Part shown: in pieces, positions 1 through 64,000 of the stretch
Position numbering within the stretch: the first letter of the stretch is position 1
Layout of the letters: the number at the start of each line of letters is the position of its first letter
From: Selenomonadales bacterium
GTDB taxonomy: Bacteria > Bacillota > Negativicutes > Sporomusales > UBA7701
NCBI GenBank assembly: GCA_029975165.1
Contig: JARKPR010000012.1
Span: forward strand, 124,001-188,000
Direction: 5' to 3'
Length of the DNA: 64,000 nucleotides
Position numbers and translations under genes: made by a program
The notes under the pieces: model-generated
What the model saw: only the letters and a program-made list of their open reading frames with translations
What the model was told of the DNA's origin: nothing
Database searches by the model: none

Positions 1-341
1 GCCAACCGATCCTGGCAGTGGAAAATATCGAAGAGACGTACTCCCTGCCCACCGAGTTGGTCGGCGGCGACAGCGTCTTCATGCTGGCGGTGCAAGGCGA
101 CAGTATGGTCAACGCCGGCATCCTCGACGGCGATTATGTGCTGGTGCGCGACCAGGACACGGCCAGGAACGGCGAGATCGTCGTCGCGATGGTCGGCGAC
201 GACGAAGCGACGGTTAAACGTTTTTTCCGCGAGCGCGACCATATTCGTCTGCAGCCGGAAAATGATCTCCTCGAGCCGATCATCTCCCGCGAGGTGTCGA
301 TCCTCGGCAAGGTCGTCGGCGTTTTCCGCAAGATCCACTAG
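1..341 (+). CDS. lexA: LexA repressor, C-terminal peptidase domain (partial)
   Basis: The gene enters from the left edge and is open from base 3; only the last ~112 residues are present. They form the S24-type autoprotease domain of LexA, which cleaves itself when RecA filaments signal DNA damage and so derepresses the SOS regulon. The catalytic Ser is in GDSMVNAGI and the Lys general base in ATVKRFF, both intact. The N-terminal helix-turn-helix and the Ala-Gly cleavage site lie outside the window. A hairpin terminator follows at once. The recA promoter in this window carries a LexA-type box, so the regulator and a target are both visible. Confidence 0.95.
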
Positions 342-348
342 GCAAAAA

Positions 349-379
349 ATAAAAACGGCCGAAAGCCGTTTTTATTTTT
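349..379. terminator. Bidirectional terminator between lexA and the VanW-family gene
   Basis: AAAAACGGC-CGAAA-GCCGTTTTT hairpin with an A-tract before it and a T-tract after it, so it can end lexA on the plus strand and the convergent VanW-family gene on the minus strand. Confidence 0.9.
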
Positions 380-396
380 TTGTTTATATGCGGCCC

Positions 397-1767
397 CTAC
401 TTTTTCGGTGCCGGGGTTTTAGTGCCCACCCTGACCACCCGTTCTTCAGGCTGATACTCGTCCGTACCGAGGAAATCGCGGCCGATCTCACGGCCGTTAG
501 CGTATTTGATGCGATAAGTGCTGACCTGGAACCCTTTCTGCCCTTCCACTTCCACGACTTCCTTGCCGAGGTCGAGCTGGGGGTCCTGCTTGACGACCGT
601 GTTAGGCTCCCAGACCTTTTTGTTGTCGGCGACGATCTGGATTTCCGGCGGGTTGGCGCTGAGGCGCCCGAGGATATTAATACTAATCTGCTCGTGGGCG
701 ACGTCGCTGAGGATGTAGATATTATGGCCCGAGGTGTTGTGGAACTTGAAGTCGAGATAATTGTCGGCCACGGTGGCGTCCTGGCCTAGCGGCACATAGG
801 CCGGGGGCCTGAAGTGCGGCGTCCGTTCCTCGATCTTCATATCGGCCAGCAGGACAGCGTTGTAGAGGGTGCTGCTCACCTGGCATACCCCCCCGCCATA
901 GTCGGGCACGAGCTTGCCGTTGATGAATACGGGGGCGATCTTGTAGCCGTTGGTTGCGAGGCGCTGACCGACGAGCTTGTTGAACGAGAAGGTCTCGCCC
1001 GCCCGCACCACGATGCCGTTAACGTTTTTGGCGGCCAGGACGATGTTGTCGCTACGGTTCGCATCCTCGCGGCTGAACTGCGTGGCGTAGGAGGCGATGA
1101 CCCCGTCGATGCCTTCGAGGTCGCGGGCCGTTATCGCCGGCTGAATCTCGGCCACGGTCAGCGGCAGGACGAACGGAATCTTAACATTCAGACGGGCGGT
1201 GATGTCAGCCATGGTCTTGGCGATATCGACCTTCTGGCCGATGCTGTCGGCCGTCCTGGTAACGCTGAGGTTGGCTACCCTCAGGGCCGCGTTTTGCGGT
1301 TCGCGGTCCACGGTTCTGGCCACGGCGGCCACTTGGGAATATAGCTTGTCGGCGTTGTAGGTGACGGCCAGGGGGATTACGTGGCCGCGGTTGATTGTCA
1401 GGTACCGTTCCTGCAACTGCTGGACGATGTTGCCTGTCCGGCCCACGGCGTAAGCCTCTTTGGCCAGGGCGGCAGTGTCGATGGCAAGGTCGATGTCGCC
1501 GGCGGCTATCTTCCAGCGCCGGTCTTTATGGACAAGGGTGATCGGTTCGCGATCCTGCCATTCGTTGAATGCGGCTTTGATTTTGTTCTCAGCTGCTGCC
1601 GGCGTCAGGCCGCCGACGTCTATATCGCCGATCTTGATGCCGCCGTAGATGTCATCCGTGACCGTGAAGGCGGCGTTGAGCGTAACCGTGCCGATAATGC
1701 TGCACAACACGATGACGCCGAGGAAAATGACGATATTCTTGCCGACAGGCTTGATTGTAGGCTGCAC
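397..1767 (-). CDS. VanW-family membrane-anchored protein (YoaR-like)
   Basis: A 456-residue protein with one N-terminal membrane helix (IVIFLGVIVLCSIIGTVTL) and an extracytoplasmic body. The middle resembles the peptidoglycan-binding_4 repeats that precede VanW domains. The C-terminal half is a VanW domain, with the conserved stretch AGETFSFNKLVG and then GGGVCQVSSTLYNA. VanW proteins are found with vancomycin-resistance clusters and widely in sporeformers, but their biochemical role is unsettled. I prefer the GTG at 1767, which has GGAAG eight bases upstream, over the GTG three codons earlier. No resistance genes are nearby, so a cell-wall role is the only inference I make. Confidence 0.85.
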   Translation of the reverse strand: MQPTIKPVGKNIVIFLGVIVLCSIIGTVTLNAAFTVTDDIYGGIKIGDIDVGGLTPAAAENKIKAAFNEWQDREPITLVHKDRRWKIAAGDIDLAIDTAALAKEAYAVGRTGNIVQQLQERYLTINRGHVIPLAVTYNADKLYSQVAAVARTVDREPQNAALRVANLSVTRTADSIGQKVDIAKTMADITARLNVKIPFVLPLTVAEIQPAITARDLEGIDGVIASYATQFSREDANRSDNIVLAAKNVNGIVVRAGETFSFNKLVGQRLATNGYKIAPVFINGKLVPDYGGGVCQVSSTLYNAVLLADMKIEERTPHFRPPAYVPLGQDATVADNYLDFKFHNTSGHNIYILSDVAHEQISINILGRLSANPPEIQIVADNKKVWEPNTVVKQDPQLDLGKEVVEVEGQKGFQVSTYRIKYANGREIGRDFLGTDEYQPEERVVRVGTKTPAPKK

Positions 1768-1823
1768 GACTGGCACTTCCGATCGTTGTCAGGATGGAAG
1801 AACTGCGGACTGGGAGCCAGCCG

Positions 1824-2561
1824 CTAAATGGACATGGAAAGCTCGACGAATTTGCCGGCCAGCTTGGCTTTTTGGATGACTTCTTCAGTGATTTCGCCAC
1901 CCTGCTCGACAATGACGACGCCGTTGTCAGTTTCGATGCGGCGGTTGGCTTTCTTGCCCAGGAGGAACTTGCGCTGCTTGTCGTCAAACTTTTTCGCCGA
2001 ATCGTCGTCGGCCGGCTGCTGGGCCTGCGGCGCGGCAGCCGGTGCGGCGGCTGGGCCTGCGGCGACTGCGGCGGCCTGCGGCGCGGCGGTCGCTGCCGCG
2101 TCGCCGTCGGCGACGATGACCACGTCCTTGGCGAAAGTGAAAACGCGCTGGGTCGGGATATGGATGATGTCGCCGCTGAGTTCTTCAACTTCGCAGCTGA
2201 TTATTTTGCCGGCGCCATCCACGGTGATCTCGGTGATCTTGCCCTGGATACGGCCGTTTTTGGTCAGAACCTTGGCGCCGATGACGGCGACGCCTGCGGC
2301 AAGCAGCTTCTCCAGGTCGGGAGCGCCGCTGACCGGCACAACGCTGCCGGCGCTCTCAACGGTAATGGCCGCTTCGCCGAGACCGGCGATGGCGGTGAAG
2401 GGGAGCAGCTTAGCGCCGAGATACCATTTGCCGTCGTCGACGACCAGCGCGGCTACGGCGCCTTGGGCGGGGTTGATGACGAGGCTTTTGGACGTGCCCA
2501 GCTCGATACCTTCACTGATGCTGATCACCGGCAGACCGAGAATGTCGACACTTTTTTTCAT
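1824..2561 (-). CDS. PRC-barrel domain protein
   Basis: A 245-residue protein that opens with a PRC-barrel fold (KKSVDILGLPVISISEGIEL, then AALVVDDGKWYLGAKLLPF). A second PRC-like unit lies at about residues 85-165 (GAKVLTKNGRIQGKITEI, and FAKDVVIV near its end). An alanine/proline-rich linker follows, then a charged C-terminal segment ending around FDDKQRKFLLGKKANRRIETDNGVVIVEQG. PRC barrels occur in ribosome maturation, photosynthetic and sporulation proteins; the exact role here is unknown. A good AGGAGG lies eight bases before the ATG. It sits between two membrane-protein genes and is probably co-transcribed with the gene at 2584. Confidence 0.8.
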   Translation of the reverse strand: MKKSVDILGLPVISISEGIELGTSKSLVINPAQGAVAALVVDDGKWYLGAKLLPFTAIAGLGEAAITVESAGSVVPVSGAPDLEKLLAAGVAVIGAKVLTKNGRIQGKITEITVDGAGKIISCEVEELSGDIIHIPTQRVFTFAKDVVIVADGDAAATAAPQAAAVAAGPAAAPAAAPQAQQPADDDSAKKFDDKQRKFLLGKKANRRIETDNGVVIVEQGGEITEEVIQKAKLAGKFVELSMSI

Positions 2562-2583
2562 GAGAGATACCTCCTAAAAATTA

Positions 2584-3693
2584 TCAGTTCGCGGCCAAAT
2601 TGCGCCATTCGCGGAACTCGGCGTCGATTTCCCGGTTGATTTCCGCGGGAATCCGGCCGAACGGCACATACCCCACCCGCCTTTGCAGCAGGGTATTTTT
2701 CACGATGCGCAGGTAAGCGATGGTTACTACAAACTCCTGGTCGAGGGCTTCATTTTTGACCAGCGCCAGCAGGTTGCGGCTTTCGGTGAGAACGGCGATA
2801 GCTTCGTCGTACGCCCCCCTGTTCTTCAGCAGGTTGGCGATCTCGATCGCCGCGTAGGGAGCCGCCTCGCTGAACCGGTATAACCGCAGGACGCGGCGGA
2901 AGGCGTCGAGAGCCTGCTGGTAGTGGCCGGCATCCTTGTGGGCGAAAGCGAATTCGATCAGGTCGTCGAGACTGTCCGAGGCGGGAAGCGGCGGTATGGA
3001 CAATTTAAGCGCCTCCTTCGGCAGGACGTCATCCTGAGTACCGGCTGCCGGTTCGTCCGCCGGCGGCTGAAGATCGGTACCCTCTTCGATTTCCACCGCG
3101 ACAGCGAAAGTGGCCAGCGGATCAGGCGTCACCGGCTCGGGCTCCGGTTCAAGCTCGGGCTCGGGCTCGGGCTCTTCCGTCGTGGCGGCGGATTCGTTCG
3201 CGGCGGCTACGGCGGGGGCCGGCTGTTCCCCGGCCGGTTCGTCCGGGGCCGCAGGGGCCGGCAATACTATCAGCGGCGTTTCGTCGCCGGGTTCGTTCGC
3301 GGCGGCGGTGGCCTGGGGGATAAGCGGTGCGGCGATGAGGTCGAGGTCAGGTTCGGCCGGGGCTTCCGCCGCAGGTTCAGGCGCGGCAGCCACCGTCGGC
3401 TCGGGCTGAGGCCCAGTGGCGGAAGCGGCCGGCGTCAGGTCGCGGGGATTGTCGTAATAAGCCACGAAATAGGCAAAGATTATCGCAAAAACAGCCAAAA
3501 GCCCCACCGTTCCCGCGAGGCCGGCAAAACTGACGACGATGCGCGGCAGGACGAGGCTGAGAAAAAGCGCGCAGGCGGCGCACAATGCCAGGGACTTGAG
3601 GCGCAGGCGGACACCGAACACTTTGTTGGCGAGCAGGTATACAAGGAAAGTCGTGGCCGCAATGGCCAGCAAGGTTATCGTTATGTACTCCAC
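2584..3693 (-). CDS. Membrane protein with Pro/Glu/Ala-rich linker and TPR-like C-terminus
   Basis: 369 residues. The first ~85 hold three hydrophobic segments. Residues ~90-235 are a low-complexity linker rich in Pro, Ala and Glu, with a run of alternating Glu-Pro. The C-terminus (DSLDDLIEFAFAHKDAGHYQQALDAFRRVLRLY and the helices after it) reads as tetratricopeptide-like helical repeats. The likely start is a GTG with GGTGGGG just upstream. It may be a scaffold at the membrane; no specific function is recognised. Confidence 0.75.
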   Translation of the reverse strand: MEYITITLLAIAATTFLVYLLANKVFGVRLRLKSLALCAACALFLSLVLPRIVVSFAGLAGTVGLLAVFAIIFAYFVAYYDNPRDLTPAASATGPQPEPTVAAAPEPAAEAPAEPDLDLIAAPLIPQATAAANEPGDETPLIVLPAPAAPDEPAGEQPAPAVAAANESAATTEEPEPEPELEPEPEPVTPDPLATFAVAVEIEEGTDLQPPADEPAAGTQDDVLPKEALKLSIPPLPASDSLDDLIEFAFAHKDAGHYQQALDAFRRVLRLYRFSEAAPYAAIEIANLLKNRGAYDEAIAVLTESRNLLALVKNEALDQEFVVTIAYLRIVKNTLLQRRVGYVPFGRIPAEINREIDAEFREWRNLAAN

Positions 3694-3816
3694 GTGACCC
3701 CACCGGATATTAGATTTAAGGTTTTTTTGATTACATTTATGCTAATTGTTCGACGTGGTTTGGCAATTTCCTGTTTTTAAATGGGGAAAGGGGGAAATAT
3801 ATGCAGAAACATGGCG

Positions 3817-5067
3817 CTATTCGCCGCTGACGGCCCGGGCCGCGCCGACGATGCCGAGCAGAGCATGCTCGAAGGTGAGGCCGCCTTGCAGGTAGACGGC
3901 GAAGGGCGGCCGCAGCGGCCCGTCGGCGCTCAGTTCGATCGACGAGCCCTGGACGAACGTGCCGCCGGCCATGACGACGGCGTCGCTGTAACCCGGCATG
4001 GCGCTGGGCTCGGGCCGCACATGGGCGTCGACCGGCGACCAGCTCTGCAGGCCGCGGCAAAAGGCGATCATCTTTTCCGCCGACCCGAGCTCGATGGCCT
4101 GGATAATGTCGCTGCGGGGCGCGTCGTGGGCGGGCAGGGTGTTGTACCCGAGGCCGGCGAACAGGGCGGCGGCGAAGACCGCCCCCTTCAGGGCCTGGGC
4201 GACGGTGTGGGGCGCGAGGAAAAGACCCTGGTACAGCAAGCGGTTGTCGGCCAAGGAGGCGCCCAGCTCGCTGCCGATGCCGGGGGCGGTGAGCCGGCAG
4301 GCGGCCAGTTCGACGAGGCCGGCGCGGCCGGCGATGTAGCCGCCGGTGGGGGCGATGCCGCCGCCCGGGTTCTTGATGAGCGAGCCGGCCGCGATGTCGG
4401 CGCCGGCAGCGGTCGGTTCGCGGTCCTCGACGAATTCACCGTAGCAGTTGTCGACGAAGCAAATGCAGTCCGGCTTGAGGCGCTTCACCAGCGCGCACGC
4501 CCCGCCGACGGCGGCGACGTCCAGAGGCGGCCGCAGGCTGTAGCCGCGGGACCGCTGGATGAGCACCATTTTCGTCCGGGAGGTGATGGCGGCCGCCACG
4601 CCGGCGGCGTCGATCCCGCCGGCGGCCGTGAACGGCACCTCGCGGTAGGTGACGCCGTGATCGGCAAGCGAGCCGGGAAGCGGGCGCGGGTGGCCGATGA
4701 CCGTCTGCATGGTGTCGTAGGGGGCGCCGGTGATCGACAGCAGCTCGTCGCCCGGCCGCAGCAGGCCGAACAGGACGGAGGCCAGGGCATGAGTGCCGGA
4801 AACGAAGTGGCTGCGGACGAGGGCTTTTTCCGCCCCGAAGATGTCGGCCCAGACGGCGTCGAGTTTGTCCCGGCCGGCGTCGCCGTACCCGTAGCCGGTC
4901 GTGGTCCGGAAATGGTGGTCGCCTACCCGGTGGCGGCGGAAAGTGTCGAGGATTCTGGCGGTGTTGGTGCGGGCGACGGCGTCGATACCGGCAAAGACGG
5001 GGGCCGCTTTTTCCAGGGCGGTTTCCGCCAGGCGGCGGAGATTGGCGGGTATTGGCAGGTCATTCAT
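3817..5067 (-). CDS. ynbB: YnbB-like PLP-dependent enzyme (methionine gamma-lyase/aluminium-resistance family)
   Basis: 416 residues, fold-type I PLP enzyme of the family once called aluminium-resistance proteins and related to cystathionine/methionine gamma-lyases. The candidate Schiff-base lysine is in AGSLIKNPGGGIAPTGGYI. Other family stretches are TGYGYGD near the N-terminus and RSHFVSGTHALA. The ATG lies inside the end of hflX (8-base overlap), so the two are translationally coupled. hflX-ynbB is a conserved pair in Bacillus, usually followed by glnR, which is absent here. The substrate is unknown. Confidence 0.85.
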   Translation of the reverse strand: MNDLPIPANLRRLAETALEKAAPVFAGIDAVARTNTARILDTFRRHRVGDHHFRTTTGYGYGDAGRDKLDAVWADIFGAEKALVRSHFVSGTHALASVLFGLLRPGDELLSITGAPYDTMQTVIGHPRPLPGSLADHGVTYREVPFTAAGGIDAAGVAAAITSRTKMVLIQRSRGYSLRPPLDVAAVGGACALVKRLKPDCICFVDNCYGEFVEDREPTAAGADIAAGSLIKNPGGGIAPTGGYIAGRAGLVELAACRLTAPGIGSELGASLADNRLLYQGLFLAPHTVAQALKGAVFAAALFAGLGYNTLPAHDAPRSDIIQAIELGSAEKMIAFCRGLQSWSPVDAHVRPEPSAMPGYSDAVVMAGGTFVQGSSIELSADGPLRPPFAVYLQGGLTFEHALLGIVGAARAVSGE

Positions 5068-6886
5068 CGTCAGGCACCTCCTGCGGCGAAATATACTGCC
5101 GGTAAGCGGCCGCCTCCTCGGGAGGCAGCGAGGCATGAACATGGATGCCGTCGGCCGCGTACTCGGCGGCGTTGACGGCGCCGCGGTCGTAAAGGCGGGC
5201 GAGCAGCCCACTGTCGCCGTAAGGGATGACGAGCACGGCATCGACGCGGCGGCGGCGGAAAAAGGCGCGGATGCGTTCCAGCAATTCGCCGATGCCCTCG
5301 CCGCCCTGGGCGGAGATGGCCACGCTGTCCGGCAGGCGCAGCAGCCGCTCTTTCAGATGGGGGTTGTCCAGGCGGTCGATCTTGTTGTACACCGGGATGA
5401 CGGGTTTATCGGCGGCCCCGAGCTCGTCGAGGACGCGGAATACGGCGTCGCTCTGCTCCTGGCAGCGCGGGTGGCTGGCGTCGATGACATGCAGGAGAAG
5501 GTCGGCCTGGACGACCTCCTCGAGGGTGGCGCGGAACGCGGCCACAAGCTGGTGGGGCAGCTTCTGGATGAAGCCGACGGTGTCGGTGAGCAGCGCCTCC
5601 TGCCCGCCGGGGAGGATGACCTTGCGGGTAGTGGGATCGAGAGTGGCGAATAGCTTGTCCTCGGCCAGGACGTCGGCGGCGGTCAGGGCGTTGAGGAGGG
5701 TCGATTTGCCGGCGTTGGTGTAGCCGACCATGGCGACGGCGGGGATGCGGGCCGCCAGGCGGCGCTGGCGATGGCGGTCGCGGTGGCGGCGGATCTGTTC
5801 GATCTCCCGCTCGATTTCGCCGATGCGCTCGCGGATGCGCCGCCGGTCGACCTCGAGTTTCGTTTCCCCGGGGCCGCGCGTGCCGATGCCGCCGCCCAGC
5901 CGCGAGAGGACGAGGCCCTGGCCGCCGAGACGGGGCAGGTTGTACTTAAGCTGGGCCAGTTCGACCTGCAGCTTGCCTTCGTGAGTGCGGGCCCGTTGGG
6001 CGAAGATGTCGAGGATGAGGGCGGTGCGGTCGAGCACCTTCGTACCGAGGGCCTGTTCGAGGTTGCGCTGCTGGGCCGGCGACAGTTCGTCGTCGAAGAT
6101 CACCAGATTGGCGCCCTTCTCCTGGCGGGCGGCGGCGATATCCTGGACTTTGCCGCGGCCGACGAAGTAAGCGGCGTCGGGGCGCTCCCGCTTCTGCCAC
6201 AGGCGGTCGGCAATCTCGGCGCCGGCGGTCGCGGCGAGTTGGGCCAGTTCCTCGAGGGAATCGGCCACTTCCCACGCTCCCTGACGCTCGACGCCGACCA
6301 GTACGGCCCGCTCCTTGACGGCGATGCTCACCGTTTTGCCCCGCTCTTCCAGGCGGCGGTCGAGCTCGCCGGCGAGGTAGGCGAAATCCATGGCGGCGAA
6401 ATCGTCGAGCGAAAGCGGCCCGACCGTTTCGACGAACGGTTCCTCCTCCCCGCTCCAACCGGCGATGAAGCCGAAGCTCGTCTGGTCGACGTCGCCGTTT
6501 TCGCCGACGCCGAGGGCGCCCATAAGGTCGAAGCGCATTTCCTTGAGCGAGGTCAGGTCGAGGGTGCTCAGCTCGCTGTCGCCGCCGGGATGGGTGTGGA
6601 TGCAGCGGATGCCGCTCAGGCGGTGGGCGGCGCGGCGGCCGGCCGCTTCCGGCAGGCCGACGGTGCGGGTGTCGCCGACGGCGACGGTGACCACCTGGCC
6701 GCGGCGGTTGAGGTAGACGGCGATCTCGCGGCCGAGCTGGGCGGTCAGCCCGGCCAGCTCGGTGGCTAGTTCGGCGCTGAGGGCTTGTCCGGGCGGGACG
6801 GTGGCCTTGTAGAGGCCCTCGAGCGACGCCAGCGTGCTTTTGCGGATGCCGCTCAGGTTTCCCTGTATCTCGGGCAAATGAATCAT
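5060..6886 (-). CDS. hflX: GTPase HflX with N-terminal JAMM-like domain
   Basis: About 608 residues, longer than the ~420 of typical HflX. The C-terminal two thirds are canonical: the HflX N-domain with GRGKVQDIAA, a helical linker (GPGETKLEVDRRRIRERI), then a G-domain at ~385 onward with G1 GYTNAGKST, G3 DTVGFIQKLP and G4 NKID. HflX binds ribosomes and can split stalled or stress-damaged 70S particles. The first ~190 residues form an extra domain containing E54 and HTHPGGDSELSTLD (H97, H99, S107, D110), which matches a JAMM metal site. GGAAAGG lies right against the ATG I use; a TTG three codons on has better spacing, and an ATG six codons earlier is also possible. Confidence 0.92.
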   Translation of the reverse strand: MIHLPEIQGNLSGIRKSTLASLEGLYKATVPPGQALSAELATELAGLTAQLGREIAVYLNRRGQVVTVAVGDTRTVGLPEAAGRRAAHRLSGIRCIHTHPGGDSELSTLDLTSLKEMRFDLMGALGVGENGDVDQTSFGFIAGWSGEEEPFVETVGPLSLDDFAAMDFAYLAGELDRRLEERGKTVSIAVKERAVLVGVERQGAWEVADSLEELAQLAATAGAEIADRLWQKRERPDAAYFVGRGKVQDIAAARQEKGANLVIFDDELSPAQQRNLEQALGTKVLDRTALILDIFAQRARTHEGKLQVELAQLKYNLPRLGGQGLVLSRLGGGIGTRGPGETKLEVDRRRIRERIGEIEREIEQIRRHRDRHRQRRLAARIPAVAMVGYTNAGKSTLLNALTAADVLAEDKLFATLDPTTRKVILPGGQEALLTDTVGFIQKLPHQLVAAFRATLEEVVQADLLLHVIDASHPRCQEQSDAVFRVLDELGAADKPVIPVYNKIDRLDNPHLKERLLRLPDSVAISAQGGEGIGELLERIRAFFRRRRVDAVLVIPYGDSGLLARLYDRGAVNAAEYAADGIHVHASLPPEEAAAYRQYISPQEVPDDE

Positions 6887-6954
6887 CCTTTCCGTATCTT
6901 TCATTATTTTGTTACGTTTGTCGCATTTTCCTGCAACAAAAAGCGAAAGAGGCA

Positions 6955-7152
6955 TCAGCCCCCCTTTTCGCTGCTAAAAGACCGCACGGCTTTGCACAGC
7001 ACGCAGTAGCCCTGTATATAGGACTGTTCGCGGAGGATGAGGGGGGCGAGGGCTTCGCCCTCCTCCCTGCCCTCTTGCCGTCCCAGGCGTTTGCCGACAA
7101 AATAGCCGAACAGGAAGGCGATCAAGGCGAACAAGAAGTATTCGAAAATCAT
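6955..7152 (-). CDS. Small single-span membrane protein
   Basis: 65 residues: a hydrophobic N-terminal helix (MIFEYFLFALIAFLFGYFVG), a basic/acidic linker, and a C-terminal part with two cysteines (GYCVLCKAV) that could bind metal or form a disulfide. The ATG overlaps the stop of the upstream membrane-protein gene by four bases, so it belongs to the spoVK-hflX operon. No family recognised. Confidence 0.7.
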   Translation of the reverse strand: MIFEYFLFALIAFLFGYFVGKRLGRQEGREEGEALAPLILREQSYIQGYCVLCKAVRSFSSEKGG

Positions 7153-7733
7153 CGTGTCACCCCCTTGAAGCGCTGGGCCCCGATGTAGACGACCGCGGCG
7201 CCGGCGAACACCGGGCCGAACAAGGCGGCGTCCAGCCAGCGGGCGGCCAGCATCAGAACGAGGCCGGCGATCAGGCATTCCATCGTTCCGAAGCGGCGGG
7301 CAAAATTGCGCTGGCCGGCCAGCCGGTCGCCGGCGAGGTCGAGGCAATCGTCGAACAACTGGACGGCGGCGACGAACAGGACGGCGAACGCCATCGTCCG
7401 CCAGCCGCAGGCGGCTATGCCGGCCGCCAGGACGACGACCGATTCCTGCCAGGCGGACAGGCGGCTGGGCAGGAGGCGGCCCAGGTCGTTGAACATGCCG
7501 ATCGCATAGCTGGCGAAAAAGAGGGCCAGGCTGACGGCGGCATTCACCCCGGCCGCCAGAGCCAGCAGCAGGGCGGCGTAAACCATAGCGGCCGCGCCGA
7601 GGCCGGCTGCCCAGTTGGCCCGGCCGACAATCCGGTCGCGGTCCTGGTCCAGCCAGTCGTCCGTCAGCTTGACCGCCAGCGCGCACAAAGCTGCGGCCAG
7701 AGCCACCGTGACGTCAGACATTGTCGGCCACAT
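7149..7733 (-). CDS. Polytopic membrane protein, UbiA-prenyltransferase-like
   Basis: 194 residues with about six hydrophobic segments. Two Asp-rich loops, DDWLDQDRDR (near residue 25) and FDDCLDLAGDR (near residue 125), are each followed by a basic RxN element. The layout resembles the two Asp-rich Mg/diphosphate-binding motifs of UbiA prenyltransferases, but the protein is about 90 residues shorter than usual and the motifs are not canonical. A GGAGG nine bases before the ATG supports the start, which lies 20 bases inside the end of the upstream GTPase gene. Family assignment is tentative. Confidence 0.6.
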   Translation of the reverse strand: MWPTMSDVTVALAAALCALAVKLTDDWLDQDRDRIVGRANWAAGLGAAAMVYAALLLALAAGVNAAVSLALFFASYAIGMFNDLGRLLPSRLSAWQESVVVLAAGIAACGWRTMAFAVLFVAAVQLFDDCLDLAGDRLAGQRNFARRFGTMECLIAGLVLMLAARWLDAALFGPVFAGAAVVYIGAQRFKGVTR

Positions 7734-8319
7734 AGGCCTTCACCTCCGCGAAGCCCTGGCTTTCCAGGGCTGAGATCGGCAGTACGGACGCCTGCTGGAA
7801 GGCGGCGGTGAGCCGGGGGATGTTGGCCCGCGCCGCCGGCAGGTCGGTCTTGTTGGCCAGCAGTATGTAGCGGTCGCGCGTCACACCGTATTGATATATC
7901 TCCCGGTCGATGTCGGCCTCGCCGCTTGGCAAGGCGTCGGCAACTTGGGTCAGGTCGATGATGTGGACGATGAAGTCGCTGCCGCGGATGAGGCTTAAGG
8001 TCTGCGCCATGCCGCGGCGGATGGCTTCGTCGTCGTGGATCTGTTCGCTGACGCCGCAGGTATCGGTGAGTTTGAAATTTACGTCGGTTTTGCCAACCCT
8101 GACCTTTAGCACCAGCGACTGCACGGCGCGCGTCTTGTGGCTCACCGGGCCGCATAGTTCGCGCCGCGCCTCGGCGAGGACGAAGTGGCGGCAGTCGAGC
8201 AGCCCGTCCGGAGCCCGGAACGTCATGTCGACAGTCCGGCAGCCGAGGTAGGCGGCGAAATTGAGGGTGAACAGCGTTTTACCGGAGTTGGGACGACCGA
8301 CGACGGCGAATTCTTTCAT
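7714..8319 (-). CDS. Small GTPase (TRAFAC, Era/EngB-like)
   Basis: 201 residues, a single G-domain. G1 is GRPNSGKT, the G3 region is LTDTCGVSE, G4 is NKTD and G5 is ISALESQ. The switch-region DTCG replaces the usual DxxG plus hydrophobic pair, so it is a divergent Era-like protein. The ATG overlaps the stop of spoVK (ATGA), with GGAGG seven bases upstream. Gene order therefore suggests it once was the second gene of a spoVK operon and might work with SpoVK or the membrane protein downstream. No precise function recognised. Confidence 0.75.
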   Translation of the reverse strand: MKEFAVVGRPNSGKTLFTLNFAAYLGCRTVDMTFRAPDGLLDCRHFVLAEARRELCGPVSHKTRAVQSLVLKVRVGKTDVNFKLTDTCGVSEQIHDDEAIRRGMAQTLSLIRGSDFIVHIIDLTQVADALPSGEADIDREIYQYGVTRDRYILLANKTDLPAARANIPRLTAAFQQASVLPISALESQGFAEVKAYVADNV

Positions 8320-8717
8320 CCTAGCACCTCCGGCAGGTCGCACGGTTCGATGGTCATGAGCTCCTCGCGGGTGAGGGTGGGTTTCGCCACCAGGCGCACC
8401 GCTTGGCGGCGCAGGGCCTTTTCGATGATATTGCGCACCGTGCGGGCGTTGCCGAAAGCCTCCTCACCGCTGCCGGCCGGCGGGTTAAGCATTTTTATCA
8501 GCGTCAATCTGGCCTGGGTGGTGAGCTGGTACTGCCGGCGGGCGCACAGCTGCTCGGCGATCGCCAGCAGCTCCTGCTGCGTGTAGTCCGGAAAATCGAT
8601 GTGGATGGGGAACCGGGAACGAAGGCCGGGATTGGTCTGGATGAAGTTCTCCATCTCTTTTTGGTAGCCGGCCAGGATGAGCACGAATTCGTCTTTATGG
8701 TCCTCCATCGATTTTAC
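8316..8717 (-). CDS. spoVK: SpoVK, C-terminal part (gene interrupted by the 4.6-kb element)
   Basis: Encodes the last 133 residues of SpoVK, a CbxX/CfqX-type AAA ATPase of the mother cell needed for spore maturation. It begins V-K-S-M-E-D-H-K-D and contains sensor 1 (FVLILAGY), the arginine finger in NPGLRSRF and the sensor-2 helical domain. It lacks Walker A and B, which are in the part at 13347-13900. The reading frame joins exactly at a GT shared by both ends. A TTG at 8720 could allow translation of this fragment, but it would be inactive alone. It is coupled by ATGA to the GTPase gene downstream. Confidence 0.93.
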   Translation of the reverse strand, partial: VKSMEDHKDEFVLILAGYQKEMENFIQTNPGLRSRFPIHIDFPDYTQQELLAIAEQLCARRQYQLTTQARLTLIKMLNPPAGSGEEAFGNARTVRNIIEKALRRQAVRLVAKPTLTREELMTIEPCDLPEVLG

Positions 8718-8735
8718 CAAACAATAGAGAAAAGT
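8698..8735. other. Attachment site, left junction of the spoVK element
   Basis: Core AC (plus strand; GT on minus) at 8716-8717. The inner arm at 8718-8735, read on the minus strand, is ACTTTTCTCTATTGTTTG. It mirrors the inner arm of the right junction at 12 of 18 positions, including the outer ACTTT and the inner TGTTTG. The outer arm is spoVK coding sequence. Confidence 0.85.
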
Positions 8736-8738
8736 GAT

Positions 8739-8764
8739 AAAAAAGCCGCCAGTTGCCTGGCGGC
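8739..8764 (-). terminator. Terminator of the 59-residue gene
   Basis: Minus-strand hairpin GCCGCCAG-GCAA-CTGGCGGC followed by TTTTTT. It lies just inside the left junction, so transcription of the small gene should stop before the spoVK 3' part. Confidence 0.85.
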
Positions 8765-8774
8765 GGAAGCTGGT

Positions 8775-8954
8775 TTATTTGCCGGCAGAGGGAGGGGCGT
8801 TCTTGCGGGCGGCCGTGGCCAGACGGCGCCGCACGCCGGCGACGATCGGCCGCAGGAACGCTTCCGTGTGGCGGTCCTCGTCCCAGGCGCCTATATGGCG
8901 GATGGTGACGCAGGTGGCGCGTTTGCCGGCGTTCACTTCACGGGTACGGTCCAT
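8775..8954 (-). CDS. 59-residue protein, candidate recombination directionality factor
   Basis: Starts at the ATG with AGAGG eight bases upstream; two upstream GTG codons are less well spaced. The protein is strongly basic (many Arg and Lys, ending near RRRLATAARKNAPPSAGK) with no recognised domain. It lies alone between the left attachment site and the divergently transcribed recombinase, with its own terminator and a sigma-E-like promoter. SprB of SP-beta (58 residues) and the RDF of the C. difficile skin element are small proteins made in the mother cell that switch a serine integrase to excision. Size, place and promoter fit that role here; sequence alone does not prove it. Confidence 0.6.
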   Translation of the reverse strand: MDRTREVNAGKRATCVTIRHIGAWDEDRHTEAFLRPIVAGVRRRLATAARKNAPPSAGK

Positions 8955-8971
8955 CGTCACCACCTCTTGGC

Positions 8972-9001
8972 AGTATATGAGGCGGTTCCCCGGCCTTATT
9001 C
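8972..9001 (-). promoter_or_regulatory. Candidate sigma-E promoter of the 59-residue gene
   Basis: On the minus strand GAATAAG (-35) and CATATACT (-10) are 15 bases apart. Bacillus sigma-E sites have about KMATATT, 13-15 bases, CATACANT; the -10 matches at 7 of 8 and the -35 at 5-6 of 7. The transcript would start at the edge of the ribosome-binding site, giving a leader of only about 12 bases, which is a weak point. Confidence 0.45.
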
Positions 9002-9086
9002 CCCCTTTTCCCCGGCGCCTGGCAGGAAACGGCGCGGCGATATTGAACTATTGCAGCAAATAACAAGCGATAGTTGGAGGACCATT

Positions 9087-10628
9087 ATGAGCAAGGCGGC
9101 GATTTACGCCCGGGTAAGCACGGCCGAACAGGCGGAAAAAGGTTATTCGCTCGATACGCAGCTCGCCGAATGCCGCCGGCGGGCCGGCGAAATTGGCGCC
9201 CGAGAAATCGAAGAATTCGTCGACGACGGCTACAGCGGCGAATTCATCGAGCGGCCGGCGCTCGACCGGCTGCGGGCCCGCCTGTCCGGCCGCGAATTCG
9301 CCTGCGTCATCGTCTACGATCCCGACCGCCTGGCCCGCAACCTCGCCCATCAGCTCATCGTCACCGAAGAGCTGGAAAAAGCGGGCGCCGAGCTGATTTT
9401 CGTGTCGGTGTCGTTCGAGCAGTCGGCGGAAGGGAAGCTGTTCTACTCCATCCGCGGCGCCATTGCCGACTACGAGAAGGAGAAAATCAAGGAACGCTCG
9501 CTGCGCGGCAAGCGGGGCAAGGCGGCCAAAGGCAAAATAATCGCCGATGCCAAGCCATTCGGCTACACCTTCGACCGCCAGGCGAGCAACTATACCGTCA
9601 ACGAACCGGAAGCGGAAGTCGTCAGGCGGATGTACAACTGGCTGGTGACCGACAAGGTCGGCACGGCCACAATCTGCAAGCGGCTCAACGAACAGGGCGT
9701 CCCCTCGCCCCGCCTCAAGAAGCCGTGGGTCGTGTCGGCCGTCTACCGGCTGCTGACCAATCCCCTTTACAAAGGCACCCATGTCGCCATGCGCTACAAA
9801 TATCAGAAGGTCGGCCAGAACAGGCGGGTCAGGACGCTCCGGCCGGAGGCGGAATGGATCGAGGTGCCGGTGCCGGCGATCGTGGACGCGGCCACCTGGC
9901 GCGCGGCCCAGCAGCAGCTCAAGGACAACAAGTCGCAGGCCAAGCGCAACCTCAAGCACGAGCAGCTTCTGAGCGGCCTCGTCTACTGCGGCAAGTGCGG
10001 GCGGAAGATGATGATCGCCTACGCCGGCCAGGCGGCCGCCCCGAAAAGCTACTACGTCTGCGTCAGCCAGCGCAGCAACACCTACCGCTACTCCGGCCAG
10101 GCGCGCTGCGACGCCCGCCGTGTTCCAACCGAGGCGCTGGACAACGCCGTTTTCGACCACCTGTGCCAGTTGAGCGCCAACCCCAAGCAGATCAAGCAAC
10201 ACCTTCTCGCCTCCCACTACGCCGCCGCCGGCAGCCAGGGCCAGAACCTGTCGGCCGCGCTGGAGAGGCTGACCGACAACGAGGCGCGGCTCATAAAGCA
10301 GCGGGAAATGGTGCTGCGCTGGTATCGGCAGCAGATGCTCGGCGACGCGGAAGCCGAGCGGCAGCTGGCTGAAATCCGCCTCCGCCTGCACGATATCGAA
10401 CAGAATAAGAAAAAAGTCCAGGAAGAACTGGCGGCCGCCTCCCCCTTCCTCTCCCCCGCCGAGCTGGCCGCCGAGCTCCGGCAGCGCTTCGCGGCCGGCG
10501 ACCTGCCGTACGAGGAGAAAGCGGCCGCCGTCCGGGCCGTGCTGGAAAAGGTCGTCGTCGAGCGGCGCGATGCCACCAGGGCCCGCGGTAGCCGGCCGGA
10601 CATCGGCATCACCCTGAAGTTCCGCTGA
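9087..10628 (+). CDS. Large serine recombinase (site-specific integrase/excisionase)
   Basis: 513 residues with the full large-serine-recombinase layout. The resolvase catalytic domain has nucleophile Ser11 in YARVSTAEQ, YDPDRLARN and a long E helix near YEKEKIKERS. The recombinase domain has KPFGYTFD and LTNPLYKG. A zinc ribbon begins near residue 300 (YCGKCGRKM, then two more Cys), followed by a coiled-coil segment and C-terminal tail. It should cut at the central GT of its att sites and exchange strands, integrating alone and excising with a directionality factor. TTGGAGG six bases before the ATG fixes the start. It reads away from spoVK and heads the cargo genes. Confidence 0.96.
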   Translation: MSKAAIYARVSTAEQAEKGYSLDTQLAECRRRAGEIGAREIEEFVDDGYSGEFIERPALDRLRARLSGREFACVIVYDPDRLARNLAHQLIVTEELEKAGAELIFVSVSFEQSAEGKLFYSIRGAIADYEKEKIKERSLRGKRGKAAKGKIIADAKPFGYTFDRQASNYTVNEPEAEVVRRMYNWLVTDKVGTATICKRLNEQGVPSPRLKKPWVVSAVYRLLTNPLYKGTHVAMRYKYQKVGQNRRVRTLRPEAEWIEVPVPAIVDAATWRAAQQQLKDNKSQAKRNLKHEQLLSGLVYCGKCGRKMMIAYAGQAAAPKSYYVCVSQRSNTYRYSGQARCDARRVPTEALDNAVFDHLCQLSANPKQIKQHLLASHYAAAGSQGQNLSAALERLTDNEARLIKQREMVLRWYRQQMLGDAEAERQLAEIRLRLHDIEQNKKKVQEELAAASPFLSPAELAAELRQRFAAGDLPYEEKAAAVRAVLEKVVVERRDATRARGSRPDIGITLKFR

Positions 10629-10754
10629 GGAGGAAAATTTTCGATGAAGAGGAAGATTTTCGGCGGGCCGTAAATTGTCCCAATTTTCAGCGGTAGGTGT
10701 TTGGCCGCCGACGGCGAAAGTTATTTTTAACATCTGACCAGGAGGTTTTTCTAC

Positions 10755-10904
10755 ATGAAGTTCAGCTGTCCGGAATGTCGTAATCCGATTAAACTGACCA
10801 TGGAAGAGATTCAAAAGCCGCGTTGCTCAGTCGTCTGCCCTTCCTGTCAGAAGAAAATCGAGCTCAAAAACAACATGCCTCAGACCCAGGACCAGAATCG
10901 CTGA
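10755..10904 (+). CDS. Zinc-ribbon peptide
   Basis: 49 residues, with AGGAGG before the ATG. Two CxxC knuckles (CPEC near residue 5 and CPSC near residue 28, plus a Cys at 24) make a likely zinc ribbon; the C-terminus is polar and Gln-rich. A terminator follows directly. Possible roles include nucleic-acid or protein binding; no known family. Confidence 0.75.
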   Translation: MKFSCPECRNPIKLTMEEIQKPRCSVVCPSCQKKIELKNNMPQTQDQNR

Positions 10905-10932
10905 ACTTATTGATTCTATGTCTCACTTTCCC

Positions 10933-10959
10933 AATCCCCCGCAGCGCGGGGGATTTTTG
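10933..10959 (+). terminator. Terminator after the zinc-ribbon gene
   Basis: AATCCCCCGC-AGC-GCGGGGGATT hairpin running into TTTTTG. It ends the recombinase/zinc-ribbon unit, so the genes from 11048 need their own promoter. Confidence 0.9.
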
Positions 10960-11047
10960 TTTGCCGTGCCGGCTTGCCGCCGGCAAGGATTTTCCCCGCC
11001 CGCGTCGAAGGCTACAGAGAAAAACTCTGCTTGCGAGGGATATAAAT

Positions 11048-11632
11048 ATGATCCGTAACGGCTTATTCTCCATAGTTATCCTGGCGGCGCTGCTCGCCGC
11101 CGCGGCAGGGCCGGCAGCGGCCGGCACCCAGGCCCTGGGGGGCACGGTGACGATCAGCTACGATCTGCACCGCATCACGACCATCGCCAGCAACCAGCTG
11201 GCTGTTTGGATCGAGGATGCCGACGGCCGGCTGGTCAAAACCTTGTTCGTGACCAGATTCACCGGTCAAGGCGGCTACGAGCGCCGGCCCGAGTGCCTGC
11301 CGCTGTGGCGCAAGGCCGCCGGCCTCGACGGCCCGCCAACCGCCGAGGTGGACGCCGTGACCGGCGCGACGCAGCAGCCGGGACGCCAAACGCTCGTCTG
11401 GGACGGCACCGACGCCGCCGGCCAGCCGGTCACGCCCGGCAAGTACGTGTACAAGCTCGAAGGCTCGGTCTACTGGACGAAGGAAGTGCTGTGGAGTGGC
11501 GAAATCTCCGTCGGCGGCGCTGCGGCCGCGTCGCGGGCCACCGTCGCCTACCTGCCGCCCGAAGCCCAGGGCGGCGAACAGCCGCTCGCCAACGTGACCG
11601 CCGTCTTCACCCCGGCCGCACGGTCCCGCTAG
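11048..11632 (+). CDS. Secreted DUF2271-family protein
   Basis: 194 residues with a clear signal peptide (NGLFSIVILAALLAAAAGPAAA, probable cut after AAAG or AGPAAA). The mature part has the family pattern: VTISYDLHRITTIASNQLAVWIED, then VDAVTGATQ, WDGTDAAGQPVTPGKY and a closing beta region. DUF2271 proteins are predicted to be exported and often lie near iron or flavin-transfer genes, but have no assigned activity. GAGGGA lies upstream of the ATG. It is the first of three closely spaced cargo genes; finding it within a recombinase element is unusual. Confidence 0.75.
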   Translation: MIRNGLFSIVILAALLAAAAGPAAAGTQALGGTVTISYDLHRITTIASNQLAVWIEDADGRLVKTLFVTRFTGQGGYERRPECLPLWRKAAGLDGPPTAEVDAVTGATQQPGRQTLVWDGTDAAGQPVTPGKYVYKLEGSVYWTKEVLWSGEISVGGAAAASRATVAYLPPEAQGGEQPLANVTAVFTPAARSR

Positions 11633-11642
11633 GAGGCCGGCC

Positions 11643-12413
11643 GTGAAAAAAACGCTTCTCATCCTTCCACTGCTCGCCGCCCTGCTGCTGGCAGCCATGG
11701 CGCCCGCCGCGGCGGCTGCTGCCGACGACCGGCTGCAGATCAGCTTCAAAGGCAAGGTCCGCTGGGTGGAATCGCTGGCGACCTTCGCTCTTCTCGCCGA
11801 CGACGGCAAAAAATATCACCCGGTCAAGAAACTGCCGCGCGCCTACGAGAAGGACGACCTCGCCGTCGTCGTCGAGGGCGTGCTGCGGCCCGACCTCGTG
11901 GGCAGCCGCATGTACGGCCCGGCCCTGGAGGTGCAGCAGATAACAAGGGTGGACAAGTACGTCAGCCCCGAGGAATGGGAGGCCGTCCGCCTGCTGCTCC
12001 TGCGCATGCAAGCCTTCAACGATAAGAACCTCGGCCAGCTGCAGGCGATCGACATCATGGCCGGCAAGCTGACCCGCGAACAATTCTTATCCTGGCTGGA
12101 AGGCTGGGGCAGCTTCACCCTCCACTACGTCGAAGCCGTCAGCATCGCCGGCCCGCGGCCGGCCGGCCCCACCATTGAAGGCATCTGCCTTTACAGCCGC
12201 GCGCGGGAGAACAGCATGGCCATCTCCGGCGACGTCCAGTTCGCGATGATGAAATTCTCCCTGGCCAAGGATGGCGGCAAGTGGCGCTTTACCGCCACCG
12301 AAGGCTACCGGCCCGATCCCGATAGAGATATCACCGAGGTAGCCGCAGGCTATCTGGAAAAGGCCAAGGAGCGCTTCGGCACGACCGATCTCGCTGCCGC
12401 CGCCAAGAAATGA
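11643..12413 (+). CDS. Secreted protein of unknown function
   Basis: 256 residues: Lys-rich start, a long hydrophobic signal segment and an Ala-rich cleavage region (KKTLLILPLLAALLLAAMA). The mature half begins with a small beta domain (LQISFKGKVRWVESLATFALLADDGKKY) that looks like an OB or SH3-type barrel. A helical segment with LTREQFLSWLEGWG follows, then a closing beta segment (KDGGKWRFTATEGY). GGAGG lies upstream, ten bases after the previous gene, so the pair is probably one transcript. No family recognised. Confidence 0.65.
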   Translation: MKKTLLILPLLAALLLAAMAPAAAAAADDRLQISFKGKVRWVESLATFALLADDGKKYHPVKKLPRAYEKDDLAVVVEGVLRPDLVGSRMYGPALEVQQITRVDKYVSPEEWEAVRLLLLRMQAFNDKNLGQLQAIDIMAGKLTREQFLSWLEGWGSFTLHYVEAVSIAGPRPAGPTIEGICLYSRARENSMAISGDVQFAMMKFSLAKDGGKWRFTATEGYRPDPDRDITEVAAGYLEKAKERFGTTDLAAAAKK

Positions 12414-12435
12414 CCAACGCAAAGGAACGGTGCAA

Positions 12436-13308
12436 ATGACCGCAGCCAACGACAGAACCGCCGCCCTGCCCCCAACCTGCGACTTCGTCGCCCTGGACTT
12501 CGAAACCGCCAACCGCGACTGGACCAGCATCTGCGCCGTCGGCCTGGCCTTCGTCGCCGGCGGCCGGATCGTCGCCAATCCGTCCTGGCTGGTGCGCCCG
12601 CCGGAGATGATCTTCGACCCCGGCTTCGTCAGAATCCACGGCATCACCGCCGACCAAGTGGCGGACGCGCCTGAATTCGGCGACCTGTGGCCGCTGCTGG
12701 CGCCGCATATGGAAGGGCGGATAATCGTCGCCCATAACGCCGAATTCGACGTCAACGTCCTCATAAGGTCGCTCGACCGCTACCGCATCCCCCGCCCGAG
12801 CGCCGAATATTCCTGCACCAAGATCATCGCCCAGCGCACCTGGCCGGGGCTCAAACGCTACGGCCTCGCGGCCCTGGCCGAACGGAACGGCATCGTCTTC
12901 CGCCACCACGACGCCGGCGAGGACGCCAGCGTCTGCGCCCAGGTAGCCATCAGAGCCTGCCTGGAAAAAGGCGCGGCCGATTTCGCCAGCCTCCACGAAG
13001 GGCTCCGCATCACCCGCGGCCGTATCTACCCGGACGGCCACGACCCGCTGCGCGAAGAACCGGCCGCGTCCCCCCTGCCCGCTTTCGGCCGCTGGGACAG
13101 TCGCCTCCATGCCCGGCCGGAGCAGCTCAAACGCCAGCAGCGGGCCCGCACGCTCGACGACGCCGTCGTCGACCGGGCGGCCGGCACCGGGATGATCAAC
13201 GGCTACGCCGTCACCCTGGACAGCTGCACATGCGCCGATTTCCAGGGACGGAAGACGCCGTGCAAGCATATTTACAAGCTGTATTTCGAATTGAACAACG
13301 GCTGCTGA
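12436..13308 (+). CDS. DEDDh 3'-5' exonuclease with C-terminal SWIM zinc finger
   Basis: 290 residues. The N-terminal DnaQ-like exonuclease domain has Exo[11 protein letters not shown] (D and E metal ligands), Exo[13 protein letters not shown] and Exo[11 protein letters not shown], so all catalytic residues are present. After a linker rich in Pro and Arg, residues ~265-285 carry [20 protein letters not shown], a SWIM finger (CxC...CxH). SWIM fingers bind DNA or proteins, including in recombination factors. The ATG has AAAGGA nine bases upstream; an in-frame GTG two codons earlier is too close to it. It ends 20 bases before the inner arm of the right att site. Its role in the element is unknown. 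Confidence 0.85.
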
Positions 13309-13328
13309 CAGCGGCCGTTGTTTGGCGT

Positions 13329-13366
13329 ACTTTATTACGCTGTTTGACCATGCAATCAATAGCCTC
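13329..13366. other. Attachment site, right junction of the spoVK element
   Basis: Core AC (plus; GT on minus) at 13347-13348. The inner arm at 13329-13346 is ACTTTATTACGCTGTTTG. Joined head to head with the left inner arm it makes TGTTTG-GT-CAAACA with outer ACTTT/AAAGT, as expected for an attP. The outer arm is spoVK codons for A-I-D-C-M. Confidence 0.85.
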
Positions 13367-13900
13367 TTTACCGAAATCCTTTTCGCCGCCGCGGGCCAAC
13401 GAATAAGCCTCGTCGATGAACAGGATGCCGCCGTAGGCCTTTTTCAGCTGCTCCCGCGTCTTCTGCGCCGTGTGGCCGATATATTCGCCGACAAGGTCGG
13501 CCCGTTCCACCTCGATGAGGTGGCCGCGGCTCAGCACCCCCATCGCCCGGAAAATCTTGCCCATGATCCTGGCCACGGTCGTCTTGCCTGTGCCGGGATT
13601 GCCCTTGAATACCATGTGGAGCACGAGCGGTTCGGTAACGAGCCGCTCTTTTTGGCGCCATTTCTGGATCTCGATGAAGGCGTATATCTCCCGCACCAGC
13701 TTCTTCACCTCGCCGAGGCCGATGAGGACGTCGAGCTCGTGCAGAATCTCCTCCACCCGGTGCTGCGGGGCGCCGCTGTCCACACGGGCCGGTTGTGCGG
13801 CGACGCCGTCCATCTCGCGCAGCAGCCGGCACGCCTCCACCGGCGGCAGTTCGCCGGCCGCCACCGCCGCCAGCACATCTTTGGGCCACAGATACGGCAT
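13347..13900 (-). CDS. spoVK: SpoVK, N-terminal part (gene interrupted by the 4.6-kb element)
   Basis: Residues 1-184 of SpoVK plus the first two bases of codon 185. A helical N-terminus is followed by the AAA core with Walker [10 protein letters not shown] (100-108) and Walker [13 protein letters not shown] (157-168), then FGKEAIDCM at the junction. Beyond the junction the frame runs 44 codons into the element (to 13211) with unrelated sequence and no sensor 1 or arginine finger, so the unexcised product cannot form a working ATPase. Start ATG with GGGGGCGGTG upstream. Its place between hfq and hflX matches Bacillus, where spoVK sits in the same neighbourhood. Confidence 0.93.
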
Positions 13901-13936
13901 CGGATTTCACCGCCCCCTACCCTATCGGTGATAATC

Positions 13937-13968
13937 ATTATATGCCCTAGGTCTTGCGGCGGTGAAAG
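13937..13968 (-). promoter_or_regulatory. Candidate mother-cell promoter of spoVK
   Basis: Minus strand CATATAATG, which fits the CATA-NNN-T(A/G) -10 of sigma-K-type sites, lies 16 bases after CACC, a possible -35. The same bases contain TATAAT, so a sigma-A site cannot be excluded. It lies about 37 bases before the start codon. Confidence 0.3.
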
Positions 13969-14003
13969 GGCAAAGCAGGATAAAAGTCGGTCTGCGGCGC
14001 GCC

Positions 14004-14040
14004 AAAAAAAATAACCCGGGCTGTTTCGCCCGGGTATTTT
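14004..14040 (-). terminator. Terminator of hfq
   Basis: Minus-strand hairpin CCCGGGCG-AAAC-AGCCCGGG followed by a T-rich run; it separates hfq from spoVK. Confidence 0.85.
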
Positions 14041-14043
14041 CGC

Positions 14044-14307
14044 TTATTTATCGGCGGGTTTCGCTTCCTCGCGGCGTTCGTGGAGGTTGGATGCCAGCGG
14101 CCGGAAGGGGGTGATGGTGGAAATGGCGTGCTTATATACCAACTGCTGCTTGCCGTCGTTCTCCATGATGACGGTGAAGTTGTCGAATCCCTTCACCTGT
14201 CCGCGCAGTTGGAAGCCGTTGACAAGGTAGATGATGACAGGTACGTTTTCTTTGCGGACCTGGTTGAGAAAGCTGTCTTGCAGGTTGATGATCTTTGTCG
14301 TCGTCAT
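14044..14307 (-). CDS. hfq: RNA chaperone Hfq
   Basis: 87 residues. Sm1 is in [40 protein letters not shown] and Sm2 in the YKHAISTI segment, followed by a charged tail. The hexameric ring binds small RNAs and U-rich RNA. GGAGGGG lies seven bases before the ATG, and a start seven codons upstream is rejected because it would include the Shine-Dalgarno. Lies just downstream of miaA as in most Bacillota. Confidence 0.96.
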
Positions 14308-14369
14308 GAAGAAACCCCTCCGAAACAAATTTATTCTCTTTAAGCACGGAACCCATTCAGAATATACTT

Positions 14370-15299
14370 CTAGCCGCGGCGAAACTTTCCTGCTACCCGG
14401 CTGTAAATATATGCCAACATTGTATCATATTCTGCGAAATTGTCAACGTCGACCCATTCGATGTACGGCATGCGCCTGAGCCAAGTAAATTGCCGTTTGG
14501 CGAAGTTGCGGGTCGCCTGCTTCACGGCCGCCACCGCCGTGGCGAGGTCGGCCCGGCCGGCCAGGTGGGCCGCGATCTCCTTGTAGCCGATGGCCTGGAG
14601 CGACTGGGCCTCCGGCGGCACACCCGCCGCCAGCAGCCCGGCAACTTCGGCCACCAGCCCGGCGGCGACCATGGCGTCCACCCGCGCGTTGATGCGTTCG
14701 TAAAGCTTGCCGCGGTCCATGGTGAGGCCGATGACCAGGGCGTCGTAAACCGGGGCGGCGTTCCTGGTCCGCGACACCGTCTCGCCGCCTAGCTCCTGAC
14801 TTTCTAGGGCGCGCACGATGCGGCGGGTGTCGTTGGGATGGAGGCGGGCGGCCGTTTCCGGGTCGGCAGCCCGCAGCAGGTCATGGAGATAAGCGTTGCC
14901 GCGGCTCGCCGCCAAAGCCGCCAGCCGCCGGCGCACCGTCTCGCTGCCGGGAACGGCGTTGAAGCGGTAGTCTTCGAGGAGCGCGCGGACATATAGGCCG
15001 GTGCCGCCGGCGAGGATGGGAATGAGGCCACGGGTGTTGAGCGCGGCGACCAGGGCGGCTGCGCGGGCCTGGAAGTCGGCGACGCTGAATTCCTCCCTGG
15101 GGTCGAGGATATCGATGAGGTGGTGGGGGACACCGCGCCGTTCGTCGGCGCCGGGCTTGGCGGTGCCGACGTCGAGGCCGCGGTAGACCTGCATCGAGTC
15201 GCCGGAGATAATCTCGGTCCCCAGGCGGAGGGCGAGATCGATGGCCAGGCGGGTCTTGCCGACGGCGGTCGGGCCGACGATGGCGAGCAGGCGGTCCAC
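14370..15299 (-). CDS. miaA: tRNA dimethylallyltransferase MiaA
   Basis: 309 residues. P-loop GPTAVGKT near the N-terminus, then [18 protein letters not shown] and the DILDP loop typical of MiaA. It prenylates A37 of tRNAs reading UNN codons, the substrate later methylthiolated by MiaB (also here). I place the start at a GTG (giving M-D-R-L-L-A-I-V-G) that lies just after the end of the methyltransferase gene; a GTG three codons earlier overlaps it. Confidence 0.95.
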
Positions 15300-15301
15300 G
15301 G

Positions 15302-16087
15302 TCAGCACCCCGTTTCCATGACGCCGTAGTGGACACTGCTATATTTGCCGCCGACGATGGTGGCGAAGCCCAGGCGGGCGAATTCGCCGCTGCCACGGGC
15401 CTCCTTCATTACGACGCGGCGCCTGGCGACCAGGCGGGCGGCGGCAATGGCCGCCGGGCCGACCGGCCGCGGGTCGGCCAGTTGGCGGAGGGGTTGCAGG
15501 CTGGAACTAGCCATCACCGGCGTGCGGAACATCGGATCGAAGAAGACGATATCGAAGCTGGCGGCCGGCAGGGTGGCGAGATGGCCGTTATAGTCGGCGT
15601 TCACGACCGCGACGCGGCGGAGGGCGGCGTCGACGTCCGGACGGCCGCTGGCGAAGGCGGCCAGGCCATAGCCGGTGACTGCGGCGATGAGCGGCGAAGA
15701 CTCCAGGCCGACCACCCTCCCCTCTTCCCCGGCCGCGAAGCTGGCGACGATGGCGTCGGTGGCCAGCCCGAGCGTGCAGTCGAGGACGCTCATGCCGGGA
15801 GCAAGCCCCATGGCGGCGATCATATGGTCAGGTTTTCCATCTTTGAGATTATTTATACGCAGCTCGGCCATGCTGAGATGAAAAAAATACGCTCCGTCCG
15901 GCGTGTGGACCACCGGGCCGTCCTTGGCGGCCACCAGGACGGTGTCGGCGCCGTAGGCGGCCCGCAGGGCGGCAAGGGAGCGGCGCTCCCGCGCCACCAG
16001 AGGGGCGCCGAGGCGGGAGGCCAGCGCGCGGGCGTATTCCTCGGCCGCCGGAGTGGGCTTGTGGATGGTCGTGACGATCAGGTTCAT
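15302..16087 (-). CDS. Class I SAM-dependent methyltransferase, RsmJ-like
   Basis: 261 residues. The N-terminal ~85 form a small fold (NLIVTTIHKPTPAAEEYARAL) before the Rossmann domain with motif I VLDCTLGLATDA, acidic loop VGLESSP and motif IV FDPMFRTP. The pattern fits the putative SAM methyltransferase family that includes E. coli RsmJ (16S rRNA m2G1516), though this Bacillota branch is uncharacterised. Located between mutL and miaA, eight bases from mutL's stop. Confidence 0.75.
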   Translation of the reverse strand: MNLIVTTIHKPTPAAEEYARALASRLGAPLVARERRSLAALRAAYGADTVLVAAKDGPVVHTPDGAYFFHLSMAELRINNLKDGKPDHMIAAMGLAPGMSVLDCTLGLATDAIVASFAAGEEGRVVGLESSPLIAAVTGYGLAAFASGRPDVDAALRRVAVVNADYNGHLATLPAASFDIVFFDPMFRTPVMASSSLQPLRQLADPRPVGPAAIAAARLVARRRVVMKEARGSGEFARLGFATIVGGKYSSVHYGVMETGC

Positions 16088-16095
16088 GGCGTCAC

Positions 16096-17888
<1,793 letters not shown>

Positions 17889-17892
<4 letters not shown>

Positions 17893-20489
17893 GATCTTCC
17901 GGCCTCCTGTCTGGCCTGGGTCTGCAGCTTGTAGAGGATGTTGAGCGCCTCCAGCGGCGTCAGGGTCATAACGTCGATTGCCGCCAGCTCGTCGGCGAGG
18001 CTGGAGGCGAATAAAGTCGGCTGCGCCGCTGCGGCGGTCGAGGTAGCCGCCGCCTCGACCGCCGCAGCCCGCACATGGCGCCCGCCCTGCTCCAGCTCGG
18101 CGAGGATCTCCTGGGCGCGTTCGATGATCTTCTTCGGCAGGCCGGCCAGCTGGGCGACATGGATGCCGTAGCTCTTGTCAGCGCCGCCGGGGACGATGCG
18201 GCGGAGGAAGACGACGTCGTTGCCCCGCTCCTTGACGGCCACCGAATAATTCTTGATCTTCCTGGCGGTGTCTTCGAGGTCGGTCAGCTCGTGATAGTGG
18301 GTGGCGAACAGCGTCTTGGCCCTGACCTTGTCCTTGACGAATTCGATGACGGCGCGGGCGATGCTCATGCCGTCGAAGGTGCTCGTGCCGCGGCCGATCT
18401 CGTCGAGGACGATCAGGCTGTCGGCGGTGGCGTGGCGGAGGATATGGGCGACCTCGTTCATCTCGACCATGAAGGTGCTCTGGCCGGTGGCCAGGTCGTC
18501 GCTGGCCCCTACCCGCGTGAAGATGCGGTCCACCGGGCAGATCGATGCCTCGCGGGCCGGGAGGAAGCTGCCGACCTGGGCCAGCAGCACGAGCAGGGCC
18601 ACCTGGCGCATATACGTGGACTTGCCGGCCATGTTCGGGCCGGTGATGATCATTATCTCGCAGTCGCGGTGGTCGAGGCCGGTGTCGTTGGGCACGAACA
18701 GCTCGCGCTTGAGGAGCTTCTCTACCACCGGATGGCGGCCGTCGCGGATGGTTATCTCACGGGCGGTGTTCAGGGCCGGGCGGGTGTAGCCGCCGCGGGC
18801 CGCCGCCTCAGCCAGCGAGGCCAGCGCGTCCGTCTCGGCCACCAGGCGGGCGGTCTGCTGGATGTCCCGGATCCGTTCGCGGACATAGTCGCGGACCCGG
18901 GTGAAGAGGTGATACTCAATGGCGACGATTTTCTCCTGGGCGCCGAGGATTTTGAGCTCGAACTCCTTGAGCTCGGGGGTTATATAGCGCTCGGCGTTGG
19001 CGAGCGTCTGCTTGCGGGTGTAAGTGACCGGCACGTTGGCGGCATTGGCGTTCGTGATCTCGATGTAATAGCCGAACACCTTGTTATAACCCACCTTGAG
19101 GGATTTGATGCCGGTGGCCTCGCGCTCCCGCGTCTCCAGTTCCTGGACGAAGCGGCGGCTGTCCGTGGCCAGGGCGCGCAGCTCGTCGAGCTCCAGGTCG
19201 TAGCCGGCGCGGATCATGCCGCCTTCGCGCACCGCCAGCGGCGGATTGTCGTCGATGGCAGCCGTTATCAGCCCGTACACGTCGGCGTGGGTGGCGAGGC
19301 CGAGGCCGGCGGCGGCCAGGCGCTTGGCCTCGCAGGCCGCCAGGCTGGCCTTCAGGGCCGGCAGGATGGCCAGGGAGGCTTTCAGGGCCACCAGGTCGCG
19401 GGCGTTGGCCGTGCCCACCTCGATGCGGGTGAGGATGCGCTCGAAATCGTAGATCTCGGCTAAAGCCTGGTGGAGTTCCTGGCGGACGAGCGGCTTGGCG
19501 ACCAGCTCGCCCACGGCGTCCTGGCGGGCGGCAATGGCCGTGGGGTTCAAAAGCGGGTATTCCAGCCATTTTTTCAGCAGCCGGCCGCCCATGGCCGTTT
19601 CGGTATGGTCGAGCACCGCCAGCAGCGTGTCCCGGCGGCTGCCGTCGCGCATGTTGGCCGTCACTTCCAGGTTGCGGAGCGTGGCCGCGTCGAGGGCCAG
19701 GAATTCGCGGGCGTCGTACTTCGTCAGCCGGCTGAGGTGGGATAGGTCGCTCTTCACCGTCTCGCGCAGGTAATGGAGCAGCAGGGCCAGCGCCAGGACG
19801 GCGCCGGCGGCGGTCGGCAGCCCGTCGGCGCCGAAGTGGGCGGCCGGCAGGCCGGCGACGGCCGCGTAGTCGTCGACGACCAGGCTTGTATAGGTGCAGC
19901 GGGGCAGACGTGTGGTCGTGAACGCCTGGATGTCGGCTAACGAGCCGATTTTTCCGGCCAGGACGATTTCGGCCGGGGCCAGGCGGAAAAGCTGGTCGCA
20001 CAGGGTGCCGACGCGGTGGGGACCGGCGAATTCGGCCCACACGCATTCCGCCGTGGACACGTCGGCGGCGGCCAGGAACAGGCTGCCGTCCTCCTCGTGG
20101 AGGAGGACGAGGAAATTGTTGCCCTTGTCGAGCATGTTATCGGTCAGGACGGTGCCGGGCGTGATGACGCGGATGACCTCGCGCCGCACGATGCCCTTGA
20201 CGGCGCGGGGGTCTTCCACCTGTTCGCAGATCGCCACCCGGTAGCCCTTGTTGATCAGGCGGGCGATGTAGTTGTCGGCCGCGTGGTACGGCACGCCGCA
20301 CATCGGCACGCGCTCGCCAAGGCCGGCGTTGCGCCCGGTGAGGGTTATCTCCAGTTCGCGCGCCGCCAGTTCGGCGTCGTCGAAAAACATTTCGTAAAAA
20401 TCGCCGAGGCGGAAAAACAGGAGGCTGTCGGGATGGCGGCGTTTGACTTCGCGGTACTGCTCCATCATCGGCGTGTAGCTGACTGTCAT
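17889..20489 (-). CDS. mutS: DNA mismatch repair protein MutS
   Basis: 866 residues, full length. The mismatch-binding Phe-X-Glu lies in RLGDFYEMFFDDAE. The C-terminal ABC-type ATPase has Walker A GPNMAGKSTYM and the signature STFMVEMNE, Walker B LIVLDEIGRGTSTFDG and the HYHELTDLE histidine. AGGGGAG precedes the ATG by seven bases. Repeat R1 lies between it and miaB. Confidence 0.97.
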
Positions 20490-20511
20490 CACGTATCTCC
20501 CCTACCCTATT

Positions 20512-20698
20512 AGCGGCTGTTGATAAGCTTCGCCTAGCGTCGTTGCTCCTCAGAGCGCACTTGCTTGCGTACCGCTTAAGTACGCTTGCGATGCTGTTAC
20601 ACCTGTCCTCTGCAAACCTTGTATGCATGCTTGATCGCGGAGGAAACGGTGTCGCGCTCTTCCGGTGCGCCTAGCTATGCTCGCTTCTGAACAGCCTT
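20512..20698. repeat. Dispersed repeat, copy R1
   Basis: Between mutS and miaB. The ends are imperfect inverted repeats (GCGGCTGTTGATAAGC and GCTTCTGAACAGCC). An internal palindrome GCGTAC-N6-GTACGC type (GCGTACCGCTTAAGTACGC) is shared with copies R2-R4. No coding potential seen. Confidence 0.65.
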
Positions 20699-20709
20699 GA
20701 GGTTGTGAG

Positions 20710-22047
20710 TTAAATCAAGCGGCCCTTGAGCACCCAGGTCTGAGCGGCCGTCACCGCCACCGTCGCCAGGTCGCCGGGCGCCTCGCGGCCGGTCTTGTCC
20801 CAGATGACGATCTTGTTCGTCCTGGTCCGTCCCATCATTTTATTCGCGTCGTTTTTGCTTTCCCCTTCCACCAGCACCTCGACTTCCGCGCCGACCAGCT
20901 CGCGGTTTAAAGCCAGACTGACGTCGTTCTGCACGTCCATGAGGCGTTTGAGGCGCTCCTTTTTGACCGCCGGCGGAATCTGGTCGGCCATGACGGCCGC
21001 CGGCGTCCCCGACCGCTGGGAATAAAGAAAGGTGTAAGCGGCGTCGAAACGGACCTCGGCCATAAGGGCCAGCGTGTCGGCGAACATCGCCTCCGTCTCG
21101 CCCGGGAAGCCGACGATGATGTCGGTCGTGAGGCTGCACGCTGGGACGGCGGCGCGGATGGCCGCCACGAGGCGGCGGTAGTCGGCGGTGGTGTAGCCGC
21201 GGTTCATGGCCGCCAGAACGGCGTCGTTGCCGGCCTGGATGGGCAAGTGGAAATGCTCGCACACGTGGCGGCCGGCCTTGACGGCGGCAATCACCTTATC
21301 ATTCATATCGCGCGGATGCGAAGTCATATAACGGATGCGGGCGATGCCCGCCACCTTGTCGACGGCGGCCAGCAGATCGGCGAAGTCGGCGTGGCCGGGA
21401 ACGTCCTTGCCGTAAGAATTGACGTTCTGGCCGAGCAGCGTCACCTCCCGGAATCCCTGGGCGGCGAGTTCGGCCGCCTCCGCCACCACCTCGTCCACAG
21501 GCCGGCTGCGCTCGCGGCCGCGCACGTACGGGACGATACAGTAGGTGCAGAAATTGTTGCAGCCGTACATGATCGGCAGCCAGGCGGCGATGCCGGCCTT
21601 GCGGACGGTCGGCACGCCGGGGGCGAGGCGCTCGGCCTGCTCCCACACCGCCAGCACCCGGCCGCGGGCCCGGCCGATTTCGGCGATCGACTCGCCCAAT
21701 TGGTGGATGTTGTGGGTGCCGAGGACGAGGTCGATGTGAGGCGCCCGCTTGAACAGCTTGTCCTTGTCCTTCTGGGCCATGCAGCCGGCCACGCCGATGA
21801 TGAGGTTGGGATTGGCGGCCTTCAGGCGCTTGAGCTCGCCGATCTTGCCGTGAACCTTCTTTTCGGCGCTCTCGCGCACGCAGCAGGTATTCAGCAAAAT
21901 AACGTCCGCATCCTCCGGCCGGGCGGCCGCCGCGTAGCCGAGGTCCCGTAACTGGCCGGCCAGCCTCTCGCTGTCGTTCTCGTTCATCTGGCAGCCGTAG
22001 GTCAAGATGAGGTACGTTTTTCCCGTTCTTTCTTCCGTCAAAGCCAT
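20710..22047 (-). CDS. miaB: tRNA-2-methylthio-N6-dimethylallyladenosine synthase MiaB
   Basis: 445 residues. The auxiliary 4Fe-4S cysteines are in TYGCQMNENDSE, NTCCVRESAE and GVAGCMAQ; the radical-SAM cluster motif CxxxCxxC is in YGCNNFCTYCIVPYVRGRE. The C-terminus is a TRAM domain. It adds the ms2 group to i6A37 made by MiaA. ATG with AGGAG five bases upstream; two in-frame GTGs just before are less likely. Confidence 0.96.
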   Translation of the reverse strand: MALTEERTGKTYLILTYGCQMNENDSERLAGQLRDLGYAAAARPEDADVILLNTCCVRESAEKKVHGKIGELKRLKAANPNLIIGVAGCMAQKDKDKLFKRAPHIDLVLGTHNIHQLGESIAEIGRARGRVLAVWEQAERLAPGVPTVRKAGIAAWLPIMYGCNNFCTYCIVPYVRGRERSRPVDEVVAEAAELAAQGFREVTLLGQNVNSYGKDVPGHADFADLLAAVDKVAGIARIRYMTSHPRDMNDKVIAAVKAGRHVCEHFHLPIQAGNDAVLAAMNRGYTTADYRRLVAAIRAAVPACSLTTDIIVGFPGETEAMFADTLALMAEVRFDAAYTFLYSQRSGTPAAVMADQIPPAVKKERLKRLMDVQNDVSLALNRELVGAEVEVLVEGESKNDANKMMGRTRTNKIVIWDKTGREAPGDLATVAVTAAQTWVLKGRLI

Positions 22048-22135
22048 CACCACTCCTGTGGCTATTATATCCTAACTTGGCAGGCGATAACAAGGAAGTC
22101 CCCGGCGCTACGGCCGGGGACTATATGGCTCTTCG

Positions 22136-22504
22136 TCAATATAACGACAGACGGTCGATGGCCCGGTCAAGCACGAGCGATATATCGGTGCGGGACGAAT
22201 GCCTGGCCCGCAGCTTGGTAAGATGGCGGACGACCGACTCCTTGGCCCGGTCGCGGGTCGGCATGTTGACGACCTCGTCCGGCGCCTTTTCGCCCAGCTT
22301 GGCGAGCAGGTCGATCTTCGCCCGGCTGGAAAGCTGGCTGGGCGGCAGATTATAGAGGTACTTCTCGAGATTCTTCTGGGCGGTGGGCAGGCTGCGGCCG
22401 AGATATACGGCTGTCGTGCGCGGCGCCTTCTTCTCCTTGTCCCAGTAGGAGGACACCAGATAAGCGTAATAGCGGTTGCTCAGTTTCCGCCAGGTGATGT
22501 ACAT
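22136..22504 (-). CDS. Conserved hypothetical protein
   Basis: 122 residues, basic and aromatic-rich N-terminus (MYITWRKLSNRYYAYLVSSY, then WDKEKKAPRTTAVYLG). The opening resembles the small beta unit seen at the start of some transposase-like or DNA-binding proteins that recognise their own repeats. The rest is helical. GGGGTGA nine bases upstream supports the ATG. Function unknown. Confidence 0.65.
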   Translation of the reverse strand: MYITWRKLSNRYYAYLVSSYWDKEKKAPRTTAVYLGRSLPTAQKNLEKYLYNLPPSQLSSRAKIDLLAKLGEKAPDEVVNMPTRDRAKESVVRHLTKLRARHSSRTDISLVLDRAIDRLSLY

Positions 22505-22608
22505 CGTTGCGCTCACCCCGTGTTAATAGGCATAATATACCAAACGATTATAACTATGGTAACACAAATTATGTGCGACTGCAACCCATTTTTTCCGGAA
22601 AATAGCTA

Positions 22609-22640
22609 CAAAATAAGAAATCCACCCTGAGCGGGTGGAC
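22609..22640 (-). terminator. Terminator of the TauE/SafE pair
   Basis: Minus-strand TCCACCC-GCTC-AGGGTGGA hairpin followed by TTTCTTATTTT. Confidence 0.75.
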
Positions 22641-22644
22641 CTCC

Positions 22645-23013
22645 TCATTTTTTCGCCTTGGCGGTTACCATGCGGATACCGGTATAGATGATGAAAATGC
22701 CGAACAGTTTCTTCAGGTCGCTGGCCGGGATGTACTGGACGAAGTTGGCGCTGATGAGGGCGCCGACGATCGCGCCGAGGGCCAGCAGGCCTGCCATGCG
22801 GTAATCGACCATCTTATTCTTGTGGAAGTGCCACAGGGCCACGGCAGCGGTGGGGATGATGACCAGCAGCGAGATGCCCTGGGCCATGTGCTGGCCGATG
22901 CCGAGGATGAATACCATCAGCGGCACCATCACCACGCCGCCGCCGATGCCGAGCAGTCCGCTGAGGATGCCGCCCACGAGGCCGACGGCGATGGCCACGA
23001 TTATGGCTGTCAT
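22645..23013 (-). CDS. Half-size TauE/SafE-family permease, second of a pair
   Basis: 122 residues with about four membrane helices. It opens with the family motif GGILSGLLGIGGGVVMVPLM and ends with LKKLFGIFIIYTGIRMV. Normal TauE/SafE anion permeases have two such halves fused (~250 residues). Here it is a separate gene overlapping its partner by four bases. The two products could form a heterodimer equal to one full transporter. Substrate (sulfite, sulfonate or other organic anion) unknown. Confidence 0.85.
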   Translation of the reverse strand: MTAIIVAIAVGLVGGILSGLLGIGGGVVMVPLMVFILGIGQHMAQGISLLVIIPTAAVALWHFHKNKMVDYRMAGLLALGAIVGALISANFVQYIPASDLKKLFGIFIIYTGIRMVTAKAKK

Positions 23014-23366
23014 CCGATCACCATCCTTACGCCGACCAGGATCAGCATCACGCCGAACAGCCTTTTCAGCTGGGCGGCCGGCAGCCGCATGGCCAGGCGG
23101 GCGCCGATGGCGGCGCCGAGCATGCTGCCGATGACGAGGTTGAGCGTTACGCCCAGGTCGATATTGCCATGCAGGCCGTAGACGAAGGCGCCGACCATGC
23201 CCGTGGGGATGACGACCGCCAGCGAGGTCGCCTGGGCGGCGTGCTGGGTCACGGCGAAATACGTGACCATGACCGGCACCATGAACACGCCGCCGCCGAT
23301 GCCGAGCAGGCCGCTGAGGATGCCGACGCTCAGCCCGACGCCGACCAGTTTTACCGTTTGATTCAT
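23010..23366 (-). CDS. Half-size TauE/SafE-family permease, first of a pair
   Basis: 118 residues, paralogous to its neighbour: VGILSGLLGIGGGVFMVPVM at the start and LKRLFGVMLILVGVRMV at the end. Start ATG with GGGAG upstream. Coupled to the next gene by an ATGA overlap. The pair probably forms a membrane-embedded anion carrier. Confidence 0.85.
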   Translation of the reverse strand: MNQTVKLVGVGLSVGILSGLLGIGGGVFMVPVMVTYFAVTQHAAQATSLAVVIPTGMVGAFVYGLHGNIDLGVTLNLVIGSMLGAAIGARLAMRLPAAQLKRLFGVMLILVGVRMVIG

Positions 23367-23427
23367 GAGATTACTCCCTTATAATGGATTAAAAAACAAA
23401 TAATGAAAAGAGAATAAAGTCGTTCAG

Positions 23428-23454
23428 AAGCCCCCAATCCGAGCTGGGGGCTTT
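23428..23454 (-). terminator. Probable terminator after the DUF3870 gene
   Basis: AAGCCCCCA-ATCCGAGC-TGGGGGCTT hairpin; the minus-strand T-run is poor, so confidence is limited. Confidence 0.45.
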
Positions 23455-23498
23455 CCCGCACCAAGGTTCGTTTATCAACTATCAACGACCGCAGTTGC

Positions 23499-23846
23499 CT
23501 AGTCGAGCATGGCGGGCAGCGCTCCCTCCTTGAAGCTGCGGTATTTGTCGCAGGCGATGCGCAGGGCGGTGATGATCGCCTTCTTGGCGCTGCCCTGGTA
23601 AACGTGGTCGATGATCCGGACCAGCGGTTCGGGACCGTTCTTCAGCGACTGGCCGACAAGCGTATCGGAAACATGGTTGCGGGCAACCTGCGTAGCCAGC
23701 GTGCAATCGGCCTCGATGATTTCTTCCGTCTTGATGTCTATCAGGATGACGAGGCCGATGACTCTGTACAGTTCGGTAGCGGTAATGCCGGTCGGCAGTT
23801 TGGCGTAGCCCGAGAATAATACCCGTCGCTCCGTCGGTTTCGGCAA
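23499..23846 (-). CDS. DUF3870 domain protein
   Basis: 115 residues matching the DUF3870 layout: FSGYAKLPTGITATELYRVIGLVILID, then EADCTLAT near the middle and YRSFKEGALPAML at the end. The family is common in anaerobic Bacillota, function unknown. TTG start with GGGGGAGA upstream, 13 bases after the ATPase-Asp23 gene, so probably one transcript. Confidence 0.8.
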   Translation of the reverse strand: MPKPTERRVLFSGYAKLPTGITATELYRVIGLVILIDIKTEEIIEADCTLATQVARNHVSDTLVGQSLKNGPEPLVRIIDHVYQGSAKKAIITALRIACDKYRSFKEGALPAMLD

Positions 23847-23859
23847 GGAACTCTCCCCC

Positions 23860-24687
23860 TTAATCGATACTCAAGCGCCGGACCTCGATGTTTACGTCCT
23901 TGACCATCATGCCGGTCATATACTCTACCATGTTCTTGATGCGCTGCTGGGCGTTGACGAGGATTTCGCGCAATGGCTGTCCGTATATTATAGTTACGTC
24001 CAAAGAAATGGAAATTCCTTTTTCCCGGTCATGAGAATTTTTAATATTGACTTGGCCGGTGCGTGTTATGGCATGGTCGCTTGTCGCCACATTGTCGACG
24101 ATGGCGGCAATGGCGGCGTCGGCGATGAACAATTTGCCGTAATAGCTGAACGTCGGCCGGACGATGGATTTTTCGCCCAGCTTGCGGCGTTTGGCGGATT
24201 GCGGTTTCTTGAAAAAAATCTCCAGGGGGTCGATAAGATAGCCGGAGAAGTAAGGCTTCAGCTCGATAGTCGGCACGGGGATGATGTGGCGGCCTTCCTT
24301 CGCCCTGCTCTCGCGCGCCCTGGCGATCTCCTGCTTGCTGGCGATGTCCTCGATGTTGATTATCTTGCTGACCGGCGGCAGGTCGAGGGTGTCGACGATT
24401 TTGTTGACCATGTTGCGCGAAGTGCCGAGGATGAGCAGCCGCTGCGGCTTGATGGCCTCGATGCCCTGGCGGACTTCGGCGGCGTGATCTGGCTCCATGA
24501 AAATGGCCCGCTTGACGGCGCGGATCTTGCTCGGTTCCTTCTTGGCCGAGCGCCCGGCGATTATTTTGCTGTCCCTGATCAGCAGGCCGTCGTCAATAAT
24601 GCCGTCGACATTCTGGTCGTGGGCGACAATCAGCGCGCGGTGGCTTTTCCCGGTCCCGCTCGGACCTACTAACGCGATGACCTCCAT
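23860..24687 (-). CDS. P-loop ATPase fused to an Asp23/Gls24-like domain
   Basis: 275 residues. It opens with a Walker A P-loop (VGPSGTGKSHRA) in an HPr-kinase-like or nucleotide kinase-type fold (LILGTSRNMVNKIVD). Residues ~195-275 are an Asp23/Gls24 domain, with ISISLDVTIIYGQPL and QQRIKNMVEYMTGMMVKDVNIEV. Asp23 proteins anchor at the membrane or respond to envelope stress. The fusion suggests nucleotide-dependent control of that module. Exact role unknown. Confidence 0.7.
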   Translation of the reverse strand: MEVIALVGPSGTGKSHRALIVAHDQNVDGIIDDGLLIRDSKIIAGRSAKKEPSKIRAVKRAIFMEPDHAAEVRQGIEAIKPQRLLILGTSRNMVNKIVDTLDLPPVSKIINIEDIASKQEIARARESRAKEGRHIIPVPTIELKPYFSGYLIDPLEIFFKKPQSAKRRKLGEKSIVRPTFSYYGKLFIADAAIAAIVDNVATSDHAITRTGQVNIKNSHDREKGISISLDVTIIYGQPLREILVNAQQRIKNMVEYMTGMMVKDVNIEVRRLSID

Positions 24688-24734
24688 CGGCCGGCCTCCT
24701 TACTTAGCTGACACAATTAATTTGCCTGCTCATA

Positions 24735-24765
24735 AATAAAAATAAACACCTTTGCAGGTGTTGTC
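24735..24765 (-). terminator. Terminator of the coiled-coil gene
   Basis: Minus-strand ACACCT-GCAA-AGGTGT hairpin followed by TTATTTTTATTT, overlapping the stop codon at 24764. Confidence 0.8.
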
Positions 24766-25057
24766 AAGTAAAAGTATTCCCGGTGCGGTTTTTGGCGGCC
24801 GATGTTACGCGGAGCTGTTCCTCGAGCTCGGTGATGCGGATGTTGCGGCACATGATGGCTTTGGCGTAGCGGCAGTTGTTCTGCTGCAGCTTTTCCACCC
24901 GCGTGGTGAGTTTGGTCAGTTGTTCGCGTTTTTCGGTTTCCAGGGAATCGATGAGATTCATCAGCACACGGCGGCTGATGCGCAGCGCCTCGACCTTCTC
25001 CTCAAGCTCCCGGACGCGGGCCCGCAGTTCTTCCATGATGCCGTTTTCCTCACCCAT
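24764..25057 (-). CDS. Small coiled-coil protein
   Basis: 97 residues. Residues ~8-70 form a near-continuous heptad helix (MEELRARVRELEEKVEAL, then LIDSLETEKREQLTKL); the tail is polar. AGGGGGC precedes the ATG. It could be a spore or division scaffold, but no family is recognised. Confidence 0.65.
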   Translation of the reverse strand: MGEENGIMEELRARVRELEEKVEALRISRRVLMNLIDSLETEKREQLTKLTTRVEKLQQNNCRYAKAIMCRNIRITELEEQLRVTSAAKNRTGNTFT

Positions 25058-25113
25058 AAAGTCGCCCCCTGCGATGCGTACTATACGGAGATTATATGCG
25101 GCCACGGCCTGTA

Positions 25114-25932
25114 TCATGCCTGGACGGGCCTGGCGAGGCGCAGCGCCAGGTAGGCGGGCACGGTGAACTCGCCCAGCGTTTCCGGGAAACGGCCGGGGAT
25201 GCCGTGGAAGTCGGAGCCGCCGGTCACGGCCAGACCGTACTCGGCGGCCATGGCCAGGTACTTGGCGGTCGCCGCCCGGTCGTGGCCGGGGTGATAAACC
25301 TCGATGCCGTCCATGCCGAGGGTCAGCATCGCCCGAACGACCGCGTCGTCGCCCACCAGGCCAGGGTGGGCTAACACGGCCAGGCCGCCCGCGCCCTTGA
25401 TGAGGGCGACGACATCGCCCGGCTTGAGCTTATAATGGGGCACATAGCCGGGTTTGTCGCGGCCGATCACGACCGCGAACGCGGCGGCGACATCGGGGAA
25501 ATGGCCCTTTTCCACGAGCGCGGCCGCCACATGGGGCCGGCCGACGGCCGAAGCGTCGCCGGCCAGGGCAAGAACACGCTCGTAACTGACAGGGTAGCCG
25601 AGCTTGGCCAGCTTGGCGACCATACGCTCGGCCCGGTCGAGGCGGTCGCGGGCGAGCACGCTTATCTGGCGGCTCAGCTCATGGTCGGCCGGGTCGAAAT
25701 GGTAGCCGAGGATATGGACCTCGCAGCCCGGCAGGTCGGTGGAAAACTCGATGCCGGGGATGAGCGCCGGACCTGCGCCCGTCCTGCCGGTAAGCGCCAG
25801 CAGGCCGTCGAGCGTGTCGTGGTCGGTCACGGCGATATGGCTCAGGCCCGCCCGGCCGGCCATGGCCCAGACCTCCGCCGGCGTGTACCGTCCGTCGGAA
25901 GCGGTAGTGTGGACATGGAGATCGGCTACCAT
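25114..25932 (-). CDS. PHP-domain phosphoesterase (RNase AM/TrpH type)
   Basis: 272 residues. PHP metal-site motifs are intact: DLHVHTTASDG at the N-terminus, ITVTDHD-like AVTDHDTLDG, GIEFST, and a C-terminal GGSDFHG. Relatives (E. coli YciV) are 5'-3' nucleases or phosphoesterases acting on 3',5'-bisphosphate nucleotides. The ATG overlaps the pepA stop (AAATGGTAG), so translation is coupled. Confidence 0.85.
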   Translation of the reverse strand: MVADLHVHTTASDGRYTPAEVWAMAGRAGLSHIAVTDHDTLDGLLALTGRTGAGPALIPGIEFSTDLPGCEVHILGYHFDPADHELSRQISVLARDRLDRAERMVAKLAKLGYPVSYERVLALAGDASAVGRPHVAAALVEKGHFPDVAAAFAVVIGRDKPGYVPHYKLKPGDVVALIKGAGGLAVLAHPGLVGDDAVVRAMLTLGMDGIEVYHPGHDRAATAKYLAMAAEYGLAVTGGSDFHGIPGRFPETLGEFTVPAYLALRLARPVQA

Positions 25933-27428
25933 TTACCCAGGTCTTCCGCCAAGCGGACGAGCGTCCTCACCCCTGCCCCGGTGGCTCCCTTGACGTTGTA
26001 GCCGCTGTCCTTGTCGCTGCTCACCGTGCCGGCGATGTCGACATGCACCCACGGCTTGGCGCCGGCGAAAGCGGCGAGGAACAGCCCGGCCGTGATGGCG
26101 CCGGCCGGCCGGCCGCCGGAATTCTTGAGGTCGGCGATATCGCTCTTGATCTGCTCCTTGTATTCCTCGAACAGCGGCAGCTCCCACATCCTCTCCCCCG
26201 CCGCCCCGGCGGCGGCCAGCACCCGGCCGCACAGGTCGCGGTCGTTGGCCATCACGCCCGACGCGACGGTGCCGAGGGCCACGACGCAAGCGCCGGTCAG
26301 AGTGGCAAGATCGACGACGTGGCTGGCACCGAGCCGGTGGGCGTACGTGATTGCGTCGGCCAGGATGAGGCGGCCCTCGGCATCGGTGCTGATGATCTCG
26401 ATCGTTTTGCCGCCGAGAGAGTCGATGACGTCACCCGGCCGGAAAGCATAGCCGGACGGCAGGTTCTCGGTGCAGGGAGCGACGGCGGCGACATTCACCG
26501 GCAGCCGGAGGGCGGCGATGGCCTGCATCGCCCCGAGGACGGCGGCGGCGCCGGCCATATCGTCCTTCATCTCCTGCATGCCCTCGCTGGGCTTGAGCGA
26601 AATGCCGCCGCTGTCGAACGTGACGCCCTTGCCGACAAGGGCGAGCAGGTTCTGGCTGCCGGGATTGCCATTGTATTTCAGCACGATAAGGCGGGGCGGC
26701 TCATGGCTGCCTTGGGCGACGGCGAGGAAGGCGCTCATCCCCTGGGCGGCGATTTCCTCCTTGTCCAGCACCTGCAATTCCAGGCCGTGGTGGGCGGCGA
26801 TCTCCGCCGCCTGCGCCGCCATCTTCGCCGGCGTCATACGGTTGGCGGGATGGTTGACCAGGCTGCGGGTCATATTCACCGCCGTCGCGACCGCCTGGCC
26901 GCGCTCGCTGCCGGCTGTCAGCTGCGGCACCTTCTGGGCGTCGTGCTCGATAATATATAATTTCTCGGGGATGACAACCTCGTCAGGACCGGTTTTATAG
27001 CAGCAGAAACGGTAATTGCCGAGCAGCGTGCCCTCCACGAGCGCCTGGGCGGCCGCCTGCGGGTCGAAACCGGCCTGGCCGGCCCCGTGGACCACTGTGG
27101 CGACCGTGCGGACGTCGAGCTTCTGAGCGGCTCTGATTGCCGTGCCGGCGACGCCGCGCAAGCGGTCGAGCGTGAACTCCTCCTTCTTGCCCAGGCCGAG
27201 GAGGATGACCTGCCTGGTGCCGAGGCCGTTGCAAATGTGCAACACCGACGTGGCGCCGTACTTGCCGGCCCCCTGCTTGCCGCGGATGAGGCCGGCGATC
27301 TGGCCGTCGAGAGCGGCGTCCACCGCCCCGGTGGCGCCGGTCGGCATACTCACGCCTTCGAACAGATTGACGATCAGGGCGTCGCAGATAACCTCCGTGA
27401 TCGACCCGGTGACGATTTCGACCTGCAT
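25926..27428 (-). CDS. pepA: Leucyl aminopeptidase (M17)
   Basis: 500 residues. N-terminal macro-like domain, then the catalytic domain with VGKGVTFDSGGISLKPS and STDAEGRLILADA, the two-metal site of M17 peptidases. It removes N-terminal residues from peptides in the cytoplasm. AAGGAGTGA seven bases before the ATG sets the start; the earlier in-frame ATG has no such site. Confidence 0.94.
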   Translation of the reverse strand: MQVEIVTGSITEVICDALIVNLFEGVSMPTGATGAVDAALDGQIAGLIRGKQGAGKYGATSVLHICNGLGTRQVILLGLGKKEEFTLDRLRGVAGTAIRAAQKLDVRTVATVVHGAGQAGFDPQAAAQALVEGTLLGNYRFCCYKTGPDEVVIPEKLYIIEHDAQKVPQLTAGSERGQAVATAVNMTRSLVNHPANRMTPAKMAAQAAEIAAHHGLELQVLDKEEIAAQGMSAFLAVAQGSHEPPRLIVLKYNGNPGSQNLLALVGKGVTFDSGGISLKPSEGMQEMKDDMAGAAAVLGAMQAIAALRLPVNVAAVAPCTENLPSGYAFRPGDVIDSLGGKTIEIISTDAEGRLILADAITYAHRLGASHVVDLATLTGACVVALGTVASGVMANDRDLCGRVLAAAGAAGERMWELPLFEEYKEQIKSDIADLKNSGGRPAGAITAGLFLAAFAGAKPWVHVDIAGTVSSDKDSGYNVKGATGAGVRTLVRLAEDLGKW

Positions 27429-27484
27429 TGTCTCACTCCTTGTCTCGATATACACTATAGTATGCCAACGATTGCCGGCAGGCA

Positions 27485-27512
27485 ACAAAAAACCTGTTCC
27501 CGCAGGAACAGG
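27485..27512 (-). terminator. Terminator of spoVS
   Basis: Minus-strand GCCTGTTCC-TGC-GGAACAGG hairpin followed by TTTTTTG. Confidence 0.85.
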
Positions 27513-27525
27513 CTGAGATTACTGG

Positions 27526-27786
27526 TTAGCGGGGCTCGACAATGAGCTTGATAGCCGTCCGTTCCTCACCGTCGATCATGATATCGGTGAACGCCGGGAT
27601 ACATATGAGGTCTACGCCGTGAGGAGCAACAAAGCCTCTGGCGATGGCCACCGCCTTGACCGCCTGGTTGAGGGCCCCGGCGCCGATGGCTTGCATCTCC
27701 GCCCCGCCGCGCTCTCTGAGCACCCCTGCCAGTGCGCCCGCCACCGAGTTGGGGTTGGACTTTGCTGATACCTTCAGAACTTCCAT
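27526..27786 (-). CDS. spoVS: Stage V sporulation protein S
   Basis: 86 residues, almost identical in length to B. subtilis SpoVS: opens EVLKVSAKSNPNSVAGALAG, with IGAGALNQAVKAVAIARG in the middle. SpoVS is an Alba-like small protein that affects septation and coat assembly in sporulation. A sigma-H-type promoter lies upstream, as in Bacillus. GGAGGG lies 11 bases before the ATG. Confidence 0.95.
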   Translation of the reverse strand: MEVLKVSAKSNPNSVAGALAGVLRERGGAEMQAIGAGALNQAVKAVAIARGFVAPHGVDLICIPAFTDIMIDGEERTAIKLIVEPR

Positions 27787-27846
27787 TCTAGTAAGTACCC
27801 TCCTTCATTTACAACGTAGACGCAACAACTCCTTGTGGTTGTTGAT

Positions 27847-27873
27847 ATTCGGTATTGGGAAAGAAATCCCTTT
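27847..27873 (-). promoter_or_regulatory. Candidate sigma-H promoter of spoVS
   Basis: Minus strand AAAGGGATT, 11 bases, ACCGAAT. This fits RNAGGAWWW-N11-RNNGAAT at all but one defined position. It lies about 60 bases upstream of spoVS, which is sigma-H dependent in B. subtilis. Confidence 0.6.
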
Positions 27874-27935
27874 TTTTCAGAGGGTAAAAATTCAAATAAT
27901 TGCAAAACTTAGTAATAAAATATCGAAGTTTGACG

Positions 27936-28454
27936 TTATTTATTGAAGACCAATACGCGGCCGTCCTCACGGAAGCCGATGAGGCCGCTGCCGCTGCGCT
28001 CCTTCTTCATGCTTTCCAGCATATCGCCGATAACCTCCTCCTGAATGAGGAGATCCTCCTCGAGCACGGCGTCGTTCTCGTCGACGACGAGGCGATCCAA
28101 CAGGCCTTCCCGTATCAGCGCAATGACCAGCGCCATTTCGCCGCGGGTCAGCGTGGCCACATCGCGGTGGATGGTCAGCATGGTCACCTGGTCGCACGAG
28201 CTGCACCGCACGGCCGCCTGCCCGCCGGCGATGCCCTCCAGGGTGTGGTAAGCGGCGATGCTGGCCGTCAGCTTGGCCTTGATACGGTCCAGCTCGGCCG
28301 CGGCCGGGATGCCGGAGAGCATAAAAGTCAGCTCGATGGCCCCGGTATCGGCGTCGTAATTTATCGTCCCGATCTCCGGATAGCGGACCAGGATGGAGAT
28401 AAGCAAATTTGCTTCATGTGAAATGCTGTTGGCGTCCTGTTTCAGCTTCGGCAA
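27936..28454 (-). CDS. Conserved hypothetical protein
   Basis: 172 residues, mixed alpha/beta. Features: KLKQDANSISHEANLLIS start, a CSSCD motif near residue 83 that could bind metal, an Asp/Glu-rich helix (DENDAVLEEDLLIQEE) and LIGFREDGRVLVF at the end. TTG start with GGTGA six bases upstream. It lies where Bacillus has ymdB, but it is not a YmdB phosphodiesterase. Function unknown. Confidence 0.6.
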   Translation of the reverse strand: MPKLKQDANSISHEANLLISILVRYPEIGTINYDADTGAIELTFMLSGIPAAAELDRIKAKLTASIAAYHTLEGIAGGQAAVRCSSCDQVTMLTIHRDVATLTRGEMALVIALIREGLLDRLVVDENDAVLEEDLLIQEEVIGDMLESMKKERSGSGLIGFREDGRVLVFNK

Positions 28455-28562
28455 CTTTTTTCACCGTCCGTATGACAAAAATAGTACAAGTACAGTATAG
28501 AAACAATAAAGCATTCTCGCTGTCAGCGGCTAATTCCTGCCGGCGCCGTCCTGGCAGAAATT

Positions 28563-28593
28563 AAAAACGGCCTGGGTCGCAGGCCGTTTTCCG
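28563..28593 (-). terminator. Terminator of rny
   Basis: Minus-strand AAAACGGCCTG-CGACC-CAGGCCGTTTTT hairpin with a T-run. Confidence 0.85.
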
Positions 28594-28606
28594 ATCAGGG
28601 ACAAGA

Positions 28607-30154
28607 CTACTTGGCGTAATCGACAGCGCGCGTTTCCCGGATAACGGTTACCTTGATCTGTCCCGGGTATTCCAGCTCGTTCTCGATCTTCTTCACGATG
28701 TCGCGGACCAGGCGGATCGCCGTAAGATCGTCGATCTTTTCGGGCTTGACAATAATGCGGACCTCGCGGCCGGCCTGGATGGCGAAGGACTTGTCGACTC
28801 CGTCGAAAGAATCGGCGATTTCTTCCAATCGTGTAAGGCGTTTCAGGTAGCTCTCCAGCGTTTCGCGGCGGGCTCCCGGCCGCGCGGCGGACACCGCGTC
28901 GGCAGCGGCAACCAGCACCGCCTGGATGGTCTTCGGTTCCTCATCGCCGTGGTGAGCGGCGATGGCATTGATGACTTCAGGGGATTCGCGGTATTTCTTG
29001 GCGAGATCGGCGCCGATGGTGACATGGGGTCCTTCCACCTCATGGTCCACGGCCTTGCCGATGTCGTGCAGCAGTCCGGCGCGTTTCGCCAGCATCACGT
29101 CCACGCCTAGTTCGGCGGCCATCACGCCGGCCAGATGAGCGACCTCGATCGAATGTTTCAGGACGTTCTGGCCGTAGCTGGTGCGGTACTTGAGGCGCCC
29201 CAGCAGTTTGATGATCTCGGGATGCAGGCCGTGAACGCCGGTCTCGACAGTGGCCTGTTCGCCGGCTTCCTTGATCTTCTGCTCGACTTCCTTCTGGGCC
29301 TTGTCCACCATCTCCTCGATGCGGGCCGGGTGGATGCGGCCGTCGACGATCAGCTTCTCCAGGGCGATCCTGGCCACCTCGCGGCGGACGGGATCGAACC
29401 CGGACAAAATGACCGCTTCGGGAGTGTCATCGATGATCAGGTCGATACCGGTGAGCGTCTCCAAGGTCCGGATGTTGCGGCCCTCGCGGCCGATGATGCG
29501 ACCCTTCATTTCGTCGTTGGGCAGGGCGACCACCGAAACCGTCGTCTCGGCGACATGGTCGGCGGCACAGCGCTGGATGGCGAGCGATATGATCTCGCGG
29601 GCCTTCTTGTCGGCTTCGTCCTTGGCCTGCTGCTCGAGCTCCTTGATGAGCATCGCCGTCTCGTGCTTGATCTCCTCTTGGACGCTGGCCAGCAGAAGGT
29701 TGCGGGCCTCTTCCGAAGTAAGTCCGGACAAGCGTTCGAGCTCGGCCAACTGCTTGGCGTAGAGCTCGTGGATCTTCTCCTGGCTCTTGTCAAGATCAGC
29801 CTCTTTGCGGCTCAAAGCCTCTTCCTTTTTCTCCAGCGAATCGATCTTGCGGTCCAGGTTCTCTTCCTTTTGCATCAGCCGGCGTTCCAGCCGTTGCAAT
29901 TCGTTGCGGCGTTCCTTGATCTCGCGGTCGGCTTCGGTTCTCAGCCGATGGATCTCTTCCTTGGCTTCGACCAACGCCTCTTTCTTCTTGGCCTCGCTGT
30001 TTTTCTGCGCATCCTCCAGGATGCGTTTGGCGGCGTCTTCGGCCATGGCTACCTTGGACTCGGCAATATTCCGCCTAATGTAGTAACCGATGCCGATGCC
30101 AAGCAGTCCGGCAACGACCGCAGCTATAATCAGCTCAAAAGTGATTGGTTCCAC
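28607..30154 (-). CDS. rny: Ribonuclease Y
   Basis: 515 residues. N-terminal membrane anchor ([21 protein letters not shown]), a long coiled-coil of about 170 residues, a KH domain ([15 protein letters not shown]) and the HD domain ([12 protein letters not shown]). It starts mRNA decay at the membrane. The GTG start sits against AAGGAG, leaving little spacing. A promoter and a leader hairpin precede it. Confidence 0.96.
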
Positions 30155-30177
30155 CTCCTTTTCTGCTAGAATACGGG

Positions 30178-30204
30178 TAAAGCCGAGTATTAACTCGGCT
30201 TTGA
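30178..30204 (-). promoter_or_regulatory. Leader hairpin of rny
   Basis: AAAGCCGAG-TTAATA-CTCGGCTTT stem in the mRNA leader between the promoter and the start codon. It lacks a good T-run and lies downstream of the rny promoter, so it is more likely a leader structure than the recX terminator. Confidence 0.4.
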
Positions 30205-30269
30205 AACACTGTCCACCGATTTGCTATCCCCTGTAATTCTACTATAGCGGCACACGATTGGCCAATCTA

Positions 30270-30298
30270 ATTGTAAATGTTTTTCAAACAAGTGTCAA
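30270..30298 (-). promoter_or_regulatory. Sigma-A promoter of rny
   Basis: Minus strand TTGACA, 17 bases, TACAAT; a near-consensus vegetative promoter about 115 bases before rny. Confidence 0.75.
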
Positions 30299-30357
30299 GT
30301 TGACAAAATACCACAAAGCGAGAAACTTTACCGTCCTTCGCCTGCCGTCCGCCCGCT

Positions 30358-30810
30358 TCATTCGTCGTAACCGTAGACACGACCGACGACCGCCGTTACC
30401 GTCTCAACAGCAAAACCGCGGGCGGCGAGGAAACGGCCGATTTTCGGCAAGTCGCCGGTCTGGGCGGCCGGGAACCGCTTGCGGCAGAGCGCTGCGGCCC
30501 ACCCGTACTCGCAGGTCGCGTCGTAGCCGGCCAGGGCGGCATCGATCGCCGCCGCCGGCAGCCCGCGCGCCAGCAATTTGGCCCTGATGCCGTAGACGCC
30601 GTGCTGGCCGTCGGCGGCGTACCGGGCCGCCAGGCGGCCGGTCAGGGCCGCGTCGTCCAGGTAGCGGCGGTCCTTGAGGACGGCGACGGCGGCGTCGATC
30701 TCCGCGGCGGCGAAGCGGCGGCACAGCTTCCGCCTCAGCTCCTGTTCGCTGTGGTCGCGGCCCGCGAGCAGCTTCACCGCCGCCGGCAGGCAGCCTTTAT
30801 TCGAGGCCAT
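30358..30810 (-). CDS. recX: Regulatory protein RecX
   Basis: 150 residues, three-helix repeats typical of RecX ([46 protein letters not shown]). RecX blocks or remodels RecA filaments. Start ATG lies 14 bases inside the end of recA, so the two are co-translated. Confidence 0.88.
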
Positions 30811-31828
30811 CGGCGGCGTCGGCGGAGCTTGTTGCCTTAGCCGTGCCCGTCAGCAGCGAATCGCGGATCTTCTTTTCGATCTCGTCGGCGACGGCCGGAT
30901 TATCCTTGAAGAACTCCTTGACATTCTCCCGGCCCTGGCCGAGGCGATGTTCGCCGTAGGAGTACCACGCGCCGCTCTTGGTTATTATGTCAAGATCAGT
31001 GCCCATATCGACGATGCAGCCGGCGCGGGAGATGCCTTCGCCGTACATGATATCGAAGTCGGCCTGTTTGAAGGGGGGCGCGACCTTGTTTTTCACCACC
31101 TTGACGCGCGTGCGGGTGCCGACCACGTCGTTGCCCTGCTTGATGGTCTCGGCCTTGCGGACCTCGAGGCGGATGGTGGCGTAGAACTTCAGCGCCCGGC
31201 CGCCGGTGGTCGTCTCGGGGTTGCCGAACATGACACCAACCTTCTCGCGGATCTGGTTGATGAAGATGGCCGAGGTGTTGGACTTGGAGATAATGCCGGT
31301 CAGCTTGCGCAGCGCCTGGGACATGAGGCGGGCCTGGAGGCCGACGTGGGAATCGCCCATCTCCCCTTCTATCTCGGCCTTCGGCACGAGGGCGGCGACC
31401 GAGTCGATGACAATCACGTCGATCGCCCCGCTCCGCACCAGCGCGTCGGCGATTTCGAGCGCCTGCTCGCCGTAGTCGGGCTGGGAGATGAGCAAATTGT
31501 CGATGTCCACGCCCAGCTTTTTGGCGTAGCCCGAGTCGAGGGCGTGCTCGGCGTCGATGAAGGCCGCGATGCCGCCGGCCTTCTGGGCCTCGGCAATGAT
31601 ATGGAGGGCTACCGTCGTCTTGCCGGACGACTCGGGGCCATAGATCTCCACCACCCGTCCGCGGGGGATGCCGCCCACGCCGAGGGCCACGTCCAGCGAC
31701 AGCGCGCCGCTGGGTATGACGTCGATATTCATCTTGGCGGCGATCTCGCCCATCCTCATGATCGAGCCTTTGCCGTGGTCCTTCTCGATCTGGCGTAGGG
31801 TATGCTCAAGCGCTTTCTCTTTATCCAT
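30797..31828 (-). CDS. recA: Recombinase RecA
   Basis: 343 residues, full length. Walker [10 protein letters not shown], Walker [14 protein letters not shown]2 loop region [22 protein letters not shown]. It drives homologous recombination and LexA self-cleavage. GGGGGAGG precedes the ATG. Promoter with LexA box upstream. Confidence 0.98.
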
Positions 31829-31857
31829 GGTTGTCCTCCCCCGTAGTTTCTAGCCTT

Positions 31858-31887
31858 ATTTTACCAAACGCTTGTTCGGTATGTCAA
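31858..31887 (-). promoter_or_regulatory. recA promoter with LexA (SOS) box
   Basis: Minus strand TTGACA, 18 bases, TAAAAT. Between them lies CGAAC-AAGC-GTTTG (31865-31878), one base off the Bacillota SOS box CGAAC-N4-GTTCG. LexA bound there would cover both promoter elements. Confidence 0.8.
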
Positions 31888-31987
31888 CAAAGAAATATAT
31901 TTGTCGGCCGCCCGCCGGAATGCAGGAACTATTTAGAATTGGGAGAATATTTCAGCTTATGAATTTTCTGTTGAGGAGGACCTGGTG

Positions 31988-32200
31988 TTGAAAGACAAGA
32001 TCCACCCGCAATTCCAGCAGGCAACCGTCACCTGCGCCTGCGGCAGCACCTTCGTGACCGGTTCGACGAAGAAGACCCTCAAGGTTGACGTCTGCTCGAA
32101 ATGCCATCCCTTCTTCACCGGGGTGCAAAAGATAGTGGATACGACCGGCCGCCTTGAACGGTTCACGAAAAAATTCGGCCTGGACAAAAAAGAACTTTAG
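31988..32200 (+). CDS. rpmE: Ribosomal protein bL31 (zinc type)
   Basis: 70 residues. [20 protein letters not shown] and [10 protein letters not shown] give the four zinc cysteines of the C+ form. I take the TTG at 31988 (M-K-D-K-I-H-P) with GGAGGA eight bases upstream; a GTG one codon earlier is the alternative. A terminator follows. Confidence 0.93.
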
Positions 32201-32211
32201 GGACGATCACA

Positions 32212-32242
32212 AAAACGGAGGGCGAAATGCCCTCCGTTTTTT
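32212..32242 (+). terminator. Terminator of rpmE
   Basis: AACGGAGGGC-GAAAT-GCCCTCCGTT hairpin followed by TTTTGA. Confidence 0.9.
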
Positions 32243-32257
32243 GATATTAACAGGCCC

Positions 32258-32500
32258 AAAGATTGTCTAAAAAGATCCAGATGCAAGGCGCACCGGAGGC
32301 TGACACCACCGTTTCCTCCGCGACAATGTTCATAGACGTTGTTTTCACCGGATCGGTTTAACAGCATCGCGCGCACACGGGACGTACGCTGAGGATGGCA
32401 GCCGACGACGGCCCCGGATGGGCCTAGTCCCGGGCGCGCCATCTGCGGCATAGCCCCCCCGGGGGGGGCTATGCCGCAGATGGACTTTTTAGACAATCTT
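32258..32500. repeat. Dispersed repeat, copy R2
   Basis: Ends are inverted: AAGATTGTCTAAAAAGATCC and its mirror GACTTTTTAGACAATCTT. It shares CCAGATGCAAGGCGCACCGG and ACGGGACGTACGCTGAGGAT with R3 but has extra blocks inserted, including a perfect 22-bp-arm palindrome at 32439-32483. It abuts the helicase stop codon. No coding potential seen. Confidence 0.7.
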
Positions 32501-32501
32501 G

Positions 32502-34085
32502 TTACCGCGCTCTCGCGGGTTCGACGTTGATCTTGTAGCCTTTCAGCGTGTTCTTGTGCATGGCGGCCACGACGCGTTCGGCCACGTCGGCCGGCACCTC
32601 CACGAACGTGAACTTGTCGTAGATGTCGATCGCGCCGATGACGCTGCCGATGAGATCGGCCTCCTCGGCGAAGGTGCGGACGATATCCTCGGGGCGAATT
32701 TTCTGGGCGCGGCCGATGTTGACGAACAAGCGGACCATGCCGGTTTTTTTCGCTCCCGTCGCAGTGAAGGCCGCCTTGTCGTCGGTCTTCTCCCGGAAGC
32801 CTTCCAAGAGGAGCTTGAGGGCGGCGGCGGCGATGTCGAGGCCGTCGTAGTCGGCCGACAGGTCGTTGACTACGTCGTGGTAAGCGGTATAATCGCCCTG
32901 CTCCATCACGGTCACCAGGCGGCCCTTGAGCGTCTCGCGCTGCTTTTCCAGGATGTCGGCCGACGACGGCAACTGGTTGCGGACGATGCGCGTCTTCGTC
33001 AGCTTCTCGATCAGCTTGAGCTGGCGGAACTCGCGCGGCTCGATGAAGGTAATCGCAATCCCCTTGCGCCCCGCCCGCCCGGTGCGGCCGATGCGGTGGA
33101 CGTAAGACTCGGGATCCTGGGGGATGTCGTAGTTTATGACATGGGTGACATGTTCGATGTCGAGGCCGCGGGCGGCGACGTCGGTCGCCACGAGGATCTC
33201 CAGCTGGTTGTCGCGGAACTTCTTCATCACCCGGTCACGCTGGGCCTGGGTGAGGTCGCCGTGGAGGCCGTCGGCCATGAAGCCCCTGGCCTGCAACGAC
33301 GACGTCAATTCGTCGACCCCTTTCTTCGTCCGGCAGAAGATGATGACCCGGTCGTTGGTTTCGGTCTCCAGGACCCGGCACAGGCCGTCGAGCTTATCGC
33401 GCGTCTCGTAGTAAAACTGGTCGATAAGCGGCACCGTTATGTTCTCGCGGCTGACGGAAACCTCGACCGGGTCGCGCATGTAGCGGGTGGCGAGAGCCTT
33501 GATCGGCCCGGGCATGGTCGCCGAGAACAGCAGCGTCTGCCGCTCGGGCGGGACGCTCTTGAGGATATCCTCGATATCCTCGATGAAGCCCATGTCAAGC
33601 ATCTCGTCGGCCTCGTCCAGCACAAGGGTCTGCACGTGGCCGAGCCTTATCGTGCCGCGGCTTATATGGTCGAGCAGGCGGCCGGGCGTGCCGATGACCA
33701 CCTGGACGCCGAACTTCAGCGCCCTGATCTGGCGGTCGATGGCTTGGCCGCCGTAAACGGGCAGCGTTTTTATCCGCCGGAACTTGCCGATCTTCGCCAG
33801 CTCCTCGGCGACCTGATTGGCCAGCTCGCGGGTCGGCGTGAGGACGAGCGCCTGGATCTGGCGGCTGTCGGGGTTGAGCTTCTCCATGATCGGGATGCCG
33901 AAGGCGGCCGTTTTGCCGGTGCCGGTCTGCGCCTGGCCGACGACGTCGCGGCCGGAAGCCACGATCGGGATGGTCTGGGCCTGGATGGGCGACGGTTCCT
34001 CGAAGCCCATCTCCGTGATGGCGGCGAGGATTTTTTTACTCAGCGGGATGTCGCCGAAAAGGCTTGATTCGGTACTGTGTTTCAA
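32502..34085 (-). CDS. DEAD-box RNA helicase (CshA/DeaD type)
   Basis: 527 residues. Q-motif FEEPSPIQAQTIP, motif I AQTGTGKT, DEAD box VLDEADEML, SAT, and motif VI HRIGRTGRAGRKG. The C-terminal ~75 residues form a DbpA-type RNA-binding RRM (TGMVRLFVNIGRAQKIRPED). Probable role: ribosome assembly or mRNA turnover with RNase Y and RNase J, both in this window. TTG start with AGGAGG nine bases upstream. Confidence 0.93.
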   Translation of the reverse strand: MKHSTESSLFGDIPLSKKILAAITEMGFEEPSPIQAQTIPIVASGRDVVGQAQTGTGKTAAFGIPIMEKLNPDSRQIQALVLTPTRELANQVAEELAKIGKFRRIKTLPVYGGQAIDRQIRALKFGVQVVIGTPGRLLDHISRGTIRLGHVQTLVLDEADEMLDMGFIEDIEDILKSVPPERQTLLFSATMPGPIKALATRYMRDPVEVSVSRENITVPLIDQFYYETRDKLDGLCRVLETETNDRVIIFCRTKKGVDELTSSLQARGFMADGLHGDLTQAQRDRVMKKFRDNQLEILVATDVAARGLDIEHVTHVINYDIPQDPESYVHRIGRTGRAGRKGIAITFIEPREFRQLKLIEKLTKTRIVRNQLPSSADILEKQRETLKGRLVTVMEQGDYTAYHDVVNDLSADYDGLDIAAAALKLLLEGFREKTDDKAAFTATGAKKTGMVRLFVNIGRAQKIRPEDIVRTFAEEADLIGSVIGAIDIYDKFTFVEVPADVAERVVAAMHKNTLKGYKINVEPARAR

Positions 34086-34137
34086 GAATACTTTCCTCCT
34101 ATGATTTGGGAATGACGGGGTTAATAACCAGCCGTAC

Positions 34138-35382
34138 TTATAGCTCGGCTATGTAGTGCCGTAAATGGTTCAGCGCCGCCAGCGCCGTCCGCTGCCGGAT
34201 GGCGCCGCGCAGACCGGTTAAGTTATGCTCGAAGCAGAACGTGCCGTTCTTCCCGGCGACGGCGATATAAACGAGGCCGACCGGCTTGCCGGGCATGGCG
34301 CCGCCAGGACCGGCGATGCCGGTGACGCCGATGCCCAGGTCGGTGCCGAAGCGGCTGCGGATGCCGTCGGCCAGGGCCTTGGCGGTCTCGACGCTCACCG
34401 CCCCGTGGGCGGCGAGGATGTCGGCCGGTACGCCCACCGCGGACTGCTTGACCTCGCTACTGTAGCATACCACCGCGCCGGCAAGATATGCGGAACTGCC
34501 GGGAACGTCGGTAATGCGGCTGGTAATGAGGCCGCCTGTGCAGGATTCGGCCAGCGCCAGCGTGAGGCGGCGTTCCGCCAGGGTGCGGCCGACCACCGCT
34601 TCCAGCGTATCCTCGTTCGTCCCGAAGATATACTCGCCGATCCGTTCGCGCACCTTCTTCTCCAGGCCGGCGATCAACTCCTCGGCCTCGGCCTGGGTGG
34701 TTCCTTTGGCGGTAAGGCGGATATGGATTTCGGCGCTGCGCGCCAGCAGAGCGATGGTGGGGTTGCTGCCCTGCCCCTTGATGATGTCCTTGATGCGCTC
34801 CTCGAGCGACGACTCGCCCAGCCCGAACGAGCGGAGGACCTTGGACACGATCGTCCCCTGGACGCCGAACCGGTCGCGCAGATACGGGATGACCGCGTTC
34901 TCCAGCATATGCTCCATCTCATGGGGCGGACCGGGCAGGTGGACGACGGTGTTCTTATCGGTCGTCACAACCACGCCGGGAGCCGTGCCCCGCTCATTGT
35001 CGAGGACGAGGGCGCCTTCGGGAATCATGGCCTGGCGGATGTTGTTGTCGGTCATGGTCAGCTTGCGGGTAGCGAAGAAACTCTTGATCCGCTCCAGGCT
35101 GTGCGCGTGCAGCCGCATCGGCCGCCCCAGCAGTTCGGCGGCCACCTCCTTGGTGATATCCCCCTGGGTGGGGCCAAGGCCGCCGGTGGTGATGACGATG
35201 TCGGCCCTGGCAAGGGCGGCGGCCAGCACCTGGGCCATGCGGGCCCGGTTATCCCCCACCGTCGACTGGAAGAGCACGTCGAAGCCGGCTTCGTTCAGCC
35301 TCCTGGCCATATACGGCGCGTTCGTATTGATGATTTGCCCCAGAAGCAGTTCGGTTCCTGTTGTCACGATTTCCACTATCAT
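34138..35382 (-). CDS. cinA: CinA family protein (competence/damage-inducible)
   Basis: 414 residues. The N-terminal MoeA-like domain has GTELLLGQIINTNA and TTGGLGPTQGDITKE. The C-terminal domain, ALAESCTGGLITSRITDVPG, is a nicotinamide-mononucleotide deamidase fold. cinA often sits beside recA. GGGGTGATC before the ATG at 35382; the earlier in-frame ATG is not supported. Confidence 0.93.
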   Translation of the reverse strand: MIVEIVTTGTELLLGQIINTNAPYMARRLNEAGFDVLFQSTVGDNRARMAQVLAAALARADIVITTGGLGPTQGDITKEVAAELLGRPMRLHAHSLERIKSFFATRKLTMTDNNIRQAMIPEGALVLDNERGTAPGVVVTTDKNTVVHLPGPPHEMEHMLENAVIPYLRDRFGVQGTIVSKVLRSFGLGESSLEERIKDIIKGQGSNPTIALLARSAEIHIRLTAKGTTQAEAEELIAGLEKKVRERIGEYIFGTNEDTLEAVVGRTLAERRLTLALAESCTGGLITSRITDVPGSSAYLAGAVVCYSSEVKQSAVGVPADILAAHGAVSVETAKALADGIRSRFGTDLGIGVTGIAGPGGAMPGKPVGLVYIAVAGKNGTFCFEHNLTGLRGAIRQRTALAALNHLRHYIAEL

Positions 35383-35442
35383 AAAATGATCACCCCGGTA
35401 AAATTGCTTCGCGGCTTTTGGCCGCGATTCCTGTCGGCGGGC

Positions 35443-35474
35443 CAATAAAAATAGCAGTGTGCGCCACTACTATT
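35443..35474 (-). terminator. Terminator of rimO
   Basis: Minus-strand AATAGTAGTG-GCGCA-CACTGCTATT hairpin followed by TTTATT, overlapping the stop codon. A second hairpin (TCGCGGC-CAAAA-GCCGCGA) lies at 35412-35432. Confidence 0.65.
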
Positions 35475-36801
35475 TTTTCTCCTCCTCGATTCGCTCCGCC
35501 AGGAGGTCGTAGGCGAAGCCCTGCACGACGCGGGCCCGGACGAACTCGCCCGGTCCGGCGGCGGCGTTCTCCACATACACCCGCCCGTCGACGTCGGGCG
35601 CCTCGCGGTACGAGCGGCCGCGGGCCACCCCGTCCTCCTCCACCCCTTCCACGAGGACGGTCAGCTCCCGGCCGACGTGGGCGGCGCCGATCTCCTCGGA
35701 GATCTTAGCCTGCAGGGCCATCAGGGCATGGTAGCGTTCCTGCTTGACGTCTTCGGCTACCTGGTCCGCGCGGCGGCCGGCGACGGTATCGTCCTCCTGC
35801 GAATAGGCGAAAACGCCGACATGGTCGAAGCGCTGGCTGGCCACGAAATCCCTCAGCGCGGCGAAATGCTCGTCCGTTTCCCCCGGAAAGCCGACGATGA
35901 ACGTCGTGCGGATGGCGACGCCGGGGATGGCGGCGCGAATCTTCGCCAGCAGCCGCTCGCTGTCGGCGCGGCTGTCGCGCCTGTTCATGGCCGCCAGGAT
36001 ATCGTCGTGGGCGTGCTGCAGCGGCAGATCGACATACTTGCAGATCTTCGGCTCGGCGGCGATGAGGCCGATCAGCTCATCGCTGAAATAGCGCGGGTAG
36101 CAGTACAGCAGCCGCAGCCAGACCAGCCCCTCCACCTTGACGAGCGCCCGCAGCAGGTCGGCGAGGCGGGGCGTGCCGTACAGGTCGCGCCCGTAGCTGG
36201 TGGTGTCCTGGGCGATGAGGCTGATCTCCTTCGCGCCGCCGGCCACGAGGCGCTCGACCTCGCTGACCACCGACTCTATCGGCCGGCTGCGGAACTTGCC
36301 CCGCACAAGGGGGATGACGCAGTAAGAACAGCAGTTGCTGCAGCCCTCGGCGATCTTCACGTAGCTGCTGTACGGCGGCGTCGTCACCAGGCGCGGCATA
36401 TCGTGGTCGTAGATCGCCTCGCTGTCGCCGGCGATCACCGTCCGGCGGCCGGCGAGAGCGGCGTCGATGGCCTCGTTGATGCGGTCCCAGGCGCCCGTGC
36501 CGACGATCGCGTCCACCTCGGGCAGCTCGTCCAGCAGCTCCTGGCGGTAACGCTGGCCGAGGCAGCCGGCGACGATCAGGGCTCGGCAGTTGCCGTTCCG
36601 CTTATAATCGGCCGCCTGCAGGATGGTGGCGATCGACTCTTCCTTGGCGGCGTCGATGAAACTGCAGGTATTGACGATAATAATATCGGCCTCGCCGGGG
36701 TCGTCGGTTATCTCGATCCGGCGCCGCGCCAGCAGGCCGAGCATAACCTCGGTGTCCACCAGATTCTTGGCGCACCCGAGGCTGATGAATCCGGCTTTCA
36801 G
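35470..36801 (-). CDS. rimO: Ribosomal protein uS12 methylthiotransferase RimO
   Basis: 443 residues. N-terminal cluster Cys in FISLGCAKNLVDTE, NTCSFIDAAKEES and VAGCLGQRY; radical SAM CxxxCxxC in EGCSNCCSYCVIPLVRG; TRAM domain at the end. It methylthiolates Asp of ribosomal protein S12. The best start is a CTG (M-K-A-G-F-I-S-L-G-C) with AAGGGGG seven bases upstream; the next ATG upstream at 36852 would overlap the preceding gene and lacks a site. Confidence 0.92.
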   Translation of the reverse strand: MKAGFISLGCAKNLVDTEVMLGLLARRRIEITDDPGEADIIIVNTCSFIDAAKEESIATILQAADYKRNGNCRALIVAGCLGQRYRQELLDELPEVDAIVGTGAWDRINEAIDAALAGRRTVIAGDSEAIYDHDMPRLVTTPPYSSYVKIAEGCSNCCSYCVIPLVRGKFRSRPIESVVSEVERLVAGGAKEISLIAQDTTSYGRDLYGTPRLADLLRALVKVEGLVWLRLLYCYPRYFSDELIGLIAAEPKICKYVDLPLQHAHDDILAAMNRRDSRADSERLLAKIRAAIPGVAIRTTFIVGFPGETDEHFAALRDFVASQRFDHVGVFAYSQEDDTVAGRRADQVAEDVKQERYHALMALQAKISEEIGAAHVGRELTVLVEGVEEDGVARGRSYREAPDVDGRVYVENAAAGPGEFVRARVVQGFAYDLLAERIEEEKK

Positions 36802-36818
36802 GGCGTTTCCCCCTTCCG

Positions 36819-37856
36819 TCAACGTGAACTGAGGCGCACCGTCTGCACCCACTTGTTGAGCAGTTTCGTTTTCTGGTCGGCGGTGAGGGCCTTCTTGTAC
36901 TCCAGCAGAGGCAGGTTCCTGCCGCCGAAGGTCTGCGCCAGCATGCTCTCCGGATTGGTGGGGATGACGAATACCTTGTTATTTTGCAGCACATCCTGGG
37001 CCTCGTCGCCTGCCAGCCAGTCGAGGAAACGCCCGGCGTCGACGATCCTGGGCCCGCCGGCGACCAGGGCGGCGCCGGTGAGATAAATGGCCGTGCCGTC
37101 CGCGGGCACGATGACCTGCAGCGGGAAGCCGTCCTTCATATAGCGGAGGGCCTCGCTGCGCAGCGTGATAGCCAGATCGGCCTCGCCGAGGCCGGTCATC
37201 CGCGAGGGGGTGGCGAGGAATTTGGCGTATTGGACGACCGCGGGATGCAGGGCGGCCAGATAGGCCAGCGTCTTGTCCTCCCCCTGCGCCGCCGCCATCG
37301 TGTACAGCAGGCTGGCCGCCTCGTCCGCGGCCAGGAAATCGGTCATAACCAGACGACCCCCGGACAGGACGGTCAAATCGGGCCACCTCGCCGGCGGCTG
37401 GTGGCCCAGCTTGGCGAGGTAGTCGCGGTTGGCGGCGAAGACGATCGGATCGTACCACAGCCCTGTCCAGTAATCGTCGGCGTCGCCGAAGCGGCCGGGG
37501 ATGATGTCGGTCTGCGGCGACGAATAAGCCGCCAGGAGACTGGCCTGTTTGGCGGCCTCGAGCGTGTCCGCGCCGGTCAGGACGAGATCGGCGCGCACGG
37601 TGCCGGCGGCATCGGCCCTGAGCTTAGGAATCAGGTCGCGGGCCGCCATGGGGACGATGTTCACGCGGACGCCGGCCGTTTTTTCGTACTCCTGGGCCAG
37701 CGCCGCCATCTGCTCGACAGGCAGGCTGGTATAAACGGTGATGCTTCTGAGGTGCTCGTAGTTCTGGCGGCTGGCCTGGCCGGCGAGGAGAGTGCCGGTG
37801 ACGGTGGCCACGACAACCAGGAAAGATATGACGAGCAGCGGTAGGTAACGCCGCAT
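36819..37856 (-). CDS. ABC transporter solute-binding protein, iron-type
   Basis: 345 residues. Signal/anchor segment at the N-terminus (YLPLLVISFLVVVATVTGTL), then SITVYTSLPVEQMAALAQEYEKTAGVRVN, typical of periplasmic-type binding proteins for ferric iron and related ligands (SBP type 1 FutA/AfuA). Tyr-rich ligand loops are less clear. GGGAGG before the ATG. No permease or ATPase gene is adjacent, so its partner lies elsewhere or it acts as an extracytoplasmic sensor. Confidence 0.75.
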   Translation of the reverse strand: MRRYLPLLVISFLVVVATVTGTLLAGQASRQNYEHLRSITVYTSLPVEQMAALAQEYEKTAGVRVNIVPMAARDLIPKLRADAAGTVRADLVLTGADTLEAAKQASLLAAYSSPQTDIIPGRFGDADDYWTGLWYDPIVFAANRDYLAKLGHQPPARWPDLTVLSGGRLVMTDFLAADEAASLLYTMAAAQGEDKTLAYLAALHPAVVQYAKFLATPSRMTGLGEADLAITLRSEALRYMKDGFPLQVIVPADGTAIYLTGAALVAGGPRIVDAGRFLDWLAGDEAQDVLQNNKVFVIPTNPESMLAQTFGGRNLPLLEYKKALTADQKTKLLNKWVQTVRLSSR

Positions 37857-37965
37857 AATCTTGGCCTCCCGCGCATAAAATATAATTTGGCCTTTACCAA
37901 TATACCTTGTATTTATTCGCCGCGCAACCCCAAAATCCTAGCAGGCAGACGAAAACGGTGGCAAA

Positions 37966-38361
37966 TTATACCACCGTCAACGGATAAGACAGCGAACTTA
38001 TCACCTTGCCCTGCGAATCGGTCAGCGCCACGCGCACCTCGTAGGTGCCGTCGTGGGTGAAATCGACGTTCTCCAACAGCAGGCTGTTCACTTGGCGGTA
38101 GCTGCTGTCGGCCAAAGTGAACGGTCCGTTTTCGCCGCTCGCCACCACCCGGCCGTCGGGAGCGACGATCTCGCTCTTCTCCTTGTACCACCCGCCGCCG
38201 CCGTCATCGGCGCCCCGCCAAATGGTCAGGATGGTGAACGGCTGGGAATAGCCCATCGTATACTGGGTGAATTCGTTGTGGATGTCGTGATGGCCCTCGC
38301 TGTCGGTCGTTACCCCCTCGCACAGCAGCGCGGCCTGCAGATATGGCTGGCTTTGCTCCAT
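37966..38361 (-). CDS. Hypothetical protein, beta-rich
   Basis: 131 residues with a pattern of beta strands (PFTILTIWRGAD; HDGTYEVRVALTDSQGKVISSLSYPLTVV). The ending resembles an Ig-like or DUF6941-type fold. GGGGGAG five bases before the ATG. Function unknown. Confidence 0.65.
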   Translation of the reverse strand: MEQSQPYLQAALLCEGVTTDSEGHHDIHNEFTQYTMGYSQPFTILTIWRGADDGGGGWYKEKSEIVAPDGRVVASGENGPFTLADSSYRQVNSLLLENVDFTHDGTYEVRVALTDSQGKVISSLSYPLTVV

Positions 38362-38455
38362 CGGCTCTCCCCCATCTTGCCCTATTATCGGTTAAAGTTA
38401 TTCCCAACAACGGCGGAATTAATGTATAATAGGGGCTGAAAAGGTAGGAAAGGCA

Positions 38456-38866
38456 GTGGTTGCCGTGCAATACCGCCCCTTCTGGGCCAGGTTCCTCGAC
38501 CCGCGCGTCACGGGCGGGATCATCGCCGTGGCCGCCTTCCTGGCCCTGTGGGCCTGCGTCAACATCTTCGCGCTGATAAAAGCCTTTGACCAGCAGGACC
38601 CTCAGCAGATCGGCCTCCACCTGGCGGCCGCGGCCGTGTTCGGCCTGTCCGCCGTCGGGCTGCTCAGGCGCAACCGCTGGGCGCGCTTGCTGGCGATCGG
38701 CGTAACCATCTTTATGTTTGTGCAAGGTTTGATCATGTTGCTGTACATAAACCTGCTCGACGGGATATTCACGGCCATACCGTACGGCGCGGCGGCGATA
38801 TACCTGCTGTCGTCCACCTGCCGCAAGGTATTCAACCAACAGAACGAACCGCAAAACCGGGGCTAG
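38456..38866 (+). CDS. Small polytopic membrane protein
   Basis: 136 residues with four hydrophobic segments (VTGGIIAVAAFLALWACVNI, AAAVFGLSAVGLL, AIGVTIFMFVQGLIMLLY, IPYGAAAIYLLSS). GGAAAGG lies close before the first GTG; a GTG three codons on is the alternative. The stop TAG lies in the palindromic CTAG of the terminator shared with the convergent ygiQ-type gene. Family unknown. Confidence 0.65.
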   Translation: MVAVQYRPFWARFLDPRVTGGIIAVAAFLALWACVNIFALIKAFDQQDPQQIGLHLAAAAVFGLSAVGLLRRNRWARLLAIGVTIFMFVQGLIMLLYINLLDGIFTAIPYGAAAIYLLSSTCRKVFNQQNEPQNRG

Positions 38867-38880
38867 TGTGCCCCGGTTTT
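38854..38880. terminator. Terminator, first of two identical copies
   Basis: Hairpin ACCGGGG-CTAGTGT-GCCCCGGT with flanking A and T runs. It holds the stop of the plus-strand membrane-protein gene. The same 27 bases occur again at 39023-39049. Confidence 0.85.
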
Positions 38881-38898
38881 GCGGTTGTAGACAACCTC

Positions 38899-39021
38899 AG
38901 GCTGGCTAGAAAGGTCCAGATGCAAGGCGCACCGGAGGTTGACACCGGAAGCGTACACGGGACGTACGCTGAGGATGGCAGCCGAGGAGCAACGCCGCAG
39001 ATGGGCCTTTATCGCCAGCCT
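38899..39021. repeat. Dispersed repeat, copy R3
   Basis: 123 bp with inverted ends AGGCTGGC...GCCAGCCT that continue inward (AAAGGTCCAGATGC against GCAGATGGGCCTTT). Central palindrome GCGTAC-ACGGGAC-GTACGC. Lies between two identical copies of a terminator. Confidence 0.75.
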
Positions 39022-39022
39022 G

Positions 39023-39049
39023 AAACCGGGGCTAGTGTGCCCCGGTTTT
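39023..39049. terminator. Terminator, second identical copy
   Basis: Same 27 bases as 38854-38880. On the minus strand it holds the TAG stop of the ygiQ-type gene. Suggests the convergent genes once shared one terminator that was duplicated when R3 arose. Confidence 0.85.
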
Positions 39050-40933
39050 TTTCGTCGCCTTGGGCTTTCGCGCCCCCTTGCCCCGACCCGGCGGCAGCGC
39101 GCGGGTCTTCTTCGCCTCCGGTCTGGCCGGCCTTCCCGGCGTGTGCGGCGGACGGATCAGGCATTGGGCGCCGTAGCCGATCAGATCCTGGCGGCCGGCT
39201 TTGGTCAGGGCCTCCAGCACCAGGGCGTAGTTCTTCGGGTCACGGTACTGGAGCAGCGCCCGCTGCAGCCGCTTCTCGTGCGGATCGCGGGCCACGTACA
39301 CCTTCTTGCCGCTCAACGGGTCGAGGCCGGTGTAGTACATGCAGGTGGACAGGCTTCCCGGCGTGGGGATGAAGTCCTGCACCTGTTCGGGATGGTAGCC
39401 CATGTCGCGCAGGAACTCAGCCAGCTCCACCGCCTCGCGCAGGCCGGCGCCGGGGTGGCTGGACATCAGGTACGGCACGAGGTATTGCTCCTTGCCCAAT
39501 TCCTCGTTCATGCGGCGGAAGGCGTCCATAAACCGCAGATAGACCTCCTTGCCCGGCTTGCCCATCAGGCGGGTCACCTGAGGGGAAACATGCTCCGGGG
39601 CCACCTTGAGCTGGCCGCTGACATGGTGCTGGCACAGCTCGCGGAGGAACTCGTCGCCGCCCGCCGCCAGCAGGTAGTCGTAACGGATGCCCGAGCGGAT
39701 GAACACCTTCTTGACCCTCGGCAGCCGGCGGAGGGCCCGCAGCAGGGAAAGATAATCGCCGTGGTCGGCATGAAGCTGCGGGCACGGACCGGGATGGAGG
39801 CAGCGGCGGTCCTTGCAGGCGCCGCGCTCGGCCTGGTGCGTGCAGGCCGGCAGGCGGAAATTAGCCGTCGGCCCGCCCACGTCGTGGATGTAGCCCTTGA
39901 AATCGGGCAGAGCGGTGAGCAGCTCCGCCTCGCGCAGAATGGAAGCCGCGCTGCGCGTCTGGATGATGCGTCCCTGATGGGACACGATGGCGCAGAACGA
40001 GCAGCCCCCGAAACAGCCGCGGTGGCTGACGAGGCTGAACTTCACCTCGCGGATGGCCGGCACGCCGCCGGCGGCTTCGTAGCGCGGGTGATAAGTCCGC
40101 CGGTACGGCAAATCGTAAATCTCGTCCATCTCCGCCGTCGTCAGCGGGTCGGCCGGCGGATTCTGCACCACATACTCCCCGTCGTGCCGCTGCACCACCG
40201 TCTTGCCGCGGATCGGGTCCTGTTCGTCGTACTGGCCCCGGAAGGCGGCGGCGAACGCCTGCTTATCGGCGCCGACCGCCGCGAAGGACGAAACCTCCAC
40301 ATAATCCCACAGGTGCTCAAGCGAGGCGGCCCGGTAGCACGTGCCCTTCACCCCGCGGATGGCGGCCACCGGGATGCCGGCGGCCAGCTGGGCGGCGATC
40401 TCCTTGACCTGCTTCTCCCCCATGCCGTATACCAGCAGGTCGGCCTTGCTGTCCACCAGCACCGAGCGGCGCACGTCATCCGACCAGTAATCGTAATGTG
40501 CGAACCGCCGCAGGCTGGCCTCGATGCCGCCGATGACGAGCGGCACATCCTTCCACAGCTCGCGGATGCGGCTGGCGTAGACCAGCGTCGCCCGCTCGGG
40601 GCGGAGGCCGGCCCGGCCGCCGGGCGAATAATCGTCCTCCGAGCGGTAGCGGCGGGCGGCGGTATACTTGTTCAGCATCGAATCGAGGTTGCCGGCCGAC
40701 ACCAGCACCGCCAGGCGCGGTTTGCCCAACGCCTTGAACGCCGTCGTCGACCGCCAGTCCGGCTGGGCGACGATGCCCACCCGCCAGCCCAGCTTCGCCA
40801 GCAGCCGGCCGATGATGGCCGGGCCGAAGCCCGGGTGGTCGACATAGGCGTCGCCGCTCACGAGCAAAAAGTCGAGCCTGTCCCAACCCCGTTTATCCAT
40901 ATCCGCTGTCGACATCGGCAGAAAATCGTCCAT
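39032..40933 (-). CDS. ygiQ: YgiQ-family radical SAM protein
   Basis: 633 residues. The cluster motif CxxxCxxC is in HRGCFGGCSFCAIVSHQGR, after a long N-terminal B12-binding-like region (DFLLVSGDAYVDHPGFGPAI). YgiQ proteins are UPF0313 radical SAM enzymes of unknown substrate. The C-terminus is basic with Lys/Pro. Start ATG with GGAGCGC upstream. Confidence 0.9.
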   Translation of the reverse strand: MDDFLPMSTADMDKRGWDRLDFLLVSGDAYVDHPGFGPAIIGRLLAKLGWRVGIVAQPDWRSTTAFKALGKPRLAVLVSAGNLDSMLNKYTAARRYRSEDDYSPGGRAGLRPERATLVYASRIRELWKDVPLVIGGIEASLRRFAHYDYWSDDVRRSVLVDSKADLLVYGMGEKQVKEIAAQLAAGIPVAAIRGVKGTCYRAASLEHLWDYVEVSSFAAVGADKQAFAAAFRGQYDEQDPIRGKTVVQRHDGEYVVQNPPADPLTTAEMDEIYDLPYRRTYHPRYEAAGGVPAIREVKFSLVSHRGCFGGCSFCAIVSHQGRIIQTRSAASILREAELLTALPDFKGYIHDVGGPTANFRLPACTHQAERGACKDRRCLHPGPCPQLHADHGDYLSLLRALRRLPRVKKVFIRSGIRYDYLLAAGGDEFLRELCQHHVSGQLKVAPEHVSPQVTRLMGKPGKEVYLRFMDAFRRMNEELGKEQYLVPYLMSSHPGAGLREAVELAEFLRDMGYHPEQVQDFIPTPGSLSTCMYYTGLDPLSGKKVYVARDPHEKRLQRALLQYRDPKNYALVLEALTKAGRQDLIGYGAQCLIRPPHTPGRPARPEAKKTRALPPGRGKGARKPKATKKTGAH

Positions 40934-40957
40934 CCCTAGCGCTCCGTTCCGTAAAAA

Positions 40958-40993
40958 TCCGTAAAATTTAAGAAGGCTGCCGTAACAGCCTTC
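40958..40993 (-). terminator. Terminator of rodZ
   Basis: Minus-strand GAAGGCTG-TTACGG-CAGCCTTC hairpin followed by TTAAATTTT. Confidence 0.8.
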
Positions 40994-40999
40994 AGCTCA

Positions 41000-41782
41000 T
41001 CACTGCGTGCCGGCGGCGGTGCCCGCCGTAAAGGTCCTGCTCACTACCTCCCCGTCCCCGCCCAACCGGCCCTGGGGCTGGCCGTTATACGTCAGCTGGA
41101 CGCCGGCGGCGTTGCCGATTTGCAGCGTCATCGACCTGTCGGCGTTCCAGGCCAGCGTCTCGCCCAGCCGCGGGATGCCTTCGTACACCTCGCGCCCGTC
41201 GGCGACCACCCGCATCCAGCACTCGGCCGTGTACCTGGCCTGTACTGTGATCGGCCGTGTTGCCGGGGCTGGCGCCGGAGTCGCGGTCGGGGTCGGCGCC
41301 TGCGCCTTCGGGGGCGCGGCAGGCGGCGGGACCGGCTGGACCTGGGCCGGGGGCGGCGGCGTTTTCGGCGCCGCCGGCGGGTTGAGGTAATTCATCGCCG
41401 CCCAGGCGACGCCGGCAGCGATCGCGATCACCACCAAAGCGATCAGCCAGCGGCCGACACTGCTTTTGCCGCCGTCGTCCGGCTGTTTCCCGCTCGCCGG
41501 GGAACGCGTCGCCGCGGGTTTCGCCGCGGCCGGCTCCTGCGGCGGCGAGGGCGACTGGCTTTCCAGGTAAACGGCGAGGGTTTGCTGGGCGTTCAAGCCG
41601 AGAAAAGACGCATAATTGCGGATGAATCCCTTCAGGTAGACCTCGCCCGGCAACACTTCGTAACGGCCGTCTTCGATGGCCTGGAGGTAAAGGGCGCGTA
41701 TGCTTGTGCCCCGTTCGATGTCTTTGACGGTCTTGCCCTGCTTCTCGCGTTCGGCCCGCAGAATTTCGCCTACTGTCGGCAA
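41000..41782 (-). CDS. rodZ: RodZ-like cell-shape protein
   Basis: 260 residues. N-terminal HTH_25 domain (VGEILRAEREKQGKTVKDIE, then GEVYLKGFIRNYASFLGL), a membrane helix near residue 110-130 (WLIALVVIAIAAGVAWAAM), a Pro/Ala linker and a C-terminal DUF4115 domain (AECWMRVVADGREVYEG). RodZ links MreB to the cell envelope. TTG start with AAGGGGGG eight bases upstream; it overlaps the selU end by 13 bases. Confidence 0.88.
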   Translation of the reverse strand: MPTVGEILRAEREKQGKTVKDIERGTSIRALYLQAIEDGRYEVLPGEVYLKGFIRNYASFLGLNAQQTLAVYLESQSPSPPQEPAAAKPAATRSPASGKQPDDGGKSSVGRWLIALVVIAIAAGVAWAAMNYLNPPAAPKTPPPPAQVQPVPPPAAPPKAQAPTPTATPAPAPATRPITVQARYTAECWMRVVADGREVYEGIPRLGETLAWNADRSMTLQIGNAAGVQLTYNGQPQGRLGGDGEVVSRTFTAGTAAGTQ

Positions 41783-42831
41783 GAAAATGACCCCCCTTGC
41801 GCATTGAGATACTCTGTTATCCGCGCCGCCGCCGCGGAAAGGTCCGCAGCGTCGACCGTGAAGGTGTAGTCGTCGGCGTCGGCCTGTTCGTAGCCATAGA
41901 GCGGGTCGTAATAATCCACCAGCAGCGTGCGGACGACCTCCCGCACCTCGCCGGCGGCCAACGCCGCCAGCAGCCGCTGCGTCTTCGCCCCGCCCAGCCG
42001 CTTGTTCAGCGACAGCAGGCTGGCGCGGATCTCGTCCTGGCGGCGGCCGTAAAGGTCGACATACTCGCCGACAAGGCGTGACACGCGCGTTTCCACGTCG
42101 GCATGGGCCAAAATCTTCGGACCCTGCCGCATGGCGGCGAACAGCGCCTCGGGGACGTAAACGTTGCCGACGCGCTTGCTTTCGCACTCCACTACGATAT
42201 AAGGCGCGTCGTTGAAGCGTAACAGCTCTTGGAGGATGAGGGCGTCGAAATTCTGGGCGGTCGCCGGCTTGCCCAGCCCCACGCCGCCGAACGCCGACCC
42301 CCGGTGGTTGGCGAGCTTTTCGAGGTCGATGACCGGCACGCCGCGGTCGGCCAGGAGCGACAGCAGCGTCGTCTTGCCGACGCCAGTCGAGCCGCACAGC
42401 GTTACGACAGTCGGCTTGAGGGCGAACGCCGCGAGCGCGTCGAGGACATAGCGGCGGTAGCCCTTATAACCGCCGCTGAGCTGGAAGGCGGGGATGCCCA
42501 TGATATCGAGGATGCCGACCACCGATTTCGAACGCATGCCGCCCCGCCAGCAGTACACGACGACCGTGCGGCCGCTCCTGTACTGGTCGCGGATGCCGGC
42601 CACCAGCGCGGGCAGCTTGGCCGACACCAGGGTCAGGCCCTGCTGCTTGGCGGCCTCGGGCCCGGTGATCCTATAAATCGCGCCGACCTCGCCGCGTTCC
42701 GCATCGTCCAGGAGGGGGATATTGACGGCGCCGGGGATGGCGCCGTTCGCGAACTCCGCCGGCGAGCGCATGTCGATGAATATCGGCTTGTCCAGTTTAA
42801 GGGCCTCGTCCAGGGAAATGACCTTCTGCAA
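41770..42831 (-). CDS. selU: tRNA 2-selenouridine synthase
   Basis: 353 residues. Rhodanese domain with catalytic Cys in VVYCWRGGMRSKS, then a P-loop domain GSTGVGKTTLL. It converts 2-thiouridine to 2-selenouridine in the wobble position using selenophosphate, so the organism probably makes selenophosphate (selD). TTG start with GGTGAT upstream. Confidence 0.93.
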   Translation of the reverse strand: MQKVISLDEALKLDKPIFIDMRSPAEFANGAIPGAVNIPLLDDAERGEVGAIYRITGPEAAKQQGLTLVSAKLPALVAGIRDQYRSGRTVVVYCWRGGMRSKSVVGILDIMGIPAFQLSGGYKGYRRYVLDALAAFALKPTVVTLCGSTGVGKTTLLSLLADRGVPVIDLEKLANHRGSAFGGVGLGKPATAQNFDALILQELLRFNDAPYIVVECESKRVGNVYVPEALFAAMRQGPKILAHADVETRVSRLVGEYVDLYGRRQDEIRASLLSLNKRLGGAKTQRLLAALAAGEVREVVRTLLVDYYDPLYGYEQADADDYTFTVDAADLSAAAARITEYLNAQGGSFSCRQ

Positions 42832-42903
42832 AAATAATCACCACAACGCAAGTTCTATTGATATTCTGCCCCCGGCGCGCGGCTTTCAAGCGTAGCGCCG
42901 GTT

Positions 42904-45063
42904 TTATTGCTTGTTAAAATAACGGCTGTTGACCTGGTCGGTCGTCATCAAGATCTCGCGCGCCTTGCTGCCGATATTCGGGCCGACGATCTTCATCTCC
43001 TCCATGATATCGATCAAGCGGGCGGCGCGGGTATAGCCGACGCGGAACTTGCGCTGCAGCATCGACACCGAAGCCTGCCCGGTCTCGAGCACCATGCGGA
43101 CCGCTTCCTCCAGCAGTTCGTCGTCCATCGCCTCGCGTCCCTTGGCGTCGCCGTACTCGACGAAGCTCGTCACCCCCTCGGTGTACTCCGGCTCGGTCTG
43201 CTCCTTCAGGTAGGCCACCAAATCCTCAACCTCGCTGTCGGCGATGAAAGCCCCCTGCACCCTTATGGGCTTGGGCGCCCCCACCGGGTAGAAGAGCATG
43301 TCGCCCTTGCCCAGCAGCTTCTCGGCGCCGGTCATGTCGAGGATGGTGCGCGAATCCACCTGGGAGGAAACGGCGAACGAGATGCGCGACGGGATATTGG
43401 CCTTGATCGTGCCGGTGATGACATCCACCGACGGCCGCTGGGTGGCGAGCACAAGGTGGAGGCCGGCGGCGCGGGCCATCTGGGCCAGGCGGCAGATCGC
43501 GTCCTCCACGTCCACCGGGGCCACCATCATCAGATCGGCCAGCTCGTCGATGATTATCAGGATGAGCGGCAGGCGCTCGTCCGGCAGCAGCTCGTTGTAG
43601 CGGGCGAAATCGCGCACCCCGGCGGCGGCGAACAGCGCGTAGCGGCGCTCCATCTCTCCCACCGCCCACCGCAGGCCCGAAGCGGCCTTCTTGCAATCGG
43701 TCACCACCGGGGTCAAAAGATGCGGGATGCCGTTATAATTGGACAGCTCGACCATCTTGGGATCGACGAGCAGGAACTTCACCTCGTCGGGGCGGGCCTT
43801 GAACAGCACGCTGACGATCAGAGTGTTGATGCACACGCTCTTGCCCGAGCCGGTGGCCCCGGCCACAAGCAAGTGGGGCATCTTCGCCAGATCGGCGATA
43901 ATCGGCTGGCCGGCGATGTCCTTGCCGAGGGCTACCGTCAGGCGCGATGCGGAGCGCTGGAAATCGTCGCCCTCCACCACCTCGCGCAGCGACACCGGGG
44001 AAATCTCCTTGTTCGGCACCTCGATGCCGATGGCGGCCTTACCGGGGATGGGCGCCTCCATGCGCACGCCGGGGGCGGCCATCTTAAGCGCGATGTCGTC
44101 GGCCAGGCTGACGATGCGGCTTACCTTGACGCCGGCGGCCGGCTCCAGCTCGTAGCGGGTCACGGCCGGCCCCTGGTAGGCGTTGAGCACCCGCGCCCCC
44201 ACCCCGAATTCGTCGAGCGTGACTTCGAGCAGGCGGGCGTTGTCGGCCAGCTCCTTGGTCGTCTTCTGGAAGCGCGACTTGGGCGGTTTGCGCAGCAGCG
44301 ACAGCGGCGGCAGCGAATAATGGGCCAGGTAGTCGGGCGCCGGGAGCGGCGGCGGCGCGGGCTTGTCCGCCGCCCGCAGCGGCGGCGGGGGCGGCAGCTC
44401 GGGCTCGGGCGGCGCGAGCGCCGGCTTGGTCGGCGGCGCGAACACCGGCGGAGTGTCCCGTTCCTGGTTATAGAAGCTGCGGCTCTCCGCCGCCGCCTCC
44501 GTCCTGGCGTTCTCCAGCGAACAGGCCACCGCCTGCCTGGCGGTCGCCAGGCTCTCGCTCGCCCTGTCCCTGGCAGCCAGCAGCGCCGCTCCCAGCGACC
44601 AGGCCGTCGCCAGCAGCAGGGACGCCAAGGCTGCGGCCACCAGCACGATCAGGCTGCCGGAAACGCCGAACAGCTTGCGGAGGGAAAACAGCACCATGCC
44701 GCCGACCAGGCCGCCGCCCGGCACCAGGCTCTCGGGCAGCACCTCGCGGTCGACGGGGATTGCGAAATGATGATAAATAGCCAGCGCGCTGACATACGCC
44801 AGCAACAGGCCCCAGAACTTCAACGAATAGACGACCGCCTTGCGCGTCCAGACATAGCGCGACCCCACGGCCAGCACGATCACCGGCAGGACGGGCGCAC
44901 CGGCGCCGAAGGCATAACGGAGAACCTTGGCGGCGAAAACACCCGCCGGGCCGGTGTTCAGGCCGGCCAGGCTGGCAAGCGTAAGGACGGCGACGGTCAC
45001 CAGGGCAATGCCGGCAAGCTCGTACTTCAGCTCCGGTTTGATATCAGGCAAGGACTTGGCCAA
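42904..45063 (-). CDS. spoIIIE: DNA translocase SpoIIIE/FtsK
   Basis: 719 residues. Four N-terminal membrane helices, a Pro-rich linker (about 215-250), the motor with Walker [13 protein letters not shown] and Walker [14 protein letters not shown], and the C-terminal gamma winged helix ([25 protein letters not shown]) that reads polarity sequences. It moves the chromosome into the forespore and clears the septum. TTG start with GAGG nine bases upstream. Confidence 0.95.
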
Positions 45064-45126
45064 GGCGTACCACCTCGGGGATAATTTTTCGCCACTATGG
45101 AAAGGAAATCCTGCATTTTTACATAA

Positions 45127-45160
45127 ATAAAGCGCCCCCGCCGTTGCGGGAGCGCCTGTT
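45127..45160 (-). terminator. Terminator of the tepA-ylzJ unit
   Basis: Minus-strand GGCGCTCCCGC-AACG-GCGGGGGCGC hairpin followed by TTTATTTATG. Confidence 0.85.
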
Positions 45161-45165
45161 GAAGC

Positions 45166-45399
45166 TCATTTCGCCGCCGCCAGCACCGGCGCGTAGGTCA
45201 GCACCACGCCCGGCTGCAGCTCGGGACGGAGATAATCGGCCGGCGCCGTCGACAACAGCCTGACGATGCGGCTCTGCTGCGGCGCCACGCGCTCCACCAG
45301 CACGCGCGCGCCGGCCACCTCCGCCTCCTCGTAGACGGCGCCCTTCTCGAAACCGTCGAGCACCAGCTCCACCGGCAGCACCGTCCACAGCACCGTCAT
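45166..45399 (-). CDS. ylzJ: YlzJ-like protein
   Basis: 77 residues, beta-rich ([41 protein letters not shown]). The ylzJ family occurs next to tepA in Bacillus too. The ATG overlaps the tepA stop (ATGA). Function unknown. Confidence 0.8.
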
Positions 45400-46169
45400 T
45401 GTTTCGGCCTCCTTTCGGCATCCTTGTTGGCCCGGATGAGCTCACGCAGCTTGGCGAGCGCCTGCGAAACGCCCCCCACCCCGCTTATCAGGCCCATCTT
45501 CACCGCGTCGCCGCCGACCACCGAAGTGCCGATATCGCGCGACAGCTCGCCGGTCTTGTACAGCAGCTCCTTCCATTTCTTCTCGGTGATCTGCGAATGG
45601 GCGACCACGAACTTGTTGACCCGGTCCTGCATCTTCTCCAGGTAATCGAACGAACTCTGCGCGCCGATGACCAAACCGGTGAGCCGGATGGGATGGATGG
45701 TCATGCTGGCGCTCTCGACGATGAACGAATACGTGGCCGACGTGGCGATCGGCACGCCGATGCTGTGGCCGCCGCCAAGCACCACCGACACCGACGGCTT
45801 GGACATGCTGGCGATCATCTCGGCGATGGCCAGTCCGGCCTCGACATCGCCGCCCACCGTGTTCAGTAGCAGCAGCAGGCCCTCGATCTCCGGGTTCTGC
45901 TCGATCGCGACCAATTGCGGCATGATATGCTCGTACTTGGTCGTCTTGTTCTGCGGCGGCAACACCATGTGGCCCTCGATCTGGCCGATTATCGTCATGA
46001 CATGGATATTCGTCTTGGCGGTCGGCACCTCGGTTGCGCCCAATTCCTCGATATTTTCCGTCGTCGCGTTCTTTTTCGACCGCCGCTTTTGGGGCTGGTC
46101 GGCCGGCCCCTGCGGGTGGGGATGCTCGGTGCCCGGCTGGGGCACGACCGGATTGTCGTTCTCGATCAT
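45396..46169 (-). CDS. tepA: Translocation-enhancing protein TepA (ClpP-like)
   Basis: 257 residues, ClpP/crotonase fold. Conserved stretches are [21 protein letters not shown], the nucleophile region [18 protein letters not shown] and [11 protein letters not shown] polar N-terminal extension (~45 residues) is added. TepA in Bacillus degrades SASPs/signal peptides late in sporulation or germination. GGAGGGAAGAAG before the ATG. Confidence 0.9.
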
Positions 46170-46245
46170 CTTCTTCCCTCCATTTCACTGTCACCAATAG
46201 TATGGAGGCGCTGCAAGCAATTGATACTCAAAACACAAACACCAA

Positions 46246-46277
46246 AAAGCGGTCAACCTTATGGTTGGCCGCTTGAC
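46246..46277 (-). terminator. Terminator of the RNase J gene
   Basis: Minus-strand AAGCGGCCAACC-ATAA-GGTTGACCGCTT hairpin with TTTTTGG. Confidence 0.85.
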
Positions 46278-46286
46278 AGCGATTAT

Positions 46287-47945
46287 TTAAATCTCCATGA
46301 TGATCGGCAGGATCATCGGCCGCCGCCGCGTCCGCTCGTAGAGGAACTTGCCGAGGGCGTCGCGGACGCCGCTCTTGATGGAGGCCCATTCCGTGACGTT
46401 TTCCGTCTCGAATTTCTCCAGCGCCTGCTTGACCTTCTCGCGGGCCTCGTCCATCAGCTGCTCGGACTCGCGCACATACACGAAGCCGCGGGAGACGATA
46501 TCGGGGCCGGACACCACGCAGCCGCGCTGCTTATCCATGGTCACGACCACGATGAGGATGCCTTCCTGGGAAAGCTGCCGCCGGTCGCGGAGAACGATGT
46601 TGCCCACATCCCCCACCCCGAGGCCGTCCACCAGCACCTTGCCGGCGGTCACCTTGCCGTTCACCACCCCTTTGTCGGCGGTGAACTCCAGCACCTGGCC
46701 ATTTTCGGCCACGAAGATGTGGTCCCGTGCCATGCCGAGATCCTGGGCGATCTTGGCGTGCTTGACGAGATGGCGGAATTCGCCGTGGACGGGGATGAAG
46801 AACTTCGGCCGCAGCAGGTTGTGCATCAGCTTAAGCTCTTCCTGGCTGGCATGGCCGGAGACGTGGATGCCGTAAGCGGCCTCGTAGATCACGTCCGCGC
46901 CCTGGCGCAGCAGGAAATCGATTGTGCGCGACACCATCTTCTCGTTGCCGGGAATGGGCGTGGCCGAGATGATGATCGTGTCGCCGGGCACGATATCGAC
47001 CTTCTTGTGGTCGGACATCGCCATGCGGCTGAGGGCCGACATCGGCTCGCCCTGGCTGCCGGTCGTCATGATGACGATCTGCGACGCCGGATAGTTGTTG
47101 ATCTCGTCGATATCGATCAGCACCCCCTCGGGGGCGCTTAAATAACCGAGCTCGAAAGCGATGTTGGCGACGTTCACCATGCTGCGGCCGAGGATGGCCA
47201 CCTTGCGCTTGAACTTGCAGGCCGTGTCGATGGCCTGCTGGATGCGGTGGACGTTGGAAGAGAACGTGGCGATGATGATGCGGTCGCGAGCCTTGCGGAA
47301 AGCATCGTCGAACGTCGCCCCCACCATCCGCTCGCTGGCCGTGTAGCCGGGCCGCTCGGCATTCGTGCTGTCGGCCAGCATCACCAGGACGCCCTGGTCG
47401 CCCAGCTCCGCGAAACGATGGAAGTCGGTCACCCGGCCGTCGACCGGCGTCTGGTCGATTTTGAAGTCCCCCGTATGGACAACGGTGCCCACCGGGGTTT
47501 TGATCGACAAACCCACGGCATCGGGGATGCTGTGGCTGACCTTGATGAACCCGACCTTGAAACAGCCGACCTGGATCTGGTCACCGGGCTTGACGGCGTT
47601 CAGCATACTGTTGGAAACGCCGTTCTCCTTCAGGCGGCCCTCCAGTATGCCCAGGGTCAGGGGCGTGCCATAGACAGGCAGCATGAGCTGCTTGAGGACA
47701 TACGGCAAGGCGCCGATATGGTCCTCGTGGCCGTGGGTCAGGACGATTGCCCGGACAAGGTCGCGGTTATCGAGCAGATACGTGATATCCGGGATAACCA
47801 GATCGATGCCGAGCATATCATCCTCGGGGAAGGACAAGCCGGCGTCGATAACAAGAATATCGTTGCCGTAACGGACGGCCGTCATATTCTTGCCGATCTC
47901 CCCCAGTCCTCCCAGCGGGATGATTTGCAGTTTTCCTTTAGACAA
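46287..47945 (-). CDS. rnj: Ribonuclease J
   Basis: 552 residues. Metallo-beta-lactamase motif LTHGHEDHIGAL, beta-CASP domain (DSTNAERPGYTASE) and C-terminal dimer domain. 5'-3' exo/endoribonuclease of mRNA decay and rRNA maturation. TTG start (M-S-K-G-K-L-Q) with GGAGGTG upstream; the ATG-type start six codons earlier would use the Shine-Dalgarno itself. Confidence 0.95.
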   Translation of the reverse strand: MSKGKLQIIPLGGLGEIGKNMTAVRYGNDILVIDAGLSFPEDDMLGIDLVIPDITYLLDNRDLVRAIVLTHGHEDHIGALPYVLKQLMLPVYGTPLTLGILEGRLKENGVSNSMLNAVKPGDQIQVGCFKVGFIKVSHSIPDAVGLSIKTPVGTVVHTGDFKIDQTPVDGRVTDFHRFAELGDQGVLVMLADSTNAERPGYTASERMVGATFDDAFRKARDRIIIATFSSNVHRIQQAIDTACKFKRKVAILGRSMVNVANIAFELGYLSAPEGVLIDIDEINNYPASQIVIMTTGSQGEPMSALSRMAMSDHKKVDIVPGDTIIISATPIPGNEKMVSRTIDFLLRQGADVIYEAAYGIHVSGHASQEELKLMHNLLRPKFFIPVHGEFRHLVKHAKIAQDLGMARDHIFVAENGQVLEFTADKGVVNGKVTAGKVLVDGLGVGDVGNIVLRDRRQLSQEGILIVVVTMDKQRGCVVSGPDIVSRGFVYVRESEQLMDEAREKVKQALEKFETENVTEWASIKSGVRDALGKFLYERTRRRPMILPIIMEI

Positions 47946-48063
47946 TAAGAAATACACCTCCACGCCGGCTCGGGCCGGCGATCATAATAGTTATGGGATT
48001 AGCCGCGCTCAATCTCGATACAAAAAAAAGAAACCATACGACCGCTCCGTTCACTTCTAACCC

Positions 48064-48092
48064 ATTATAACCTAAATCATGCCTGTAAGCAA
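48064..48092 (-). promoter_or_regulatory. Promoter of the RNase J gene
   Basis: Minus strand TTGCTT, 17 bases, TATAAT. It lies about 120 bases before the RNase J start; nothing else is seen in that intergenic stretch. Confidence 0.65.
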
Positions 48093-48159
48093 GGACTTTA
48101 CGCTAGTATGCGCAGTTAACCGTCAGGAATACCATACAGTGTCGGCCGGCGGCAAAAAC

Positions 48160-48190
48160 GAAAAGCCCGCTCGCTTGAGCGGGCTTCAAA
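48160..48190 (-). terminator. Terminator of the dapB-asd-dapG-dapA operon
   Basis: Minus-strand AAGCCCGCTC-AAGC-GAGCGGGCTT hairpin followed by TTCG. Confidence 0.8.
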
Positions 48191-48194
48191 ACGC

Positions 48195-49076
48195 TTACAG
48201 TACTTTCAGGTCTTCCATGGCCTTCCGGAGCTGAGCCGTCTCGGCCTCCGTCGCCGCGATGAGCGGCTGGCGCAGCGGCCCGCAGTCCAGGCCGGCGAGG
48301 TTGCAGGCCGTCTTGATCGGGATGGGGTTGGTCGTCACGAAGATGACCTTGAAGAACGGCATCAGTTCGAGATGGATATCGCGGGCCGTGGCGACATCGC
48401 CGGCGAAATAGGCTGCAATCATCTCCTGCATGCGGTTGCCGACGATGTGGCCGGCCACGCTGACGATGCCGACGCCGCCGACCGCCAGGATGGGCAGCGT
48501 CAGGCTGTCGTCGCCGCTGTAGACCATGAAATCGGCGGGCGTCGCGCGGACGATCTCCGAAACCTGGTCAAGGTTGCCGCTCGACTCCTTGACAGCGACG
48601 ATGTTCTTGATCTGCGCCAGGCGGGCGATGGTCGCCGGCGCGATATTCGAAGCCGTACGGCCGGGCACGTTGTAGACGATGAGCGGCAGGGCGGTGTTGT
48701 CGGCGATCGCCTTGAAATGCTGGTAGAAGCCTTCCTGCGGCGGCTTGTTGTAGTAAGGGCCGACGACCAGCGAACCGTGGACGCCGAGCTTTTCGGCCTC
48801 CTGGGTCAGGGCGATCGAAGCGCGGGTGTCGTTCGAGCCGGTGCCGGCGATGACCGTAGCCTTGTCGCCGACCGCGTCGAGCACGGCCGCGAACAGCTCG
48901 AGCTTCTCCTCCTTGCTCATGGTGGCCGCTTCGCCGGTGCTGCCGGCGACGACGAGGCCGTCCGAACCGTTGGCCACAAGGTGTTTGGCGAGCTTGGCCG
49001 CTCCCTGGTAGTTGACGCTCAGGTCGTCGTTGAACGGGGTCACCATCGCGGTGAGAATGCGACCGAAAGTTTTCAC
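48195..49076 (-). CDS. dapA: 4-hydroxy-tetrahydrodipicolinate synthase
   Basis: 293 residues, (beta/alpha)8 barrel. Schiff-base Lys in IVAVKESSGN and Tyr in VYNVPGRT; GSTGEAATMS loop intact. Condenses pyruvate with aspartate semialdehyde, the first lysine-branch step. GTG start with GGGGAGG five bases upstream; last gene of the operon. Confidence 0.96.
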   Translation of the reverse strand: MKTFGRILTAMVTPFNDDLSVNYQGAAKLAKHLVANGSDGLVVAGSTGEAATMSKEEKLELFAAVLDAVGDKATVIAGTGSNDTRASIALTQEAEKLGVHGSLVVGPYYNKPPQEGFYQHFKAIADNTALPLIVYNVPGRTASNIAPATIARLAQIKNIVAVKESSGNLDQVSEIVRATPADFMVYSGDDSLTLPILAVGGVGIVSVAGHIVGNRMQEMIAAYFAGDVATARDIHLELMPFFKVIFVTTNPIPIKTACNLAGLDCGPLRQPLIAATEAETAQLRKAMEDLKVL

Positions 49077-49187
49077 ATTATCCTCTCCCTTCACGGTTAT
49101 AATGCCGGCTTGCGCCTCGCCGCGGCGAAAGCCCGGTGTTTGCGGAGCTGGCGGCCCACATCGGTTCCCGCCCGGCCGGCGGCCATA

Positions 49188-50408
49188 TCAGTCGGCGAGG
49201 GCGAACTTGGCGTGGAGGGCCTTGACCGCCTGCTCCACGTCCGCTTTCTTCACCAGCACGGAGATCGACGTGTGGGAATCGACCGTCTGCAAGATGGGGA
49301 TATTGTGCGCCGACAGCGCTTCGACGAAATTGGCCATCACGCCGGGCACCTCATGGATCCCCCCGCCCACCACCGACACCTTGGCACAGTCGTGGCGTGC
49401 CTCGGCGTCGTAGCCCAGCTTCTTCAGCCTGGCGGCGGCCTTGTCGGCCACGTCCTCGGCGACGGTGAACATCACCTGGCCGGGATGGACGTTGATGAGG
49501 TCGATGCTGATCTTGTTGTCGGCCAGGGCGCGGAAAATCTTATGGCTGTCGGTGGGCGTGGCGTCCGGGTCGAGGGCCACCCTGATCTGGACGATGTTGG
49601 CCAGGTAAGTGACGCCGGTGGCGATGCGGTCGGCGACGGCGTTGACCGCCGGCCCCTCCTTGGTTACGTTGGTTATCAGCGTGCCGGCGGCGTCGGAGAA
49701 GGTCGACTTCACCACCAGGGGTATATTCTTCTGCATGGCGATCTCCACCGCACGGGGATGGATGACCTTCGCCCCCTGATGGGCGAGCTGGGAAACCTCG
49801 CTGTAGCTGACGATATCGAGAATCTTCGCCGTCGGGACGATGCGGGGATCGGCGGTCATGATGCCGTCCACGTCGGTATAAATCTCAATCACCTCGGCGC
49901 CGAGGGCGGCGCCGAGGGCGGCGGCCGTCGTATCGCTGCCGCCGCGGCCGAGGGTAGTGAACTCGCCGTCGGCGGTCGTGCCCTGGAAGCCGCACACTAC
50001 CGGCGTCTTGCCCATCTTAAGCAGGTTCACGATCCGCGACGGATCGACCTTCATGATCCGTGCGTTGTTGAAATTGGCGTCGGTCGTGATGCCCGCCTGG
50101 CCGCCGGTCAGCATGACCGCGTCAACATCGGCGGCCTGCAGCACCCCCGTCATGACCACGGCGGAGATGATCTCGCCGCAGTACATAACCTGGTCGAGCT
50201 CACGGGCGGCGATGCCGCCGTAGGCGGTCCTGGCCAGGTCGAGAAGGGTATCGGTGGCGTACGCGTCGCCCCGCCGCCCCATTGCCGACACGACCACCAC
50301 CGGCGTATAGCCCTGGTCGCGGGCCTGGCCGATCTTGTCCACGACCAGCGACCTTACCTCCGGGGAGGCCACCGACGTGCCGCCGAATTTTTGGATGATG
50401 ATACGCAT
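49188..50408 (-). CDS. dapG: Aspartate kinase
   Basis: 406 residues. Opens IIIQKFGGTSVASPEVR; kinase core has GFQGTTADGEFTTLGRGGSDTTA. Two ACT domains at the C-terminus should bind lysine or diaminopimelate as feedback inhibitors. It makes aspartyl phosphate for Asd. GAGGTG upstream of the ATG. Confidence 0.95.
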   Translation of the reverse strand: MRIIIQKFGGTSVASPEVRSLVVDKIGQARDQGYTPVVVVSAMGRRGDAYATDTLLDLARTAYGGIAARELDQVMYCGEIISAVVMTGVLQAADVDAVMLTGGQAGITTDANFNNARIMKVDPSRIVNLLKMGKTPVVCGFQGTTADGEFTTLGRGGSDTTAAALGAALGAEVIEIYTDVDGIMTADPRIVPTAKILDIVSYSEVSQLAHQGAKVIHPRAVEIAMQKNIPLVVKSTFSDAAGTLITNVTKEGPAVNAVADRIATGVTYLANIVQIRVALDPDATPTDSHKIFRALADNKISIDLINVHPGQVMFTVAEDVADKAAARLKKLGYDAEARHDCAKVSVVGGGIHEVPGVMANFVEALSAHNIPILQTVDSHTSISVLVKKADVEQAVKALHAKFALAD

Positions 50409-50417
50409 GCTTACACC

Positions 50418-51449
50418 TCAAATAAGATTATGTTCGATCATATACTCGGCGATCTGCAGGGCGTTGAGCGCCGCCCCCTTGCGGATCTGGTCGCCCACCA
50501 CCCACAGATTGAGGCCGTGGGGCACCGTTTTGTCCTCGCGGATGCGGCCGACGAAGACCTCGTCCTTGCCGGACGTGAACAGCGGCATGGGATACACCTG
50601 CTTGGCCGGCTCGTCTTCCACTACGACGCCCGGGAACGCGGCCAGCAACTTCTTCGCCTCGGCCGCCGGCAGTGGCCCGGCCAGCTCGATGTTGACCGCC
50701 TCGGAATGGCTGCGGTAGACGGGAACGCGGATGGTCGTGGCCGTCACGGCGATGTTCGCGTCGCCCATTATCTTCTGGGTCTCGCCGACCATCTTCATCT
50801 CTTCCTTCGTATAGCCGTCCTCCAGGAAGACGTCGATCTGGGGAAGCAGGTTGAACGCGATCTGGTAGTGGACAGGCAGGCCGGCGCTGGGCAGGATATT
50901 GGCCGCGGCCGGCTGGCCGGCGGCAATGGCCCGCACCTGGCTGTCAAGCTCGTCGATGGCCTCCTTGCCGGCCCCCGACACCGCCTGGTACGTCGACACC
51001 ACCACCCGCTTGATCTTCACCGCGTCGTAGATCGGCTTTAGGGCCATCACCATGATGATCGTCGAACAGTTCGGGTTGGCGATGATCCCCTTGTGGCCCT
51101 TGATCGCCTCCGGATTGACCTCCGGCACCACCAGCGGCACATCCGGGTCCATGCGGAAGGCGCTCGAATTGTCGATAACGACCGCGCCGCGCTTGACCGC
51201 TTCCGGGGCGAACGTCTTGCTGGCGGCACCGCCGGCGAACAGGGCGATCTCCACATCTTTAAAAGAATCGGGGACGGCTTCCTCCACCGTGTAAGTCTGC
51301 CCGAGGAACTCGACCTTCTTGCCGGCCGACCGTTCCGAGGCCAGCAATTTGAGGTTCTGGAAAGGGAAATTCCGTTCGGCGATAAGCTGCAGGAACTCCT
51401 GGCCGACGGCTCCCGTGGCGCCGAGGATGGCCGTATTGTATTTGCGCAT
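50418..51449 (-). CDS. asd: Aspartate-semialdehyde dehydrogenase
   Basis: 343 residues. NADP site GATGAVGQEFL, catalytic Cys in ANPNCSTII, and histidine near QVYPMP / YRSHSEAV. Reduces aspartyl phosphate. Start ATG with GGGGG seven bases upstream. Confidence 0.96.
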   Translation of the reverse strand: MRKYNTAILGATGAVGQEFLQLIAERNFPFQNLKLLASERSAGKKVEFLGQTYTVEEAVPDSFKDVEIALFAGGAASKTFAPEAVKRGAVVIDNSSAFRMDPDVPLVVPEVNPEAIKGHKGIIANPNCSTIIMVMALKPIYDAVKIKRVVVSTYQAVSGAGKEAIDELDSQVRAIAAGQPAAANILPSAGLPVHYQIAFNLLPQIDVFLEDGYTKEEMKMVGETQKIMGDANIAVTATTIRVPVYRSHSEAVNIELAGPLPAAEAKKLLAAFPGVVVEDEPAKQVYPMPLFTSGKDEVFVGRIREDKTVPHGLNLWVVGDQIRKGAALNALQIAEYMIEHNLI

Positions 51450-51475
51450 GTTAGTAACCCCCATGAATGCTTAAA

Positions 51476-52270
51476 TTATGCCATGAGATTTTCCAGGCCG
51501 CAGACCAGGCCGTCCACGGTCAACACCTTTTTGCAGGCCAGCAATACGCCGGGCATGAACGACTCGCGCGAAATCGAATCGTGGCGGATGGTCAGCGTCT
51601 GGCCGAGGCCGCCGAACAGCACCTCCTGGTGGGCCATCAGGCCCGGCAGGCGGACGCTGTGCAGGCGGATGCCGGCCAGGTCGCCGCCGCGCGCCCCGCT
51701 CAGCTTCTCCTCCTCCTTGGGGTGCCCCTGCTTGAACGAACCGCGTTTGGCGGCGATAATTTCGGCGGTGCGGATGGCAGTACCGGACGGGGCGTCCAGC
51801 TTCTGGTCGTGATGGAGCTCGATTATCTCCACGGTGGGGAAATACTTGGCCGCCAGCTCGGAAAGCTGCATCATCAGCACGGCGCCGACCGAAAAATTGG
51901 GGGCGATCACGGCGTTCCCCCGGTGCTGCTTGCACAGGCCGCGGACCTCCTCCACGTCGGCGGCCGACAGGCCGGTCGTGCCGACGACCGGGCAGACGCC
52001 GCTGGCGATGGCGGTGCGGATGTTGCCCATTACCGCCGCCGGGGCCGTGAAGTCGACCATAACCTGCGGCTTAGTCTCGGCGATGACCGTCGCCAGCTCG
52101 TTGCCGACGACCACGCCTATCCTCCCCACGCCGATCAGTTCACCCACATCAGCGAAATCGGACTTGACGTCCACGGCGCCGACGACGCTGAGCTGGTCGT
52201 CCCTATGTACGGCTCTGAGCACCTCGCGGCCCATCTTGCCGTACGCGCCGCACACCATGACCCTTATCAT
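51476..52270 (-). CDS. dapB: 4-hydroxy-tetrahydrodipicolinate reductase
   Basis: 264 residues. NAD(P) site VMVCGAYGKMGREV, substrate loop ELHHDQKLDAPSGTA with catalytic His and Lys. First gene after the lysine riboswitch. GGGAGGTGAG before the ATG; the terminator hairpin just upstream can also hide this site. Confidence 0.95.
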   Translation of the reverse strand: MIRVMVCGAYGKMGREVLRAVHRDDQLSVVGAVDVKSDFADVGELIGVGRIGVVVGNELATVIAETKPQVMVDFTAPAAVMGNIRTAIASGVCPVVGTTGLSAADVEEVRGLCKQHRGNAVIAPNFSVGAVLMMQLSELAAKYFPTVEIIELHHDQKLDAPSGTAIRTAEIIAAKRGSFKQGHPKEEEKLSGARGGDLAGIRLHSVRLPGLMAHQEVLFGGLGQTLTIRHDSISRESFMPGVLLACKKVLTVDGLVCGLENLMA

Positions 52271-52283
52271 TGTCTCTCACCTC

Positions 52284-52327
52284 CCGAAAAATATGAGCAG
52301 CCGGCGAGCGTATCTCACCGGCTGCCT
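52284..52327 (-). terminator. Riboswitch-controlled terminator before dapB
   Basis: Minus-strand GCAGCCGGTGAG-ATA-CGCTCGCCGGCTGC hairpin followed by TCATATTTTTC. It lies between the lysine aptamer and the dapB ribosome-binding site. Confidence 0.75.
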
Positions 52328-52399
52328 GTTTGTTCGGCAGCGTCGAAGGAAAAGGAAAAACGACACGTCTTTCCCGTCTCCCCGAAGAGATAGCGCTCC

Positions 52400-52560
52400 A
52401 CCAAAGCATGCTTTGGCGACAGTCTTGCACCTGTTCGATGCAAGCCCAGTGGAAAAGCGTGGCGGCATTTTCCACTTCGGCGGACAACCCTTTTCTTTCA
52501 GATCATCGACACCACTCTGCCCTGAAAGTACTCTTGTTGCCCGCGCCTCTAACTCCCTGC
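52400..52560 (-). promoter_or_regulatory. Lysine riboswitch (L box)
   Basis: Minus-strand RNA contains the lysine-aptamer landmarks in order: GAGGCGCGGGC, ACAAGAGTA, the GGGTTGTCCGCCGAAGTGG core, then CACTGGGCTTGCATCG and GCAAGACTGTCGCC. High lysine should favour the terminator downstream and shut off dapB-asd-dapG-dapA. Confidence 0.85.
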
Positions 52561-52585
52561 GCAGGATTCTGTTTATTTTACGTAC

Positions 52586-52615
52586 ATTGTATAATAATGG
52601 TTCCGCCACTGTCAA
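52586..52615 (-). promoter_or_regulatory. Promoter of the lysine operon
   Basis: Minus strand TTGACA, 18 bases, TACAAT, just upstream of the riboswitch aptamer. Confidence 0.75.
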
Positions 52616-52663
52616 CGCTTTTCGCAGAAAACTTTTCCGCCGCGGAGGCTTGTCGCCCCGCCG

Positions 52664-53326
52664 TCAGCTGCCTTTCTGCCGGCTCTGCGTGCTGTGGCTC
52701 TCCACATCCCTGGCGCCGTTCTGGCGCAGGATCTGCGCAGCCTGGTCGACCTTCTGGCCGGTGGTGTTGATGATCGCCAGGACGCCGCCCTGGGCCACCT
52801 CCTGCTCATAGCGCTGGCTGGCTTCGGCCGGGATGCCCCAGTCGATCAGCCCGCCCGCCACCCCGCCGGCCACCGCCCCGCCGAGGGCGGCCGCGATCGG
52901 TCCGGCGGCAATGATCGGCCCGATGCCGGGGATGGCCAGGGCGCCGGCGCCGAGAATGAGGCCGCCAATGCCGCCCAGCGTGCCGCCGGTGAGCGCGCCG
53001 TCAGTGATGTCGTCCTCGACATACCCGTCGCCCTTGTCTCCCTGGCCGCCTTTCTTGGCGACGATATTGATCTCCTCGGTCGTGAAGCCCTGCCGGCGGA
53101 GGGCGTTGATGGCCTGCTCGGCCTGGCGCTTGTCGGCGAACACGCCGATTACCGCCTTGGCCTGGCTGCCCGCCCCCTGCTGGGTGCCGGCCATCTGGCC
53201 GGCCTGCTGGCCGCTCTGCTGGCCGCTGCCGGTCATCATGCCGCTGGAGTAGCCGCTGACAACGGTTTGGTTGGAAGCTTGTCCCTGGGTCTGGCTGCCG
53301 GTCTGGTTGCTGTTCTGATTGGCCAT
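52664..53326 (-). CDS. General stress protein 17M-like
   Basis: 220 residues. N-terminal Gln/Ser/Gly-rich disordered stretch, then a ferredoxin-like unit (KAVIGVFADKRQAEQAINALRRQ), a Gly-rich hydrophobic block (GGTLGGIGGLILGAGALAIPG) and a closing unit. This is the GsiB/YflT (17M) stress family plan. GGAGG before the ATG. Confidence 0.75.
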   Translation of the reverse strand: MANQNSNQTGSQTQGQASNQTVVSGYSSGMMTGSGQQSGQQAGQMAGTQQGAGSQAKAVIGVFADKRQAEQAINALRRQGFTTEEINIVAKKGGQGDKGDGYVEDDITDGALTGGTLGGIGGLILGAGALAIPGIGPIIAAGPIAAALGGAVAGGVAGGLIDWGIPAEASQRYEQEVAQGGVLAIINTTGQKVDQAAQILRQNGARDVESHSTQSRQKGS

Positions 53327-53405
53327 GGGTCCGATTCCTCCTAACATTAAATGACATTACTGGACATTCAATGTTAGTCTGTCCCGGACCGGCGCCGCTA
53401 TACGG

Positions 53406-53690
53406 CTAATCGTCGTCGCCGCGGCCGAAGACCGGATGCATCCGCTCATAAGCGTTGTTGAGATCGACGATGACCACCTCGTCGCCGATGCGGCGGATGG
53501 TCTGCCACGGCACCGTCTGGGTGCGATCCCCGCCCATCAGCGCCGTCAGCACCCCCCGCTTCGGCAGCAGCAGGGCGTTGATCCGTCCCGTGCGCGCCTC
53601 GAACAGCAGGTCGCAGTCCTCGATATACCCCAGCCGCGCCCCGTCGCCGAGATTGATCACTTCCTTGCCCGTAAAATCGCTGAGCCGCAT
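53406..53690 (-). CDS. ymxH: YlmC/YmxH-family PRC-barrel sporulation protein
   Basis: 94 residues, one PRC barrel (RLSDFTGKEVINLGDGARLG, YIEDCDLLFE, VPWQTIRRIGDEVVIVDL). ymxH lies between mlpA and the dap genes in Bacillus as here. AGGTG six bases before the ATG. Small sporulation protein of unclear role. Confidence 0.85.
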   Translation of the reverse strand: MRLSDFTGKEVINLGDGARLGYIEDCDLLFEARTGRINALLLPKRGVLTALMGGDRTQTVPWQTIRRIGDEVVIVDLNNAYERMHPVFGRGDDD

Positions 53691-53699
53691 CGCCGTCAC

Positions 53700-54017
53700 C
53701 TACCTGTGAAAAATTTTATACGCCAAGCGCGTGAACACCGGCTGGACGATCGCCAGGACGATGGCCGTTACCGCCAGCGGATCGACGCCGACGGCCATCA
53801 GCGTCACCTTGTCCGGCATATCCAGCTTCAGAAAAGACGTCAGGGCCACGATGGCCAGGTATACCCCGCCAGCCGTGGCGACAAGTTCCTGCACCGCCAG
53901 CGCCACCGGCGACGGCTTCGTCTCGACGCCGGCGACGCTATCGCGGTAGTGGCGCACCCGCAGCCACAGCGACAGGCCGATGAGGACAAGGAAAATGAGC
54001 AATAGGCCGACGACCAT
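53700..54017 (-). CDS. Small membrane protein
   Basis: 105 residues with three hydrophobic segments (VVGLLLIFLVLIGLSLWLR, ATAGGVYLAIVALTSFL, PLAVTAIVLAIVQPVFTRL). GGAGGG six bases before the ATG used. Nine bases upstream of ymxH, so one transcript. No family. Confidence 0.65.
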   Translation of the reverse strand: MVVGLLLIFLVLIGLSLWLRVRHYRDSVAGVETKPSPVALAVQELVATAGGVYLAIVALTSFLKLDMPDKVTLMAVGVDPLAVTAIVLAIVQPVFTRLAYKIFHR

Positions 54018-54198
54018 GTCCATCCCTCCTGCCAACTCTTACCATCATGGATATGCGTCCCCGCGGGCGAATATGCTTTGCGCCCCGGCGGCCGGCGCGA
54101 TAAAACTTTTCTGCCCTTTTTGCCTGCCCGGCGGAAGGAAGTCGGCAACGGTAATAAGAATATTACAACTAAAAATAACTGCGAAAGGGTGTTGGTAT

Positions 54199-54414
54199 AT
54201 GTTCGTCAGGCACGAAATCGGCTACGCCACGAAACGGGGCGGCCAGCTGCAGCTCATCGACGACACAGGCGGCGAGGTCCTCATTTACTTCGACTTCGCC
54301 AAGGACGCGGACGGCGCCGTCACCGGCATCAAGCCGAAGACCAAGAATCAGTCCGAGCTCGACTATCTCAACGCCAACATGACGGACATCCTCAAACAGG
54401 TGACCGCCAAATAG
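54199..54414 (+). CDS. Conserved small protein
   Basis: 71 residues. MFVRHEIGYATKRGGQLQL start, then FDFAKDADGAVTGIKPKTKN and a helical tail (YLNANMTDILKQVTAK). AAAGGGTG before the ATG. It heads a plus-strand pair with the amidase gene. Function unknown. Confidence 0.7.
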   Translation: MFVRHEIGYATKRGGQLQLIDDTGGEVLIYFDFAKDADGAVTGIKPKTKNQSELDYLNANMTDILKQVTAK

Positions 54415-54469
54415 ACCATGGGGGCTGCCGACGCGCAGCCTCTTATTACATCGCCGCGGAGGAAAAAAC

Positions 54470-55534
54470 ATGTTTAAAACAACGGCCATAACCCTGCTGC
54501 TGCTCGCGGCCCTCGTCCTCCCTGCCGCCGCCCGCGACCTTCGTCCGCTGGTAACGGCCGGCCCGCTGGGCGAATACCGCCTCGTCGAAGACGTGCGGGG
54601 CCAGTTTTGGACGCGGAGCGAATGGCAAGGCCGGCCGGCCGGGTCGCCGCCGGCGCGGTCCTTCGGGCACCTGGCCGACATCGCCGGCCGGCAGGCGGCC
54701 ATTTGGGTTGAATACGACCACGACACCGCCCGCCGGGTCGCCGTAATCCTCGACCGCCCGCTCGCCCTCCGCGACTTCGGCCGCTGCTTTCCCGGCCTGG
54801 GCGGCCGCGCCGCCGCCGCCGGCAGCCGGCTGTACATCATCCGCGGCTACCCGCGCGACGGGCTGGCAGCCGTCATCCCCGACCCCGGCGGCGACCTGCT
54901 CGCCACCTTCATCCTCGACGCCAAATACGGCGACACCAGGCCCAACACCCATTCCCTCGTCAAAGGCTTCACGCTCGCCCGGCTGACGGCGGCGGAAAAG
55001 AGGCGACTGCCGATGACCGATAAGGACGCGCCCGCGGACATCCGCGACGGCTCCTGGCGCAAAACCGACAACTTCCTCCGCTCCGGCTTGCACTTCTCCG
55101 AGCCGCTCGTCGCCCGCCGCCGCACCGACATGATCGTCGTCCACCACACCAAGCTCGCGAACATGACCGTGGCCTCCATCCACGACCTCCACCTCGGGAA
55201 CGGCTGGGCCGGTATCGGCTACCACAAGGTCATCCTTCCCGACGGCTCCGTCGCCGACGGCCGCCCCGAATACGCGGTCGGCGCCCACGCCAAAGGCGTG
55301 AACAGCCACAGCGTCGGCATCACCGTCGTCGGCGACTTCGACATCGGCCGCCCCTCGCCGGCCCAGATGGCCGCCCTCGTCGCCCTCACCGCCGACCTGG
55401 CCGGCAAGTACGGCGTCAGCGAAGCCCGGGTCGTCGGCCACCGCGACGTCTACGACGACACCACCTGCCCCGGCCGGCTGTTCCCCTGGGCCGAATTCAA
55501 ACAAACCCTCCATGAACGCCTCACCAAAAAATAA
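54470..55534 (+). CDS. Exported N-acetylmuramoyl-L-alanine amidase (PGRP/amidase_2 type)
   Basis: 354 residues. Signal peptide (FKTTAITLLLLAALVLPAAA), an N-terminal domain without a clear match (~25-205), and a C-terminal amidase_2 domain: DMIVVHHTKLANMT, GYHKVILPDGSVADGRP and VGHRDVYDDTTCPG, with zinc ligands His-His-Cys. Cleaves peptidoglycan stem peptides. GGAGG before the ATG; a bidirectional terminator follows. Confidence 0.88.
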   Translation: MFKTTAITLLLLAALVLPAAARDLRPLVTAGPLGEYRLVEDVRGQFWTRSEWQGRPAGSPPARSFGHLADIAGRQAAIWVEYDHDTARRVAVILDRPLALRDFGRCFPGLGGRAAAAGSRLYIIRGYPRDGLAAVIPDPGGDLLATFILDAKYGDTRPNTHSLVKGFTLARLTAAEKRRLPMTDKDAPADIRDGSWRKTDNFLRSGLHFSEPLVARRRTDMIVVHHTKLANMTVASIHDLHLGNGWAGIGYHKVILPDGSVADGRPEYAVGAHAKGVNSHSVGITVVGDFDIGRPSPAQMAALVALTADLAGKYGVSEARVVGHRDVYDDTTCPGRLFPWAEFKQTLHERLTKK

Positions 55535-55549
55535 CCGGCAAGCACACAA

Positions 55550-55578
55550 AAAGGGATCTGCATCCGCAGACCCCTTTC
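55550..55578. terminator. Bidirectional terminator between the amidase gene and dut
   Basis: AAAGGGATCTGC-ATCC-GCAGACCCCTTT hairpin, usable on both strands. Confidence 0.75.
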
Positions 55579-55594
55579 GCTATCAGCATCCATA

Positions 55595-56044
55595 TCATTT
55601 TCCCGTGCTGCCCAGGCCGCCCGCTCGGCCGGCCACAGCATTATCGCCGTCGGCGCGCAGGTATTTGTAAAAGATGCCCTGGGCGACCCGTTCGCCGCGG
55701 CCGATCCTCGCCGCCTCGCCGCCGTGGTTGACGACCGCGATCAGGATATGGCCCTCGTTGCCGGGGTTGTCGTAATAATCGGCGTCGATCACGCCCTGGC
55801 CGTTCACGAGGCTGAGGGCGTGCTTCACCGCCAGGCCGGAGCGGATATGGATGCCGAGATACTCGTCCGGCTGCATATACGCCTTGATGCCCGTCGGGAT
55901 CAAAGTCACCGCCCCCGGCGCCAGCACGGTATCGGCGGCGGCCACGATATCGTAGCCGGCGCTGGCGGCCGTCTTGCGCTCCGGCAGCGGCAGGCCCGCG
56001 TCCCGGTAGGCCGTTATCGGTTCGAAACCGCGGATGCGCATCAT
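55595..56044 (-). CDS. dut: dUTP diphosphatase
   Basis: 149 residues, trimeric dUTPase motifs: ASAGYDIVAA (motif 1), IRSGLAVKHAL (2), GVIDADYYDN (3), RGERVAQGIF (4) and GGLGSTGK (5, P-loop-like). Removes dUTP to keep uracil out of DNA. AAGGAG before the ATG pair. Confidence 0.96.
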   Translation of the reverse strand: MMRIRGFEPITAYRDAGLPLPERKTAASAGYDIVAAADTVLAPGAVTLIPTGIKAYMQPDEYLGIHIRSGLAVKHALSLVNGQGVIDADYYDNPGNEGHILIAVVNHGGEAARIGRGERVAQGIFYKYLRADGDNAVAGRAGGLGSTGK

Positions 56045-56052
56045 ATATCTCC

Positions 56053-57306
56053 TTACGCCCTGAGGCCCTTGGGGAGCAGACCGTCCTTCACCGGGCCGAG
56101 CGCGGCGAACGACAGCTTGTCGGCCACGAAAATCTCGTCCATCATCCGCTGCAGGTCGGCGCGGGAAACCTTCTCGATCTTGGCGACCACCTCGTCGAGG
56201 GTCGTGTACCTGCCCATCGTGATCTCCATCTTCCCCAGCCGCGACATGCGGCTGCTGGAGCTCTCCAGGCCGAGCAGCAGGTTGCCCTTGAGCTGCTCCT
56301 TCGTCTTGCTCAGCTCGGCGTCCGCCAGCCCGCCGTTCTTCAGCTCCTCCACGCCCTGCAGCACCAGCTCCACCACCTGGTCGAGGTTGGCGGGACGCGT
56401 GCCGGCGTAAATGGTGAACAAGCCGCAATCGCTGTAATTGCTCAGGTACGAATAAATCGAATACGCCAGCCCCCGTTCCTCGCGGATGCTCTGGAACAAG
56501 CGCGACGAAATCCCGCCGCCGAGGATATTGTTCAACACATGGGCGACGTAGATATCGGCCGAATCCTGGGGCACGCTCCCCGCCCCCAGGCAGAAATGGA
56601 CCTGCTCGCTGTCGCGGGCGTGGACGCGGCGCACCGGCGTCAGCACGGGCGGTTTGGCCTTGACCGGCCGCTTGCTGCCGGACAGGCGGCCGAAAAACCT
56701 GGCGGCGAGCTCCTCCACCTTGGCGTGGGTGAGATTGCCGGCCGCCGCGATGACGATATTGTCGGGCGTATAGAAATTGCCGTAATACTCGCATACCAGG
56801 CCGCGGTCGAAGCGGCCGATGGCCTCGGTCGAGCCGAGGATGTTGCGGCCCAGCGGGTGCCCGGGCCAGACATCGTCGAGGTAAAAGTCGTGGACAAGCT
56901 CGTCGGGCGAATCCTCGTACATATGCACCTCTTCCAGCACCACCTCGCGCTCGCGGGTGATGTCCTCCGGCGCATAGCGCGACGCCAGCATCATATCGCT
57001 GAGGATGTCCAGCGCCAGGTCGAGGTGGTTATCCAGAACCTTGATGTAATAGCAGGTATACTCCTTGGCGGTAAAGGCGTTGAGCTGTCCCCCCACCGCA
57101 TCCACCGTCTCGGCGATATCCTTGGCGGAACGATTGGCGGTGCCCTTGAACATCAAGTGCTCGATAAAATGGCTGATACCATGGTTGTGGTCCTCCTCGT
57201 TGCGGGACCCGGTGCCCACCCATACGCCCACCGTCGCCGATTTCACGTACGGAATGGCCTCCGTCACAACCCGGATACCGTTCGGCAATGTCGATTTCTG
57301 ATACAT
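56053..57306 (-). CDS. mlpA: M16-family zinc peptidase (MlpA/YmxG)
   Basis: 417 residues. Zinc motif HFIEHLMFKG (HxxEH) with Glu downstream, and the C-terminal inactive-half arginine-type region. Conserved partner of pnp/ylxY in Bacillus (mlpA), a cytoplasmic or membrane-associated processing peptidase. Nine bases upstream of dut. Confidence 0.9.
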   Translation of the reverse strand: MYQKSTLPNGIRVVTEAIPYVKSATVGVWVGTGSRNEEDHNHGISHFIEHLMFKGTANRSAKDIAETVDAVGGQLNAFTAKEYTCYYIKVLDNHLDLALDILSDMMLASRYAPEDITREREVVLEEVHMYEDSPDELVHDFYLDDVWPGHPLGRNILGSTEAIGRFDRGLVCEYYGNFYTPDNIVIAAAGNLTHAKVEELAARFFGRLSGSKRPVKAKPPVLTPVRRVHARDSEQVHFCLGAGSVPQDSADIYVAHVLNNILGGGISSRLFQSIREERGLAYSIYSYLSNYSDCGLFTIYAGTRPANLDQVVELVLQGVEELKNGGLADAELSKTKEQLKGNLLLGLESSSSRMSRLGKMEITMGRYTTLDEVVAKIEKVSRADLQRMMDEIFVADKLSFAALGPVKDGLLPKGLRA

Positions 57307-57426
57307 AGAACGCTCCTTTATTTTGGCGTTAAGCGATTATATATTCGCGCGCCGGGGCGCAAATCCTGCTTTTTGGCCATTTAATATTATACTTCGCCAC
57401 CGGGATATAAAACACCTGTACGGAGA

Positions 57427-57456
57427 AAAATCCCCCGCCGCCTGGACGGGGGATTA
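57427..57456 (-). terminator. Terminator of the GH18-amidase operon
   Basis: Minus-strand AATCCCCCG-TCCAGGCG-GCGGGGGATT hairpin with TTTTTCTCC. Confidence 0.85.
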
Positions 57457-57464
57457 GCACTTTC

Positions 57465-58334
57465 TTACTTGGTCTGGAAATACTTCCCGATGCCGGTGAA
57501 GATACCCTGGGCGACGCGGTTGCGGTAATCGTCGCGCTGCATCTTCTCGGCCTCGGCGGCGTTGGAGATGAAGCCCATCTCCACCAGGATGCTGGGCATC
57601 GTCGTGTTGCGCAGCACATAGTAGGTGGCCGTCTCGGTGCCCTTGTCGACCGCCCCTGTCTCGCGGATGAGGGCGCTCTGCACCTCCAGGGCCAGCTTGG
57701 ACGATTTGCTGCTGGGGTAAAACGTCATCGCGCCGACGATCGACGGGTTGGGATTCGAATTCGTGTGCACGCTCACGAACATATCGGCATGATTCTTCTC
57801 GGCGATATCGACCCTGGCCTGCAGCTCCTGCCCGAGCGTGCTGCCCACCGGCGCCACGTTGCGGTCGGTGTCGCGGGTCATCACCACCGTGGCGCCGGCC
57901 TGGCGGAGCTTGTCCCGCAGCTTGAGGCCCACGGCCAGGTTATTGTCGCTCTCGCGCTTGTTGCCCGCCGTAGCGCCGGGATTGTCGCCCCCGTGGCCGG
58001 GGTCGACGACGATCACCTTGCCGCGCAGCACGCCGCTGTCCAGGACCGGCCCGCCGCCCGACGAAGGCGGCAGCTTGACAGGCGGACTGCCGCCGGTCGA
58101 GGACGAACCGCCGAAGATATTCAAGATCGGGCCGAGGAGTTTATCGAAAATGAAACTGAACAGCGTATTCAGGATGCCGCCGCCGCTCGTGGTCGGAGCG
58201 GTCGGCGAAGTCATGGCGTCGAGGACGTCGCCCACGCCGGCCGCGTGGCTGACCGCCAGCGGAGCGAAGATAGTCATGACGACGGCCAGCAGCGTGACCC
58301 ACGACAGCATTTTATAGCGATATTTGTTAATCAC
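57465..58334 (-). CDS. Exported N-acetylmuramoyl-L-alanine amidase (amidase_3)
   Basis: 289 residues. Signal peptide (YKMLSWVTLLAVVMTIFAPLA) then a Gly/Ser-rich linker and the amidase_3 domain: VIVVDPGHGGDNPGATAG, SVHTNSNPNPSI, and the catalytic Glu in ILVEMGFISN. Cuts the Ala-muramic acid bond. GTG start with AGGAGG eight bases upstream. Follows a GH18 gene in the same operon; likely cortex or cell-wall hydrolysis. Confidence 0.9.
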   Translation of the reverse strand: MINKYRYKMLSWVTLLAVVMTIFAPLAVSHAAGVGDVLDAMTSPTAPTTSGGGILNTLFSFIFDKLLGPILNIFGGSSSTGGSPPVKLPPSSGGGPVLDSGVLRGKVIVVDPGHGGDNPGATAGNKRESDNNLAVGLKLRDKLRQAGATVVMTRDTDRNVAPVGSTLGQELQARVDIAEKNHADMFVSVHTNSNPNPSIVGAMTFYPSSKSSKLALEVQSALIRETGAVDKGTETATYYVLRNTTMPSILVEMGFISNAAEAEKMQRDDYRNRVAQGIFTGIGKYFQTK

Positions 58335-58366
58335 GTTCGACCTCCTGCGCGGATGTTGTCGTTAGG

Positions 58367-59575
58367 TCACAGGGCAAATTTCGTCTTGACCGCCTGCCAG
58401 TAGGCGGGGTCTTCCTCGCCGAGCTTCCACAGCGCGGCGCCGGCGATATCGTACTTGTTCACGAGGTCCAGCTTGTAGCCTACGCTCCGGCTGTTCTCGA
58501 ACCAGACGTTGTGGCTTACGCCGTCGTCGCCCGTGTAGCTGAAATGCGGCGACTTGGACGCCTCGTCCCACTGCACGGCAGAGCCGAAGCGGGCGACAAG
58601 ATCCATGATCGGCTTGTATTCGAGACTTTCCACCCCTTTGCTCGACCAGTCGTAGCCGTAGCCGGCCACGCCGAGGTAAAGCTTGTTCTTGGGGATGAAC
58701 TTCAGAGCGTACTTGAGACTATTTTCCACCCAGTTGATATCGGCGATCGGGCCGGCGCCGCTCCACACCCCGTGGTTGTCGTACGCCATGATGACGATGC
58801 GGTCGGCGTACTTGGCCAACTGGCCGTAATCGTACGCCACGGCGACATCGTTGTTCTCGTCGGTCTTCGGGAACACGTCGATGGAAACGATATATCCCTG
58901 CGGCTTGAGGCGGGCGTTAAGCTCCTTCATGAACGCCGTAAGGTTGTCGCGGTCGCCCGCCGGCACCATCTCGAAATCGATATTGACGCCGTCGAGGTCG
59001 TATTTCTTGATATACGCCGCGATGTTGTCAATCGCCGTCTTGCGCAGAGCCGGGCTGGCCAGCACGGTGTGGACCGGCGCGGTCGCCCCGGTTTGCTTGG
59101 CGTTGTTGACCATCAGCAGCACCTTGACATTGTTGGCGTGGGCGTATTTGACCACCGACGCATGATCGTTGCCGCCGCGGTCGGTGAGCGCGCCGTTAGC
59201 CTCGATCGTTCCCCAGAACGGGATGATCGTCTTGATCTTGTCGACGTTCTTGGCCAGCGCGGTGTACGACGAAGTGTCCGTCCCCCACCACTCGGCGTAG
59301 AAACCCATCATCTCCTTGCCGCCGGTCAGCGTGCTCGGCTGCGAAGCGCCGCCCCCCGTAGCGGGGCTGGTATTGGTCAGATTGCCGAACAAGTTGCCGA
59401 GCAACAGTCCGAGCAGAATAGTCAGGAGACTATTGCCGGACGACTTGTCCGCGCCTGTCGTCTGCTTGGCCAGGTCGCTCAGGGAAGCGGCGTTCGCCGG
59501 TGCCGCCGGCACGAGGACGGTGGCGAACAGGGCCAGTATCGTGAACAAAGTTATACACCGTTTAAATTTATTCAT
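58367..59575 (-). CDS. Glycoside hydrolase family 18 (SleL-like spore hydrolase)
   Basis: 402 residues. Signal peptide (KRCITLFTILALFATVLVPAAPA), then the GH18 barrel: EMMGFYAEWWGTD, DLDGVNIDFEMVP (catalytic Glu in DGxxxDxE), IVIMAYDNHG and WFENSRSVGYKLDL. Similar enzymes (SleL, YaaH) act on cortical fragments in germination. AGGAGG eight bases before the ATG. A structured leader lies upstream. Confidence 0.88.
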   Translation of the reverse strand: MNKFKRCITLFTILALFATVLVPAAPANAASLSDLAKQTTGADKSSGNSLLTILLGLLLGNLFGNLTNTSPATGGGASQPSTLTGGKEMMGFYAEWWGTDTSSYTALAKNVDKIKTIIPFWGTIEANGALTDRGGNDHASVVKYAHANNVKVLLMVNNAKQTGATAPVHTVLASPALRKTAIDNIAAYIKKYDLDGVNIDFEMVPAGDRDNLTAFMKELNARLKPQGYIVSIDVFPKTDENNDVAVAYDYGQLAKYADRIVIMAYDNHGVWSGAGPIADINWVENSLKYALKFIPKNKLYLGVAGYGYDWSSKGVESLEYKPIMDLVARFGSAVQWDEASKSPHFSYTGDDGVSHNVWFENSRSVGYKLDLVNKYDIAGAALWKLGEEDPAYWQAVKTKFAL

Positions 59576-59605
59576 CACCTAAACCTCCTCCGCGGCAAAA
59601 ATATA

Positions 59606-59643
59606 GTGGCTACCGACAGGGCGTCGCACTGGCAGATAGCCAC
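59606..59643 (-). promoter_or_regulatory. Structured leader before the GH18 gene
   Basis: Minus-strand RNA with outer stem GTGGCTA...TAGCCAC and an inner CGAC-GCCCT-GTCG hairpin, just upstream of the ribosome-binding site. I cannot place it in a known riboswitch class. Confidence 0.45.
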
Positions 59644-59711
59644 CTGGTTATGTAAACATATTATCACAAGGTATACTGCTTAATCAATAACAATTACCGG
59701 TAATCGTCTGC

Positions 59712-59836
59712 GGACGTTCAGAAGCGCCCATCTGCGGCGTTGGACCTGCGGGAGCTTGCTGGCGTACCTCCGAATGTACGCATCGCGGCGCTTCCACGGT
59801 CTGCCTTGCATCTGGACGCCTCTGAACAGCCTCGGA
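59712..59836. repeat. Dispersed repeat, copy R4
   Basis: Inverted ends GTTCAGAAGCGCCCATCTGC and GCATCTGGACGCCTCTGAAC. Central GCGTAC-CTCCGAAT-GTACGC palindrome as in R1 and R3. Lies between the GH18 gene and ylxY. No coding potential seen. Confidence 0.75.
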
Positions 59837-59865
59837 CTTTTCTTACAAACCATCTAACTTTTATG

Positions 59866-60573
59866 TCAATTTAGTATATCAGAAACCGGCTTGATCGTAT
59901 ACCCCCTGCCCTGGATGCGGAAGATCAGTTCCGGCAGGGCCTGGGCGGTAGGCTCGGTCGGGTGCATAAGGATGATCGCCCCGTTGTGGAGCTTGCCCAT
60001 CACCCTGGTGAGGATGGTTTCTGCCGGCGGTCGTTTCCAGTCGATCGTGTCGATGCTCCAAAGGGTGGTCGTATAGCCGAGCTCGGCCGCCGCCGCCAGC
60101 ACGGCGGCGTTGAATTCCCCGTACGGCGGCGCGTACAGCGACGTCTTTACGCCGGTCAGCTCGGCGACCAGGCTTTCCGTGCGCGTTATCTGCTCCTTGT
60201 TCTGCTCTTTGCTGATCGCATTCGGATGCGGGTGGCTGTAGCTGTGGTTCCCCAGTTCGTGGCCGCGGGCGGCCAGCTCCTTCACCAGCTCGGGATGGCG
60301 TTTCGCCCAGCTGCCGCCGATGAAAAACGTCGCCTTCACGCCGCCGCGGTCGAGCGTGTCCAGCATGGACGGCAGGTACTCCTCTCCCCAGAACACGTTG
60401 CAGGCCAGGGCGACCTCCGGCTTGCCGGGGTGGCCGTTGTAAAAAGGTCGGGGCGCGGACAGCGGCGCGGTTATGAACTCCGCCAGTCCCGGCAGCAGAA
60501 TTACCAGGATGAAGAACAAGGCGGCGAAACCGAAATACCAGCCGGGCACGCGGCCGGCGAAAAACACTCTCAT
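59866..60573 (-). CDS. ylxY: YlxY-type polysaccharide deacetylase-like protein
   Basis: 235 residues. One N-terminal membrane helix, then a NodB-like domain: GVKATFFIGGSWAKRHPELV, GHELGNHSYSHPHPN (metal-binding His pair) and YAPPYGEFN, near the end MHPTEPTAQALPELI. The first catalytic Asp motif (TFDDG) is replaced by NVFWGEEYLP, as in B. subtilis YlxY, so it is probably a catalytically altered member. Lies beside pnp as in Bacillus. Confidence 0.85.
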   Translation of the reverse strand: MRVFFAGRVPGWYFGFAALFFILVILLPGLAEFITAPLSAPRPFYNGHPGKPEVALACNVFWGEEYLPSMLDTLDRGGVKATFFIGGSWAKRHPELVKELAARGHELGNHSYSHPHPNAISKEQNKEQITRTESLVAELTGVKTSLYAPPYGEFNAAVLAAAAELGYTTTLWSIDTIDWKRPPAETILTRVMGKLHNGAIILMHPTEPTAQALPELIFRIQGRGYTIKPVSDILN

Positions 60574-60647
60574 CACACCACCCCTAATCCGCGTTTGCTA
60601 TAAATCTATTAGCCTGCCGCCGTTTTCATGTGCGGCCGGCAGGGAAT

Positions 60648-60685
60648 AAAAAACCGTCCCGCCGGTCGGACCGGCGGGACGGCAA
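60648..60685 (-). terminator. Terminator of pnp
   Basis: Minus-strand GCCGTCCCGCCGGT-CCG-ACCGGCGGGACGGT hairpin followed by TTTTT. Confidence 0.9.
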
Positions 60686-60701
60686 GCAAATCCTGATTAT
60701 G

Positions 60702-62804
60702 CTATTCTTCCCGGTGCCTGGCTTCCGGCTCGTCCTTGAGCAGGGCCTTGCGAGAAAGATTGATGCGCCCCTGGCGGTCGATTTCGACCACCTTGACCAG
60801 CAGCTCGTCGCCGATTTTCACCACATCCTCCACCTTCGCGACCCGTTCGCGGGCCAGCTGGGAAATGTGGACCAAGCCTTCCTTGCCGGGGAGGATCTCG
60901 ACGAAAGCGCCGAAATTCATCAGGCGGGTGACCTTGCCGAGGTACGTAGCGCCGACCTCCACGTCGCGCACCAGCGTTTCGACGATATGCACCGCCTTCC
61001 TGGCGGCCTCCTGGTCGACGGCGGCGATGAACACCTTGCCGTCGTCCTCGATGTCGATCGTGACGCCCGTATCCTCGATGATCTTCTTGATGATCTTGCC
61101 GCCCGGGCCGATGACATCGCGAATCTTGTCGGGATCGATCTGCAGCGTGATGATCCGCGGGGCGAACGGCGACAACTCGGGACGCGGCTTGTCGATAACC
61201 TCGAGCATCTTGCCGAGGATGTGCATGCGGCCGCGGTGCGCCTGGGCGAGCGCGCTCTCCAGGATGGCGCGGTCGATGCCGGCGATCTTGATGTCCATCT
61301 GGATGGCGGTCACGCCCTTGGCCGTGCCGGCCACCTTGAAATCCATATCGCCGAGGGCGTCTTCGAGGCCCTGGATATCGGTGAGAATGGTGAAATGCTC
61401 GCCGTCCTTCACCAGGCCCATCGCCACGCCGGAAACCGGCGCCTTGATCGGCACGCCGGCGTCCATCAGCGACAGAGTGCTGCCGCACACGCTGCCCATC
61501 GACGTCGAGCCGTTGGACTCGATCGCCTCCGACACCAGGCGGATGGTGTAAGGAAACTCGGTCTCGGACGGAATCATCGGTAGCAGGGCGCGCTCGGCCA
61601 GGGCGCCGTGGCCGATCTCGCGCCGGCCGGGCCCGCGCATCGGCTTGGTCTCGCCGACGCTGTACGGCGGGAAGTTGTAGTGATGGATATAACGCTTGTG
61701 GTCCTCAACGCCGAGCCCGTCGAGGAGCTGATCGTCGCTGAGCGTTCCCAGCGTCAAAACGTTCAGTATCTGGGTCTGGCCGCGGGTGAACAGGGCCGAA
61801 CCGTGGGTGCGCGGCAGCAGGCCGACCTCGCAGGTTATCGGCCGCACCTCCTCGAGCTGCCGCCCGTCGGGACGGATCTTGTCGACGGTGATCATCCGGC
61901 GGACGATCTCCTTGAGGATCTTGCCGATCATATAGGAAACTTCCTTGGGGTTGTCGGGATATATCTCCTTGAAATGGGCGACCGCGCCGTCCTTGACCTG
62001 CTTGGTCTGCTCCTCGCGGGTCTGCTTGTCGGCGCAGGCCACGGCCGTCTTCAGGCTGTCGGTCACATATTCCCGCACCGCCGCCGCTATCTCTGCCGGC
62101 ACCTCGTAGCGCTTCATCTCCCGCTTTGGCTTGCCGACCTGGCTCATCATGTCTTCCTGGAAGGCCACCAGCTCGCGGATGACGTCGTGGCCGAACATAA
62201 TGGCGTCGAGGATGGTTTCTTCGGGGATCTCATTGGCGCCGGCCTCCACCATGAGGACGGCGTTCTTCGTGCCGGCGACGACCAGGTTGAGCTCGCTCTT
62301 CTCCTGCTGGGCGACGGTGGGGTTGACGATAAACTGGCCGTCCATCAGGCCGACCCTCACGCCGGCGATCGGGCCGTTGAAGGGGATATCCGAGATCGAC
62401 AGCGCGCAGGACGCGCCGATCATCGCCGGGATATCGGGCGGGTTGTCATGGTCGACGGAAAGGACGGTGGTTACGATATGGACATCGTTGCGGAAGCCTT
62501 CGTCGAACAGCGGCCTGATCGGCCTGTCGATCAGGCGGCACGTCAGGATGGCGGCCTCGGTGGGGCGGCCTTCCCGCTTGATGAAGCCGCCGGGAATCTT
62601 GCCGACCGAATACATGCGTTCCTCGTAATCAACCGTCAGCGGGAAAAAATCGATGCCCTCGCGCGGCGCGGCGGAAGCGGTAGCGGCGGCGAGCACAACG
62701 GTGTCCCCGTAGCGGACCAGCACCGAACCGCTCGCCTGCTTGGCCATCTTGCCGGTCTCGACGACGAGCGTCCGGTCGCCAAGCTGCATTTGGAAAGTGT
62801 GCAT
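60702..62804 (-). CDS. pnp: Polyribonucleotide nucleotidyltransferase
   Basis: 700 residues. Two RNase PH domains, a KH domain ([17 protein letters not shown]) and an S1 domain ([19 protein letters not shown] type sequence). 3'-5' phosphorolytic exoribonuclease working with RNase Y and RNase J. GGAGG before the ATG. Confidence 0.97.
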
Positions 62805-62912
62805 ATTCTGTTTTCCTCCTCTAAGTCCCCTATCTTCTTTTTACAAAGCTAAAGACTTCGACATTTTTTGTATTATTCCCTTTTTTCTCCGCCGCTAAAC
62901 CGGGCAGGAATA

Positions 62913-62942
62913 AACAAAAAAGCGGGGCCATGCCCCGCTTTC
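62913..62942 (-). terminator. Terminator of rpsO
   Basis: Minus-strand AAAGCGGGGC-ATG-GCCCCGCTTT hairpin followed by TTTG. Confidence 0.9.
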
Positions 62943-62944
62943 CG

Positions 62945-63211
62945 TTACTTTCTGAGATTGAGTTTTTCGAGGATGGTCCGGTAGCGAGCAATATCGTTAT
63001 CCCTCAGGTAGTTGAGAAGGCCCCGGCGCTGGCCGACCATTTTGAGCAGGCCGCGGCGCGAATGATGGTCCTTCTTATGCTCCTTGAGATGCTCGGTGAG
63101 GTAATTGATGCGCTCCGTCAGGATAGCGATCTGGACCTCGGGCGAGCCGGTATCGCTGTCGTGCAGGCGATACTTTTCGATAAGCTGCTGCTTCGTTTCC
63201 GGTGTCAACAT
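62945..63211 (-). CDS. rpsO: Ribosomal protein uS15
   Basis: 88 residues, intact: [42 protein letters not shown] and the RRGLL motif. GGAGGG seven bases before the ATG; longer in-frame starts upstream lack a site. Confidence 0.98.
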
Positions 63212-63390
63212 ACTGTTTCCCTCCTTGTTGCGGTATCCCCAGTGGCCAAGACAATCGTCGGAGAGTCGATAATCCTCGCCATGGTTCCCTGCAGATATTA
63301 TTCCCCGCCGGGGCGGCAAAATTCGCCGCCGGCTGGTTACGCACTATATTCTACCATAAACTAAATTAGCTGTAAACAATAATGCCCCGG

Positions 63391-64000
63391 TTATTTGTAG
63401 TATTCGTCGGCGGCCGCCAGGTCGCGGGCGATCTGGGCCTTGAGCTCGTCGGCGCCGGTGAAGGCAAGCTCTTCGCGGAGCCGCGCCAGGAAGTCCACCG
63501 CGATGGGCCGGCCGTACAGGTCGCCGCTGAAAGCGCGTAAATGCACCTCGATGCGGCGGGCCTGGCCGCGGAAGGTCGGATTGTCGCCGATATTGGCCAC
63601 GCCGCGGTAGCGGACGCCGCCGGCATACACATAAGTCGCGTAAACGCCGTCGGCAGGGACGATCTGCCCGTCGGCGGCCGTGATGTTGGCGGTCGGGAAG
63701 CCGAGTTCGCGGCCCCGTCCCTCGCCTGCGGCCACGACGCCTTCGATGCGGAACGGCCGCCCGAGCAGCGGTGCCGCGCCGGCCACATCGCCGGCGAGGA
63801 CGAGCTGGCGGATGAGCGTGCTGCTCACCGGGACGCCGCCCACTTCCACCGCCTGCGGAACGACCACCGCGAAGCCGAGGCGGCGGCCGGCGGCGGCCAG
63901 CATCGCCGGCGTGCCGGCGCCGCGGTGGCCGAACGAATAATTGGGGCCGACGACTATGAAGGCCGGACGGAGGTTGTCCGCCAGCAGGGCGATGAAAGCG
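63391..64000 (-). CDS. ribF: Bifunctional riboflavin kinase/FAD synthetase RibF (C-terminal part)
   Basis: About 203 residues run to the right edge. FAD-synthetase end has VVGPNYSFGHRGAGT, then riboflavin-kinase motifs ELGFPTANI and GVANIGDNPTF. Converts riboflavin to FMN and FAD. It sits upstream of rpsO as in most Bacillota. The start lies outside the window. Confidence 0.94.
   Translation of the reverse strand, partial: AFIALLADNLRPAFIVVGPNYSFGHRGAGTPAMLAAAGRRLGFAVVVPQAVEVGGVPVSSTLIRQLVLAGDVAGAAPLLGRPFRIEGVVAAGEGRGRELGFPTANITAADGQIVPADGVYATYVYAGGVRYRGVANIGDNPTFRGQARRIEVHLRAFSGDLYGRPIAVDFLARLREELAFTGADELKAQIARDLAAADEYYK

Follow-up and report, generated by a model that had tools for sequence, protein, structure and literature searches.

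The closest described systems are recombinase-bearing elements that split sporulation genes. In skin, which interrupts sigK (SpoIVCA/Skr in B. subtilis; CD1231/CD1234 in C. difficile), a large serine recombinase, an in-frame split of a mother-cell gene and a small directionality factor occur together (PMC6957869), and the C. difficile directionality factor is under sigma-E and SpoIIID (PMC5025042). The gin element of gerE in B. cereus (GirC/GirX) is a non-prophage element of 28.6 kb with three recombinases, attP sites symmetric about a central dinucleotide and a 42-aa protein, GirX, that was singled out by conservation without a known motif (PMC5595907). SP-beta in spsM (SprA/SprB), vfbin in spoVFB and yin in yabG likewise carry recombinases and split sporulation genes, and are prophages or prophage-like as described (PMC6957869, PMC10747680). 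Hin-type serine invertases carry out site-specific inversion (PMC8987985).

Here we describe a probable skin-like element in spoVK. It shares with skin the large serine recombinase and the in-frame split of a mother-cell gene, and it has a candidate for the small directionality factor, a likeness to the systems of SpoIVCA, Skr, CD1231 and CD1234 that is drawn from their published descriptions; it differs from skin in its target, and the scanned proteins of the element analysed here include no phage structural family. Like gin, it is a non-prophage element with attP arms symmetric about a central dinucleotide and a candidate factor picked out by conservation without a known motif; unlike gin, it is 4.6 kb long and has one recombinase. 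SP-beta, vfbin and yin differ from it in their prophage character and target genes. The form that we propose for two relatives (G017 and G018) resembles Hin-type inversion, but the spoVK enzyme belongs to the integrase type and has attL and attR sites, and some 290 kb would be inverted to reconstitute a coding gene. No description of an intervening element in spoVK was found among the papers listed by searches of open-access PMC text, and the available extracts of PMC6957869, PMC10747680, PMC517825, PMC3533761, PMC5025042, PMC8987985 and PMC5595907 describe none.

A recombinase-bearing element splits spoVK

The window analysed is a 64,000-nt stretch of DNA, and all coordinates count from its first letter. 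The split gene, its recombinase and the attachment sites are as follows.

13347..13900, minus strand: spoVK 5' part, 184 codons plus the GT core; AAA+ Walker A/B; frame continues to 13211
8316..8717, minus strand: spoVK 3' part, GT core through stop; AAA lid domain
9087..10628, plus strand: large serine recombinase running antisense to spoVK; 513 aa if translated from the ATG at 9087; coordinates approximate
13300..13375, minus strand: attL, spoVK sequence up to the GT core at 13348-13347, then an attP half; outer limits approximate
8690..8765, minus strand: attR, the other attP half, the GT core at 8717-8716, then spoVK; outer limits approximate

An initial annotation had read the two minus-strand frames as complementary parts of SpoVK, and profile matches to TIGR02881 (SpoVK) bear this out, with the 5' part (13900-13347) covering positions 2-141 at 243 bits and the 3' part (8717-8316) positions 133-261 at 161 bits. 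The Walker A/B motifs assigned to the 5' part are present, but the stop that had been placed at the junction is not: the frame runs 45 codons further, counted from the valine codon, and ends at 13211. Both parts end at GT within one valine codon, and the two copies of this core (13348-13347 and 8717-8716) lie 4,631 bp apart, which reproduces the interval first reported; the 513-aa enzyme confirms the large serine recombinase said to lie within it. As judged from its sequence, neither chromosomal part can encode the full protein. When fused computationally at the common GT, the two give a SpoVK of 317 aa without stops, the frame and length originally claimed. The fused protein scores 413 bits over positions 2-261 of TIGR02881, under a curated cut-off (422.95) that is also missed by 12 of 22 intact relatives. 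An intact second spoVK, named beforehand as the contrary observation, was absent from a search of the whole genome, a draft in 100 contigs, which recovered the two parts alone; the next hits, near 23 bits, belonged to other AAA proteins. The candidate directionality factor, the class-wide spread and the inversion form in relatives are additions to the initial annotation.

Distribution of split and intact spoVK

Relatives were checked for an intact spoVK and for the same insertion, and both occur. The split is found in all six genomes of the family and in 14 of 28 genomes of the order. At class level, 380 genomes were searched and 144 matched, 96 of which were dropped as non-spoVK by score (at most 321 bits, in one or more matches); the remaining 48, counted as carrying spoVK, consist of 25 genomes with the split at this position, 22 with an intact gene and one with a frameshift (G006). 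Finding the split at one and the same position in 25 genomes rules out a chance effect. A split of this kind can thus persist in every sampled member of a family and in about half (25/48) of the spoVK-bearing genomes counted in a class. G128 and G336, the two dropped genomes inspected individually, had been picked from the class search and are not split spoVK.

Joining restores the frame on paper in 23/23 testable split cases. The fused proteins measure 313-328 aa in 20 of the 23; two others, G003 (288 aa) and G015 (269 aa), are clipped by the stretch fetched, and the 358 aa of G118 reflect an upstream start taken by the script. Among ten genomes chosen by eye from a phylum-wide search, G488 alone is split at the same place. 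G753 was not counted because its two contigs simply end in an 18-bp overlap; the matches in G727, G663, G706 and G584 represent AAA proteins of greater length or lower similarity, and those in G614, G707, G713 and G754 are partial and broken elsewhere.

Recombinase and attachment sites

The recombinase comprises Resolvase, Recombinase and Zn_ribbon_recom domains, and an intact enzyme of this one family lies antisense to spoVK at 25/25 split loci. Residues R14, S16, D85, R86 and R89 are invariant across all 25 proteins and include what we take to be the catalytic serine and arginines. No intact copy occurs in the 23 unsplit genomes, one of which, G019, retains a broken remnant; in a like-for-like search, the recombinase exceeded 850 bits in 8/8 split genomes versus 0/23 unsplit ones.

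The reconstructed attP arms are symmetric about the GT, with 16.5 of 28 positions in agreement versus 8.2 (sd 2.4) in shuffled arms. The best centre of symmetry coincides with the GT in 18 of 23 cases, is tied in one and falls elsewhere in four.

A candidate directionality factor

Divergent from the recombinase is a small gene preceded by a promoter-like block.

8775..8954, minus strand: candidate gene for the recombination directionality factor, diverging from the recombinase gene; 59 aa if begun at the ATG, in a frame that is open from 8963
8972..9000, minus strand: promoter-like block AATA-N17-CATATACT, preceding the gene of the candidate factor

A small gene is present in 25/25 elements, and we propose that it encodes the directionality factor. 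The genes are related in 18/18 elements of lineages A and B, whose small proteins are weakly similar to each other and share one invariant column; homology between the Pelosinus small protein and those of lineages A and B was not found (hhalign probability 0.4). The small proteins have no match in Pfam and one weak match, of unknown function, in PHROGs. A structure search of the PDB with the fold predicted for the small protein of the window returned 11 matches, none at an E value of 0.001 or better.

Upstream of the gene, AATA and CATATA occur at the same spacing in 5/5 genomes of the window's genus. In two lineages, the conserved block before the small gene resembles SpoIIID and CATA-type sporulation promoters. 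The pattern RGACAAYC-N6..8-GCATA, scored in the very alignments that had yielded it, is found in 13/17 elements of two lineages versus one hit in 20 simulations; the block of the window's own lineage differs from it. No clear sigma-E -35 element was seen by eye in the upstream blocks of two lineages, using the spacing given in the available text of PMC517825. These blocks suggest that the candidate directionality factor may be under sporulation control.

A proposed inversion form in a related genus

In genus g11, the two spoVK parts of G017 are 292 kb apart and in opposite orientation. The sister species G019 has an intact spoVK, the same segment inverted and an attP scar, and the two genomes differ by an inversion whose breaks fall at the core; rejoining in g11 would therefore be by inversion. 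In G017, and probably in G018, the recombinase has a locus of its own, next to genes that we take to be pyrF and pyrC. We regard as evenly poised a scheme with two modes, in which an excisable element operates in most lineages and a developmentally programmed inversion of about 290 kb in the terminal mother-cell chromosome in g11, with G019 as a lineage where fixation of the inversion was followed by decay of the recombinase. If true, bacteria would have a new way of rearranging DNA in development, in which a programmed inversion on the scale of the chromosome rebuilds a coding gene during differentiation.

Proposed mechanism and alternatives

In our estimate, the locus is very probably a domesticated skin-like gene-intervening element in spoVK, rejoined by excision in the mother cell. 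The skin-like system proposed in the initial annotation is supported by same-place splits in 25/48 genomes, by intact recombinases at 25/25 split loci and 0/23 unsplit ones, by the frame restored in 23/23 cases, and by attP symmetry, purifying selection and the recombination difference between G017 and G019. In the proposed mechanism, the directionality factor (8775-8954, minus strand) would be made in the sporulating mother cell under sigma-E/SpoIIID-type control and would direct the recombinase towards recombining attL with attR, upon which the element would depart as a circle and leave spoVK rejoined in frame. The forespore would not recombine, and the spore would therefore inherit the split gene. 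In genus g11, a similar recombinase would rejoin the gene by inverting about 290 kb, not by excising an element.

We infer that rejoining takes place during sporulation and is restricted to the mother cell. The spoVK of B. subtilis belongs to the mother cell, under sigma-E with SpoIIID and under sigma-K, and strains in which it was inactivated did not sporulate at wild-type level (PMC517825); this role is carried over by analogy to the present host. The host keeps spoIVA; its draft genome did not yield the 5' part of sigK, and it is therefore not certain that this strain sporulates.

We consider it unlikely that this is an ordinary integrating element whose attB lies in spoVK by chance, excised at random or under stress without a developmental tie. 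The recombinases of G106, G118, G120 and G318 (other families) cluster with those of genus g11, which makes horizontal spread likely, and viral contigs encode relatives with up to 47% identity among the matches listed; both fit such an element, as do the several relatives with intact spoVK. Within two lineages, however, the recombinase and SpoVK trees agree, and the GC content of the element (0.640) is close to that of the rest of the window (0.635). The sporulation-like block conserved upstream of the small gene in two lineages also counts against this reading, as does the recurrence of two proteins encoded by the cargo, which comprises four genes.

10755..10904, plus strand: zinc-ribbon-like protein, 49 aa; weak matches; related gene in 5 elements
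11045..11632, plus strand: DUF2271 and FlgD_ig domain protein, apparently exported; start approximate
11643..12413, plus strand: 256-aa protein of no known family; apparently exported; relative in 8/8 elements of the window's lineage
12430..13308, plus strand: DnaQ-like exonuclease with C-terminal SWIM zinc finger; relative in 8/8 elements of the window's lineage

Two of these proteins thus recur throughout the lineage. The scanned proteins of the window's element matched neither a phage structural family nor a conjugation family, but only integrase and nucleic-acid-metabolism families.

That spoVK is dead in the split strains and the element a fixed insertion appears very unlikely. Where defined across 47 within-group pairs, dN/dS lies at 0.05-0.16 in the recombinase, 0.02-0.11 in the 5' part and 0.01-0.14 in the 3' part, indicating that all three are under purifying selection. 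Intact spoVK gave 0.02-0.08, a range from five of eight pairs, two being saturated; the maximum of the 3' part, 0.14, is somewhat higher and would fit decay, as would the frameshift in G006 and the lack of a spoVK match in G010 (65% complete) and G013 (72% complete), both of the order. Loss of function would permit decay of either the frames or the recombinase, and the former are joinable in 23/23 cases and the latter intact in 25/25, which argues against a dead gene.

Both parts are open frames, as they would be if made separately and assembled into a split AAA+ protein, an arrangement we find highly improbable: the attP arm that precedes the core of the 3' part differs between lineages and holds no conserved start codon or leader, and the 5' frame overruns the junction by 2 to 45 codons, counted from the valine codon, depending on the species. 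Assembly error or contamination, conceivable for a 100-contig draft, is a negligible prospect given the same split in genomes assembled into no more than three contigs (G001, G022, G024, G098 and G102) and in the complete chromosome of Pelosinus fermentans JBW45.

Implications

Pelosinus fermentans JBW45 carries the split and is a cultured isolate, and the claim is therefore directly testable. If rejoining is true, spoVK becomes one of a small number of sporulation genes known to be interrupted and then restored. The 25 loci supply naturally occurring variants of a single recombinase family, together with att sites and a candidate for the directionality factor, for the study of direction control and as raw material for integrases. 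Gene calling scores spoVK as broken in these spore-formers though it is possibly functional, and sigK is likewise scored as broken, though possibly functional, in many genomes of the order.

A spoVK gene split at a GT core

The initial annotation had placed complementary parts of SpoVK on the minus strand and joined them in frame at a shared GT into 317 residues. Profile matches bear out the two parts:

13900-13347, minus strand: SpoVK 5′ part, matching TIGR02881 positions 2-141
8717-8316, minus strand: SpoVK 3′ part, matching TIGR02881 positions 133-261

Each part meets the element at the GT of a valine codon, and 4,631 bp separate the two GT cores. The GT-joined SpoVK indeed has 317 residues without a stop and matches TIGR02881 with 413 bits over positions 2-261. 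The 5′ frame had been said to stop at the junction; it actually continues for 45 codons, counted from the valine codon. The annotation had also allowed for an intact second copy, and a whole-genome search found no further spoVK, the next matches being other AAA proteins at ~23 bits. The host retains spoIVA; as the 3′ part alone of sigK was found in the draft genome at E 1e-20, sporulation of this strain is not proved.

Recurrence of the split

All six genomes of the window's family carry a split spoVK. At the level of the order (28 genomes, G000-G027), spoVK is split in 14, intact in 11, frameshifted in one and without a match in two. Across the class, 144 of 380 genomes matched at E 1e-20, and we kept as spoVK the 48 with single matches of at least 397 bits or with spoVK-type halves; the 96 dropped had weaker matches (at most 321 bits), only G128 and G336 being examined individually. 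Looking among relatives for intact genes and the same insertion, as had been proposed, thus gave both: 25 of the 48 are split, 22 intact and one (G006) frameshifted. Both parts are present in 23 split genomes and one part in G100 and G105. Joined at GT, the parts are in frame in all 23, and in 20 of these the parts lie on one contig in the same direction, 2,969 to 23,103 bp apart, the exceptions being G017 (opposite strands) and G018 and G318 (different contigs). Pelosinus fermentans JBW45, presumably an isolate (PMC4582584), is among the carriers of a split gene.

Of 398 genomes sampled across the phylum, 278 matched, and ten were chosen by eye for rechecking. Only one of the ten has its split at this position: G488, which belongs to another class. 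Since its parts lie ~75.6 kb apart (L203/L204, G488:C60) and the recombinase adjoining the 3′ part is a different one (27-32% identity), this split looks independent of those in the class. In genome G753 (L205/L206), two contigs terminate at the spoVK junction with an 18-bp overlap, one possible cause being a mixed population with and without the insert.

sigK lies above the cut-off in 13 of the 28 order genomes. In many of them (e.g. G001, G007, G009, G015, G017, G022 and G023) it too is split, around profile position 137-148, independently of spoVK.

The recombinase and its attachment sites

A full-length large serine recombinase, invariably antisense to spoVK, occurs at all 25 split loci, the 24 from relatives being 48-83% identical to that of the window. 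Residues R14, S16, D85, R86 and R89, which we take to be catalytic, are invariant in the alignment. A genome search for the recombinase covered 31 genomes, eight of the 25 split ones and 23 unsplit; matches above 850 bits occurred in 8/8 of the former and 0/23 of the latter, whose best match was 662 bits (G111). The unsplit G019 retains a broken remnant (260 bits).

The attP sites reconstructed from the element halves have arms forming a GT-centred inverted repeat, with a mean of 16.5 of 28 positions matching, against 8.2 (s.d. 2.4) for shuffled arms. GT is the best symmetry centre in 18 of 23, is tied in G008 and is not the best in G003, G005, G102 and G104. Symmetry about the central dinucleotide is described as the usual design of serine recombinase attP sites (PMC5595907).

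At about residues 80-130 (window numbering) of recombinase alignment A1, groups of proteins have strikingly different catalytic-domain stretches, by eye of YDPDR and YAPDR types, a difference that may stem from exchange of domains. A recombinase of the viral contig L159 (IMGVR_UViG_3300021518_000003) shares 47% identity with that of the window over near full length; no spoVK part was found in the 13.5 kb of this contig searched.

Two states in a species pair

In G017 the spoVK parts lie 292 kb apart on opposite strands, and the recombinase and attR adjoin what look by eye like pyrF, pyrC and a transporter gene; around the 3′ part, G018 is arranged identically. G019, a close relative of G017, has an intact spoVK and, at the locus of the G017 recombinase, a truncated recombinase and an attP whose arms are symmetric about GT (19/28). 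In the sampled stretches compared, the three matches beyond the segment are all collinear; of the 17 within it, 16 are inverted, the odd one (1,272 bp, 85%) falling at a G019 place outside the segment. Because the segment is inverted and its breakpoints lie only a few bases from the core, attL × attR recombination, or the reverse, has happened between the two lineages. Rejoining of spoVK in G017 would need an inversion. G019 also has a second attP-like site ~2.2 kb from the first (L173, G019:C1:4528000-4538000; ~5790 and 7968-8032), the two adjoining the decayed recombinase and lying ~255 kb from the intact spoVK.

Selection, descent and cargo

Where defined, dN/dS for 47 within-group pairs (G100 and G105 omitted; many dS saturated) was 0.05-0.16 (recombinase), 0.02-0.11 (spoVK 5′ part) and 0.01-0.14 (spoVK 3′ part). 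Intact spoVK gave 0.02-0.08 in five of eight pairs attempted, so the 3′ part may be slightly less constrained.

The recombinase and joined-SpoVK trees agree, some forks being weakly supported, within the G000-G005, G008 and G009 lineage and within Pelosinus, suggesting that descent was vertical in both. Recombinases from G106, G118, G120 and G318 cluster with those of genus g11, which includes G017, suggesting transfer; in the SpoVK tree, G118, G120 and G318 sit on long branches. The GC content of the window element is 0.640 (rest of window, 0.635; 5-kb flanks, 0.666). Its exonuclease matches a phage DNA-metabolism family, and no phage structural family was found among its scanned proteins. 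An exonuclease-SWIM protein and a 256-aa protein are present in all eight elements of this lineage.

A candidate directionality factor

Each of the 25 elements contains a small gene (8775-8954, minus strand, in the window) that we infer to encode a recombination directionality factor; GirX of the gin element was identified through the same reasoning (PMC5595907). Single-linkage BLAST grouping at E 1e-3 joined 18 into one group of weak similarity with a single invariant column, eight divergent from the recombinase and ten directly upstream on the same strand. The seven in Pelosinus belong to a different family with no detected link to the 18, and lie kilobases from the recombinase in G098, G099 and G100. 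The small proteins had no informative match in Pfam or PHROGs, nor did the predicted fold of the window's (mean pLDDT 74) in the PDB.

Of 17 elements in the g11-type and Pelosinus lineages, 13 carry a block, RGACAAYC-N6..8-GCATA, 32-61 bp upstream of the small-gene start, a count that is not an independent test since the pattern was derived from alignments of these upstream regions. It has no other occurrence in the 242 kb of elements and flanks searched (one in 20 simulations) and is present in 14 of 174 other loci, a set picked for recombinases, the 14 being same-place copies or other recombinase loci. We take GACAA as similar to the sequence bound by SpoIIID, and CATA as similar to the -10 element of promoters used by sigma-E or sigma-K; no clean sigma-E -35 was found at the block spacing. 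The window's lineage is without this block and has AATA-N17-CATATA in all five genomes of its genus. The small gene may be read from a sporulation-type promoter. The Clostridioides difficile skin factor CD1234 is controlled by sigma-E and SpoIIID (PMC5025042). In Bacillus subtilis, SpoIIID raises 17 sigma-E genes, only spoVK and spoIVCA, which encodes the skin recombinase, being described as almost completely dependent on it (PMC517825).

On our reading, spoVK would be rejoined in the mother cell. Searches of open-access PMC text yielded no spoVK-intervening element; named targets are sigK, spoVFB, spoIVFB, spoVR, spsM, gerE and kamA (PMC6957869), to which yabG has been added (PMC10747680). 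Another paper scores spoVK as absent from one or two genomes because of a frameshift or a possible error in sequencing (PMC3533761).

Recombinase relatives at four other loci (L149, L150, L156 and L175) likewise have a small gene behind a GACAA-CATA block. They may disrupt or serve sporulation genes other than spoVK; the neighbours at L150 and L156 are, by eye, spoIIR- and sigG-like.
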